Shown here in pieces: positions 1 to 64,000 of a stretch of DNA of 64,000 nt (position 1 is the stretch's first letter; each line of letters begins with the position of its first letter). Source of the DNA: Tubulanus polymorphus (taxonomy: Eukaryota > Nemertea > Palaeonemertea > Tubulaniformes > Tubulanidae). The stretch spans positions 8,349,001 through 8,413,000 of the forward strand of contig NC_134028.1 in NCBI RefSeq assembly GCF_964204645.1, read 5' to 3'. The notes below the pieces were generated by a model that searched no databases, was not told the origin of the DNA, and saw only the letters and a program-made list of their open reading frames with translations. Position numbers and translations under genes: made by a program.

Positions 1-310
1 TTTCATTACTCAGTATTTGGTGATTGTTTGATTATTGCTTTTGTTAGGTACATTACAGCAGGCGACTGCATCGCCCACTCAGTTTTAGTTCAGTTTCACG
101 CTAGAATTCGACTTAGTTCACAGCCAAATAAAAGATGAAATTGCTAAATCGATTATTGGGAGCTTAGCCCGGCATCACGCTCTATTTCAAATGTCACCGG
201 GTCAAATTCTAACTCTCAACTATGTTACCGGCATAGCAGTATATGCAGTTGCTTAGTAGTATATGCTAAAGTAGGAGTACATGCAATACATTTTTCGCCT
301 CTATTCGTAG

Positions 311-3295
311 GGATTATTCCGTGTGGCTGGTGGTGCTTCTAAAGTGAAGAAACTCAAGGTACAACGAACATTCTTGGATCCGTCATTAATTCATTAATTC
401 ATTAGAACATCTGTCATTAATTCATTTATTGAATTACTGATTTTGGGTTTTAAATTTTGCAGGCTGCTCTCGATGCTGGAGTTGTGGATTTAGACGAGTT
501 TATTAGAGATCCACATGTTGTAGCCGGTAATTATCAATACTTTTTGTTCCATTTGCTTAAAGCCAGTTTTCACGAGTTGTTTCCAACGCTCAACCTATAA
601 TGCAAAATACCTACCTGGAACTGACCGGGGTAGATCTAGCCTAGGTTTTTGAGTACTGCTCAGCCGTGGAAGGGCACCTATATCATCGAAAATTTTGAAT
701 TTTCAGGGGATGCGATCTGAGTCAATTTGGGGCATCAAATCCTTTTCTGCATCCACAAAATATGACAGGTTAAAGAAAAATCATTCATCAAAAATAAGAA
801 GTTTACCCATTTTCGAATATTCAAATTGGCCATTTTAAATTACCTCTACCAGAACTTGAAAAATAAGAGGGCACTTCTATAATCGTGAGGTTGGATCTGC
901 CCCTGCAGACATGTGAAACATACATTACATCTTTTATATTCACACTAGAGACTGGAATAAAGTTTCATAGGCCAAGATGAAATAAATGTGTAGCATTGTG
1001 AACAAATTAACAAAAGCTGGACAAAAAATGAACATAAACAGAAAGAATTCCGCAGGAAATAAAAGCTATGGCATAATTGCTAGGCAAAGAATTGCAGGGG
1101 TAGAAACATGTTTTTGAAAGTTACAATTGTTTCAGCTGTATCGAGTAATTGCTTCCCCTTGATTGAAAGAAGACTCATGAAATTGTGCGTTGTTGATATT
1201 TGAATATGATTCCCTTTGCTGTGTCTGGAAATTAGTTGTGAAAATCCTTGATACTCATTCGCCAAAGAAACCAAACCAGGATCCAGTTGCTCAAAAGGTG
1301 GTTAAATATAACCAGCAGATGAATACGATAGTAATAATGTCACTATGTCAGCTATCCACTGGTTAACTCTTGAGCAACCGGCCCCCGTACATCAACTATC
1401 CACTGGTAAACTCTCAACTTACGAGTAACTGTGACCCCTGTCTTCTATTGACAAAAAAAAATGTCATCATTTTAGGTGCTCTTAAATTATATTTCCGCGA
1501 GCTTCCCGAACCATTGATGACGTACTCGTTGTACAGCGAATGGATGCAAGCTGCTAAACTGTAAGTTGTACAAACGGCCGATACGTAATGCGCTGTGGCG
1601 AAATCTCTTTTCTTTATCATTCAAACGATGAAAAATGCACACAACGGTTTAATTGCAGGCCAAACGATCAGAGATTACAAGCGCTGTGGACTGTTGCTGA
1701 TCAATTGCCGAAATATAACTATAATAATCTCAGGTGAGTTGTCTAACTACTCAGTACCACTAAAGCAGGATGACTCATTACTATTCACATTAAGTCGGTC
1801 ATCTGCTTGTCTTGTTTGATATTTTATAGTTAATATGTGCTACACCCCTCACTACTTGGTTCTTATCAAGTGTCATTTTGTAAGTTGTTCCCTGTGAAGA
1901 ACTATGAAGGAATAGAAGCTCAGTTTCATTAATCATTTTTAACCGGCTGAGTGTCGTTGTATGCTGGGTGGGGAACTAGTGCTCGCTTTAGCTTCGGATC
2001 ATTCTCATTGCGGGATGCAATAAAGGTAGTACATGTAAGGTTAACTGTCTTGTGGTTCTGGATGGATCGAGTGCTAGTTCATCAAACAGCCTACAGCAAC
2101 AACACTCGGCCTGTCACATCTTATTCCAATTCATATGATGATGACCAATTTGGTTCTGCAAGATCTGAGGCTAGTGGAGTGTCCTGTATATTGAATATAC
2201 AAGACACTCCATTTGCCTTGGATATATACAGGACATTTCACTTGCCTCAGATCTTGTTGGACCAAATGGGTCATCATCATATGAATTGGAATAGGAAAAT
2301 TACAAATATCTTTAACTGGGGCACTGGATGATTCGAGGCAATCGGCTAGCAGAGATTACTGTAGTAATACAATACTGATGAAAAGTTGTTCTGTGAAACA
2401 AGCTTGCGGACCTTTGTTATAAAATTCAATGCATGTGACGCAGGGAAACATAGAAACAGGGGACAGAGTCATGTTTCCAAGCATTCACAAGAAACATTGC
2501 TTCAGGAAACAATGTGTCCGAGATCAAACATGTTTGTTGCTGTGTTTCTATGATTCGGTGTTTCCCTCTGTTGTATGCATTAGGCTTAAACTGAACTGTT
2601 TTGGATGAAGACAGTGACTCTTACGAAACTCCTTTATTTCTATTTTTCAGATATCTGATAAAATTTCTTAATAAGCTTGCCGAACATTCAGACACCAATA
2701 AGATGTCGTCTAGTAACATTGCTATTGTGATGGGTCCAAATCTAATCTGGTCCGAAAAAGATGGAGGGTTAGTACATGAATATGTTGATGGTTTTACAGT
2801 GTTTGGTCAATAGTGATTCAGTGTTAAGATACCATGATTACCATGAAATATTCCATTTGCAGCTAAAAAAGATTGATACATTGTATCTCATTTCTGCTGA
2901 GCTTAAAAGTTGAACTGGCCAGCTGCCTATCTACCCTGTATATTAATTTATTGAAAATCATGGTCGAGCTAACCATAACAGATCTGGCATCTTTAGAAAT
3001 GAAGTGATAACAAATTTTATTGCGGTTTCAAATTGACCCGGCCGATTAGGGATTTAGGAGAAACAGGGTATCATTTTTAGCCTGATAATCAATAAATAGT
3101 ACAACAAATCTTTTCCATGTGAACACCTTCGAGAAGTGAGGCCTAATGAGCTGATAACTGTCCTTCGGAAAATAGTCATATTTGAAGGCAACGCTTTATT
3201 TTCTACTAATTGCAGACCAAACATGTTGACGACTGGTACACAAAGTGCCATAATTGATACTTTTATAACTCACGCCGATTGGTTTTTTCCCGGAG
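311..3295 (+). CDS. ARHGAP17/44-like: RICH-like gene: RhoGAP-domain exons
   Basis: Six short exons encode about 156 residues of the RhoGAP fold. The catalytic arginine is the CGT codon at 320-322, in GLFRVAGG. The next exon gives the loop with DLDEFIRDPHVVAG. The exon at 1476 gives the conserved LKLYFRELPEPL helix. The exon at 2651 gives the YLIKFLNKLAEHSDTNKM helix with the GPNLIW strand. The exon at 3216 ends the domain at HADWFFPG. The first 60-70 residues of the domain are upstream of position 311; I found no exon for them in 1-310. Confidence 0.93.
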
Positions 3296-6200
3296 GTAAG
3301 TTCAACATTTCGAGCACCGTCTAAATCACAATTTTGCATGTATTTAAGTATATGCGATAGAAATTACTGATTAGTTTAGATCCAGATAAGTTATTAGTAT
3401 ATTTTATTAGAATCTTTAATTATATTTTAACTTTGATGCTCGATTGATTAAGGTCATTATTCATTAGCTGCAGGATTTCTTGAACGCGATAAATTTAATT
3501 CACTGCGTGCATGATGGTTGGCTGAATTTTATGCTACTGGCTACTACCAGTTACTACTATTCAACAAACATGATTTCGCATTATTTATGCTTTTCTTTAT
3601 AAAGAATAAATGATTGAATTGATTATGGTCCCTGTTCCTTACTCCCGGGGTTGTGTGTATCATCGGTTGATTTGAATTTAAAAAATTGGCCTATCGATTA
3701 TATCAGGGTGAACATCTGTTTACGTAGTTAGTCGACTAGCGGTAGGAGCTAATAAACAGACGTACATAGTTTGGTCTTAACGTATTTCACAGTGTCGGCC
3801 ATTTTGGAAATAGGTCTGAACTACAGCGACTGTGCTCAATCCGATGGTCGACTGTAGTTTCGACAAACTGACATCCGGTTTGCACTTAGTTCGCAGATAG
3901 TCGACTAACTCTGATTGCCAAAATTCGCCCAGGGATCAGTTGCTCAAAAGTTGGTTTAAGATAACCAGAGGATGAATACCATAGTAACAATGAATATGTC
4001 AACTATCCATTGGTTAACTCTAACTTTTGAGCAACTGACCCCAGGCTGTTACACAGAATGACTGATCAAGACTAATGAATCTCTTGATAACGCAGTTATG
4101 AGGAAACTGAAATGAAGAGTCTACTCATCCTGCGAAATGGCCCTCTAGGTCCTGAATGAACTATATACATTCATCAGTAAAACTGTTTATGGTCAGTGGG
4201 TTATATGGCTCTTTCTCATGTTCGTAATTTGTTGATTTCTTAGGCAGGCTGTCCACTTTTTGTACATACGTATATGTGTAATCACTAAATACAGCCTGCT
4301 CATCACCTTGTTAATTCAGTTTATCTCTCGTCTTATTCTTTATCTCTCATTTAATTCCATCGGTTTGATTTGGTTTCTTGTATAAATAAGAGTATATTCA
4401 TCTACAAATCTGTATGTCAATCTACGTATAATGAATCCTGATTAGGTGCCTTCACCTCACGATTGTGATAGACTCCTATTGGTTATGATGTCATGGGCGG
4501 TTGTTTAATGTAGAGGGTTAGTGTTATCGCATCCTCCCGTGCAGGAATTTGAACGGAATCAAGTTATTATTATCGATACCCTTAGTTGACTGCGGGTGCA
4601 TATAGCTATTCTGTGTATCCAGAATAACTATGCTCATAGATATCATAAGATACCTATTGCCGCGATCACACAAGCATTTTTGGCCGGGAACAACTGTTCA
4701 CATTAGTTGCGAAATGTGCCTGTTTGGCGGGGCCAAATTCAGCCCGACTATACAGATTCGGACCAGGTCCGAGCCAAATTTTAGCACGGGACAAATGATT
4801 GCATTTGATATGCAACTGGTTCCAGAAATGACTCATTTTGCTTTGAGTATTTTCTAGTATCGAGTGAGTGGTTTACGTGTGAATGCGCTCTCTTAAATTA
4901 GGCCCGGACCAAATTTGGCTCGAGCCTGATCCAGGCCAAATCATCTACGTGTGAACGCGGCTTATGCTGCACGAATAATATGCATGGAAGGATGGGCTAT
5001 TAGGCTGGCTAGGATTACGATATCATTCACATAACACGAAGTGGCACGCGTACCTGACATGGTTTTCTAAGTGCAGTTCATTGGAAATTATAAACTATAA
5101 GTTCCGTGAATTGCAAAAAAAGTTTGTGAAACTAAAACTGTTCAATACAAATCTGTCTGCTTATGATTTTCGTATGGCTTGGATTAGTTATTATTCTTGT
5201 TTACTTTTATTTGCTTCTCTATGGTTTGCTTCTTTACACTGTAGCAATGATGCATGCTTTTCAATGTGTTCAGATCCTCTTTTTGTTTCGGTTTCGTTCC
5301 TGATCTCGTAACGCGTGAGACACACTCGCTGCACTGGTACTTAATACAATAGAAACTCGATACTAGTCGTATAGATATGCTACTCGATACAGATGACTGG
5401 TCGTATTGAAAATAAAATTGGAATTAAAATTCAATTCCCAATGTTAATGAAAAAAGCTCACGAAAATGTATTCATATGATTCAAACTTTGAAGTTTCCCT
5501 TTCATTCTCCTCTGGTTTCCGAACAAGATGATTCCAATAGAACTCACTTATTTCGTATGACTAGCCTGGTATCGGCCAGATTTCTCCTAATTAAGTAAAA
5601 TTCTAATGATTAATAGTTTACATGGTTCCAGGTAAAATGGACCACATATTTCATCCGAATTGAATGAAATTGAAAAATCCGAATTTAGCGAGTTCTACTG
5701 AAATTTCTGACGATGCTACCATCATCTATACCGACACTATTAGTCAATCTCTGTTTTTATAACGCTGAGAGGCAAGTTGACTATAGGGTTGAATCCAGTT
5801 GAATATAGAGAGAGTTGCTCCATCCCCGAACCGACGGTTGTTGCGCCGGACAGCTCTGATCTCGTTAAAAGTGGAGAGATTGCAGGCATGTGAATCACAC
5901 ATTTTCTCCTCTTCACACCTACACACTCGCTTACACCATACTTACTATGGACCTCCCGACAAGTTAATATCATATTAAGATAAATTCATTAGATAGTTAG
6001 GGTAATCTATTTATTCAGTATTCAAATTCTTGGGACCAAATGCTCAAAAGTTGGATAAAGATAATCGGCCGTTGAATACCATAGTAACAATGGACTTTTA
6101 ATTGTTGCTATGTTAACTCAAATCAACCTTTGAGCAACTGCAGTCCATCTGGGTCCAGTTCCACAGTTCTGAGTTAAGATTTGATTCTGGGTTAACTCAT

Positions 6201-7692
6201 TGAAAATGAACTAACTTTAACTCAGAGTTAACTCTAACTCATGACTGTGGAACTGGATCCAGCTGCATTTTTGGTCAGTTTTGGCAGAAAATGATTTGCT
6301 ACCTATGAACGCTTTTCGTTTCGTGTTCATAAGCGGAGAGAAAAATCATACACATTTCTTTATAAAAAGTTAACAAGTTGCTGCTAGTGTGTAGTAGCTT
6401 CGTCAAGGTAAATGAGTCATTTAGTGATGAAGCTGCTATGCGCTAGCAGCGAAAGCTCGTAATTTCAAATAGAATCAATTAACCTACACAGTACTGCCTG
6501 TTTACAAGTTTAATTTGATACCAGGTCGAAGCGGCTCCTATACTACGACTCCTAACAAAAACTTAATGATTAATTGTATCTTGATATCTATTTTAAAAAA
6601 TTCACGTATTCTGGAAATATATATTTATTGAATCCAATCTTTAATTTATTAAAATCCAGTTTTTTATGCACACGTTTTACGTATAATTGATTTACTGTAT
6701 ATCCGTGCACCAGTTGCTTTTTTCAATTATAAATGGTTTAATTTTTCTAATGATGTCCCTTTTCTTTCTCTCTCTCTCTCTTCTGTTCCCCCGCTGATTT
6801 TATCGGTGTTGTAGCTGTGAAGTTTTCTGTTGTAAAGAGCCAGTCAATGCCCACATTCAGTTCTACACGGTTTCACTCCCCTCCTCGCAAACGCACCAAC
6901 GCCAACAAACAGCAACCATCTCCTAAACCAAAGTGTCGCACTTCGAAATCGAAACAGTCGGCGTCTAATGACGTCGCTTCAAATGTGGGTATTACAGACA
7001 AACAGTCGAACGAAGATCGTCACGGAACGGCCACACCAGTCAACGGGAAAAATGGCACCACGAAAGACGACGACGACATCTCCAGCCCTGAGGATCGCGA
7101 GTCCCTGCGCGATAAACTGCTACACCGTCAGGACTCGCTGCGTAAATGCCGCGAAGAGTTCTACATGAATTCGACGGACGCGTTAGACAATGTGCCGTAC
7201 GCGGCGCCGCGCAAAGACTGGAAGAGCATCTCGCTCGAGCGACGCCAGGACAACCGGATGACGCGGTCGGACTATGGCGCGACGAGCAGCTCGACGTCGG
7301 CGCTGTCATACCCGATGATGCGTGCGGCCAGCCTCGAGAGCGTGACGTCGCCGACGTCGGAGAAGATCGTCTGCAACTGCGACGGCGGGTCGCACAAGGA
7401 CAGCGCGTCGTCGTTCCACACGCCGCCGTTGACGCGTATCGAACGGTCGTTCCCGCGTTACTCCCCGCCCCCACCTCCTCCTATACACCTTCACTCCGAT
7501 ATCTATAACACGGCGTTCGCGCTGCAGTCTCTCGGCGACGGCTGGTCGGACTATTTGAGCAAAGTGCGCAACATCACCGAAGGCCACATGAACAAACGCT
7601 CGTCGTTCGGGGATGGAAGCCAATCGACTAAATCAGGAGGTATGATTCACTCTCTCTCAGTCTCTCCGTGTGTACTTCGATGGCGCATGGCG

Positions 7693-7723
<31 letters not shown>

Positions 7724-10700
7724 TTCTTTTCTCAGTGTCGTCGTAGTAGTGATTGTTGCATGTTGCTTTTAATCATTCCCTTCAGAGTCTTCTCATCGTA
7801 TCATCTCTATTCAGCGGTGTGGTTTGGCGTGTCGGATTCCTCCCGTGCTTGGTCGTCGATAGATAGAATCATGCATGGTTAGGCTGGTGTTTTTGGAAGC
7901 TTTTCGGGTTTCGTTTTTGTTATTGTTTTTTCATCTCATACGATTAAACGTACACGTAGACTTTCCTCATTTCCTGTGTAGTTTTTCTTTGAATAGAAGC
8001 TTTTTCTAGTCGGCTTGTAGAGGTAGTGTAGGTGGATTGGATTTTTTTTGCTCATTCTGTCTCAACTTTCTAAGCATGACGTAGTATGTAGATGTACTAA
8101 TCAATATTACTAAAATAGCTGGATCCTGGAATTTATGCTATAGCTCCCTTTTATCTTACTTTTATCTTACACATGAAAATCTTGGTGTGTTTTTGTCAGC
8201 ATATTTTGTGTGCAAAAAGCATCCTTAAAGCTTCTTTAGATTTTCCGATCATCTGGCAAATATGTAATTGAAGTGAAATCTTTTATGTAATGTGGTTTTA
8301 AAGTGAAATCTTTTATTCCTTGATGTATCAAACCTTGGAAATACCTTAAGCCTTATACGCTCTCTAATTGGATGCTGGTAAGATTTTCAGTGACGAAGGA
8401 AAATTTATATTGTAATTTCTAATTACGTGGTACCGCAAAAAACCCAATTCTATGTATATCGACATCAAGCTAAACTTGTTCTGCATGTATTTAAGTACGT
8501 GAATCTTCAATGGTTATGAAATAATGTATATCGTGCTTCCAAACTGTACGTCATGTCATCACTTTCTGTGTCAAGGTCATATCATATACAACAATTTAAT
8601 CTGATTTAATTCTGAATAGTTACAGTACCTAATCGTGGAAAGTCAGAACATTTTTTTTCGAATGAAAGATAGAATTGATAGAAATATCAGGATGTGTTCC
8701 AAGATTTTGCTCGGAGGTCTGAAATGTTTTTAACGGGGTTTTCTTTCTAACGGTATCGAAGGATTTATTATATCGGGATATTATTTGATTTTAGAAATCG
8801 AATTCAGCTCTGAGCCGATGTGTATGTCGCATTCGTTTACTGGTGGTTCGTCGCCGTGTATGGGACAGCGTAGTAGTTTGAATAACTCACCCGTATCTGG
8901 TAGTCCGAGTCTCGCTCCGCGTAGTCCGTCTGATCATAACGTGCCGGCAGTCGCTGCTGCTATTGACAGGTAAAATATCTGGACCTATGTATAGAGAATC
9001 CCACACTAATATTACGAAAGATAAAGTCTGAAAAATTTCCTTTCAGCTATAAATCTATTCATCCGACATGTCGACTATGTCCTAATAGTCATCTTCAGGA
9101 ATTAATTCATCTTCATCTTCCTGAAGATGACTATTAGAATATAGTCGAAACATCAGGATGAATAAATTTATAGCTGAAACTTTTCGGACATTATCTTTCT
9201 TATATTAGTGTTGGATTCTCGAAATATTGTCCAACACGGAATAGTGTTTCATCAACTGGTTACATCTGGACCCAGTTCGCAGCCGCCGAGTGGAAATTAG
9301 TTCCGTTTCAATTACTTTTTAGCCTTTCATTCATATGAAACTCACAGTACTGAGATTGCGTTCCGCTTTTTCTTCAAACATCTGTTCGCTCATTTTTATA
9401 CTTGATTGATCCTCCTGGAATAGATGGCTGGCTGCACCAGCCCACAAAACCGTTAGAATACTGTTTAACCTTTTCAGTGCGTCTACATCGCATTGCGGTG
9501 TATAAATTTGTGATGGACTTTGCTAGTATGCCACACCACGGTGCATTGATGTAATTAGTAATGAGTTTTTATCTCTGTTGAAAGATGGCAGCACATCTCA
9601 AACAAACAGTGAAATATTGATAACTAACGATACACTGCACCATGGTGTAGACGCACTTAAGCAGTGAGCCTATTATACAATACACTAGGGTAGAATATGT
9701 TTGAATTTTCTTACATTTTAAAGTTATCTACAGTATTTTTGGGTAGTAATTAGTCAGCACTGAGGTTGAAGTCAAATCGTTGCAATTTGGCTGATGTCTT
9801 ACCTGGATTCATGAATGCAGCCATCTTTTTTCCCTGGAAGGGTCTTAGAGGCTACGGTGAAATAAATGAATAGTAGACTCGGCGTATATTATGTACGCTG
9901 AGTCTACTGAAGTTACAGGTTTCAGGGATAGCAATAAACGGTAAAATATTCCTGCTTTCATACCCTTGCTAATGATTGTTGTAAATCGGATCAATTTTAA
10001 CGCTTGCCGAGTTCTAATAGGATTATAGATTGAAACGCTTTAAACTAATCGAATTGAATTGCTTGGCTAAAGGCAAATAGAGACTACCATGTAGAAACTA
10101 TATCCGTGTATTAGAAAAATCTGCTTATTGAAACTTGATGCAGTTCACGAATTGTGAACCAGGACGCGGTTCCATAGTTGCGAGTTCGAGTTAACTCTGA
10201 GTTGAAATTAGTGTATTTTTGATTTTTTAATTCAGAGTCAAATCTTGGAACTGTGGAACTGGATCCAGGATTTGACTAAGATGTTTAAGTAATTTGATAG
10301 TCATATAAGTCAACCGAAAAATTTTAGAACTAAATACGAATTCTGCTTATTTTTCAGTCCAAGTGGGGGTAAGAGGAGCCCCAAGTTAAACCGACGAGTT
10401 ACGAAAACGAAGAAAGGACTGGCGCCACCACCTCCTCAGATACAACATTCATCAGATCAACATACGTCGGTTCCGAATTCGTCGACGGACAGCGGTAGCG
10501 ATTTGGAAACTACGTCTACGTCACCCGATAGACCTGTATCCGATCATTTAGACAGACCGGTCCCGCCGGCGAATAAACCATGCTACAGTCCGCGAACGTC
10601 GTATACCGAGACGAATCCGCCTCCGATACCCGAGCGTCCATCTCAGCCGCCGCCGGGACCGCCCGTAGCGCACGCTCCACCGTCGGTAGTACCACATCCG

Positions 10701-10838
10701 GCTCTGCCGATATCCCCGAAAGAGCGCAAGGGCAGCACCGGCGGGGGCCATCGTCCTACTCGACCGGGTCCGCCGCCCCCTCCTCCGCCTCGGTCCGACG
10801 AGCAGAAACCTGAAATCGACGAAGAGACTAAATTATAA
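311..10838 (+). CDS. ARHGAP17/44-like: RICH-type Rho GTPase-activating protein (ARHGAP17/ARHGAP44-like), 3' part of gene
   Basis: Nine coding exons are visible: 311-358, 463-526, 1476-1560, 1659-1733, 2651-2767, 3216-3295, 6815-7639, 8795-8969 and 10358-10838. All introns are GT-AG and the phases join without a break into 649 codons plus stop. The protein begins inside a RhoGAP domain (GLFRVAGG with the arginine finger) and continues through GALKLYFRELPEPLMTY, the NKMSSSNIAIVMGPNLIW region and ITHADWFFP, which match vertebrate RICH1/RICH2 closely. A long Ser/Pro-rich tail follows. Family members stimulate GTP hydrolysis by Cdc42 and Rac at cell junctions and on membranes, using an N-terminal BAR domain. 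That BAR domain must lie upstream of the window, so the gene is 5'-incomplete here. Vertebrates have ARHGAP17, ARHGAP44 and SH3BP1; an invertebrate single-copy ancestor is the likely identity, which I infer. Confidence 0.93.
626..909 (+). mobile_element. Family H non-autonomous element, copy 1 (intronic)
   Basis: About 284 bp in the RICH-like intron, with related ends (GGGGTAGATCTAGCC on the left and GGATCTGCCCCTG on the right). The same sequence recurs in reverse orientation at 34638-34943 with recognisable similarity over its whole length, so it is a dispersed repeat. No coding capacity; probably a MITE. Confidence 0.7.
1278..1387. repeat. Family A MITE, copy 1
   Basis: Short palindromic element with inverted ends of the type CCAGTTGCTCAAAAG and CTTGAGCAAC. 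Ten copies of this 100-135 bp family are listed here, at 1278, 3930, 6032, 15202, 27210, 28560, 42355, 43252, 49444 and 59848. The middle carries the recurring ATACCATAGTAACAATG. Confidence 0.8.
2122..2293. repeat. 172-bp near-perfect hairpin in intron
   Basis: Arms of about 50 bp (TATTCCAATTCATATGATGA at the left, its complement at the right end) enclose a smaller nested inverted repeat around GTCCTGTATATTGAATATAC. The arms differ by only a few bases. Probably a foldback MITE or a recent inverted duplication; no second copy was noticed in the window. Confidence 0.7.
2437..2578. repeat. Family I repeat (GAAACATGTTTC-rich), copy 1
   Basis: Repeated short inverted motifs (GGGAAACA, CATGTTTC, GTGTTTCCCT) forming many small hairpins. 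The same vocabulary recurs as an array at 31040-31368 and again at 35532-35735. Confidence 0.6.
3930..4044. repeat. Family A MITE, copy 2
   Basis: Inverted ends GATCAGTTGCTCAAAAG and CTTTTGAGCAACTGACC in the large RICH-like intron 3296-6814. Confidence 0.8.
4659..4962. mobile_element. Family D non-autonomous DNA transposon, copy 1
   Basis: 304 bp with ends GCCGCGATCACAC and GTGTGAACGCGGC. Other copies are at 15596-15838, 36044-36288 and 60801-61081. The interior has several short inverted blocks built on GGCCAAATTTGGC. Non-coding. Confidence 0.75.
6032..6262. repeat. Composite of family A (6032-6146) and family B (6150-6262) MITEs
   Basis: Two unrelated palindromic elements sit end to end. 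The A unit ends in GAGCAACTGCAG, and the B unit starts GGGTCCAGTTCCACAG and closes with CTGTGGAACTGGATCC. The B core is a palindrome of GAGTTAACTC blocks. The same A-B pairing recurs at 15202-15439 and 42355-42585. Confidence 0.75.
6815..7639 (+). CDS. ARHGAP17/44-like: RICH-like gene: large central exon (825 nt), low-complexity linker
   Basis: One long exon between a tgttgtag acceptor and a GTATGA donor encodes about 275 residues. They are rich in Ser, Thr, Lys and Pro, with a short acidic DDDD run, a charged stretch near RESLRDKLLHRQDSLRK and a PPPPPP run. It is much more GC- and CpG-rich than the introns around it, as expected of coding DNA here, and this creates long false frames on both strands. 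The reading frame joins the preceding exon by a split GCT codon and the following exon by a split GAA codon. No folded domain is recognisable; vertebrate RICH tails are also disordered and bind SH3 proteins. Confidence 0.88.
7693..7729. repeat. (TA)n microsatellite
   Basis: Uninterrupted TA dinucleotides about 50 bp downstream of the donor of the 825-nt exon. Similar shorter tracts lie at 11399-11454, 36029-36041 and 41976-41996. Confidence 0.95.
8795..10838 (+). CDS. ARHGAP17/44-like: RICH-like gene: proline-rich C-terminal exons and stop
   Basis: Exons 8795-8969 and 10358-10838 encode a Ser-rich segment followed by a Pro-rich tail with several PxxP stretches, for example PPPIPERPSQPPPGPP and RPGPPPPPPPR. 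These are likely SH3 ligands. The protein ends in EETKL, which has Thr at -2 and Leu at 0, the pattern of a class I PDZ ligand. Vertebrate RICH proteins also end in a Thr-x-Leu tail, so the terminus appears conserved even though the rest of the tail has diverged. The stop is TAA at 10836-10838. Confidence 0.9.
9003..9212. mobile_element. Palindromic Penelope-like fragment with hammerhead-like hairpins
   Basis: Two inverted arms of roughly 95 bp share a core reading, from the centre outward, CTGAAGAT, a hairpin, then GAAAC. The right arm (9121-9151) has an intact core with a perfect 6-bp stem, GACTAT with ATAGTC. The left arm read on the minus strand (9068-9098) has the same stem but GACAT in place of GAAAC. 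Similar motifs occur at 40100 and 45971. The resemblance to terminal structures of Penelope-like retroelements is from general knowledge. Confidence 0.5.
9466..9768. mobile_element. Family E (piggyBac-like) MITE, copy 1
   Basis: About 300 bp. Left end TTAACCTTTTCAGTGC, right end GTCAGCACTGAGGTT. It contains palindromic blocks around CTACACCG and GGTGTATAAAT. Copies at 11888, 16714, 23840, 47323 and 53797 share the interior. The best-preserved copy is flanked by TTAA on both sides. Confidence 0.7.
10159..10269. repeat. Family B MITE, copy 2
   Basis: Palindromic unit with GAGTTAACTCTGAGTT on the left and GGAACTGTGGAACTGGATCC on the right, 90 bp before the last RICH-like exon. Confidence 0.7.
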
Positions 10839-10842
10839 TAAA
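10837..10842 (+). terminator. AATAAA hexamer overlapping the RICH-like stop codon
   Basis: AATAAA begins on the last two bases of the TAA stop. A second AATAAA lies at 11297-11302, at the edge of a repeat. Either could act as a polyadenylation signal. The first would leave almost no 3' UTR, so the second is the more usual arrangement. Confidence 0.25.
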
Positions 10843-11887
10843 GTTGAATTCTAGTATCGGGTTTATTTAGTAAATTCAGGGGTCTAGTATCGATCGAATG
10901 GGATACCGGCACCCTGCCCGGGTTCACTAGTTGCTTCTCATCTCCATTATCCGCGCTTCAATGCCTCATACGTTTCAATCGGATCTGTTAATGAATCCCT
11001 GAAGTAAATCATGAATTGATAAAATAACAAGCTACTGATTTATGTATATGAATCTAATATCAAGACATCATTTTGGAGGCTCAAATGATATTTGATTGTT
11101 TGAATGGAGAAAATTTAGTTCGACTGTTAGTCATACCATCTCAGCGGCGGATCCAGAGGCCAATTGAAGATTTGTCACATCCCAAAAGGGAATGCATCCC
11201 GCATTGAAATGCACCACTTGAAGTCCCCCCTGATTGGCCCCTACATCTGGTGGTGTGCCGGTACCCCAATGGTCGACGGACCCCCAGAGCGGACCAAATA
11301 AAGTTGTTGAATGAAAATGATGATTTGAAACGGTAGTGCCCCTGTTGATAGATATAATACGAAATAGGATTATATTTCCGGCAATGCCAGTTTGATTTAC
11401 TATATATATATAGATATATATATATATATATATAGATATGTATACAGTATATATTTGTGGAAAACAAATTTATCGCAACTACATGAAAAAAAAATCAGTG
11501 TGAAAATGTATATTTTCGGTTTCCGATTTAAGATGTTTTTAATGAGTCTATGGCATATTACCGTACGTATATATGATACGAATTTTCACCCATTCGCGTA
11601 GATCTATGTATTTATATCTTGTATAAATGGAAAAACTGTATTTTTTTCTGCATGTTTGTACGATGATTGTACATGTATGAATATGGTCTTCGGAATTATG
11701 GTCAGAAACATTTCGTCCTTTCTCTCGAAGTAACGAAACTACTGTCCACTGAATGAATATGCGTTTAACTTAATACGGTGAAATCCACTTAATCTGGATC
11801 ATCTGCGGGTGTCTGTGGCAATCGACGATTCCGCTTGATCTGCCGGGTTAGATAGTAGTTTGTTTGTCATGCGCGCTTCGGTTTCTT

Positions 11888-12164
11888 AACCCTTTCATTG
11901 CTGACTAATTGATACACTTCAGTGCTGGAGATGATTTGAAAATTTTTTTTAATTCAACCTCAGCTTGTTGAATAATAGACAAAATGCGTCTACACCGCTA
12001 TACAGTGTATTGTTGGTTACTAATGTTTAACTGAGTTTTACAGGTGCTGCCATCTTTCATTTGAGATGAAATCTAATAACTAATTACATTAATACGCCAC
12101 GGTGCAATGTACTAGCACAGTCCATCACTGATTTACACACCACACGGTGGTGTAGACACAGTGG
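11888..12164. mobile_element. Family E MITE, copy 2 (reverse orientation)
   Basis: Starts TTAACCCTTTCATTGCTGAC and contains GCTGCCATCTTTCATTTG and the palindromic CACACGGTGGTGTAGAC, all family E blocks in reverse order compared with copy 1. The right end is damaged. Confidence 0.65.
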
Positions 12165-12779
12165 CGAACTTTTCGATAAAACTCGAACCATCTTTTGTCT
12201 TAGGTAAAATCAATTATCAACCAACATTAAGTAGAAACGTGGTCCGGATTGAGCTGGGTTTTTCTGTAATGGTCACAAATTGTTTAACTCACAAAACAGA
12301 TATGTAATAGAATGCTTATACATGTAATATGTTTGCTGCAATAATTATTCTAGATGATTTCTAAACCAATAGACTGCTAAACCAGAATATCTATAACCAG
12401 TATGAGTCTGACTGACTTATTGCCGTAAGAAGTTCACTACTTTACTTATTAGCATTATTCAAGACCCATTCAAGTGGTGATGAATTATCGTATGTAGATG
12501 TTAAGTACATGTAGATTAGATAGTTATGTCTACATCGAAGTTAAGTATCTATCAAAGCCTAATTTTCAGTTGAATACCGGATATGTACTGTGAGATAACT
12601 GGGGCTGAGTGAATTTGAGGTGCATCCACTCCAAGGGAGAACCTCAAGCTCTGGTTGCCTCCTTTATGGTTCACCACAATAATTTGGTTTTGAGGTACGG
12701 TAGGTAGTATTGCTTTTCGGTTGCCTTTTCTACCATCAACCAGGTGAGCACTGTATTCAGGAGGTTATAGGCGAACTAG

Positions 12780-12905
12780 GTTTCTTTCTCCCCGACGCAG
12801 GAAGGGAAGAGCCATCGACCAAGAAATTCAGCAACTGCCCCGATTCAAATCCATGAACTCTCGAATCGGCAAGATCATTTTGCTTTGCTTTGTACACCTC
12901 TCCAT
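12780..12905. repeat. Interspersed repeat G, copy 1 (SINE-like)
   Basis: Shares with 53630-53765 the blocks AAATTCAGC followed by TTCAAATCCAT or TTTAAATCCAT, which resemble a tRNA B-box. Two divergent copies only, so the SINE assignment is tentative. Confidence 0.4.
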
Positions 12906-15201
12906 TATCAGCGCAGACTGTTTTAAATCATGGGAAAAGCTACTTTCATGGGCCTGTTTTATCGACCAGTTTTAACTTAAACCCAGGGGTTAACTCACTT
13001 GACTATTAGTTTTCAAAAAGTTTAAATTTGTCTAAAAAAACCAGTCCAAGGTTATTTCAAACTCGAGATTATTAACTCCTTGTGGACATAACTTTCATAT
13101 CTGTCCTATGTACCGGGTATGTCATCGGCGAAATGTTTAGATTTCTGTAAATAATGTAATATTGTCACCAAGCCACTTTACTGTCTTGCTCATCGTGTGG
13201 TGGCGAATTATTTTGTTTTTAGATGTGATTTTTATAAAACGAAAGCTTTGATTGTGATAAATCTGTGTTAACATTGTTAGTAACACTGTATCGTAAAGAG
13301 CGAGGTTGATTCTTAATGGAGGTTATGAGGTCTCTTGTTTTACTGGCTCTTTGATGAGACACGTGTTAATGTTTTTCCATACACACACAAGCAGTGCTCA
13401 CAGTTGCTATCTGTTACCTGTAATTTTCGTAAAGTTGTCTCTTATTACCTCCTAAAAGATGGAATATTGCCTCAGAGCTAGCACAAAATGTCTTTCTCAT
13501 GACCAGAAAAATTGCATGTGATCGAATTTTAAGAACAGAGGCCAGTTTCACAGACACATAATGATTTTCATTGCAGATGGTCTGACAATGCGAATCATCC
13601 ACACAAACATGCGTGTGAGGCATTAGTGAATAAGATCCCTGTTCTTTATCCCAAACAAAAAATGCAAGTTGTCGATAGGTCGATCATTCCCTTAAGCTCC
13701 CATTTTTCACCTTGAAATTCCCCTAATGCTAGCCATATATTTCCCGGCTCATGGACCTCTTTGATCTAATTCTGCAGTTATGAAATCTAACTCAAGATTC
13801 AAAAAATTGAAAATAAACTCATTTTGCTGTGGAAGAGCTCCAAACTTTGAATTTATAATAGAATTTCAGTATGTATTTCCTTTACTTTCTGCTCTGTAAA
13901 TTCGTATATCCAGTGGATGTTGTAGAAAAATGAAGCCAAAACCTTCAGTAAAAGTTATGTTGTAGCATGTCTAAAAAAAATATCTGTACGGAACAAATAA
14001 CTGTCGAATTTCACGCAGTTTTAACTTGAATCAATGCAAAATGTGCTGCTATATTATATCATGATTACATATGGTTTGTTTCATTTTGTTTTGTTTTCAA
14101 CCGATTTCAATTCTTTTAATTGCTCAGAAACTTTTATTGATACCCGCTAATCAGAATAGCACAAAGTTTTGTTTACTTTATTGACATTAGCTTTATATAG
14201 AAAATGTAATCTATTTCGTCAAACTCTATTACTGTCGTTAGATATACCATTGACTCTGAAACCGAGTTTCGCTTTTAGAGTCCTCGAATTTGCGTGTAGA
14301 ATTGAGAACTTGGGTGTTGATTGCAACTAATGGTGCTGTAAGAAAAAATTACCTCGATAGGTGGCCGTCCATCTTGTCACCAAATTCATTAAGTAAATGG
14401 TTACATCAGAATAATACCGCATGCATAGCTAAATTCATTTCAGATGTGAAAGTCATTGAAAAATATTGCAGTTTTGGGTTTTAGTCTGTTGTTGTTTTGC
14501 ATAATATAAAAGGTAAGCCTAGTGAACAATGAGTTCGAATTTAGGGGCTCCGTCCTCAGTTGGATTTTTCATTTTCGATGGAGTCTTTAACCATGAACTC
14601 TAAAGTCCATGCTTTAACATAGGTTGTAGTTATAACAACGTTTACTACATCTGGAGGAGGAGGTATTTTTGTGCTACAGTAGTTCCATACTAATCAGTAT
14701 TGTTCATCGTAACTTTTCAAAATAATTGTTTTTTTGTGCATGAACAAATAGAAAAATTCTAGTCAATGATAATTTCGTTTTCAAACATTTCTTTCAAACG
14801 ACCTTGAAGCTTTCGCTCTTTGTGCGAAAGCTGAGTTCATCTTTGTACGCATGCTTCTCCTGTGCCCTTGGATCCACTCTTGAAAACACTAGCGGAACTT
14901 GGTCCGGCTCATTTACGAAGTGAAAATAAATGAAACCCAAGGTCTTCCATGTTTCATCTGCTTACACACCAGACTTTTTTACGATCTATGTATAGTATTG
15001 TAATAGTGTTATATAATTCATTACGCCATAGGTAGTTTATTTCTCCAACCTTCACCCTCACCTGCCACAGCTGCATTAGTAATGAGGCCCTACAGACGAT
15101 ATAAGTACGTACCAGTTGGAAATGTCGATTATCGAATAGCTTATTGGATGAATTGAAACCAATGTATGAATTGATCAAAATGTTACTACGGTACTTAGAA
15201 T

Positions 15202-15439
15202 CAGGGGCCAGTTGCTCAAACGTTAGTTAGTTAACCATTGGATAGTTGACATAGTGACAATTAAAAGTTCATTGTAACTATCAAGTATTTATCCGCCGGT
15301 TATCTTTAACCATGAGCAGCTGACCACAGAATCCAGTTCGAGTTATGAGTTGGAGTTAACTCTGAGTTTAATTCAGTTCATTTTCAATGGGTTAACCACG
15401 AGTCAAATCTTAACTCGCGACTGTGGAACTGGTTCCAGG
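15202..15439. repeat. Second A-B composite MITE
   Basis: Family A unit (15202-15328, GGGGCCAGTTGCTC to GAGCAGCTGACC) directly abuts a family B unit (15326-15439, AATCCAGTTCGAG to CTGTGGAACTGGTTCC), in the same order as at 6032-6262. Confidence 0.75.
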
Positions 15440-15595
15440 TTGTCGTCTAAATCTAAGATTATTAGTGTGGTCGTTAACTTAACCGAGCCTGAGTTGTGTG
15501 CCTGGAAAGATTGGAATATTCATGATAAATTATTTGAGTCTGCTACTTGCGTTTCACAGGAATTAGTCTACGACCTGGACCCACTCTGGACATTC

Positions 15596-15838
15596 GCCAT
15601 GATCACACAAGCATTGGGTGTGAATTGCAATCGGATCTGGAAGTGACTCACTTAGCTTTCATGAAGCATTGTTTAGCATCAAGCTTGGAGTAATCATTTG
15701 ACCATTTGGTCAAATCATTACTCCAAGCATCAAGTGAGTGGTTTACATGTGAACTTTTATTAGGCACGGGCCAAATTTGACTCTGCCTGATCTGTGCCAA
15801 TTTGGACCAGGCCAAATCGTCTCCGTGTGATGGCGGCT
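15596..15838. mobile_element. Family D element, copy 2, with a nested palindrome insertion
   Basis: Matches family D over GATCACACAAGCATT, the GGCCAAATTTGACTC block and the GTGTGATGGCGGC end. A 44-bp hairpin (arms 15684-15703 and 15708-15727) interrupts it and is bounded by CATCAAG repeats at 15677-15683 and 15728-15734. Confidence 0.7.
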
Positions 15839-16302
15839 ACTATTACCAATTCATCCATTTCGAATCGTCCAGATTTCATGCATACATTTGAGTATTTACC
15901 TAAACATTAATTAGAATTGAAAAATGGACGAATTTAAGACATTACCACCGCACTTGACCACCCTTTCTTTTGTCTTATCGAAAAAGGAAATGCCCAGAGT
16001 GGTTCCAGGCCGCCGATTGATACGCATATCTGAAAGTGTCTAATGGAGTTGATAGGGAATGCACAATGTGTAAAATGGAACTATAGTAGTAACATCTGAT
16101 ATAATGTTTATTCAATATCATGCATTGTGTAAAATTCAGATAGTAATAATTGTTAGTGTGCAAGATGCCAAATAATTTTAAACCCCAACATTAAGGGTTA
16201 ATCTTTCTTATTATATATAAAATGATTTTAGTGATTCGTCTATTTTTTCATTGAACGCATGGTTTTCATGTACATTTTCCATACATATAAGGTAATATAG
16301 TA

Positions 16303-16337
16303 TATTATTATTATTATTATAATTATTATTATGATTA
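16303..16337. repeat. (ATT)n microsatellite
   Basis: Run of ATT/TTA trinucleotides with one interruption. Confidence 0.85.
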
Positions 16338-16713
16338 TATTAAATATGACGTTTTGTTGAGAAAACTTCGATATGAAGAAATTTATCCATGATTCAGTGA
16401 AATAAAGCAAAGCTTTTATTGTAATTTCAGTTAAATATTTGGTTTTTTTTTTAATCATTTTTCACATGTGGTTAATTTACGAGCCGTTTCAAGCACGGAT
16501 TAAGATTTTACTCCAGTTACACCCTCCTTGTCTACCATTCATAACAATGTCAGTTGATGAACTCTACAAAGGATTAGGTTTTTCATCCCTAACTTTCAGT
16601 ATCACTGTCGAGTATTATAAGCTAGTTGCTTCTCCTATTGATTGTTTGAGAGTCCAGAAATGACTACGAGAATTAAAACCCATGACAGCCTGGTTTGAGA
16701 AAGACCAATGGTT

Positions 16714-16805
16714 TTAACCCTTTCAGTCCATTGCACCATAGTGCAGTGTATAAATTGGCGATTAACTTGACTAGTACACACCGCATACTCTATAATGTAC
16801 ACTAG
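16714..16805. repeat. Family E MITE, copy 3 (5' fragment)
   Basis: TTAACCCTTTCAGTCC start followed by the CAGTGTATAAATTGG block; the right half is missing. Confidence 0.6.
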
Positions 16806-16893
16806 CCTCTTTTAAAAACAACAAAACACGATATAAGAAGGCATAGATTTTATTTTACTGGTATTTAAAATACATACCAGTAATACACAAATA

Positions 16894-17040
16894 CAGTGAA
16901 ACCCACATAATCCGGATCAGTACCTTATTAACAGACCAAATATACATAATGTATGTAAAAAAGGATGTTTAATTCAGACTTCTGATGTACCAGAAGGATT
17001 TCATCCATCCCCATTGATCTGAATTAAGTGAGGTCTACTG
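16894..17040. mobile_element. Family K (pogo/Tigger-like) MITE, copy 1
   Basis: 147 bp with ends CAGTGAAACCCACATAATCC and TTAAGTGAGGTCTACTG, flanked by TA on both sides. TA targets and CAGTG ends are typical of the Tc1/mariner-pogo superfamily. Confidence 0.7.
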
Positions 17041-18308
17041 TATGATAACAATAGCACCTGAACCTAGGGCTGAGGGAATTATTATTATGAAATTAACATT
17101 GATTCAGTCAGAATTTTGCCCTTAGAAACTTCCATAAATCACTATGACCAAGCCTTTTCAAGGTGAACCTGAGGAATCCCTTCAAATAGCTCCTAGAATG
17201 CATCTTAATGAAATCTTCAAAATTCAGACTAAGGCACTAAGCAGGTGCAGCTTCAGGGGAGTGCTTCGGCTGCTAGAAACCCCCTTCGTATTATTCAATC
17301 TTCATGTTTTCAACGCTTCATTTCAAAGTGCATCGAAGATGTACCTTGATGATGAAGCGGTGCCTAAAAGCGCTCAGAATTCATGAAAATGAGACTAACT
17401 TTTCAGAATTTTTTTTTGGCTAGGAACTCCAAACTATGCTTTGAGAGCATACAGTCCTACGTCTGATTAACCAACAGAGCACTCCCCTCATTGAAAATCA
17501 GGGATTCGCCACTGCTAAGGTGCTCTCTGTCTCCAAATTTGTCAATATTGACTCCTGGATCAGCCCGCCACAAAATATGCATTTCAATCATACAAACACG
17601 CTTTGTAACTTTGGTATAAATAACAGACACACATTCAAGGAATCCTAGCATCTCAATCTAATTAAACATTACCGATCATCAAAAAATTAGAGTTGAAGCA
17701 GAGAAATCAATATATTTTACACGTACATACATTCACATGTATGCGTGAACAGGAAACATGCACATGTGACCAACAAACATGTGAATTTTGGATAAATTAA
17801 CATCTTAGTGATCTAGGGGTTCAGGGACTTGGAAAGTGGTTTGAAATGCTCAACAATCTGACGATTTCAATATTCAACTCCTCCTGGTGAACATATACAG
17901 AAACCAATGACCTTGAAAGTCACCACAATCATAGAACATATCATTAGTTTACAATTTTGCAATTGATGATGGTTACAAAATACGCCTAGAGGCCATTATA
18001 CATAGACAAATTGTATATAATTCGATATTCAACTCCCTGGAGGTAAAAAATGGCTGATCCCAATTCCTCGTGAGGCGATCTATCCTATGACAGTGCTTAT
18101 AATAATCAAATATCAAGACTATTAGATTAAAACCTGCTGATATTTTCCTCGAAAAACCTTTTTTTTTTTTTTTTTTTTACGAATGAGGACTGATGACACT
18201 TAAGATGGCCGCTGATTGCGTGACAACTGACTGATCGAAAAGTGAACGCACTAGCCCACTGGGACACAAGTCCCGAGTGGACTGAAAACTTAAATCAACA
18301 ATAATTTA

Positions 18309-18463
18309 CAGTGAAACCTGCTTAAGTCATTGTAGTTGGGGAGAACAGCACGTAGACAATCTATCCAAATGATGACTTCAAAGTCAGTAAATTGATTTGG
18401 AAATACCAATTGACTTATGCAATGTGACGACTCATCTGACAACGACTTAAGCAAGTTTGACTG
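18309..18463. mobile_element. Family K MITE, copy 2
   Basis: 155 bp, ends CAGTGAAACCTGCTTAAGTC and GACTTAAGCAAGTTTGACTG, flanked by TA on both sides. It lies about 200 bp downstream of the STAMBP stop and could fall inside its 3' UTR. Confidence 0.75.
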
Positions 18464-18497
18464 TACTATTTTAAACATCTTGATACGCAATCAACAA

Positions 18498-18503
18498 TTT
18501 AAT
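18498..18503 (-). terminator. Possible STAMBP polyadenylation signal (ATTAAA)
   Basis: ATTAAA on the minus strand about 155 nt past the STAMBP stop codon. It is the only common hexamer variant I noticed close to the stop. Confidence 0.25.
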
Positions 18504-18658
18504 TTCTAGTAATTATTGTTCAACACTCATCTTACGAAATAAACCATTTTTGTCCATTTGGCACACAACACGCGTATAGTTATCCGGTTGAATTATCCTC
18601 ATTATAAATTACGAAATACAATGTTCATTCAAGTTAATATCGAGTTTATGGTTTTGAG

Positions 18659-19535
18659 TTATTTTTTACGCAGGTCAGCTACGACTACATTTTTGGTGTT
18701 GTTGACTTTCACGTGTGAGCCAGTCTGAAACAAATCGAACATGAATAATTCAGCAATTCATATCAGTTTCCTGGCATTATTCGTTACTGATTTTGTTGCA
18801 GATTTGTCAATATCAGCAGTATCCATTCGTAGGTGCTTGAAAATCACCAAATGCTTTCTTGCAACACCCCAAACAAGGCTCAATGCATTGCTAATTCGAA
18901 GATTTCATTTTAATTAATATACGCCCAATGCATTGCTTACTGGTATTTGCTTTCAATTTTCAAGATTCAAATTGATCGGGTTGATATGGTACACGCGTAT
19001 TGATTATGGTGTGGTATGATTTTCGTTTTACTAGAATCGAATTTTGTGACATCATTGGCGAGATATCATATAACATCCAACAAAATCACACCAGAGGCAT
19101 TTTTTGAGTCCTTCGCTAAACACTTGACTACGCTTATATAGTATTGGCCGGGAATATCCATACCATATAAGCACTTATGGTATAAGCGTATATCATCATA
19201 GTTTTACGATATGACTTATATCTCAGAAAATGTTTTACGGCTATCAGCTTGCAAGAACGAAGCACGTATATCTCCCCTCAGTAAACTTGTATTCAATAAA
19301 ATTTGGACCAATATTAATGCCTAATTTACATATTCATTTGTATGTGTAAGGTATATATGTATAGGCAGATTTAATGAAAATGAAATCCATTCATCTAGCA
19401 TATCACCCAAGGCTGGATCAGGACCTATTTACCTCGAACAGCGCAGGTTCGCTCGGATGCGGATGAAATCCACGTTGGCGACAATTAGCAATGAACTGTA
19501 AACCGTAATCAGGCGTCAGTGAGAAAAATCCAGTT
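18659..19535 (-). CDS. STAMBP: STAMBP: C-terminal exons
   Basis: Exon 19535-19433 encodes [20 protein letters not shown] and [14 protein letters not shown], which includes the Cys and two His of the second zinc site of AMSH-type JAMM domains. Exon 18724-18659 encodes [20 protein letters not shown] and the TAA stop, matching the short C-terminal strand of vertebrate AMSH. Confidence 0.94.
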
Positions 19536-22500
19536 CTACAACAAAGCACAAAAAAATATACATGTTTTCGAAAAACGTAAAGTAAGATTAAAGAAATATT
19601 TTCATACAAGTTAACGTGGATTTAGTGAAATCATCAGTTGAAGAATATCGTAATATTGCACTATTCGGCCAAACAGAAACACCACAGGGCAGATTGCCTT
19701 GGATTATTGCATGGCCAGACCAAAAGGTTTCAAATTTCCAATTCCAATTCATGTGACCACCTCCAATCGTCACTCGACTGCGCCGCACTTTTGCATCCTC
19801 CCTCGGCAGGGATTCGAACCTGATGGCATCGCTAGACTCAGCCACGGCATGAAACCCTACTACCACACTAGCCCGTGAGCGCAGGTACATGCACAGGTAC
19901 ATGCGCAGGTACATGCGCAGGTTTGTCGCTAGTTAGCAGCACAATCAGCTATGAGGAAAGGTCAGTTATACTTACTCATTATATTTAGGTGAGCAGACTA
20001 TCGCTATCGCTTCAGGCATCATTAATTGATAGGAACAGTGAGTATGTAAATCAACGCTGGATAAGAAAGCCGTTTGAGTTGGATGAGTCTGAAATCAATA
20101 TCGATTCACTAATCATAGACACTGAACATAATCATCCATTACGACCTAATATACTTGATAGACGAGGTAGTTGATTATTACGTAATAAATCAGGAGGGCC
20201 ACTTTTATTTGACTTGCTTTTCTCCCCGACTTTCTCCACACTATTCCCTGACATGCACGTGGTATTCTTGACTTGATCCGCTAAGAATCCAGTCAATTAA
20301 CGCAGACAAATACGTATGACATAGATGGAAACTGTTTGATTTCATGCGTGATCTTGCAATCTCAACAAATTTCCCTGACTTTTCCGTAATTCTTAGCATT
20401 TTTTTACAAAATTCCCTGATTATTCCCCGACTTTTTCAAAGAAAAGAACATTCCCAGATTTTCCCCTGATTTCCAGGTAAGTGGCCATCCTGTTAATGTA
20501 CGCTCCCAAAGGAACTGTATGCAGTTGTAGGACTTTATGCGGAGGGATCAATCTGCAGCCTGTGGAACCACCCCGTTTAGATGAAGTTCATAATTGTAGA
20601 GTGGAGACGATCACTTTTTGAAATGGCGTTTGAAGCTAGTTTATTTGTTAGTTTCAGTTCGACAACAATCTAAAATCGCCCTCGCTGAAGGAGCTTTTTT
20701 ACCGCTTCTGAAAACTTACATGAATCCAACCTAATGTAATTAAATCGTGTTGATCTTGATACTCGAACATATCCTCCTCACAATCAGTACTGCATGAATC
20801 CGGCGTTCCGCTCTGATTCGGTATCACCAGATTAGTTATAATAAATGCGTTTTGACTCTAAAATAAGAACAAGAGAACCACTGAATTTAAATCGTGTTGA
20901 TCTTGATACTCGAACATATCCTCCTCACAATCAGTACTGCATGAATCCGGCGTTCTGCTCTGATTTGGTATCACCAGATTAGTTATAATAAATGCGTTTT
21001 GACTCTAAAATAAGGACAAGAGAACCACTGAGTTCACATCTACCTAAGGCTACTCAGGGCATGGGCCCCGCAGACAAGAATAAGCAGAGGGGATTCTTTT
21101 CCGTGATATATTCCTAATCATCAGCCTAAATTGAAGGATGTACGACAAATTTTAATGGCTTTTAGTTTTCTTCGAAATATTTTCAATATTGCAACTACCA
21201 GCAAATTTCAAGCGGAACTTATTTTGAACCATCAACCAAGAAACTCTGCCACCAGTTTTTAACACATTCGTTGCCACCGTATTTCATTTAAGTCATTACT
21301 ATGAGCTAACTCTTAGTTGGCAATAGAGTGAGTACATAGTCGGCCATCGATCGAAATTAACCAATGAGCATTGAGAGCGAAGCAAGAATTTGTCCACATT
21401 GCCAGCCAACCAGGAGATATGTCATTCCAACCAGGAGATATGTCATTGCCAAAGTGTAAATATTCAGTAGGATAAGTTACAAGATAAATCATAGTGGCAA
21501 TGATGGCTTAACTGGAGATGCGAGAAATCTTGCAGTTGGCAGTGAATATGTTAACCCTCTGAATCCCGGATTTACCAGACTACAGGATCCAGTTTCAGTC
21601 ATGAGTTAACTCAGAGTTAACTCTGAGTTAAGATTAGTCCATTTTGAATGAGTTAACTCCGAGTCAAATCTTAACTCACAACTGTGGAACTGGGTCCTGA
21701 CAGATTGGTGGCCTAAATGATTCGGTGCCGAAGAAATAGGCAGCACCGGTGAATGAAACTCACAAGTTTACCGCACAGAATTCCACAAGTTTCTATCGAT
21801 TTCGCGGTGTTCGGTTGAGCGATATTCAGGAACGTGTCCATCAGAATGTCGGGCACGATAACGTCTTTGAAACCGTGTTTATTCAAACTCTTACTGCCCG
21901 TACTGGTAAAATGATCCGGCTTCGACGATCGGTCGATGATTGGAATTTCACTGCGGAAAAACAAAAAAATTCCCGAACGATATTTCATATCAACGAAAAA
22001 TAACTAAAGATCTCATTCATTCGTTGAATAAATAGACACAAGGATTGTTATACCCTTCCCCCTCACAGGGATGGATCCAAGAGGAGGTGCAGGGGGTGCA
22101 CACCCCTCAACTTGCCCTCAGATTTTAAGGGAAAATAGAATATCTTCTAATCAACTATGATATCAACTATAGAATATTTGATAAAAAGTTTTAATTCATG
22201 AGCATATTCTCTACGCTTCCAAAAATGAGCTAATGATCTGGTGCCCTTTTAATTATGATATGTCATAATTTGGGGGTATACCACCCCTCCCTGAATCAGA
22301 TCCTAGATCCGCCCTTGGCTCATGTATGCATTTTCCTTCATAAACGTTAATACGGTATATAATCCAGGGCCCGGTTCTATAGCCTGGTATTATCTTTAAC
22401 TCGGGGGCTAATTCAATTGAAAATGAATTCAGTTAGCCCCCGGGTTAAAGTTAATACCAGGCTATGAAACCCTGGATGTGTAGCAATAGGTACGTAAACT

Positions 22501-24214
22501 GAAAAGATTCATTTACAGGCGTTTAGTTCATGTACATACCCTCCAGGTGGTGCCGATGGACTGACTGGTGGTAACTGGTCGAACGGAGTCGGCGGACCTA
22601 ACTGATTTTTCTGCTGCTCGATTTCTTTCTCTCGTAACAATCTCAACCGTTCCGATTCCTCGAGCAAAATCTGATTCTGATCAAAATACAAAACAAACAG
22701 CATCTTTTATGTATTGATCACGACAGAAAATGTTGAATTGCACGATAATTTTAGCACGGTTGGTTCTAGGCATCTGATCCATCTTTAAACTTTATTACTG
22801 TGTAAACCGATGATACGCTTTGTAAATATTAAGGTGTAATAAAGTAATTTTGAATAAATCTACATATCGATACAGATGCAACTAGTATGGTCAATTTCCT
22901 TTTATCTCAGTTTATTAAAGTTGTTTCAGTTTTATCGCTGAAGAAATTGACACTGACATAACTGAGTATAACTTAGTGAACCAGGCGGAACCTCACAGAA
23001 TCATTGATCACCACAGTATCCTTTACGTTTACTAGCTTTAGTTGATACTAACTTGCTGATGTTTCAATTTTTCTTCTTCCTCTCTTCTTTGTCTCTCTTT
23101 CTCTTCTTGTTTCGCGAGTTCTTCTTTCACCAGTTTCGCTTTATGTTTCTTCTGAAAATGAATGCGAATACGATGAGGAAAATGTATTACGATGATAGGC
23201 CCGGCGTAAATATGACCCCTACCTACCTCTTCTTCTTTTCGTCTGGCTTCTTCTACAGCATATTTTTCTTTAAGTAGCTTCTTAACTTGTTCCGCTTTAG
23301 GAAAAACCACCTCTAATTTCTAGGAATGAATAAAATTGGCTGATATTTCAAATCTATAAATGATGTATCATACATGTAATTATAATGCAATTTCATATCT
23401 TTCTAGGACTTATTGACCCAATTTTATGACCTAATGTTGAAACTTCTACTAACGGTCTGACAAATAGAAATATATCTAGAAAGTCTTAATTTACCGGTAG
23501 TAAGATCAGATATTATCAATTGTGCGCTGTAATGTTATTTCAATGAAATCATATTCAAAAGGAATTAATTAACGTACTTTTTTGTTATTAGCCCGGTCGA
23601 CGGTTTGTGTAGTTCTGTATTCTGGATGTTTTGGTAATTTTTCGACGAATAATCTACAAAGACAAAAATTGTATTATCTCCTTCCGAGTACTCAATCTGG
23701 TTACGGTAAACCCTATTAAAACGATTTTCACTGCACGGATTTTTTTTCAATTTTGTATATACTAGATTTAATTCCAATCAACATGGAATCTGGGCTTGCA
23801 CAAAACAAACCAAAACCGATAAATATGTAAGACATCTTTGAACCCTTTCTACACCTCAGTGCGGTGTATAAAATAGTGATGGACTGCTAGTACGTCGCAA
23901 TGTTGTGTATTTATGCTATTTAGTAATTTATTTTTTATCTCTACTACGTCGACCCCTACAGAGTTAAGATATTGAACATTGTACCGTAATGCTTACGAGA
24001 TGAATTTCGAGTATAAGATAAAAGCACTCTCCAAATTGCCTTCTTCGTAGTAAACGTTGGCCATACGAATCATTTCGAGCCCCGAACGAAAATATCGCCT
24101 CGGCGGAATCGTTGGATCGACGTCGACCTGGCAGCCGTAGTCGCACAACGCGCAAACGCGTTTACCCGGATCGCGAATATCCGGGAATAATCCTTCGGCA
24201 GGAACGCGATTCAT
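18659..24214 (-). CDS. STAMBP: STAM-binding protein / AMSH, JAMM deubiquitinase (complete)
   Basis: Ten coding exons on the minus strand: 24214-23997, 23653-23578, 23319-23227, 23151-23053, 22676-22540, 21950-21764, 20857-20720, 20088-19976, 19535-19433 and 18724-18659. They sum to 1230 nt, encoding 409 aa, against about 424 in human AMSH. Phases join cleanly. Order: N-terminal MIT domain (about 15-105), coiled coil (about 105-190), a STAM SH3-binding motif PIIDRSSKP (211-219), then the JAMM domain with the catalytic Glu of [10 protein letters not shown] (E261), GWIHTHP (H316, H318) and FLSSVD (D329), and the second zinc site around C372 and H378/H380. The enzyme cleaves K63-linked ubiquitin chains on endosomes with ESCRT-0/III. 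Start: first ATG after an acceptor near 24231, so a 5' UTR intron is likely. AMSH-LP is the alternative paralogue name; an invertebrate gene predates that split. Confidence 0.96.
19790..19925 (-). repeat. tRNA-like SINE, copy F1, with tandem tail
   Basis: Read on the minus strand it has an A-box-like TGGCTGAGTCTAG and a B-box GGTTCGAATCC, the signature of a tRNA-derived SINE. The B-box/A-box block recurs at 36755-36870, 52850-52935 and 54570-54640. Next to it at 19883-19920 is a short tandem array of GCAGGTACATGC. Confidence 0.6.
19976..20857 (-). CDS. STAMBP: STAMBP: JAMM zinc-binding exons
   Basis: Exon 20857-20720 (46 codons) ends in TLGWIH with the first zinc histidine. Exon 20088-19976 starts [17 protein letters not shown], giving the second histidine and the aspartate. 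The JAMM motif H-x-H-P-x(6)-S-x-x-D is complete, so the enzyme should be active. The exon junction falls between the two zinc-ligand histidines. Confidence 0.96.
20887..21004 (-). pseudogene. STAMBP: Truncated tandem duplicate of STAMBP JAMM exon 7
   Basis: A 147-bp block (20740-20886) is repeated directly at 20887-21033 with only a few mismatches. The upstream (in gene sense) copy keeps the acceptor and about 39 codons but lacks the last codons and the donor, because the duplication breaks inside the exon after the HDL codons. If its acceptor were used, reading on would reach a stop within about 14 codons, so it is probably skipped or acts as a poison exon. Confidence 0.85.
21263..21550. mobile_element. 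TTAA-flanked MITE (family J)
   Basis: Inverted ends CACATTCGTTGCCA and TGGCAGTGAATATG, with TTAA immediately outside both ends. It contains a direct 21-bp duplication at about 21411-21455. A related end lies at 46600-46715. TTAA targets suggest a piggyBac-mobilised element. Confidence 0.55.
21583..21699. repeat. Family B MITE, copy 4
   Basis: GGATCCAGTTTCAGTC to CTGTGGAACTGGGTCC with the GAGTTAACTC palindrome core; in a STAMBP intron. Confidence 0.8.
21764..21950 (-). CDS. STAMBP: STAMBP: SH3-ligand and catalytic-Glu exon
   Basis: Encodes [12 protein letters not shown], which fits the PX(V/I)(D/N)RXXKP motif that binds STAM SH3 domains, then the first JAMM strand and helix ([20 protein letters not shown]) and [12 protein letters not shown] with the catalytic glutamate. 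The donor is GTGAGT directly after the KL codons. Confidence 0.95.
22363..22476. repeat. Family C MITE, copy 1
   Basis: Almost perfect 114-bp palindrome. Ends are TCCAGGGCCCGGTT and its near complement, the interior has CCTGGTATTATCTTTAAC, and the centre is AATTGAAAATGAATT. Six copies in the window (22363, 28394, 38391, 38639, 48270, 57602). Confidence 0.85.
22540..23319 (-). CDS. STAMBP: STAMBP: charged coiled-coil exons
   Basis: Exons 23319-23227 (31 codons), 23151-23053 (33 codons) and 22676-22540 encode Lys/Glu/Arg/Gln-rich helices beginning [17 protein letters not shown], followed by a Pro-rich segment ending PSAPPGG. The first two exons are whole numbers of codons. At the third, two nearby acceptors (AG at 22677-22678 or 22671-22672) would include or drop Asn-Gln. 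Confidence 0.92.
23578..24214 (-). CDS. STAMBP: STAMBP: MIT-domain exons
   Basis: Exons 24214-23997 and 23653-23578 encode the start of the protein and most of the MIT domain. [35 protein letters not shown] is interrupted by the exon junction inside a serine codon, then continues as [13 protein letters not shown]. The PPRRYFRSG and GN-E-AFILY motifs are almost identical to vertebrate AMSH. In that family the MIT domain docks on CHMP (ESCRT-III) tails. Confidence 0.95.
23840..23945. repeat. Family E MITE, copy 4 (5' fragment)
   Basis: Starts GAACCCTTTCTACACC with the GTGCGGTGTATAAAAT and GATGGACTGCTAGTACG blocks; truncated 30-50 bp before the first STAMBP coding exon. Confidence 0.6.
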
Positions 24215-24231
24215 CTCCGATGTATACCGTA

Positions 24232-26362
24232 ACTGAAAAAGAAAGATAATAGAAATACATGACGAGCGTTAATAAGCAGGGTTAGGTAGAGCAAACCGTT
24301 TCTTATAAGACTTACGTTAGACACTCAATATTTTGAACGCCTAAATACAATCATGGGAGAAAAATTGAAAAAGAGCAATTTCCGTAAAAAAATTAAGGAC
24401 AAAATATCATGGGTAGTTTCATGGGAAAAGAGTCTAAAGGGCGTTGCCAGAATGCCCTTTTCTTATTTTTGTCCCGAAAATATTTGATAATAACCTCAGA
24501 TCTTGCTTGTGGGCCCTCCCTAGTAAGTGACCTAATTGTTGGTATTAGGCTCAGCTTATAATCAAATGGGCTTCGTGAAAAATATCAACAAGTTGCTGTC
24601 AACAATGATATTGATAAATCTTTTTATCGACTTGAGGGACTATAAAAAAAAATTTAGTATGATTTTATATAAATGTTTCACCGTACAGAATAGTATCTAC
24701 TCACTTGATCTACTGTTAGAATATAACAGGAATGAAAATACATGGGCTTATAATTGAAAAGATGTTCATTCAGTTGACGAACCATGTCCACAGACTTTAT
24801 AGAAGTAGACCAAGTATAGTAGAAGGGTTCTTACTTTATTCTTTGTAGAGCTAAATTTTCATGTCACTTTTGTCAAGAATATATCGATAACCAATACACA
24901 AAGCAATGACACATAAAACGGTTTTATTTATTTTTAGGCAACTGTCAAATAGACCTGTCAAATTTCGCAAAGATACACCGTCCGCTAGCGCCACCTACGA
25001 TACCGAAATTCTGCTAAATTTTACGATTTCACTAACTTTAGGGTGGCACGTTAAAAATGACAATCACAGTTTCTGAACTGATCATACACTCTTTGGTACC
25101 TGTCGTATCTTTAACAGTCTAACCGATAAATATCGATAAATTGAGGCCTCAGCGCGATTTTAGATTGTACTTATTTCCTACTTTGTGCGGACTGCGGAAC
25201 GGACATAGAATAGGATAGCGAATTGAGTCTCAAATTTCTTACGCTCGTCGTGGTTCTCTATTTCAAATCTAGAATCAATCATAGAATCGTATTGGCTACT
25301 GTTGGCGTATCATATCCAGATCATTAGATGCAACAGTAGTTTCACTGTGTGGAATACGGGACGGTCATTCAATAAAATTGAATTAACTTGACAAAATTCT
25401 ATTTCGCCCTTTAAGCGCCCCTTTCTTAAGATCCCTGTACCATTCTATTGTCAAAAATACTCGTTCGATATCAGCTAACCATTGATCCCCCTTATTGCCT
25501 TATATCCATCTAATTAACGAGCAATTGTTAATGAAAAGTGCGGTAACTGTAATTGCGGCTTGTGATTGGTCGAATTCTCTAGCAGGCATTTTGTATGTCA
25601 ACAACTGACAACTCTCTGAAATCTGGAATTATCACTAGGAATTTGAACTGTTTCCAGGTTCCACTTTGATTTAGGAATATATCTGCCGTTTTTGTAAGTA
25701 CCGTCCTCGTCGTATGAATGTCTGTTTCATTGTCGTTAAAGATTGTTGTTGAAAAACGTGTGGTTGTCAACAAGAAGATGACTGAAAAAAAAACCAGACT
25801 CAGAAAATCGAGATTCTTCACCATGCACTAATTTAATTAAAAAAACCTAAATTAAATTTTATTATTGCTATCTACGAACTCAATCTGAAGCGTTTACTGT
25901 GAATGGACCATTCACTTTTAAGCATTAAATTGTACCGGGGTAAGGCCTTTAGTCAGTAACCTGTCTGTGGTCGTGGTTTAGTTTCATGATCATGGGATAT
26001 TTTCACAAACCACATCTAGGCCTAATTGGTTGGTATAAGCCCATCCAATTATAAAAGCTGCCTTCATCAACGATTAGGACACTAACTATCTATATAGCCA
26101 GCTGAAAGTAGGCCTAAAACTTTGATGAATCAGTAGGCCTAGTCACGATATCCACGTTGAATGACTTAATGATTTGAGATCGAAGAAGGGTTTGTCAAAC
26201 CATCAGGTCGAAGAAACTGTCCTTGTAAAACTTATGAATTTTATGATGTTTTCAGATCGAAAGTTTGAACGGCGCGCCAAAGTGAGATTTTAATAGGACC
26301 TAGAAAAGAAGATAAACAGGACAATTCAGTAAATTTCCTTGGATAAAATGTTTTTATAAATA
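24232..26362. promoter_or_regulatory. Upstream region of STAMBP, possibly shared with a divergent FAM13 first exon
   Basis: The STAMBP start exon is preceded by an acceptor, so its promoter and a non-coding exon should lie in this interval. I cannot place them by sequence alone. The tract 25140-25330 is repeat-free and somewhat GC-richer (GCGCGATTTTAG, GTGCGGACTGCGGAACGG) and is the best candidate. No TATA box or strong initiator was recognised. Confidence 0.3.
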
Positions 26363-26428
26363 ATGCAAAAAGATCAAATGGTTCGTTCAGTTAAATCAAA
26401 AATGGGATCGTCTTCAAAAAATTCAGAG
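26363..26428 (+). CDS. FAM13-like: Candidate upstream first coding exon of FAM13 (option 1)
   Basis: An ATG-initiated run of 22 codons (MQKDQMVRSVKSKMGSSSKN, then SE) follows an in-frame stop and ends exactly at a good donor, GAG|GTAAGA, in phase 0. That matches the phase-0 acceptor of the first certain FAM13 exon at 35794. Human FAM13A also begins with a short variable peptide before the RhoGAP domain. There is no residue-level homology to prove it, and chance is possible. Confidence 0.3.
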
Positions 26429-26601
26429 GTAAGAACTTTTTCCATTTCTACGCTTAGTTTTGTCTTCGTGAACCAGTAAGCTCAGTAGGAAAAAATCAAA
26501 TTTTAATCACTCTTGAGGAAATGTCAATTAACCGTAGTTAAAACTGCTACTTCAGAAAATCTATCTTATCGCTGATCTGATGGCAAGATCCTGCAATTAT
26601 A

Positions 26602-26770
26602 CAGTAAACCCTGCCTTACTCGGACATGGCCAACTCAGACTTTTGACTAACTCGAATTATATTTCTGACTTTCCTAATGTATTTTCCTATCCTTAACTCG
26701 GACTTTCGCTTACCACGGACCTATTTTCCAGTCGCAGTTTGTCCGAGTTAGGCGAGGTTTAGGCCTACTG
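26602..26770. mobile_element. Family K (pogo-like) MITE, copy 3
   Basis: 169 bp, ends CAGTAAACCCTGCCTTACTC and TAGGCGAGGTTTAGGCCTACTG (last 20 bases matching the left TIR loosely), flanked by TA on both sides. Confidence 0.7.
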
Positions 26771-27209
26771 TAGTACGCATTTGATGCTACAATATTTTGG
26801 GCGTCAAACTAGACAGGCTAAACATCGCATAGGGTGTGGCAACTTTTTTTGCATTCGATTAAAAATGCTGAAATGTTGAGGGCACATATATACATGGGAC
26901 ATACGCCTAACACCTCATAACTTTTTTTGACAGATTAGCACGATAAGGTCTTCTTATTTGAAATTGAACCAAAAGAAATATTGGTTCGACTAATGCCAGC
27001 CAGACCAGTCGAACTTTTTTCTGCGACAACATTAAATTCCATCGTTGGATTTCCCTATCAATTTGTTGTTTTTAATATCCACTGATTAGAAGGTGTATTT
27101 ATGACCTGGGCGGGCCTATAGGCCTAGATAGTGTACCTTGGTCCACATTTCTGGGTTGAATATTTAGCTAGAAGCCTACTTAGGCCTTGAAATGATTTAT
27201 CAAAATAAT

Positions 27210-27334
27210 GGAGGCCAGTTGCTCAAAAGTTGGTTAAAGCTAACTGGTGGATAGTTGAAATGGTGACAATTGTTACAAGGGTATTTATTCACCAGTTGTT
27301 TTATCTTAAACCACCCTTTGAGCAACTGGCCCCC
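27210..27334. repeat. Family A MITE, copy 5
   Basis: GGCCAGTTGCTCAAAAGTTG on the left and CTTTGAGCAACTGGCC on the right. Confidence 0.85.
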
Positions 27335-28393
27335 TGATTTTTGATTCACAACTGTAGAGCTGTGACATTTGATCGACTTTTGTCTCACTCAAATTTGCTA
27401 GTATTGCTTAATGAAATTAACATTTGAGATTGATAAATTGTGCAGCAACTGGACAATTAGATTGTGTTAGAAAAAAACATGCATTTGGCCTCCTATGGGC
27501 ACTAATTTTCATAGGCCTATCTAATATGATTGCCTATCTCTGATTAATGTCTGATCAATATTCAGGTTATTTATTTCATAATATCCAATGGACTTTTTTT
27601 GTCGTAAATCTCGCTATATTTTGACACACGTATCGATAAACTAACCTCTTGACTTTTGGCACTCCTTTTTGCTTCAGGCTCACTAAACATACTCAAGGTT
27701 AGTCCTATTTTATTTGCATGGTTTTTGTCGTGGTGTTTGTTTGTTTCTTCCGATGATGTTCGTGCGGTGTTTGGTTCTACGCTTTTGTTTAGCTGTATTA
27801 TTGTTTTTAGCAATTTTTTATCGATGTGAATATTTTCAGTATGAATTGTTTTTTCGGAAGCGTTTCAGCATTTGTTGTTTCATTGTTCGTTGCTCCTATT
27901 CGTTGACTTTTTATCAGGGGCGGCAGATCCCAGTTTGTTCCTATTTCGAGGCAGTATTTGAGGGGAAACTAACGGCCCTAAAGCCAATTGATATTTCATG
28001 CAACTGCGAAATTATTTGAAACTCGTCGCTTGATTGTGGGTTTAATTGGAATGCGAAATCAATTTCGTACATTCATTCATTCATTTCAGTTTTTTAGTCG
28101 CAAGCATCCAAGTTGCAAAATGCCAAGCATGATCGATGAACCGTAGAAAATCTTTTGTTCCTGTAAAATCGCTGCACGCTCCAACTAGTGACATTAAAAG
28201 CGATGTTGTAAAATGCACATGCACGCGTTATCGTAAGATTTTTAGTCTCAAATTCAAAGTTCACCTCTACCTGCAATTGGCTCTCAACAGTCGCCTGCCT
28301 GCATCAGGCTAGAGCTCTATTTTGGGGTCAAGGCGCCTCGGAAAACTTTTGAAATTACTGGTTTTACGGAGAATACGGCACTACACCGGTTTT

Positions 28394-28505
28394 CTGGGCC
28401 CAGTTTTATAGAATGCGATTAACTTAAACCCGCGGGCTAACTCAATTAAAAATGAACTGAGTTAGCCCTGGGTTCAAGTTGATACCAGTCTATAAAACTG
28501 GGCCT
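28394..28505. repeat. Family C MITE, copy 2
   Basis: GGGCCCAGTTTTATAG at the left and CTATAAAACTGGGCC at the right; 55 bp before a family A copy. Confidence 0.85.
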
Positions 28506-28559
28506 TGTTGGCTATATAGGGGGGCATGTGAATTGTAGTACTGCTAAAAATGTGGACTC

Positions 28560-28690
28560 CAGGGGTCAGTTGCTCAAAAGTTGGTTAAAGATAACCAGTG
28601 GATAGATACCATAGTAACAATGACCTTTCAATTGTCACTATGTCAACCTACGAGCAATTTGCTCGCCAACCTTTGAGCAACTGGCCCCAG
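28560..28690. repeat. Family A MITE, copy 6
   Basis: GGGGTCAGTTGCTCAAAAGT on the left, CTTTGAGCAACTGGCCCC on the right; one of the best-preserved copies. Confidence 0.9.
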
Positions 28691-29409
28691 ACTACAAAGC
28701 AAAGCAGTTTGATCCGCCCCTGTTAAATGTCAATTTTTGAAAACCTTATCAAAATTCCTGATTAGTTAGTAGTGCCTGCTGCTATTGTGAAACTAATTAT
28801 ATAATTAATTTCCGGGTTGTTGATGTTTTTCCTGGTTCGGGGTCGCAGCCCTATCGCGGCGATACATCGGTGACATTTTTTATCCGCTTATGAAACTCGC
28901 GTTTAATTGAATCCTTTAATGTCACCCGAGGCCCGACCCGACCGGCAGCTGTTACTTGACTTCCTGGTTCAAATGTTAAATCGATTGTATTGTTCTTCGA
29001 ATTTGGAAAAATTGATTGATCGCTCTAATATGCCTTTTTGATATTTCCTGGCAGTATTCAAAGATTAGTTATGCTGAATTCTTTTACAGTATTTTAATAT
29101 CACTTACTATTCACGTGTTATATTTTAAGCATTTGCCTGAAATATATCGGGCTGAATCATGGAAAAAACTGGTTTTTAATCCTATTTATTTTTACTTTCC
29201 TTTAATATATTGTTAAGTACTAGTCAAGAGGTGAATCTGCACTGGTTAGACACATTCTTATCAGACCGGCAATGTTTTCGAAATAGTTATGAATCAAACC
29301 GTATGGAATACGTAGGCCTCGGCCTATATGAAATAGATATACGATATCATATTTTTTTCTTCACGATGTCTTCGTCATTTTTGTAATGTTGACCTATCAA
29401 CATTCATAC

Positions 29410-29915
29410 CGAATTATCAGCAGGTCTTTCCTGGAATTTGAACCTGGCGGGATCGAGAATGCCACACCATGAAACCCTGCCTGATTAGGGTACATGCTCA
29501 GCTCAGCCGTACGAAAATGTGTCGTACCAATCAGTATTGTAATCACTGCGGCAAACTCACGGATATCCATAGATAGAATAACCCAGGCTAAAATAAAAAC
29601 ACAAATTCTGATTGGCTGATGAGGGTTCTACACTGCAACAAAGTTTTGATGGCATCAGGTTCGAATCCCTGTTTAGGGAGCAAGGGCGGACGGATTCTTT
29701 GAAGACCTTGTTGGAATGGGCACTAAATGCGAAAAGGGCAGATTTAGCAATGGCTGCTCGCAAAACGTTGACGGGGGTTCTGGTGGCTCTCCCACAGAAA
29801 ATTTAGGATAAACAGAAAAAATGTTTTCCAGGCTTTTTGGAGGGCACATTCGAATTTTGAAGGGCGTGGACCAATCCACCCGGTCCACCCTCCTAAATCC
29901 GCCCTTGGGGAAGAT
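29410..29915. repeat. Mixed SINE-like and H-like repeat debris
   Basis: 29410-29480 and 29640-29675 carry degenerate tRNA-like blocks (GGAATTTGAACC and GGTTCGAATCCC). 29820-29915 ends AAATCCGCCCTTGGG, like the ends of H-type elements. The short open frames here look like repeat translation, not genes. Confidence 0.4.
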
Positions 29916-30359
29916 GGACCGGCTGATAGCTTTTAGGAGAAATGTCTAATATAGTTCCATCTAACAAGAATGATCCCAAGGATGTTTCAGTTATTTTTAG
30001 CCAAATGGTCTCTCATGTAGGTACATTATGTACATGGGTACATTATTAGTCAAACTCTGTTATGGTAAATGGTCATCGAGTCGTCCCATTATTTTGGACA
30101 TCCTTAATTTGTATTTCCAATTCGACCTTCAAGTTTAAGTCGTCATTTTAATGGATAAGTTATCAACATAATGTCTATCCCCCCTCACAAAAGGATTGAA
30201 TCCGAGATTCCAATTTCTATGTCTGATTCTACTTTCCAAACTAACTTTGAAATAGTCCTCGCTGATAAGGGATTATTGAAAAAAAATGACAAATCTGAAT
30301 TGGTCTGTTGCATGCCCGACTGCTATATATGTGATATATTTTTTATGTTAACAGCGGAG

Positions 30360-30878
30360 TCAATGTATTATAACATACTGTAATAACAACAGCTCTGGTG
30401 AAATTATGTGAAATGTGTATGGAAATAGTGCATGCAAATTGTCTATTTGTCCTCGGAGAGTCAGTCGGTCCTGTGTCCTGTAAGCATGATTGCGGATTAA
30501 TGCGGGAATATTATCCGAGCCGTTTCTGTCATTATGTAATATGAACCATCTACCATCAACTGCAGATATGCATGTACTGAAACCACTGAAACTGCATAAA
30601 CAAAAATGACGGCTGTCAAAATTGAAATTTACCATGCCACCAGTTGTCGTGTGTAATTTATCGTAAACAATTTTGAAATTGTGTGCTCTCAAAAGTTTTG
30701 CGCTGCATTTCGCTGTATTGACATGCGTCATTACGCAAGAACTGATGATAGCGGCTAGTATATCAATTTCAGATGAGAAAAACATTGATTTATCGCGATG
30801 AATACCACTGTCTGTATGATAGCGGATTACTTGAACTATCAAAATCATAATTTTCCCCTTGCAAGACCCTGGATTCAT
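30360..30878 (-). CDS. Unrecognised single-exon ORF, 172 aa
   Basis: An ATG-initiated frame of 172 codons on the minus strand, ending TGA, in an AT-rich stretch where other frames close quickly. The product has mixed composition with several Cys (SSCVMTHV, KCSAKLL, FCLCSF) and no signal peptide, membrane segment or motif I recognise. No repeat family named here overlaps it. It could be a lineage-specific gene, an exon, the remains of a transposon ORF, or chance, which is not negligible for this length in 64 kb. Confidence 0.2.
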   Translation of the reverse strand: MNPGSCKGKIMILIVQVIRYHTDSGIHRDKSMFFSSEIDILAAIISSCVMTHVNTAKCSAKLLRAHNFKIVYDKLHTTTGGMVNFNFDSRHFCLCSFSGFSTCISAVDGRWFILHNDRNGSDNIPALIRNHAYRTQDRLTLRGQIDNLHALFPYTFHIISPELLLLQYVIIH

Positions 30879-31039
30879 CTAGGAACGGAAAAATTCCATT
30901 TTAAATTCGAATAGATTTGACAAAGACGATAAAGAGCCGCTTGCGAATGGTGCAGATATGTAGTAAATATGGTTCTATGATGCATACACGCTTGCTACTG
31001 CTCCCAGCTCCCTTTGCTGAGTGTATTCTTCAGCTCGTG

Positions 31040-31368
31040 TGCGTTTATGAGAAACAACAAACTCGCTTGTTTTCTTTGTTTCCCTGCGTCGGTTCGATTT
31101 ACAAGAAACATGTTTGACCGTTGAAACGCGGAAACATGCTTGTTTCCGTGTGTCTCTTTGTCATGCGTGTTTACGAGAAACAGGAAAGCTTGTTTCCTTG
31201 TTTCCCTGCATCCGGTGCATTTACGAGAAACATGTTTTATTGTTGAACAAGAGAAACAGGCTTGTTTCCGTGTGTCCCTTTGTCATGTGCGTTTATGAGA
31301 AACAAGAAACAGGCTTGTTTCTGTGTGTCCCTGTATTGGTTGCATTTACAGGAAACATGTTCGATTCC
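31040..31368. repeat. Family I tandem array (period about 122-127 bp)
   Basis: About two and a half copies of a unit containing GCTTGTTTCCGTGTGTC, CATTTACGAGAAACATGTTT and related inverted motifs. Equivalent points lie at 31063 and 31190, and at 31139 and 31261. Each unit can form hairpins because AAACATG and CATGTTT alternate. Confidence 0.75.
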
Positions 31369-31872
31369 GCTTTGCGTGAGTTGGGATTTACAAGTGCATT
31401 TTTATGGGGTATTATATAGGCCTATTCGGGGTGACCAGTAGGCTGATACAATTTTTTTCATCTTCGTTTCTTTGATGAAAACGCTGGAAAAATCTATTCC
31501 AATCATCCTCAATTGTTGGGTTTTCACTTATCAGCCTATTCCGGGTATTCAGGAATATCCTCTCGGTTTTCTTTTCGAAAAAATTGCCCTTGAAAAATCG
31601 AAAGCCGATTGTTTTGAGCTGTAATTTAACGATATTCACGAGCTCCAATCATGCCTTTACTATGGGATGATTACAGTTATTTTTTTCAATTTTCTGTTCA
31701 TGAATTCATGACTGGTCTGAATTTCCGTAACCTAGTTGCGCATTGAATCGTTCGCTTTTACTCTCGTAGTAGTCGTATTCATAGGCATTTTGATGGACAA
31801 TGAAAGAGAAATTTTTTTTGCAGTTGTTATGGAATTCGTTTCTTTGTGTAGTCGGAGCGGTATTGCTAAGAA

Positions 31873-32100
31873 TGACGTCACTGCCTACACGAGTTTACGT
31901 ACCTAACGTTACGAAAACAAATGAAAAAATAAAAACTAGCCGCGCGCGACTAGGAAAATTCTACTTCATAAATGACTCAATCGGCGAAAAGTTTTCTAAC
32001 AGGCGCCGCCTTGACTTATCGGCGAATTTTGCTGTAGGGAAAATGAACCGCTAATGATAAAAACGTATATAAAGCTCGAACGCTCGTTAACGCAATGTGT
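31873..32100 (+). promoter_or_regulatory. Promoter-like tract: CRE palindrome and TATA box
   Basis: TGACGTCA at 31873-31880 is a perfect cAMP-response-element palindrome, and TATATAAA at 32066-32073 is a consensus TATA box with CpG-rich, repeat-free sequence around it (GCGCGCGAC, GGCGCCGCC). A start site near 32095-32105 would be expected. The only downstream gene on this strand is FAM13, so it may be an alternative FAM13 promoter; this is inference. Confidence 0.35.
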
Positions 32101-33883
32101 TCGACGCATGCACGTATTATGAATTTTTTCGACTTCGTTCCCATCGCCGCTGGTGGACTAGGCTAGTACCGCCCGAACTAAACCGCCAGGTCTGTATACG
32201 TTATTTTTTGTGCCGCGATACTTTCCGGAAAAATCGTCACCTTCGAAAAAAAGGAAATTCGGGATCGCATTTCTGGCCTCTCCTTAACATTCTCTGAATG
32301 TCGTCTGTATATCGTCAGAGTTAAGTAACGTAGGTGTGCGTTATCGGTGTCTGTTATTTTCGTTTCGCGTTCTGTTTTGATGTACGGTATCGATTGACAT
32401 TTTCGTAAATTGTGTAAAACGCCGCCGTAAATGAAATAACCGATATCTGAAATATATGACTTATTCGTTGGTTGGTTTTTTCGCATTCGTGGAACTGTTT
32501 GCGTGTACGTAGCCCTGGAAAATGCTTTTAAAATTGTTATCTTTAGATCAGTGTTTTGTGACTGCATTGTGTTTACATATATACACAAAGTCTTGTAGTT
32601 TTACTTATCACCTATACATGTATTTAGGGTATATTTTCCTTTTCATATAAAGTCGTGATCAGATTCTTTGATAGGGCATCGAGCTTTTTGCTGGGTTTTA
32701 GGTGGTCCTTGGCAATGTGTCTCCAAGCCTTTGGCTCGGGTCTCTGGATTGTCATTGAACATTCCTCAACTCCTGGATTCCATTGCAGCACACATTTCGC
32801 AATGTGGCATTAAGGAATGCTTATAACGCAAAAAAAAACATAATATAATGAAAAACTACTGGTACACAGGGCCAATTCAATGGGCCATTTTCAAAAACTG
32901 TTTTTGAAAGTTACTTCATTGATATCGGACAATCACTCGTCTTTAGAAACCAACATTTGAAATCTTGTGATTATTGAAAGATTTGAAAGGTTTCGAACTG
33001 CTCTGAAATTTCTGATGTTGGGACTGAGGAAAATGATGTCAACATAAAAGAGTTGCGCTTGAATATAAAGAATGAAACTACTTTCAACGTAAGGCAGGGC
33101 TCGGCTAATTTGCGGTTGTTGTCTGAATTCTCTGAAATCTTATGATTATTTATAGATTTGAAAGTTTTGGAAATTTCTGTACATGTTGTCACCATCGAAA
33201 ATGATGTAAACGCTTGATGAAAAGAACGACCGGCTTTCAGCAATTTTGCGGTAGTTCGCGAGCCTGAATACATTAAGACCGGGCGTGTGTGGCTATTCAG
33301 TAGCGAGAGTTGTGTACGTTTGATAGAGAAATGTGTACGGTTAGATTTGATGGGTGATCTATGACTCAAATTTCCGGTTCATCTGATTCTCATCAGTTCA
33401 GCATCGGCTACCAGCGTAGAATTTTAACCCGTTCATAGCTGATCCGGATCACTGGCTGATTGATATTATGTACGTTGCTTGTGTAGGTTTAATATCGAAA
33501 GGTGAAAGCACAGGAGCGAGTCTATGAAATTTGGAAGGCAGGTAGGGGTTCCGGAAAATTGACAAAAGCATTTTTTTATAAAGCAGGCCATCGTCAGTAG
33601 TGGAATCCCACCTTGGTGTTAGACATTTTTGGAGAAATACATGCGGAAATTTGCAATTTCCGAGAGGACGTGTGTTGAATTTACATATTTTAATGACCTA
33701 TGTCTTGACGAATAGGGCAACCCCAATGTGAAGGCAGGGGTCCAGATCACCGAGACCACCCCTTATATCCGCCCCTGGTGCAATGTTGTCATTGGTAGAT
33801 GTTGCGGCTTATGGCTCTTTTGCTTTGGTATTTTGATGACGACCCAGGGGCCAAGTCATGGCTTAGACTTAAGACCAGTCTAA

Positions 33884-33982
33884 AACTGACTTAATTCCAT
33901 AGCCTATCTAACAACAATTGACCAGTCTTACGATTTAAGACCACTTTTAGACTTAAGTCACGACTGTGCAACTTGGCCCTGG
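33884..33982. repeat. Palindromic MITE with AGACTTAAG core
   Basis: Begins GGGGCCAAGTCATGGCTTAG (just upstream) and ends ACTGTGCAACTTGGCCC; it has repeated AGACTTAAG and CCAGTCTTA blocks in inverted order. Similar in design to families A-C but with different sequence. Confidence 0.6.
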
Positions 33983-34099
33983 CAGTAGTCGGCCATTTTG
34001 ACATTTGTTGGTTACTGTTTTCCTATTCTTGAACCCAATTCGATATGTTTTTTCTTTTTTCCGAATAAATTCATAATAATTCATTCCAAAAACGAGATG

Positions 34100-34320
34100 C
34101 TTCGATTTCGAAAGAACTGCGCGTTGTTAGTCAGTAGCGTACACGGGAAAATCTGTGATGTCATCGTCTAAACTCGGCTGCGTGAGTCGTCTGCCGGCGG
34201 TCGTAACTCTCAGCCGGTTGTGACTCAATCGTATCTCCCTCGGCGGCTCTAATGATGACTGCGAGTCGGGCTTCGTAGAGCGTGAAAAAGCGTTTGAAAC
34301 CAGGCTGCAAATATTATACG
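34100..34320 (+). promoter_or_regulatory. FAM13-like: CpG-rich, repeat-free tract upstream of FAM13 with candidate start exon
   Basis: Unusually GC-rich for this window (GTCTGCCGGCGGTCGTAAC, CCCTCGGCGGCTC), with TGATGTCATC and TGACTCA, which resemble CRE/AP-1 sites. Inside it, ATG at 34158 opens eight codons (MSSSKLGC) that run straight into a strong GTGAGT donor at 34182 in phase 0, compatible with the FAM13 acceptor at 35794. This is the second option for the first coding exon and lies only 1.6 kb upstream. Confidence 0.35.
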
Positions 34321-34514
34321 CTTCGAAATGAAAACATAAACGATGTCGAATTCATAGATAAAATCTGAAGGTTTCGTACGGATAGTAGTTTTATGTATTT
34401 TGGTAGAATCCCTCAGATTTAAATTGATTAAAAAGTTTGCGAAAAATTTGTTAGATATATTTCGGGTGCTTGCTTTGATACTACTGCCCTTTGTCAGTCT
34501 AGAATGGTATGTAT

Positions 34515-34943
34515 CAGTGGCAGATCCAGCCCACCACTACTACTGGTACTACTGCTTGAGCGGTACTCACGATGGTAGAAGTGCCCTTTTATTTTTAAGC
34601 ACAGTTTTTTGGAATATTATCTTATCTTTAATAACTGCCCAGGGCAGATCCAGTCTACCGGTACTACTCACGATTATAGAAGTGCCTTTCTATTTTTCTA
34701 GTTCTGGTAGAAGTGATTTATAATTGCCAATTTGGATATTCAAAAAATGGGTAAACTTCTTATTTTCAATGAATAATTTTTCTTCGACATGACAAAATGT
34801 CATTTTGTGGATACGGAGAGGACTTGGTGCCCCGAATTGATACGGATTGCATCTCCGGCCCTAAAAATACATGATATTCTATTACATAGGTGCCCTTGCA
34901 CAGATGAGCAGTACTAAAAAAACCTAGGCTAGATCCGCCCCTG
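34515..34943 (-). mobile_element. Family H element, copy 2 (full), with a partial copy in front
   Basis: 34638-34943 is the reverse of the copy at 626-909, from GGCAGATCCAG to CTAGATCCGCCCCTG. 34515-34605 is a separate left-end fragment, so two insertions, or a partial tandem duplication, sit side by side. Confidence 0.7.
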
Positions 34944-35531
34944 CGTATCGTATCGTTTTAGAATGAAGAAGGATTATTAGTTAACTTTTTCTAATCAATT
35001 TACGATCGTGGGATTTTTACTTAACCACATCATTCGAGGATATAGCGATTATTTCAAATGATTCACGTTTCGGTATTTTTTGTCAGTCGAACCTTTGAGA
35101 TCGTTTGGGAATTTTTTATTTCGATACAAGATAGGGATGACTAATTGCATTACGTGTTGGTGTTTTTCTGTATCGTCTTCGATTTTCGACATTTGGGAAT
35201 TAGATAATTTTGATGCCAGATACAGATTGCTAATTGCGTTACTGAAAGCTTTGTAGTGTAGGTTCTCTTTGATTCACCATGTTTGGTATTGTTTCTATTG
35301 ACAAATGTCGAAATTCTGGTATAGTTTTTGGCTGTGGATACGACTAACGTAAAATGCGTTCTGATCTTTTTGGTTCTCGGGCTTGCGTGAGACCCTTATT
35401 CTCGTACTGTCTGTCTATATGTGTGTCTGTCTTTTAAAGCTTCGTTAATAGTGGGTTGATCTTGATAGTATTGCTACGGGGGTCTAATTTTAGCGGTGCA
35501 AAGGATCGGCCCACTGCGCCACCTAGCGTAC

Positions 35532-35735
35532 CATGTTTCTCATTTCCTGTGAATGCACATGGCACAGGAAACTGCTCGGAAACATGTTTCTGTCTCTACT
35601 GTTTCTGTGTTTCCCTGCATCGTGCGCGTTGGGCTTTATACGAGAAACAAGAAACTTGGTTGTGGGAATCAATGTTTCTGAGATAAAACATTTTTGATTC
35701 TGTGTTTCCGTGATTTCCAGCGTCATGTGCGTTGG
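35532..35735. repeat. Family I repeat, copy 3
   Basis: GGAAACATGTTTCTG, GTGTTTCCCTGCATC and CGAGAAACAAGAAAC blocks, like the array at 31040. Confidence 0.6.
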
Positions 35736-35793
35736 GCTTTAAGGGTTATATCTACTTTAGTTCTAAACTTGAGTGGTTTCTCTTTTTTTGCAG

Positions 35794-38309
35794 AAGGATT
35801 GCCTGACGAACGTTCCGCGCGAGATGGATCGCATGAAGAAGATCCTGAAATCGCCGCTGTCAAATCGTAAACACTTGGACGTCAGTTCGGCGAAGGTGTT
35901 CGGAATACATCTACACGAACTGGTGAAAACGGGCGCGGAGTCGGTTCCTCAAATCGCGCAGACTATCTGCGAATATATAATCAAACATGGTACGTACGTA
36001 AATATCTGCTCGTGGGTAGGTGATATCTATATATATATATTTTGGCCCAGAATAACTGTTAACACGGGTGCCAAATGGGCCCAAGTCTGTTTGGCCCGGG
36101 CCAAATTTTAGCACAAGACAAATGATTGCATTTGAATTTCAACTGTTACCAGAAATGACTCACTACGCTTTGTTTAAGCATTGTTTAGTATCTGGGCTTG
36201 CTCTCTAATTAAGCACGGGCCAAATTTGGCTCGAGTCTGATCCGTGCCAATTCGGCCCAGGCCAAATCGTCTCAGTGTGATCGCGGCTGATGTCATTTAT
36301 CTACTGGTTAACTCTAACCAATTTCAACTTGGAAAAATCAGGGAATTTGTATACCAGCCCATTACACTACTCTAAACCATTATACGAATGAGCGGAATAT
36401 AAAAAGATTTACATATCGATTTGATTTCAGCGATCTCGTTGGAAGGCATATTCCGCGTGAACGGAAACGCGAAAATCGTCGAAAAACTGAAAACGTCGTT
36501 CGACAAAACGGGTGAAGCCGATTTGGATGGTAGCGGCGACACGTACGCGGTCGCTGGATTGCTGAAATTGTTTCTACGCGAATTACCGGAAGGCTTGATC
36601 AATTCTTATCTTACGAAAGAATTCGTCGTTACTCACGAAAGTAAGTTTGTTTTTTTTTCTACGTCGAGCGAGCCGATGCGCCCGTATACGTTGACCGAGG
36701 TCTCGAACTGCTGAGAAATTATATTGCCCACAGTTCATCAATATCACCGACGGATGCGTACTCCTCGGCAGGGATTCCAACCTGGTGGCATCACTAGACT
36801 CAGCCATGGCATGAAACCCAGCCAGACGAGACTAGACCGGGTGTGCAGGTACATGCCGCATGATGCAAGAACATTTGCACGTGGCCTGACTGATATGATT
36901 ATCAAATTATAGTTCCAATTCATAATTCATTTGACAGTGTCCCTACGACTCCTTGATTGCTTAAAAACTCCTTCTAAATGGGAAATGCTTTAAAAGGTTG
37001 AAACTGTAATTGAATTTGAGCAAAATGTCGGAAATTTCCTTAAATTTTTTGGCAATTAGATACTTTCTCTCGTTAGATACTTTATTAGTTGTACATTAGA
37101 CTACGCCTAAATCCATACAGACGGAATCAGGATCTTTTTTTTACCGTATTAGAAACCAAGTTGAGTATTGTCAAGGATAATTAGGCTTACACAGCCACCA
37201 AATTAATGGTTTACCGAGATAAACAGTGCCGATTTAGGAGGAGTCTGCAGTAATTGGGATATAAAAGTGTTGCAGTCACTTCCTTGAAATATGAAATTGT
37301 CTCCTTTAAAACTCTGTATATCGAAGAATGACCGATCTGTAGGGACTCTGTGTGATGACGAACTATGGCTCCGTCTGCCCTCCCGCAATTCCGTCTTTAA
37401 AAATGGCTGCTCATCCGGTCAACCTTGTTGTAACATGTACGATTATTTCAGCTTATGGCCGAACTCCCGAGATATGCTTACAGAAACTGAAAGTGTTGCT
37501 GGACGAATTGGAGTTGGAGAATTATCACCTGTTGAAATATCTGTGTCGCTTCCTCGTTCAAATCTCGTTGCACGAAGTCCACAACAAAATGAGCCCGATC
37601 GCGTTGAGTATTGTTTTCGGTCCGAATTTCTTCAAGTAAGTGTCCTGCCTTTTCGACATGTCCATCCATGTAGTAGGTCATGCGCACAAAACTCCCTTTT
37701 GGTCTTGGATTGTAAGAATTCATCAGTTCCAACTCAATCAGAGCTATCAACTGTTCCTGATTTTCAGGACCGGGATTTGTTACTATACTATAACGAGAAA
37801 TACTGATTTGATTTGCTTGATGCTTACAGAGATATGAAAGGTGTTAATTTTAAGATTTTCTTCCATATTTCATTGAAATGTTACTGAGAAAAATTCAATT
37901 TGTTACTGATAGCACTTTTCAGAGGTTGGCAGCCCTGTTCAATAGACTAAGTTGTAGTTTAATGAATTTCTCGCAATGAATAGAAAAACTAACTTCGAAA
38001 ACAGAAGCATTTTCTCAACCGTGTCAAGGCTGAAATTTACATATTTGGCTCTTCGTAAAGTGACAACGAAACTGTTCGTAATTTTTCAGATGCGGCGAAG
38101 GAATAAACGGATTAAAAGATCAGGGAATTACGAATCAGATCGTGTGCAAATTCATCGTCGAATACGACGCGTTGTTCAAAACCGACGATGAAATCTCGCC
38201 GTACAGTATTAAACTGATACAGGTACAAGAGGCCGTCAAATCTAAAAGTCCTCCCATCCGACCACCACCGCCGAAATACGACGATTCACCAGTTCCGTCG
38301 CCTCGACGA
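35794..38309 (+). CDS. FAM13-like: FAM13: RhoGAP-domain exons
   Basis: Four exons encode the whole RhoGAP domain: VFGIHLHELVKTGAESVPQI, then GIFRVNGNAKIVEKLK with the arginine finger (codon 36454-36456), LLKLFLRELPEGLINSYL, and NYHLLKYLCRFL followed by SIVFGPNFFK. The catalytic arginine and the GPN strand are intact, so GAP activity is plausible. An internal ATG at 35824 (MDRMKKILKSPL) aligns with the region just before the human domain and could itself be a start if no upstream exon is used. Confidence 0.94.
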
Positions 38310-41300
38310 GTAAGTATTCTGATTAGATATATCCGAAGTGGAAAGAAACGTAGTTTACACACTCGTTAACACTCCCGAGCAGATATCCTTGTCCTGGTTT
38401 TATAGACCGGTATTATCTCTATCTCAATTGAAAATGAATTGAATTAGCCCCGGGTAAAAGTTAATACCAATCTTTACAACTGGACCCTTTAGTTTAGGTA
38501 CTCGGTTACCCCGCCAAGTGATTATTGATAAGAAAAAAACCTTGTAAAGTCGATGAAACAAATCGTCCGTGCTGAAACGATCATACTGTAAAATCCCACA
38601 AAACAGAGAAGAAAAATGACTCCAATCGGTTTCCTTAGCCAGGGGTCGGTTTAACAATTTGATGTTGACTTTAACCCATGGGTTAACACGATTGAAAATG
38701 AATTGAGTTAACCCCCGGGTTAAAAAATAATACCAGTCTATAAAACTGGGCCCTGGAGTATTAGAGTTACAACAGAAATTATGAAATAAATGTATGTTCT
38801 GTACAATCCAGAACATGAGAGACTAATCAATCTGATTACTGAATTAGTCTCTTTGTTTGAAATAAACTATAGCTCAAGGAAACTTTTCAGACTCACTTTT
38901 ATGGCATCAAAAATCCCTTAAAGTAGAACGCATTGTTCATACACAATGTGCTCAGTTACACTACTGAACAAAATTCAACAGTGCAGACAATCGCCGATAT
39001 ACCACGCTCCCATATACCGCCACCAACGGCCAGGTTTTCTCAATGTACTTCCCTATACAAATACATAGTAAAACACCCCCGATATACCGCCATGCTCCCT
39101 ATACCGTTAAAATCGTTATGCACTGATGTGGGCGGAATATTGGGGGTTGACTGTGTTTCCATACACAGTAATAGACTGTTACATTGCTCAGTAAATATCG
39201 TCAATGAGCAAAAAAAATTGGTTGGTGCTAACGCGATTAAAATTCGAGCATGTTCTTCACTTATTCAGCGAAAGAAATACGATCAACATCAGCTGCAGCA
39301 TCGAGACGAGGATGATCAGAGTGACGGGGGTACCCCTCGCAGTACTCGTATTATCAACAGCCCTCGAATCAGCGACGACGAATTCAGTCGGTCGTCTTCG
39401 CCTTTCATATTAGACAGGTAAATAACGAGAGAAAATTAATGCGAGGGGTTATATCTTTTCCGCAGAATTGTGACGAAAAAAGGGCCTGATATCTCTGTCA
39501 TGAGCGTACATTTCCTTTACTTTACTTTATTTGAAAATTCTTGGACTTGATACAAAAGACAATTTTCGAGTATTACATAAAAAGAATGACTATTATATAA
39601 TTATACGACATACAAAGATACAAATTTAAATATTGGTATACATGTGAGAACAAGAGTTGTGATAGGGAATCAAGTGAAAAATCTCATAATTTAACCAACA
39701 AAAATACACAGTTACGAAGTTCTACTGTGAAGTTTGCATTAATGATTTGTGTTTGAAAAAGTCGGGTTTCGTATAAAATCGCCCGTGTAGATATGTATAA
39801 TTCCCTACTATCGTTTAAATATTTACAGTGGAAAAGATAGTGAAATTCGTCCCCAATCGCACTATTACACAATAATTTACATGTTCTTTCCGCACGCCCT
39901 ATGTTATTCCATCTATCAGTTTCTAAGGGGAACTTGTGATATGAAGTACTGTGGACAGAATTAACGATAGCCCTCGTTTTACGAATAGAATAGAATTTTG
40001 AGTCCAGAAGAAACATAATATCAGTGCACGATGAATATACAAGAGATAATCCCATAATAATTCAGCCGAAAAGTGAATTCTTGAATATATCGGAGCAATG
40101 TTTCGGCTTAAGACTATCAGCCATCATCAGGCTTACTGTACTCATTCTCTTTTTGGCTTAATTAATGTAGGATTTCGTCTCGTGTAGAACTAGATTTTGA
40201 ATGTTGAACTGGGTCCCGATGTTCATTAGATTACGTTCGACGTCGTATTACTGTTAATTCAACTAATTAGCGATTACTCAATTACATACAAATCGGCGAA
40301 TTGAGAGACGCTCGACGTTTATTAAGCATCTGTTTCGGCAATGAAACGAAGATTTATCGCGATAAACCATCGATTCGATTAGCGCTTTTATTACCGCCAC
40401 TGACGAATGCGAGAGCGAAGGGTTTTATCTGCGTTAATGGCAGCCGCGGGAATTGCACGGAATATCCGTCATAAAAGGCGGCGCGCTGGAGCTGCCGTGT
40501 AGGGACTCTCGGCGTAGATGGCTAGTAGGCTCCTCATATCTCTTAATATCGACAACATCTATCGACTGCTACGTATTTAGATCTAGCGATGCCATTATTT
40601 TTGTTTTTCTTGTTGTAATTTCAGCGATGACGCGAGTTTCGGGCCTTCACCGGTTGTGTCAATGTGTACGTCTGAGTAAGTTCAATCAAATATTCAAATC
40701 TTTTTAGAAGACTTTTCCATGGACTTCTGTCCATCTGTGTTGGGGCATTTATTGTGTATAAGCCACGTACCAAGTTGTTACCTAATAGTTTTTCGGAGCG
40801 ACTTAGTTCATAGATGGTGTTGAAACCAAAAAAATTAATATTTGTTGGGGGAAGGGGTTCAATTGTCCGAATTTCAAGCCATATTTGCTTTTCATGCATG
40901 TATAGAATATAGACAGTTTGGAGACTACAAAGGGTGACTGCGGATTGACTTGATTTTGTAGGGTGAAATTGATTTGAGAAAGATGAAAAATGGGGGGAAA
41001 ATGTGAAAATTTACACAAATATGTGAAATTTGACAAAAATTTTGATGTGCGTTTCTGCGCAATATTCTTTAACGTTCAGATGCGCGTTAATTGGCTTGTT
41101 CGAATTACAATTTCGAGGTCGATTTTCACATTACGCGAATTACTTTAGTTCGAACTAGTTTGACCAGGAAATTTTACCCTGCTACGGAGCTGGATTGAAT
41201 TGGCTAATTCGAATTAGCTACTACGAAAATGCACTGTTTTTTGAGCCACACTCAAACGCAAACAACTCAAAAAATGACAAAATTTCAAATTATTCAACAA

Positions 41301-44300
41301 TTTCAGTATTGAAGATATTTATCATAGTAAACCTAGGCCTATGAATTTTTAGAATATATTTAAAATCTCATTGGAGAAATAATTCAAAGAAAATGAAACA
41401 ATCAAATTAAATTTCACCATACCACCAAAAATTCTCATCACATTAAGACACTCAATGCCGGGGCATTTTATGAATTTGAAAATTTGTACATGTTAAAGGA
41501 ATAATGCATTACAGGAAGCTAATTCCGCATTTGCTTTTGTGAAATTGATTTTTTTATCAGATTAACTAACCCGAATTAAGCATTGCCATTTTTAACTTGC
41601 ATTGTTACCTAATTTGAATTAAAAGTTAACCCTTACCTCCCCCTATCTCGAAACTGGGCCCGGTAGCCGGGTATCTAGGCTAAATAAATGCCGTAATCCG
41701 CATATGTTAAAAAGTGAATTAGAGTTCTGCGCTGAGAATTTCTGAAATATCAGGTGGTTCGATGACATTTTGAATTGATCGAATTTTCAAGCGCGTCAGA
41801 TTTTTTCAACCCTCCCTCCAACTGTTACATCCGCATTATCACAGGAATTATTCGACGATTTTTTTTTTCCTTCCTTTATTTCAGTCTCGTCGAAAAAACG
41901 ATCAGCGCAGTGATTAGTCAACACATGTTCGGTGACGATTTATCGAATGTATCCAGCTCTGACGATCGTAAGTCTGTATATATATATATATATATATTTT
42001 ACAATCTGTTATTCAACGCGTGCAATATGTTGGAATATGCATTCTGCAATCTGCATATCGATATATTCCGGTATAGCGTTGCTTCTATTGTGCAGGCATT
42101 TGTTTCTCTTTGTGTAAATGCGAAGTTGGATTTTATAGCGTAGTCTTATTTTCTTCGACAAAACGGTGGAAACCTCGTTACGGCGAACTTCGCGGGACCA
42201 GAATATCTGTTCGTTATAACCGGTATGAAATTAATTAGAATTTCGTACTTTGGACGAAATTATGTATTTGTAATACGGGGGTATCTGATGAATCGTTGTA
42301 TCCGAGTTCGTTATAACGAGGTTCCACTGTAATTATGCAGCGGTAGTTCACGACCTGGGGCCAGCCGCTCAAAAGTCGGTCAAGGCAATTGGTGGATAAA
42401 CACTGCGATTTTAATCGTCCCAAGGACGTCTATGGATCGGTTAACAATTTTGAGCAACTAGCCCCTGGATTCAGTTATACATTAACATAGTTCTGGACTT
42501 ACAGTTCACGATTATTGATTTAAACAACTGGAAATTCCAACTCAAAATCATACAATTTCACTCGAAACTGGAACTGGATCCGAGGGGCCAGCCAAATTCA
42601 TGAAGGCATATGATTTATTTATTAGCAAGTTTACGTATGAATTTGGCCTTCGGATCCATCTCCGCTGTGAGTTGAAAATTGGCTCCAGAGTTAATTGAAT
42701 GAAACTGAACTGATTTTAACTCAATATAGTTAAATCTAAATCAGAACTGTGGGACTGGGTCCAGGGCTGTAGAATTTGGAAAACGATTGGAAATTGGAAT
42801 ACAGTAATCTTATAATCCTCTCGAATTAGTGGAATATTTTTTATTCATTCCCGATTTTTGATTTTCGTTTAGTTTCATCAACTCCAGTTCCGGCTCCACG
42901 GAAGAAAAAACGCGACAAAGCTGAAAGGAGGTAGGTCCGGTCGAGTCCGCGATTTCATCTGATCTATCCGTTGCATTGCATGTTTCGAAAACTTCGTCTT
43001 TAAATGTGCGCTTTGAAATAGAGTATTTCGTAGCATTTTAATTTTCGAGCTTGATAATTTTTGAAGAGCATTCTCGAAAGAATTGACGATACCAAAATAC
43101 GTTACTTTCCATATACCCCACCACCATTTTCAGTGATAGAGTTTGTTATAGGCCTATCTGATGTTCTTTCCTAAGCTATAACTTGGAAATTCAGAAGACT
43201 ATATGAACTTTTTCATTGAAAATTGTGAATTGTCTATTCACAAATAGATTACAGGGGCCATTTGCTCAAAGGTTGGTTAAAGATAACCAGCGGATAAATA
43301 CCATAGTAATAATGAACTTTCAATTGTCGCTCCTTTGAGCAACTGGCCCCAGGTTTCTGAAAATGAATTCGGAAAATTATATTTTCAGCCAAATTCTTGG
43401 TTTTTTTTTCCCCACTTAACCCAGTGCATTTAAACTAGAAATTTTAAGCTTACAGACCATGAACCGTTTTGTTGACTAAATTCAATGTTGGTTTTTCTGT
43501 ACGAATTAGGAGGAAAAAGATAAAAACAATCTGTCGTGAGCTGTACAGGTATCGATTGTTTCGAATTTTTTTGCAGCATTTTGACGCGGCTTCAGAAAAT
43601 GATTCCTGATTCGCTCAAAATTCTGAACTTTCTATATACACTTATCATAAAAAATTTATACGGTTATTATTGGATCCTAGCAAATTACACGATCTTATAT
43701 CATTTGATCTCATATTTTGATTATCTTGCAAATTTATTATTATTCGCGATCTAGTTCCCCAGTTATGAGTTAAATTTGATTCGACAAATTTGCTGCATAT
43801 TGCAAATCATTGGCAATTTTGAAGTAAAAATTTGCTATTTAAAGAAAAAACTAAATGAGCATTTGACGTTATGGATATTTACTTCAAATAGTATTAGACA
43901 GTCACTTATCTATGGAAACAAAATTGGGAGATTATATTTTGTACTGCCATATGACTTGAAGTCGGCTGATTCTAGTCACAGCCAGATCTGTTGGGAAGCT
44001 ATAAATTAACGTTGTATCGATAACACGATAACTCATCTTGGCAAAATGGGGTACACCTACTACAATGAGTTATCTCGTCATTGGCAGCGCTAAAACATGT
44101 AGTAAATTTGAACTCTGAAGTGATAAACTCGTAACTGGAGAGCTTGGTCCCGGCAGCATGTGTAAATCGAATCAAATAGAATGTTGTGTGAACAAAAGCT
44201 GATTGTTTTTCCGGGTACGAGGTCGATGTGATGCATGACTTAAATTCAGATATTGCCGGGTTAATGCAAATTGACGTAGGGCAGTCGCCACAATATAGAT

Positions 44301-47300
44301 TCATAAACTAAATTCGATTCCTTTGATACAGTTAAATCACCCCCTTAATTCAGTTTAATTCGCGTCCACCTCTTACTGCTAAAGCTGTCCCTACTTTTCA
44401 GCGAATAATTTTTCTGAAAACTCGTTTAAAACGATGAGACACGAAACGTTTACTTCGCCTAAAAAATTGCAAGATTTTAACCTCGTATATATCCTGAGAA
44501 TCTTGGTAAACCGGAATCCTTTAGGTTATGAGGTTCAGAGGCAGGTCACGCGTAGTGTAAGACTAGGCTGAATTTATTTTGACGACCAATCTAAAATATT
44601 GCGACCAGATTATTGCTAGCTTAAAGCAGTCATTTGTTTGCATGTCATATGGCTACGCACACTTTTTATACTGGATAGTGGACAATGCACAAGGTTGATC
44701 TTTACAATGTAGATTGCGACGCTGTCATTGTCAACGTCACTTGTCTAAAATTCCAAAAGGTACCTATACAGATGCGGTACACTGATCCAATGTTAAATTT
44801 CTCCGATTGCGTTTTATATGTGTCGATGTTTGAATGAGTTTCATTTGGAATGCACTGCATGAACGATTATTGTTTCAGATACAAAGGTGTAAATAGATTA
44901 TCAGTTCCCGAACACAATCGATTTCATCAAACTGATGATTTGTGAGTCTATTACGATAAATATCGCGTATACGATCTATATACAGTGTAGAACTCGCTTA
45001 ATTCGGATCACCTGGGACTGGAAAACTTTGTTCGAATTAACTCCGGGACATCAATGTTCCTGAATAACAAACGCTTAATTAGCCAATTGAATTCGCATAT
45101 AAAGATTAAGAAGAGATGCAGTATGAAAACTACTGAAAATGATGCATTACAACCATTGGTTATTTTTAAGATAATCACACAGGCTTTCTATTGCTGTATA
45201 GATTTGGTCAATCAAAGGTCAAAAGTTGATCCCCTCAAACTATAGGTGGCGCTATAGTACAGTGGACGATGGCGGACATTCTGCGGAGATACAAGCCGAA
45301 CGTCGACGGACGTTCTGCGGTCTATTGGGTTAAAGGAAACCCGAATTATGCACTCTCGTTTGAATAGAAATAACCTATAGAGGGGACCGGAATTTTAGTC
45401 GGAAATAAATGAAAATCGGAATAAAACCGATCCGAATGAAGCGAGTTGTACCATATCATTATATGTATAATATTCATAGCTTTAGTTACTATAACCATAT
45501 CCTACCGGGTAAGTCTACGAATGCTTTTGTGGCGACCAACGATTTCTTTTTCCGAGACTGGGGAAACCTCTTTAATCAGAGCCTTGTACTCGCCGAATAG
45601 CGTGGGATCATCCGGTTTGTAACCCACCACTTCTCAGTTATGTGGCAAACAAGTTATCAATTAAAGTCACTGATTTTAAAGATCCACTTGCTTTTACTAA
45701 GTAGTTGCTCAGTTTTCCCTGCTTCAATTTCTTTTACGCTCCGATTGAAATTGAACCCAACTCGCAAAGTAAATCGAATATCAATCCAAAAGAACTGTAA
45801 TCATGCTTTTTGGTCGTGGGATGGTGGTCCACGCGGTCAGCTATGGTTACTAGTACAATGGAACTTCAATACAACGAAGAAAATCTCTAGGAAATCACGA
45901 GAGACATCCCACAATAACGAAGCCAAGATTGAAAAATTCTATATCAGAATGATTATATTTGAGGAGCGACGTTTCGGCTAACAACTGTTAGCCATCATCA
46001 GGCATCAAATATAAGGGGACTGGAAATATAAGTGGACCGGACAGATTTCTATACATGAGTAATTTACTACACAGTCGCTCCTCAAATATAATCATTCTGA
46101 TATAGAATTTTTCAATCTTGGCTTTGTTATTGTGGGATTTCTCTCGTCATCATCATACACGGATATTGTGTATCTTCTCGTCTAACTCTAGGAAATCAGT
46201 TTGTTATAACCAATTGTTCTTTGAATCCAGTATGCGTATTTCTCAGTTGGGACACAATTTTTAGTTTGTCGTGGCAGATTAATCGTTACACCCGACTTCG
46301 TTATGATGAGGTTCCATTGGAGTATTTATAAACATTATATAGTACTTCATTATGATTAGTTGTATTCTATTGTAACTCTTCTATCTATGTATCTCCTACT
46401 GCTGTTTCAACTATTTATTTACCGCATTGGTTCATATGGTATACTTGAGCTCAGGAGAATGGTCCTGGTTACCCGGTTGCCGGTGTCTTTTTTCATTCGA
46501 TCACAACCTCTTATTAGTGGTTTATCTGAACCCAGTTCCACAGGCGTTCAAACATTTCCAATCAGAAACTGTTATTCCTGTGTGCCATAGTGCAAATATC
46601 CAAAAGTGAACAAGAAGGATTAGCTACGAGATAACTCGTAAGTGGCAATGATGGCAGAACCGAGACCTCGAGATATCTCGTAGTTTGCAGTGAATGTGTT
46701 GAATGTTGGAATGAAGAGTTAAACATCCTTGTGAAAGCAGACCCAGTGAGTAACCCGCTGCCATGGAACTGGGTTCTAGGTTCTTAATGACAATGATCTT
46801 ATGTAGTACGCGTATGTAAAACCCTAAGTCCTTACTGAAAAAATTAAGTTCTTGCTCCAAAAAGGTATCGTGAAAAAGTGCCTGAAATCCTTTGATGTTA
46901 ATTGGCATTCGGTTTATTCGTTTAAGGTACGATTCCGAAGACAGCGAAACTCCTGCTACAAAAATAGGATCCGATTTTGTGGACGGGAAAACCGAGGACG
47001 AAGAGGCCGACCAATCGCCACCCCCGACTCCGAAACCTCGAAGTCCTAAACGCAAACCAGTCATCAAACGACCGAAAAGCCCTTCGAGGTACGTCAGGAG
47101 AATTTCAGATTTTTGAAAACGTTATTTTCTAGAACAGCGCGATAGAATACGATGCCTTCATTTGCAGGGAAACTGACGACGCAGAAAATACGGAAATACC
47201 AGCGCAAATGATTGAAAGCGATGATTCCGGATTCGGTAGCATACAGAGAACGCAAGACGCTCTTACTGGGGTACGTTTAACTGCTTTAGATTGCATAGGT

Positions 47301-50300
47301 TTACGGCGTTACCGGGATATGTTAACGCTTTCAGTGCGTCTACACCGCAGTGCGGTGTATAAATCAGTGATGGACTCTGCTGGTACACCGCGTAACCGTG
47401 TATTGATCTCATTAGTAGTATTCATCTCTATCTATCTCTATTGAAAGATAGCAGCACATGTCAAACCTAGTGAAATATTAGTAACTAATGATACACCGCA
47501 CCGCGCTGTAGATGTGGTATAGACGCACTACACACAACTTATGAAATTATCTCCATTACTTTCTGGTATTAATTAGTTAGCACTGAAAGGTTGATTAATA
47601 CAAGTCGAATGGAGAAAGATGCAGCAATTTCTTGAACCGGATATAGTTTAACAATATACGTATTGATCAAGCGGATAATTTTCCTCGTTCATTCATTTCA
47701 GTTTAAGCGAACGGCCGGCCCTAAGAATCGTCGCACTCCGACGAGGGGTGGGGTGACTTCGCCGCGGAAACAAGGATGGATAAAATCCGGCGATAACGCG
47801 GAAGAAGCGGACGCCGCGGACGATCGTTTCAAAACATATCCGCCGCGAAACTCGACGAAGCTTCAGAACGACCCGCAACGGCAAAACGGCGGATTGGATC
47901 ACCCAGACTCAATGGCGAATGGATTCAAATGCGGTAGTTTGAATAACCTGGATATACACGAATCGGCGAGTGAGAATACGCGAACGACAATAGATGGTGC
48001 TAGTAGTAAACCACTCGTTCCACCTCTAGATCTATCGACGTTACACGAACAAATCGATAGCAATGGTAAGTTTCATTTTTTTCATCACTTTTTAACTCAA
48101 GCGCGCTATGAGCTACTAGGAGCAGGTGGCAAAAAATACTGACCCTTAGGATTAAGTCCTAAAACGTAAACAAGAATGAACAAATTTTGAAAAATTGTTC
48201 TTTATTGTGAAAGCGTATGGAGTTGACCTATATTGCCGGAAGAAGCAGATAAGATACAAAATACCCAGGTCCCTGGGGCCGGTTTTATAGACTGGTATTA
48301 ACTTTGACCCGGGGGGCTAGCTTAATTCATTTTCAATTGAGTTAACCCCCTGGATTAAAGATAATACCAGTCTATAAGACCGGGCCCTGGGGTTTAGGGC
48401 CTTACAAATGTGTTCCCATTAATTATCTCACTGCTTAATAGACCCCTAAATTCATCCAAATTCATTAAACAGTTGTTAAACAGCACTGTTGCAGACTTCT
48501 TTATATTTGTAATAAGTCACTGTGCCCGCCCTGAGCTAGGCCTTGTGTTTGATCTCCTCAAGGGGCTACCCCTCCGAGATAAGATTTCGATCAATACTTG
48601 TATTCATCATTGTATCATATTTGTAACACCCATACGCCATCTATCCGAATTGGTTTTCATTATTGTTGTAGCTGATTTGCTACTGTAGCTACGATAAGCG
48701 CTCTAGGGTTAAAACGCTTTGAATTCTCGGCCCGAGTATGCTTTGACTGACACTGCATAGTAATATTGAAATCACTATGGAGATTCCCGGCGGTAAACTG
48801 TAACAAATACGTGGGATGGTTTAAAGCTAAGCTCAGGTTAACTTACAACCTTTTTCGACATTAGTTCGCGCAAGGATAGAAAAAGTTCAATTTTCTACGA
48901 CCCGACCAGATCGTCGTAGCCAATCAGCAATGAGTTTTGCATCACATGACTTTCAGACTCGGTGATGATTGAGTCGTAGTTGACCTAAGTGCTCTTAAGA
49001 TCATGAGACAAATGAATCGGCAATCAGTGGTCCGGCAATCAGATCTGGTCATAAGTCGACCCCCGAGCTAAGCTTTGGATAATCATTTATCCACCTGACT
49101 GGAGTAATGTATAAGTATGCCTCTTTTTAAGAACCCGATTATTTTCTACTTTCTTACTAGAACCCATTTTAGCCGAAGGTGGTCCATCAATAGAAACGAC
49201 AAATCAGAAATGCTGTGATCAAAAAAATAATGAAGAACAAACAATGTCTCCCAAACAAATCAAAGGCAAGAAAACCAGGTAAAATTCAAAAAAGTTCATG
49301 TTCACCAATTCTATCATTTTTAGCTCGCGTCTAGTTAGCTTATGCCATTGGTCACTTGATCACATCGTCAACAGTATGCTTAGGCATTAGCATAAGAAAA
49401 AACCTAACGTGTCTCCAGATTTAAACCTGATTGACTAATAAAGCCGGGACTAGTTGCTCTAAAGTTGGTGAGAGTTGACCAGTGGATAGTCGACATAGCA
49501 ACAAGTTCATTGTTCCTATGGTATTATGCGCCGATTATCTTTAACCAATTTTTGAGCAACTGGCCTCGCATTTTTTTGTCAGATGGCCTATCAGTAGATT
49601 TTTCTGCCTGAGGAGTAAACCCTTAAAAAGCCAGTTTCTTGTGGCACGCTTTTTAATGCGTAGCCAGATATTCTTATTGTTATATACTAGAATATTTTAA
49701 GAAAAATGGTCTTCTGTGCCTTTTAAAGTTGATTTCGTCATTATTTGTTACAGTTCGCATACTGATATTCAACAGCCATCATCTACATCTCAAACGAATT
49801 TCATGCGCAGGTACGTATATCTTTCATACTTTCTCAATCCAGTTTCACGGGTTTTAGTTTCCGAGGTGAATTTCTTTAACGCAGCGAAACTTCAGTACCA
49901 GTCGATCCATCTTTAACCTGGGGAGTCGTGGGGTTGAATTAGATTAGAGGGAGTTAAAGCGATCTAATAGCTTTGACTGATCTAAAGTGAATTCAGGCAA
50001 CTGTTAAACCCTTCATGTGAACACCCATCACCCGAGCATTTCAGACATAATCATACACCCTCGCTGTTAGTTTGTTTGCCTGAACTCCGTATAGACGGCA
50101 CTAGAATCTTCATTTAAACAGCTTTGAAGAAGGCGGAATATTTGCGAGTGAAAATCGTGAATTTTGTGCCATCATCGATTGAAACCCTGGAAGATGACCT
50201 CTAGAAACAATTGAAACCTTTACGGAGTTAGAGTTAATTGATCATCAGATGAAATTCTGTTCAATGTTTGTTGTATGGACATTCATTCATTAACGCCTTT

Positions 50301-53300
50301 TTATTTTCCAGTAATACTAAACCTGAAGAGGACAACTCGATGACTATCAAACTATTAACCAAGAAAATACAAGGTTACACGAAGACAGGCATTCATCTGC
50401 ATTATACTAAGTGTAATTTTTCGCTTTGAAAATACTGACAAAAAATTTTGACTCGATCTTTTAGGTTTGAAACGTAAAATAAAACAGTTCGAAGACACGT
50501 ATGAGGAAGAGTTTGGATACAGAGTAAGTAACTTAAGAACTATCTTTTACCTCCATTACCCTACTGTAGAATCCTAGGATTGGGGTCTCTAGTAAAGACG
50601 CCATCTATATGGTAACGTTTGACCTAGCGGGTAACAGATTATCCATTTGCACTGTTATGCAAGGATGACTCATACCATCAGTATTCATTATATGCATATC
50701 ATACGCTAGGCAGTGACTACGCCAATTCAATAACTGGTTGCCAATTTCCACAATTTTGTTCAGTACATCAGTAAATAGTACTGCAAATTGCCTACGTATT
50801 TATATCATATCATAACATATCATATATCATATATTATTGACCATCAACGAAAGGCTTTTAAGGCCAAGTTTAGATATTTAGTGTCCTATGTGATGTAGCT
50901 ATTTACATTGTTCTTTATGAGAGTGCTGCTAAGATAAGTCCTACTTTATGTCTCATGGTTTTGACTAAACGTTTCTGTCAAATAAGTTTTTTCTCTTGTT
51001 GTTGAAAAACAGTTTGTAGTGAATGTGGTGGCTGTTTATGACATAGTTAAAACTGCAGATGTATCTCAATTGGAAATCATTTTTTGCAGCCGTGCCAAAC
51101 GGACAAGGCTTCGCGTCCTGAAATACGCAAATGTATGATCGAACTGGCGAAAACGCGGAAAGAACTCAAACGTAAGTTGAACGGCATGAATGTAAAATTC
51201 GGATTCAGTTTTCATTCTGTTATCTTATGACTCCTGTCGATTTGTGTGTTGATTTTATGAATAAGATGGGTTTATTTCTCATTCTCCATCAATCACTCAT
51301 TTTATGTCATTTACCACAAAGGCCAATTACATTTAAATTCCTGAGAATTGTATGACTTCATCAATATTTTGATAGTTTAATTGATATGGTTAGGCTTATT
51401 TGAGGGACATGGCTGCGGCATTTGTCAGGCAAATAGATCTTATATTCTTTTCAATCAATCTCTCGAAACGGCCTCTCCGAATTGTAGAAATTCATTTAAG
51501 ATATCTTATATTCACCTAAATGTGTCTAAATGTGGAATTAACTCGCATATAAACCCACTTACCCCCGTATATGAAGAAAAAATTTTCTCAGGGAGCACGT
51601 TGATTTCCATTTGACTGACTATTTAGGAAGTCTAGACTTCACCCTGAATTATTGAGACACACTGTCATCACTCCATCTGTGCTGGAATTGGCTTGCCTAG
51701 GCGGACTATTATTGCTCCCTTGTGATCTGAGGCGAGCTGAGTCTATTGTAGATTAAACGTGTACCTGGTTGATATTCATCCATTGTCATTAACTATCATA
51801 AAATCATAATATGTTTCAAATTATTTTGTTCTAACCAATTGTATTTTATATGTATTTGTTTGCGTGCAGAATATGCAGATTTCGAAGGTAAATGTGCTTC
51901 ATTTCGCCTTAAAGATCGACTCAACAAATGAATATATCTTCAGTTACCTAAGAGCGGTATATGCTTTTTAAGCTGCCACCATCTAAGTAACTGGTTCCAA
52001 AGTTCTTTGCCCAGTCATGACATGAGCCAAAGATAGTCTTGAATTTTAAGATTGGTCGAAAGTAAAATAGGCCGAGAGCAGTCTTGTCTGCGAAACTCAT
52101 CCCTGACTATTCAACCGTTCCTGTCGGTCATTGGCGGATAGATCTTACAGATATTTGCCAAGCAAGGGTTTTGTAAGATATGCTAGGTTTTTGGCTGAAA
52201 ATGACTCGCTTCATAAAAGAGGCCTCACTGGTGTTTGCGATGACTATGAATCATTTATTTAAGCACATCAGTACTGTGATAGGCTGTTGTCGAAGTCACA
52301 TGACCTAGGTTTATGTTTGTGATTCACTGGCTGGTGTTGGACACCGGATTTATAGATGGCTCTAGTATTAGGTTTTGATATTTGGCCTGTTGTTCATCTT
52401 GAAGCTCCTATAATATCTGTTTTCCTGATAGAATTTAAGAATGTTTTGGCTAACTGCATTTGTTGAGTCGACTCTTCTTAGAGGGAGGACACAGTGTAAA
52501 ATTCTGCTTCCATAATTAATAAATGCTATAGTTTCATTTATTCAAGAATTTTTGGTATCAATGATATATTTTATTATTTCTTGTGTGTACATCCATTGTT
52601 GGTGGCTCATAGCTATACATATTGATGGTATTGGAAAACGAAGGTCATTAGTAATTGTTGTAATTTTAAAAGGCTCTTATTGTCGGTTTGTGTGCATGAA
52701 ACTTTAAATTAGTTCTGAGTAAGGTTTTTTTTTTTAATGAATTTTGAGATCCCGAAGAATTTGCGTTTTAGCACGGCAAGCTTTTGAATTAATCACACCT
52801 TGAGTTAACTGAAATTAACTATTTACTTAATGGTTATATCTCATCCCTCATCCGGCAGGGATTCGAACCTGATAGCATCGCTACACTCAGCCACGGCACG
52901 AACCCCTGCCACACAAAACTGGGTACGCAGGTACATTCACGTGGTTGTCACAAGAAAACTTGCAGCATAAATCACACTCGGGCTAGTGTGGCAGGGTTTT
53001 GTACCATGGTGAGTCCGGATGCCACCAGGTTTGAATTATTGGGATGTAATATCTACGCCTAAATTTGAAGTTCCGGTACGCATGGATTAACGCAAGACAG
53101 AAAAATTTGCCAAACAGCCGGAAATTTGATGATAACAACACTGCTTTTTGGGTTACCTGAAGTTAGAAAAATCACTTGACTAATTCATCGTTCGAGCAAC
53201 TTCTACGAATAGGTTCAAAATATGGATTACACAATCCCTTAAACTTTCGAAATTGTCCATAGAGAAAATATTCTATTTTGTCTGTGATTCTAAGAATTCT

Positions 53301-56300
53301 TCATCGCCTTTTTAAAGAAAAAATATGCTTTACTGATTTTTTGCAGATCTGAAAGAAGAGCAACGCGAACGAGAGCAATATCTAGTCGACACGCACAGTA
53401 AAGATGGCAGCACTGGAAGTCATGATAACGAGGGTGCTGGGGCTGCCGCGGCCGATTTGCACCACACGTTAGAAATAATTTTGAAACGACTGAAAGAGAA
53501 ACGAGTCGAAGGATCGCGTCCCGAAGATTTAGAAGTTAGTACAAGAAAAATATTGTGAATTCACCGCTTAATCGGTTTTTAGTTACGATGCTTCTTCTGT
53601 CAACCTGCTAAGTGGATCGGGAGGTTCAAGTTTTCTTTCCCCCTCGACCTGCAGAGAGGAACCTTCAACCAAAAAATTCAGCCACCATCAAGGTTTAAAT
53701 CCATTAACCCAGGATTGATGAGAAAGTGACCGATGACCGCTGGGCCACTACACCGCTCTGGCATTTTATATACCGTGATTTAGTAAACCCTCTTAACCCC
53801 TATAGTGCTGACTTATTGATACCCTAAAGTGCTGGATAAAATTTGAAAATCAAAAAAATTCCACCCAAGCGTGTTGAATAACAGGCATACCGTTATAATG
53901 CGTCTACACTGCTCTGCTGTGTATTGTACATCGTGGTGCGGTGTATTGTTAGTTACTAATAATTATCTGTGTTTGACAGGTGCTGCCATCTTTTATTAAA
54001 AAATAAAAACTTATTACCATTTATATTGAAACATCGCACTGTGACGAAGTAGGAAAGTCCATCAGCGATTTACACAACGCACTGCAGTGTAGAGTAAGGG
54101 TTAATCTGGATCAGTATAATTTAGAATTTGATTTAATACGGATTTAATGTTCAGAACAAAGTTGTTCTAATGTTGACTATGATTCGATTTTGAATCCACT
54201 TGCGCATGTACTAAAATAAATATATACATGTAGAATGTGGGTTTCTACATACCGCTCATCAGGGTTGGTTTCGTCAGTCCCACAAATGACCAAAATGTAT
54301 GCTCTTTTACTTAACTGATATCAATTTTTGCCATGGTATTTAATTAAACATGGGGGTTTTCTTATTTCATTGACGTGGCGCGGCAGATTTCTTGTATATT
54401 TCAGTTCATTTTTGTACCTTTTGTAGTTGATGTCTCATGAACAGATTCAGGACGAAAAATTAGCCGTACAGAAAGCGTTGCTGTATTTTGAAAGTTTACA
54501 CGGCCGACCGGTAACATTTTATCTCTACATTCCTGCTTGAATATCCTCTTTTGCCATAATTCGCAGGGTTTCAGGCTGGGTCTCTTGCCGTGGCGAGTCT
54601 CGAGCCATCAGGTTCAAATCCCTGCCAGGGGAGGATGTCATCGTACTTTAATCGATGTTTTGGACCGAGCTGAAAACAACGGGGTACATGTACTCGTTTA
54701 AATAGAAATTTTTCACTGTTTTCTAATTGTTTGATTTCAGAATTCTCGACCGGAAAAGGAGTTGATGCGTCCTCTGTACGATAGATATCGCAATATCAAA
54801 CGTATTTTATCGAATCCGTCTGCTGTAAGTTTACAACTTGTTGGTTAAAAAGTTTGGAAAAAAAAACAACTTTCTTGTCAAATTGCTTCCTCAAAAACAG
54901 CAATATAACAGGGCTGGGTGTAGACAATTAATAAGTTTAAGTTAAAACTAGTTTATCAAAATGGTCTCTTGTGTGGATCTTGGACGATATTTTAGGATGA
55001 AATAGGGCGGCATTTGTTTCAGTTCAAGAGAACAATTAAAGGCTGGCTTATGTCGACAAGCAACACGATGCCTGCTAACGCAACTGGGTTTATCACCGAT
55101 TAGCGGCAACTAGCAGCCTCATGAGGCCATCAGTTGCTGCTCTATCGGTTCGACATGAGCCGGCTTGCGACGGTAACCCGACGCCTACCGACTCGTCGCA
55201 AGCCGTATCCGGCTAGTTGCCCATGTTCTACTCCGGCCTACGGTAGGTGGACAGTTGCTTTCGATCGCAGCCGGCATAAGCTCATCTGTGACGCGACGGA
55301 ACTGAGCGCAGGGGTTCCAGCCAATAGGACACCGCATATACATAGTACAAATTATCACCGCTAGTTAGCGTCATTCGTAATTAGTCATAAACTGTCAAAT
55401 TCAAGTAGTTCAAAATGTAAACCAAACCTTCAGAGGACTGGACCGAAGATCTAGAGACAAAATTGGTAGAATTATGGTGTGAGCGGCCATCTTTATATAA
55501 TGTCGCTAGCACGTTGTATTCAAAACAGAAACAGAAAGATCAAAGTCTTAAAGAAATAGCTTATCTAATAGAAATATATTTCCCAATAATTCAAAATAAT
55601 TCAAATTCATTCTCAAAATGCTTATCACGTGACCATTTGAGCCATTGCAGTTGCCAGTAATCGCAACCGACATAAGCAGGGAAGTAACTGCGAGGATCTC
55701 GTATCCCGATAGTCGGCCTCAGTTGCTGCGAATCGGAGCGCAGTCGACATAAGCTGGGCTGCGATCGCGGTTGCTCTCAGTTGCGTCGATAGGAGTCGGT
55801 AGGCGTCGTGTTGCTTGTCGACATAAGCCAGCCTTAAGAATCATTAGGCAATTTCCTCAGTCACTGGAAGACTTGGACTTTTCAGATGATAGCACAATTT
55901 CCTAATTGTTCACGGAAGTTTAAGGGCGCTTTGCAATTTGCGGCCATATTTCGACATATGACAAACAATGTCTCCATCAATGCCTGCAAACCGTAGGCAT
56001 GTTTTTCGTAAAGGTATACCTGAATCTTGGCAACGGATATTGTCTTTTTTTTTCAGTTTTCTGATAATTTCAAGTCAGTCTCAGATGAACAGATAGGAGA
56101 ATTAGCATCTTCTAAAAGAGTAAGTCATTACCATTGCATTAACTGCATTTCAAAATTCCGAGCACCATGAAAATCTAATTGCATAGTACAAGCAATGACC
56201 TGGTGCCACCAGCCTCCCATCCCCCCGAACCAACTGGCGAAAGTTTCACCATCTTTCAAAAATAATCAGAACTAAGTTGTTAACTAAGAACTGGTTGGCT

Positions 56301-58499
56301 TACATAGAGTTATGATGATGTGAGATGATAAGCGCTGTCATATGCACATCAAATGTCAATTCTATGACAAGCCCATCTCGTTATGCATAGCGAAAGGGTT
56401 GAAAAAGTGGCCTCTTCAATTTTTCAGGATTTACGGTGTATATATAACAGTCAGCCATTGTTCACGTCGAATGAAACTGTTTTCTGTTTTAGGAGCCGAT
56501 TCACGTACCTACTGCCGGCACGATGAACAATGACTACGACAACGACAGTATTCCGGAATTCATGGTAACGCACAACCCCGAATTATTACGCAATCGGTCG
56601 CCTACGCAACAGCATTCTCAGGGGTCGGTGTCCGGTCAATCGTTGGAATTACAACATCATAGTTCTTATGAATTTAAACTACATGAAATGTCGGCGTAAG
56701 TATCGTTGAACCATTTGCTGAAGGAAGGTTTTGTCTATTCCTGACCCAGTCCGGCCGAACGGGGCACTCATCAATATAGGGTTCATGGGATTGAACTCTG
56801 TTGGTCTAAGATTGTCTTCGTCGAAGGTTCTTCTCCTCGGCCTCTCCAATCAATAGTAGAAAAGTCGCCAGCTTCAATTTAGCAAGATCCATCTGATGTT
56901 GCAATTTGTTCCACGTTCAACCTTACCCTCATTCTTACCCTACTAATAAGAAACCCTCAATACTGCTTAAAATATCCCTCTAACCGTTTCCAGTGGGTTG
57001 TGGGATGGAAAGTTTCTTTCCTAGAATTTGTTCTAGTTTTTGAAAATTCAAATATTCTGGTTTCTTGACACTCTAAAAGACATGCTTCAGAATGTTCAGT
57101 CAAACCTGCTTAATCCGGGTCAGCTTAATCCAGATTTTGGTCCAATCCGAACAATATTTGCAGTCCATTTGTTCATTAATATACAAGAAAATGACTTTGA
57201 ATCCGGATTTCCCAAAAACCGGATGAATTGTGTTGGTCCCAAATGATCCGAATTATTATAAGCAGATTCTACTTTAATTCCCTCCAACGTTCATACTCGT
57301 TGTGTTCATTGAAATCGCCCATCGTTCGTTAAATCGCTTGTCTTTTTTTCGATTTACTGCAGTCTCGAACTGTGCGATGAGCAGACAAGGGCTAGAACGG
57401 AAAAACGTCATTTACGAAAAGTGCTAAAAGATTACGAAGACGAATTTTATGAACAAACCGGACATAAAGTACAAAAAGAAGACCGAACACCTATGGAAGC
57501 CGAGTACATGTCTTATAAGGTATGTTTATATGTATAATGTTCGCGTTGAATCGGCAAAATTATACAGTTTTACATTTGAGTCTATAAATGTACTAAAATT
57601 TGGGGGCTGGTTTTATAGATTGGTGTTAACTTTAACTCATTTTCAATTGAGTTTACCCCCCAGGTTAAAGATAATACCAGTCTATAAAACTGGGCCCTGA
57701 TGAATATGTTCGCTGCCATGATCATTATTCCCAACTGCTGCTACTATGAATTACCCTGGCAAGTCTTCGTTAGCAGTGGGGCTAATAACATAGTCGGCCA
57801 TTTCGATTACAAGGGTGACAATATTAAACAGTTTAAATCATAGGAAAAATCAGAGCTTTGAGACATCTCGGTAGGGGTAGCAGAACTCTTGATGGCATCC
57901 TTTACAGTCTTAGCAGACTACCTATGGGTTGGTCGACTAGTCAGTACAGCATCTGAGATATATTTCGTGGTGAAGAATGGACAATGATCTTGATTGTTCT
58001 AATAGCTTTGTCGGAAAAGGCTACTCAAAGGCTACTTGGTTCTATAATTTAACCCATTAGCACTCAGGAATTTCACTATGTCAATTACTCCTCAGAAAAT
58101 TCAAGGGAAAATCCAAATTTATCACGATACAGAATAGCCCATTCACAGTTTATTTTCGTCTACAAGTTCCTGTTATTGTAGTGTCAACTTGAGTGTCAAG
58201 TTAAGCATAAGCTATTGGGTTCGATTCCAACTATAAACGTTTTTGTGCAGCAGATGAAAAAAGTGTCAGAGCGGATTCGGGCAGCTTGAGTGCTAATGGG
58301 TTAAGTAGCCTTTGAAACTTCCTGAGAATTGTCTTAACTCTTGAGCGAATCCATTAGAAATTCGAACGCTTTCAGTTTTTGCCCGCGATGTGCGTACGTT
58401 TAATTGGCGCGAGTGCTTTTTTCTATATTTCAGCGAGTGAAAGCAAAACTTCGACTTCTCGAGGCGCTGATAGCGAAATCTGAAGTGACATCGATTTAG
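35794..58499 (+). CDS. FAM13-like: FAM13 family protein with N-terminal RhoGAP domain (3'-complete)
   Basis: Twenty-four exons: 35794-35989, 36431-36640, 37452-37635, 38090-38309, 39269-39417, 41885-41967, 42873-42930, 44879-44941, 46927-47088, 47168-47270, 47702-48065, 49161-49278, 49754-49810, 50312-50373, 50465-50523, 51090-51171, 51870-51887, 53347-53534, 54427-54510, 54741-54824, 56057-56119, 56493-56695, 57363-57519 and 58434-58499. They join in frame to 1010 codons plus TAG. Residues 30-215 form the RhoGAP domain (GIFRVNGN, R74). The middle is Ser/Pro/acidic. The C-terminal half has the conserved FAM13 helices: LKRKIKQFEDTYEEEFGYR, DEKLAVQKALLYFESLHGRP, RPLYDRYRNIKRILS and the terminal LRKVLKDYEDEFYEQTGH. 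FAM13A/B are Rho-GAP-like regulators; human FAM13A is linked to lung disease and Wnt/beta-catenin control. The 5' start is not settled. Confidence 0.94.
36044..36288. mobile_element. Family D element, copy 3
   Basis: Begins GGCCCAGAATAACTG, 55 bp after the first FAM13 RhoGAP exon, and ends GTGTGATCGCGGC. The left end has lost the GATCACAC block. Confidence 0.7.
36755..36870 (-). repeat. tRNA-like SINE, copy F2
   Basis: CTCGGCAGGGATTCCAACCTG and CTAGACTCAGCCATGG repeat the B-box and A-box blocks of the copy at 19790, followed by GTGCAGGTACATGCC. Confidence 0.6.
38391..38487. repeat. Family C MITE, copy 3
   Basis: CTGGTTTTATAGACCGG to AATACCAATCTTTACAAC; more degenerate than other copies. Confidence 0.7.
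38639..38756. repeat. Family C MITE, copy 4
   Basis: CCAGGGGTCGGTTTAAC to CTATAAAACTGGGCCCTGG, 150 bp from copy 3. Confidence 0.75.
39269..44941 (+). CDS. FAM13-like: FAM13: linker exons after the RhoGAP domain
   Basis: Four small exons (149, 83, 58 and 63 nt) encode a charged Gln/Asp stretch, a Ser-rich patch, the helix SLVEKTISAVISQHMFGDDL and the basic block PRKKKRDKAERR, which could serve as a nuclear-localisation signal. The flanking introns are 1-2.5 kb and hold a LINE fragment, MITEs and a CpG-rich unique patch. Confidence 0.85.
39515..40055 (-). mobile_element. LINE retrotransposon 3' end (RT C-terminal zinc-knuckle region)
   Basis: On the minus strand a 123-codon frame reads KFPLETDRWNNIGRAERTC, then a Cys/His cluster with IGDEFHYLFHCKYL, the well-known tail of CR1/L2-like LINE reverse transcriptases. 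The first Cys pair is spaced by three residues in place of the usual two. After the stop comes an AT-rich 3' UTR ending AATAAAGTAAAGTAAAG, a short tandem tail typical of such elements. 5'-truncated; it sits in a FAM13 intron in antisense orientation. Confidence 0.8.
40085..40145 (-). mobile_element. Penelope-like fragment with hammerhead-like hairpin
   Basis: On the minus strand 40130-40100 reads CTGATGAT, a GGCT...AGCC hairpin, then GAAAC. It abuts the 5' truncation point of the LINE fragment. Same design as 9121-9151 and 46001-45971. Confidence 0.45.
40300..40530. promoter_or_regulatory. CpG-rich unique patch inside a FAM13 intron
   Basis: Repeat-free, with many CpGs (GAGACGCTCGACG, TTATCGCGATAAAC, GGCGGCGCGCTGG), in an otherwise AT-rich 2.5-kb intron. 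No good exon boundaries with a conserved frame were found. Candidate enhancer or internal promoter. Confidence 0.3.
42163..42329. mobile_element. Family K/Tigger-like MITE
   Basis: Left GGTGGAAACCTCGTTACGGC, right GTTCGTTATAACGAGGTTCC and CACTG followed by TA. The AACCTCGTTATAACGA terminus is characteristic of pogo/Tigger-type MITEs. A right-end relative lies at 46300-46320. Confidence 0.65.
42355..42585. repeat. Third A-B composite MITE
   Basis: Degenerate A unit (GGGGCCAGCCGCTCAAAAG to GAGCAACTAGCCCC) abuts a degenerate B unit (GGATTCAGTTATAC to GGAACTGGATCC). A further B-like unit follows at 42650-42765. Confidence 0.65.
42650..42765. repeat. Family B MITE, copy 6
   Basis: GGATCCATCTCCGCTGTGAG to CTGTGGGACTGGGTCCAGG, degenerate. 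Confidence 0.55.
43252..43352. repeat. Family A MITE, copy 8 (internally deleted)
   Basis: GGGGCCATTTGCTCAAAGGT to CTTTGAGCAACTGGCCCC, only 101 bp because the right inner arm is missing. Confidence 0.85.
45896..46148. mobile_element. Penelope-like inverted-repeat element with hammerhead-like hairpin
   Basis: Two arms of about 75 bp in inverted orientation (45896-45970 and 46074-46148) are nearly identical; each contains CAGAATGATTATATTTGAGG or its complement. On the minus strand 46001-45971 reads CTGATGAT, a perfect 7-bp stem GGCTAAC/GTTAGCC, then GAAACG. No coding region. Inverted terminal units are known in Penelope-like elements; this would be a non-coding remnant. Confidence 0.5.
46528..46780. 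repeat. Family B MITE split by a family J insertion
   Basis: GAACCCAGTTCCACAGG on the left and CCATGGAACTGGGTTC on the right form one TIR pair. Between them, about 46600-46715, lies a unit with GCTACGAGATAACTCGTAAG and GCAGTGAATGTGTT that resembles the TTAA element at 21263. Confidence 0.45.
46927..49810 (+). CDS. FAM13-like: FAM13: central disordered region exons
   Basis: Five exons encode about 268 residues rich in Ser, Asp, Lys and Pro, including PPPTPKPRSPKRKPV and the acidic SDDSGFGSIQ. The largest, 47702-48065 (364 nt), is GC-rich. The acceptor of the first (TTTAAG) is weak but is supported by a continuous frame and by the split Leu codon it restores. No known domain. Confidence 0.85.
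47323..47592. mobile_element. Family E MITE, copy 5
   Basis: TTAACGCTTTCAGTGCG to TTAGCACTGAAAGGTT, with the palindromic ACACCGCAGTGCGGTGTATA. Well preserved; in a FAM13 intron 50 bp past an exon. Confidence 0.8.
48270..48392. repeat. Family C MITE, copy 5
   Basis: CCCTGGGGCCGGTTTTATAG to CTATAAGACCGGGCCCTGGG, strong palindrome. Confidence 0.85.
49444..49567. repeat. Family A MITE, copy 9
   Basis: GGGACTAGTTGCTCTAAAG to TTTTTGAGCAACTGGCC. Confidence 0.75.
50312..51171 (+). CDS. FAM13-like: FAM13: first conserved coiled-coil module
   Basis: Exons 50312-50373, 50465-50523 and 51090-51171 encode KIQGLKRKIKQFEDTYEEEF and GYR, then RPEIRKCMIELAKTRKELK. This matches the FAM13A/B module LKRKI-x-F-E-x(5)-E followed by NPE-KW-AK-RK-LKE. 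The donor after 50373 (GTTACA) is weaker than consensus, but the split Gly codon and the following homology fix it. Confidence 0.93.
51870..51887 (+). CDS. FAM13-like: FAM13: candidate 18-nt microexon (QYADFE)
   Basis: Between a GTTTGCGTGCAG acceptor and a GTAAAT donor lie exactly 18 nt. They join the split codon of the previous exon (C|AA) and of the next exon (G|AT), adding six residues without changing the frame. Skipping it would join C|AT and also stay open, so it is a natural cassette exon. It sits between two conserved helices. Confidence 0.55.
52850..53036. repeat. Inverted pair of tRNA-like SINEs
   Basis: 52850-52935 carries the minus-strand B-box/A-box blocks (GGGATTCGAACCTG, ACTCAGCCACGG). 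52978-53036 carries the same blocks on the plus strand (GGCTAGTGTGGCAGGG, CACCAGGTTTGAATT). The two are head to head and could form a long hairpin in the FAM13 pre-mRNA. Confidence 0.55.
53347..56119 (+). CDS. FAM13-like: FAM13: second conserved helical module
   Basis: Exons 53347-53534, 54427-54510, 54741-54824 and 56057-56119; the last three are whole-codon exons. They encode LHHTLEIILKRLKEKRVEG, SRPEDLELMSHEQIQDEKLA, VQKALLYFESLHGRP, RPLYDRYRNIKRILSNPSA and FSDNFKSVSDEQIGELASSK. The order and wording match human FAM13B and FAM13A very closely, and this is the strongest family evidence in the gene. Confidence 0.95.
53630..53765. repeat. Interspersed repeat G, copy 2
   Basis: AAAAAATTCAGCCACC and GGTTTAAATCCATTAACC blocks shared with 12780-12905. 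Confidence 0.4.
53797..54100. mobile_element. Family E (piggyBac-like) MITE, copy 6, complete
   Basis: 304 bp between TTAA sites at 53793-53796 and 54101-54104; ends CCCCTATAGTGCTGAC and GTAGAGTAAGGG. TTAA target duplication plus CCC/GGG termini are the piggyBac hallmark. Reverse orientation relative to copies 1 and 5. Confidence 0.75.
54570..54640 (+). repeat. tRNA-like SINE, copy F4
   Basis: CTTGCCGTGGCGAGTCTCG and CATCAGGTTCAAATCCCTGC match the A- and B-box blocks of the family, plus strand. Confidence 0.55.
55040..55834. mobile_element. Harbinger-like non-autonomous DNA transposon, 795 bp
   Basis: Perfect or near-perfect terminal inverted repeats of about 34 bp begin AGGCTGGCTTATGTCGACAA and end with the complement. 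TAA directly flanks both ends (55037-55039 and 55835-55837), the TWA target duplication of PIF/Harbinger elements. The interior repeats TCGACATAAGC-like and GTTGCTGCGAATCG-like blocks in both orientations. It has no transposase frame. The centre (about 55370-55650) is AT-rich. Confidence 0.8.
56493..58499 (+). CDS. FAM13-like: FAM13: C-terminal exons and stop
   Basis: Exon 56493-56695 encodes a linker containing NNDYDNDSIPEFMVTHNPEL. Exon 57363-57519 encodes RTEKRHLRKVLKDYEDEFYE and QTGHKVQKEDRTPMEAEYMS. Exon 58434-58499 encodes RVKAKLRLLEALIAKSEVTS, then Ile and TAG. Human FAM13A ends in the nearly identical pattern KLRLLEVLISK. The 3' UTR end is not clear; ATTAAA at 59523-59528 is one possible signal. 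Confidence 0.95.
57097..57273. mobile_element. Family K MITE, copy 4
   Basis: CAGTCAAACCTGCTTAATCC at the left, GATCCGAATTATTATAAGCA near the right end; the terminal few bases are damaged. Confidence 0.55.
57602..57699. repeat. Family C MITE, copy 6
   Basis: GGCTGGTTTTATAGATTGG to CAGTCTATAAAACTGGGCCC; 80 bp after the penultimate FAM13 exon. Confidence 0.8.
58053..58300. mobile_element. piggyBac-like MITE, second type
   Basis: 248 bp with perfect 14-bp ends CCCATTAGCACTCA and TGAGTGCTAATGGG, flanked by TTAA at 58049-58052 and 58301-58304. It is in the last FAM13 intron. Only the termini resemble family E. Confidence 0.8.
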
Positions 58500-59847
58500 C
58501 AGACAGGTTCAACTAGGCAAGGTTCAACTAACGCTGGGTCAACTCAATCGACATGAGATTTCAGCTTGACCTCGGGTTCAGCCAAATACTAGTGCGTAAA
58601 AACTTGCCGGTTTTAACTGAAATTGACTCGACTGATATGTTGAATTCAAGTTAAAACTGAAAGACAGATCCCGTGCGACTTATGGATGTTGTTTATCATG
58701 TTCTACCTCTCGATTCGTCAAACTATTCATGACTATTCTAGTGAAACCAGATAACTCTAGACATTAGGACTAACTGAAGGGATTGAGTCCATAGTTATCT
58801 ATTACGAATTTCTACGAAGGGTTACGTTTTTGAGCTAAAAATGACTAGCTAACTTCGTAACAGTGATAGCCTCTTTGGTGAACTGTGACTGACGTCAGTG
58901 CGGATGAAATTATGCATTTGATTTACTTTTGAGATTGAATATTTGAGATTTCGACAACCTATAACTACGTGAAGTAGGGAATTTTGATGTATAGCATCTG
59001 AAAACGAAGTCAGATCTGAGGTATCTATCTCAAGCTGGAACCAACCCCTTATGCATCCACCATTTCATGAAAGGAGTTTGCAGTCCATTTGTTTGTTCAT
59101 ATTCATCCAAAAAATGGAAGAAAGGTGACGGATATCTTTCGGAGGTTGGTCCAGCCTGCAGATTGATGCCTGCGTTACAAACGTTTATCAGATACAACAA
59201 CTGATTACAACATCATCAACTTCATATAATCGATGTAACCAAGGAATACTACATCAAAATATATTTCGATTTAATCACATAAGAAAGATCATCATTTCCT
59301 AGCTTGTTTGACAAGGTTGTGTACGCTTAAGAGTCTTACGTGTGAAATGATGGACTTTCTTCCGTCTGTTAATCTTTCTTCGTAATCTGTTCGATGTTCC
59401 GCCCCTCAGTAAGCGATATCGATGAATCTACCATGAAATAACCGATTTTCCCAATAATTCGGAAACAAACCGAATTTGTTACAAAAAATGAACAGTTTTA
59501 TAAGTAGAATTTTTATTCTCCGATTAAAAAGCGGTTGCAACAAAGGGGAATAGAGTTCTCTACTTCAAACTGTGATTTTTTATCGGTTCACGATGATTCA
59601 CATTTCGTTTCGTATATTTTCGAATCTCAGTATTTTTGTGGGTGGCGCACGCGCGTTGTTTCATTGTACAAATCCGTGTTTTAGTTTAGTGCGCGTAAAA
59701 CTATGAAATTTATTTATTCGTCTTCGACTGTAAATTGTGTATTGTATTATTTGTAGATACAATTTTATAGTATTAGAACTTATTCTTGTTTCGGCGTCTA
59801 TGTTGAAGTCATTGTCGGTATACCTAATGCCTAAATACTGACACTCA

Positions 59848-59979
59848 GAGGCCAGTTGCTCAAAAGTTTGTTAATGATAATCGGCGGATGAATACCATAG
59901 TAGCAATGGAACTTTTAATTGTCGCTACATCAACTAACCACTGGTTAACTCTAGCCAACTTTTCAACAACTGACCCCAG
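59848..59979. repeat. Family A MITE, copy 10
   Basis: GGCCAGTTGCTCAAAAGTTT to CAACTTTTCAACAACTGACC. Confidence 0.8.
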
Positions 59980-60800
59980 TAATTTTAGAGAAGTTTTACC
60001 ATATTTTGTCAAAAAACTTTTCTTTTTTTTGCTCTGCCAAACTTTTCGAGCCAAACTGGAGTATCTTAAAACTTAGCAGAATCGAAAAATCTGCGTTCAC
60101 GTGTTTGAGTGAAGGGACTTACTTTACTTCTATACTAGGGCAAGTTTAAGCGTAAAACACATCGTAGCAAGCCTGGTGAATAGCAAACTATTCATTCGTG
60201 TTTCAAGATATTAGATTGAAAATTCAATTTCTTTAAATTATTTAATTTGATTTATTTGATATGTTTAATTTCTTGAAAATGAATACTCTATACATCGTAT
60301 AAGTTATTTTTAATCGAGTATATTTTAGACTAGAACTTTCTAAGATTCTACGCTCATCGTACCACCTCTGTTCGACGTTTCAATATCTTATAATGATTAG
60401 CACGTGAGTTGATTTATTTTTCGATGTAAGCTCCGACCTTCGATTGATTTCGTGGCCGTTAGGCTATCAATATCTCGATCAGTTTTCAAGGTCAAGTTGA
60501 CGAAATCAAATCTAAAGTTTGTGCTGAAAAATGATCTCTCGACTATTTCATATCAAAATGCTCTCTAAATGTACACATATCTCTACGAGATAAAGAACGG
60601 ACAGCGAAAAATCAATAACCGTATCATCGTAATACAAAAAAATGTTTTAAGACGGATTTTTTTTAGCTTTGATTGTGTGATATATTGCGTGTACTTACAT
60701 TCAGTCAGGCTGTGGTTACGTTGAATGTCATTTTTAGAATATATTCAAAATCAAATCCCCATCAAGCGACCGTTGAGATCACAGCTCATCATTAGCAAAT

Positions 60801-61081
60801 TAGGCCCGGAACAACTGTTCACACGGTTGCCAAATGGCCCGTGCCTGTTTGGTTCGAACAAATACGTCGGACCAGGCCCTAGCCAAATTTAAGCACCAGG
60901 GTCGAATTGTTGACACTGGTTTGGGAAGTGACTCACTTCGCGTTGTTTTTAAGCATTGTTTAGTATTGAGTGAGTGGTTTAGGTGTGAACGCCCCCTCTA
61001 ATTAGGCACGGCCCAAATTTGACTCGGGCCTGATCAGTGCCAATTTGGCTCGGGCCAAATCGTCTCCGTGTGATCGCGGCT
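60801..61081. mobile_element. Family D element, copy 4
   Basis: AGGCCCGGAACAACTGTTCAC to GTGTGATCGCGGC (left block given only in part), 281 bp. Confidence 0.75.
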
Positions 61082-61816
61082 ATTGGCTGTCAGGTGCAAG
61101 TGGCGGACTGAAGCAAAATGTCACAGTTGACCGCCCTTTGCACAATATGGAAATGTGGAAAAAATTTGGTGTTGGGTCGAAATGAAAAACATCTGGCTGT
61201 TGGATAAAAGATAATCAGTTTGATGGAATGTAACGGTATGGAGTGAAAAGTACCCACATCCATTGTAACGATATAAATAAATGTCAGAGAATATGAAAAA
61301 TGGACAGATTCGATGTAACCATTAGTCTGATTGAATTGTACTTATTGCTGTTTTACAGAAAATGGCGACAAAAAACTGTGATATTTACATTTTTCAACAT
61401 AATACGTACGTGATTAAGAAAATCTAAATCGATTCGAAGATGAGCAAAAATTCAAAACGTTTAACACGATTCTTATCGTTTTTCTTTTAATTACTTTTTT
61501 CCGACCGCGAGATTTTAGCACGTTTGTAGTGCATTTTAGAATTTTTTTTTTTCCCAAGACGGGATTAAAGAATTTCTGTTAAAATCGTTCCCGATCTGAA
61601 ATTGTTTCCTTTTAATCGCATGTCATGCCAAATTTCGTACATTTCAATCGCGTATTCGGAACGCACAAAATAATGGCTATCGATGAAATAATGAGATCGA
61701 TGAAATTATTGATTTGCAGTGTTTTATTTAAAAAAAGCAGATATACGTTGTTTAACTCTGAGGTCTGTCTCTCTCCCATATGGCGTGTACATAGTGTTCC
61801 ATATTGTTGATATTCT

Positions 61817-62061
<245 letters not shown>

Positions 62062-63172
62062 ACGACGGAATAAATTATTTTTTGCTATTAATTTCGTGTT
62101 TTGTGCAATTGGCTTTGGGATGTTCGAGTTCACTATCAATTTCGTATCCGCGGGACGTATGTCACAGCTGATGAATTGAGTGCCATGCATACCCAACTAC
62201 TGAAAAAATGAAAAATGTGGGTATGTGTTTCTAAGAAAGATCCCTGAATTGGCGATCGTCAACCATCTCTTCAGAAATACGTGATCCGATGTGACCCCAT
62301 TCAATCTTGCAGACCAGCCAATACGCATTTGTTATGTGTAAAAGTTGGGCGAGGCGTTGTCACTATAATTGCTGGTGTCTTCATTACAAGCAAACATGAA
62401 TTTCTGTAATTGTCGACTAATGAAATATTGACTTTGGAAGGTATTACGGGTGTACACATAAGTAGTCTGTGTGTAAATACGCATTTGTTTGATCGAGTAA
62501 ATAAAACGAATTCTGATGAAGTATCAGGCAAATATTGCACGACATTATGAGATATTTGATTAGTTGACATTTCAGGATCGTAAGTGAGCTACTAGAATGG
62601 ACCAACCGTTTGAGGATATCATGCTCCATTGTTAATCATACGGCATTTCTAAATTGTCTTTATACTTCGTGAAAGACGTTGCTCTGTTTGCAAAATACAT
62701 TTTATACGCATATTCAATGGTTTTTTGCGGACAAACTTTAATCCTCGGGTTATGGGAACCTTGGTCCTCAGTTAAGAACCACACCAGTTACATTCACATA
62801 AAGATATAGTCTATACTTTTTTGAATGAATTTGCTTCAACTCGTCGTATATGGGACTTATCGATCCGCACAGCTGTCATCAGAGATAATATTATGATTGG
62901 GGATTTAACGGCGGAGTTCATGCCGCCAACGGGTGGATGGTTCATTATAGGCCTTCGTAGTAAAATCTACCATAAAATCATCGTTTGAATTTCAAATTCC
63001 TATCTAACTAATGACATGCTCTCCGATTCAAACTTCGATGTAAGTTATCGAGTCGGATCATAGACGGCAATATGAAAATATGTTTATCCCATGAAACGAG
63101 GGGTTATGTAATTTACGACTCGACGTGTATCTAAATGTGTATCTAAATGGCATTTTGTGTCTGAGTACATGA

Positions 63173-64000
63173 GCTGTAAACTTGCAGATTACACAAGGAA
63201 ACTTGGAGGTAAACGAGACTGTAAAATCAGCAATAGACAAAGAAATCCAAGATGTTCGATGTGAAATTTGGGAGACGGAAATCAGACGAAATAATATACT
63301 GATATATGGCTTACAGGAAGCAAGCGAGGAACAGGTGAAATTAAGGCGTAAAAAAGAGTGGCAAAATCTCTATGGATTTATCACCCAGGGCTTAGGTTTA
63401 ACAGATCTTCATAAACCTAAATTAGTGAACCGTGTAGGACGGTATGAGCAAAATAAATGTCGCCCACTTCGGGTAATACTAGCTACAGAACTCGATAAAG
63501 AATTGATCATAAACAGATTTATCGAATTAAGGAGAAATGGAGATCCATCTATTACAGGGGTATCTGTATCCAGCGATAGAACTATGAACCAAAGAAAACA
63601 CTATCAGAAATTAAGGGAAGAGCTGCAGGAAAGAACAAAAAATGGAGAACGAGGTCTTATCATTCGTGGGAATGATATAGTCAGTAGATTACCGCCGGCA
63701 TTTCGTCAAGCAAACCAAAACCAACCATAAGGACAATCAACCAGACAAATCACTGTCAAAAAAATTTTTAAGAAAAAATGATCAAAATCTGAAAAGTAAC
63801 CAATCAATGTTAAAAAGTAATTGCAAATCGAATCAACAAAAACCAGGAAATTATGATAGGAGCCAATCATCAACTGAAATTACGAGAAAGAATCACGAAA
63901 GATCCAAATTACATAAGAATCAACAAAATAGATCAGCGAAAAAGAAATTATTAGTACCAAAACAATCACTCGATAATAATCGCAATAATCAACTGTCAAT
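63173..64000 (+). mobile_element. LINE (non-LTR) retrotransposon, ORF1-like region, runs off the window
   Basis: The frame from 63173 (first in-frame codon after a stop) to TAA at 63728-63730 encodes a protein with the ORF1-type signature RRNNILIYGLQEASEE, then LVNRVGR, CRPLRVILATELDKELIINR and SSDRTMNQRKHYQKLREELQ. This RRM-like domain is typical of LINE ORF1 or of the region ahead of the endonuclease in invertebrate LINEs. It has no ATG near its start, so the copy is probably 5'-truncated. The next frame (+1) is open from about 63681 to the window end and encodes a Lys/Asn/Gln-rich basic tail, as expected for nucleic-acid binding, so a single-base frameshift near 63700 is likely. Confidence 0.8.

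Follow-up and report, generated by a model that had tools for sequence, protein, structure and literature searches.

A small tandem duplication over an intron–exon border of the AMSH/STAMBP gene in Tubulanus polymorphus

Intron gain through tandem duplication of coding sequence that carries a splice signal has reportedly been described in one study, where decay of the mis-spliced RNA may shelter the new state. In Drosophila, tandem duplication is presented as a route to new introns that needs a duplicated AG/GY site (PMC2891723, PMC2809761). Internal tandem repeats over exon–intron boundaries alter the exon/intron structure of human duplicated genes, and such boundary repeats are enriched in recent and copy-number-variable regions (PMC2812944). 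In the ATM gene of a patient, a 382-bp intronic tandem duplication is predicted to yield an out-of-frame pseudoexon and RNA decay (PMC10371869). Of the in-frame transcripts catalogued for human variants that create splice sites, 20.87% contained premature stops, most notably those with extended or cryptic exons (PMC11718197). Here we describe a 147-bp duplication over the border of an intron and a catalytic-domain exon in the AMSH gene of a nemertean; our literature search found no report of such a duplication in this gene, which does not prove that none exists.

The AMSH gene and its duplicated exon border

The window analysed is a 64-kb stretch of a 27.4-Mb contig (C4) of the Tubulanus polymorphus genome, and the gene that carries the duplication lies on its minus strand. 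Its coding exons were joined by splice borders and homology into a model that covers the coding part only, from the start codon. The 10 coding exons are all open and encode 409 amino acids and a stop, and the nine introns between them are all GT-AG with compatible phases. The features used below are as follows.

23997..24214, minus strand: coding exon 1, with the start codon at 24214; USP8_dimer region
23578..23653, minus strand: coding exon 2
23227..23319, minus strand: coding exon 3
23053..23151, minus strand: coding exon 4
22540..22676, minus strand: coding exon 5
21764..21950, minus strand: coding exon 6, start of the JAMM domain, donor gtgagt
20858..21763, minus strand: intron between coding exons 6 and 7, 906 nt via the true acceptor and 759 nt via the upstream acceptor
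20882..21028, minus strand: upstream (extra) copy, carrying the final 24 nt of the intron, whose acceptor AG is at 21006-21005, then 39 codons and the junction, without a donor
20735..20881, minus strand: downstream copy (in transcript sense), with 24 nt of intron end, the acceptor and the first 39 codons, common to both copies
20720..20857, minus strand: true coding exon 7, 46 codons (aa 271-316) ending GWIH, acceptor ttttag, donor gtaagt
19976..20088, minus strand: coding exon 8, rest of the zinc site
19433..19535, minus strand: coding exon 9
18659..18724, minus strand: coding exon 10, containing the stop codon

The protein has a USP8_dimer domain (PF08969, E 1.3e-23, aa 18-119) followed by a JAB domain (PF01398, E 7.8e-21, aa 235-342). 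In the PDB it is closest to human AMSH (3rzv, E 2e-71; 3rzu, E 2.3e-69) and AMSH-LP (2znr, E 1.8e-67), human AMSH ranking first, ahead of the AMSH-like sst2 chains. By the JAMM pattern of Glu, His-x-His and Asp, and with residues counted on the model, E261 falls in exon 6, H316 is the last codon of exon 7, and exon 8 supplies the other His (H318) as well as Asp D329. Exon 7 holds only the first zinc-ligand His, H316. Human AMSH chain 3rzu is identical over the JAMM stretches of exon 6 and the exon 8 region, and the best-scoring chain, 3rzv, has Ala at the position of the Glu. On its domains and JAMM residues, the gene is assigned to the AMSH/STAMBP JAMM deubiquitinases, with putative cleavage of K63-linked ubiquitin.

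The two 147-bp copies lie head to tail and are identical at 142 of 147 positions (97%); TRF calls the pair at 20740-21031 with a period of 147, 2.0 copies and 97%. The duplicated unit is made up of the final ~24 nt of the exon 6–7 intron with its acceptor, followed by 39 of the 46 exon 7 codons. Five positions differ between the copies (20737/20884, 20739/20886, 20809/20956, 20819/20966 and 20868/21015), and the first two of these fall at the junction, which leaves three differences in the 142 positions of 20740-20881, a core divergence of 2.1% (Poisson 95% interval 0.4-6.2%). At the protein level, the 39 shared codons show one Gly-to-Arg difference, with Arg in the upstream copy. This is the sole pair in the window with a period of 60-1500 and at least 93% identity. 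Under the same thresholds, dinucleotide shuffling yielded no tandem pair, either from the window (six shuffles) or from 20 stretches sampled from the genome and shuffled once each, where the best identities were 56% and 57%, respectively; as the shuffles gave no comparable pair, a chance origin is excluded.

These results bear out most of the first-pass annotation, which had named the gene as AMSH (both domains and the best PDB match agree) and had described a direct 147-bp repeat with few mismatches and a recent origin, the latter in keeping with so few core differences. Its wording that the duplication cuts through the catalytic exon does not hold, because exon 7 (20857-20720) is complete with acceptor and donor.

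Other repeats were noted in the window. The intron that holds the duplication has a second short tandem repeat at 21405-21452 (21 bp, 2.2 copies), and the intron between exons 5 and 6 contains a foldback element at 22373-22471, with two 46-nt arms that are 87% complementary and a 7-nt loop; by eye, a stretch near 28395-28500 resembles it, so that it is perhaps a repeated miniature element. Further off lie a minisatellite at 31038-31361 (period 122, 2.6 copies, 80% matches), a perfect TA run of 119.5 units at 61819-62057 and, on the plus strand at 63173-63730, a 185-aa open frame that by eye is like a LINE ORF1 fragment and had no Pfam match.

Splice signals and the predicted extended exon

The copies differ in what follows the 39 codons. 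The downstream copy goes on with LITLGWIH and then the donor gtaagt. In the upstream copy the final seven codons of exon 7 are missing and there is no donor at its end; after ...QDQHDL it runs through the copied intron end to the TAG of the downstream acceptor. Residue 287 is Gly in the downstream copy, Ala in human AMSH and AMSH-LP and Arg in the upstream copy, and Gly287 together with the donor marks the downstream copy as the functional exon. We infer that it is the exon normally used, as no other copy reaches the donor, giving a 138-nt coding exon, or holds the full coding sequence. Because the event is young (3/142 differences), an intact coding frame is no proof of a working gene.

In the upstream copy, the first exon base after the acceptor is 21004, and the last exon base at the preceding donor is 21764. 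Branch points, donors and acceptors were scored with simple generic matrices, not trained on the T. polymorphus genome. On this scale the true acceptor scores 8.99 and the upstream acceptor 8.21, and the other acceptors of the gene range from -0.34 to 9.7. Both stand out among the 47 AGs scored between 21740 and 20851, themselves included, the next best being 2.9, for an AG two bases inside the true exon 7, and 2.43. Nine GTs were scored as donors in the upstream copy, GC donors lying outside the scoring; the best (20928, 5.53) shifts the frame, and the next (20974, 4.95) would add 10 codons in frame. The weakest real donors of the gene score 4.41 and 4.68 on the same matrix. The duplicated acceptor, which is followed by AGTC, lacks an AG/GT proto-splice site, the adjacent donor scoring -1.84. 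A TTCAG/CTCAG match resembling a branch point lies at -25 in both copies by the simple matrix. Loss of the branch point from the downstream copy, where the junction falls ~25-30 nt before the true acceptor, was considered, and no such claim is made since this match is kept in both.

If the upstream acceptor were used, exon 7 would be extended as follows.

20720..21004, minus strand: hypothetical extended exon of 285 nt, with TAG at nt 145-147 (20860-20858)

As 147 is 3 x 49, the 285-nt exon would keep the reading frame of exon 7; its sole stop is the TAG of the downstream acceptor. This stop lies 138 nt before the next junction, and further junctions follow. Nonsense-mediated decay is expected where a stop lies more than ~50 nt before the last junction (PMC11718197); at 138 nt, decay of the extended RNA is therefore predicted. 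The putative RNA also has the stop position used to define alternative splicing coupled to such decay (AS-NMD), again more than ~50 nt before the last junction.

The first-pass annotation had placed the acceptor at 21004 and the preceding donor at 21764, with 39 of 46 codons shared, and had read the upstream copy as having a good acceptor, no donor and a run into a stop; the coordinates and codon count are correct, and the acceptor score and TAG position confirm the reading. The label of poison exon that it offered is strictly inapplicable. A poison exon has its own acceptor, its own donor and an internal stop, and the upstream copy, which has no donor of its own, amounts to an alternative 3' splice site that extends the exon by 147 nt; as an exon extension it could act like one. 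Nor is the pair a set of mutually exclusive tandem exons, for which each copy needs an acceptor, a donor and a frame, as the upstream copy does not have all of these.

Origin of the duplication and rival explanations

A search of the whole genome (267.8 Mb, 77 contigs) with the AMSH protein placed all 11 listed matches at this locus, where the extra exon copy appears as a separate match. In a tblastn search on a subset of genome loci, matches outside the AMSH locus were weak, the best having E 2.4e-05 and 37% identity. To judge by the whole-genome protein search, and at its sensitivity, AMSH is single-copy. A genome search with Pfam JAB gave 10 matches with the AMSH exons not among them, probably owing to the split of the domain over three exons, and it was left out of the AMSH gene count. 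The duplicated 147-bp DNA was itself found at one place in the genome by a search that skips very common words. With the DNA at one place and the listed AMSH matches all at one locus, no mobile source or paralogue was found; origins from a mobile element, and from a second AMSH gene or an unplaced haplotype, were rejected on these respective grounds.

The new junction, where exon-side CGATTTAA runs into intron-side TCAGTGG, reads CGATTTAAATTCAGTGG; inspected by eye, the two sides share two bases at most, with one base added and one changed. Such a form is what end joining or slippage would be expected to leave. At two of the three core differences, a CG in the downstream copy corresponds to a CA in the upstream one. 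Decay of the latter driven by methylation was considered and dropped, because the observed/expected CpG ratio is 1.02 in the gene and 1.51 in the coding sequence, with no depletion. The length of DNA in a nucleosome is 147 bp, and we regard the match in length as a coincidence.

Small duplications are present elsewhere in this genome. We sampled 20 evenly spaced 10-kb stretches from two contigs (200 kb in total) and kept tandem repeats with a period of 60-1500 and at least 93% identity, after dropping low-complexity rows and rows overlapping a shorter period. Repeats passed this filter in 4/20 stretches; when the copies were read, three proved to be simple two-copy duplications of 72, 116 and 128 bp, with 94.5-97.4% identity, and the remainder arrays built from shorter units. 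If the stretches are typical, there is about one simple duplication per 70 kb, a figure that comes from three cases on two contigs only. One sampled stretch (C4:11000001-11010000) carries, at 1052-7150, the 72-bp two-copy duplication (97%) together with arrays that read as 32- and 54-bp units.

We consider it likely that the locus records a recent duplication that is neutral or slightly costly, and perhaps segregating, with the upstream copy serving as a decoy acceptor that is probably used at a low rate and whose products decay. A local 147-bp tandem duplication, made by end joining or replication slippage with a slightly altered junction left behind, would have taken in the 3' end of the intron together with the opening 39 codons of the exon that follows, in a single-copy, otherwise intact AMSH gene. 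The upstream copy would then be an intron remnant with a decoy acceptor; where this acceptor was used, the 285-nt exon with its stop would send the RNA to nonsense-mediated decay, and the net effect would be none, or a modest loss of usable mRNA. Against a silent outcome, the upstream acceptor is predicted to be nearly as strong as the true one (8.21 versus 8.99) and is the first one met, so that it may be used frequently; frequent use would leave the gene badly impaired, and 'silent' would be wrong.

An artefact of assembly, in which two haplotypes or a collapsed or slipped repeat were laid in tandem and the genome has one copy, is unlikely. The three core differences could be allelic; however, the assembly is long, with a contig of 27.4 Mb, the copies meet at a new, altered junction and not in a clean overlap, a misplaced haplotype would be expected to exceed 147 bp, and neither the DNA search nor the listed protein matches revealed a further copy of the locus in the assembly. 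Slightly less likely again is regulated unproductive splicing, in which selection would keep the upstream acceptor to lower the AMSH level through decay of the extended RNA. Such regulation would fit the strong second acceptor, a length divisible by three, and a stop that the acceptor itself supplies 138 nt ahead of the next junction, but the event is young, the genome sample holds other such duplications and one length in three is divisible by three anyway.

An early step of intron or exon gain, with a weak donor in the upstream copy spliced to the downstream acceptor, seems very improbable to us. The GTs at 20974 and 20928 score within the range of the weakest real donors of the gene, yet the true exon contains copies of these GTs too, the better-scoring one shifts the frame and the duplicated acceptor has no AG/GT proto-splice site. 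We give the least credence to escape of the extended RNA from decay. A truncated AMSH with the N-terminal half, part of the JAMM domain and an incomplete zinc site would then compete for STAM/ESCRT partners, as the USP8_dimer region and linker precede the stop and would be retained; the 50-nt rule predicts decay instead, and a broken JAMM fold would probably be unstable.

Significance and relation to known systems

The duplication is an ordinary small mutation, most likely with no effect or a little wasted RNA, and it is possibly polymorphic in the species. If the decoy acceptor is used, the locus would be a natural experiment in the competition of almost identical 3' splice sites that lie 147 nt apart and have near-same exon sequence behind them, and would reveal how an endosomal deubiquitinase gene present in a single copy copes with an event of this sort; failing that, it is one routine case among the small tandem duplications present elsewhere in the genome. 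It is quite improbable that the upstream acceptor is used substantially and sets the AMSH dose, or yields a catalytically dead fragment that binds partners. If either were true, control of endosomal deubiquitination through splicing would have been seen at its birth, still segregating within a species.

Compared with intron gain by duplication of coding sequence, the AMSH gene has the acceptor of an existing intron duplicated, with neither proto-site nor donor, so that no new intron follows directly; the duplicated AG/GY site of the Drosophila route (PMC2891723, PMC2809761) is likewise absent. With the human boundary repeats it has in common a tandem repeat spanning an exon–intron border, whereas those are mostly minisatellites in multi-copy genes with RNA support and the AMSH case is one two-copy duplication in a single-copy gene, known from sequence alone (PMC2812944). 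The ATM case shares a small intragenic tandem duplication with predicted mis-splicing and decay, and differs in that its pseudoexon is out of frame, while an in-frame exon extension with a stop is predicted for AMSH (PMC10371869). As with the splice-site-creating variants (PMC11718197), a new upstream acceptor would lengthen the exon; those variants were catalogued from human transcriptomes, and the AMSH extension is a prediction. The AMSH duplication belongs with these known cases and adds no new kind to them.
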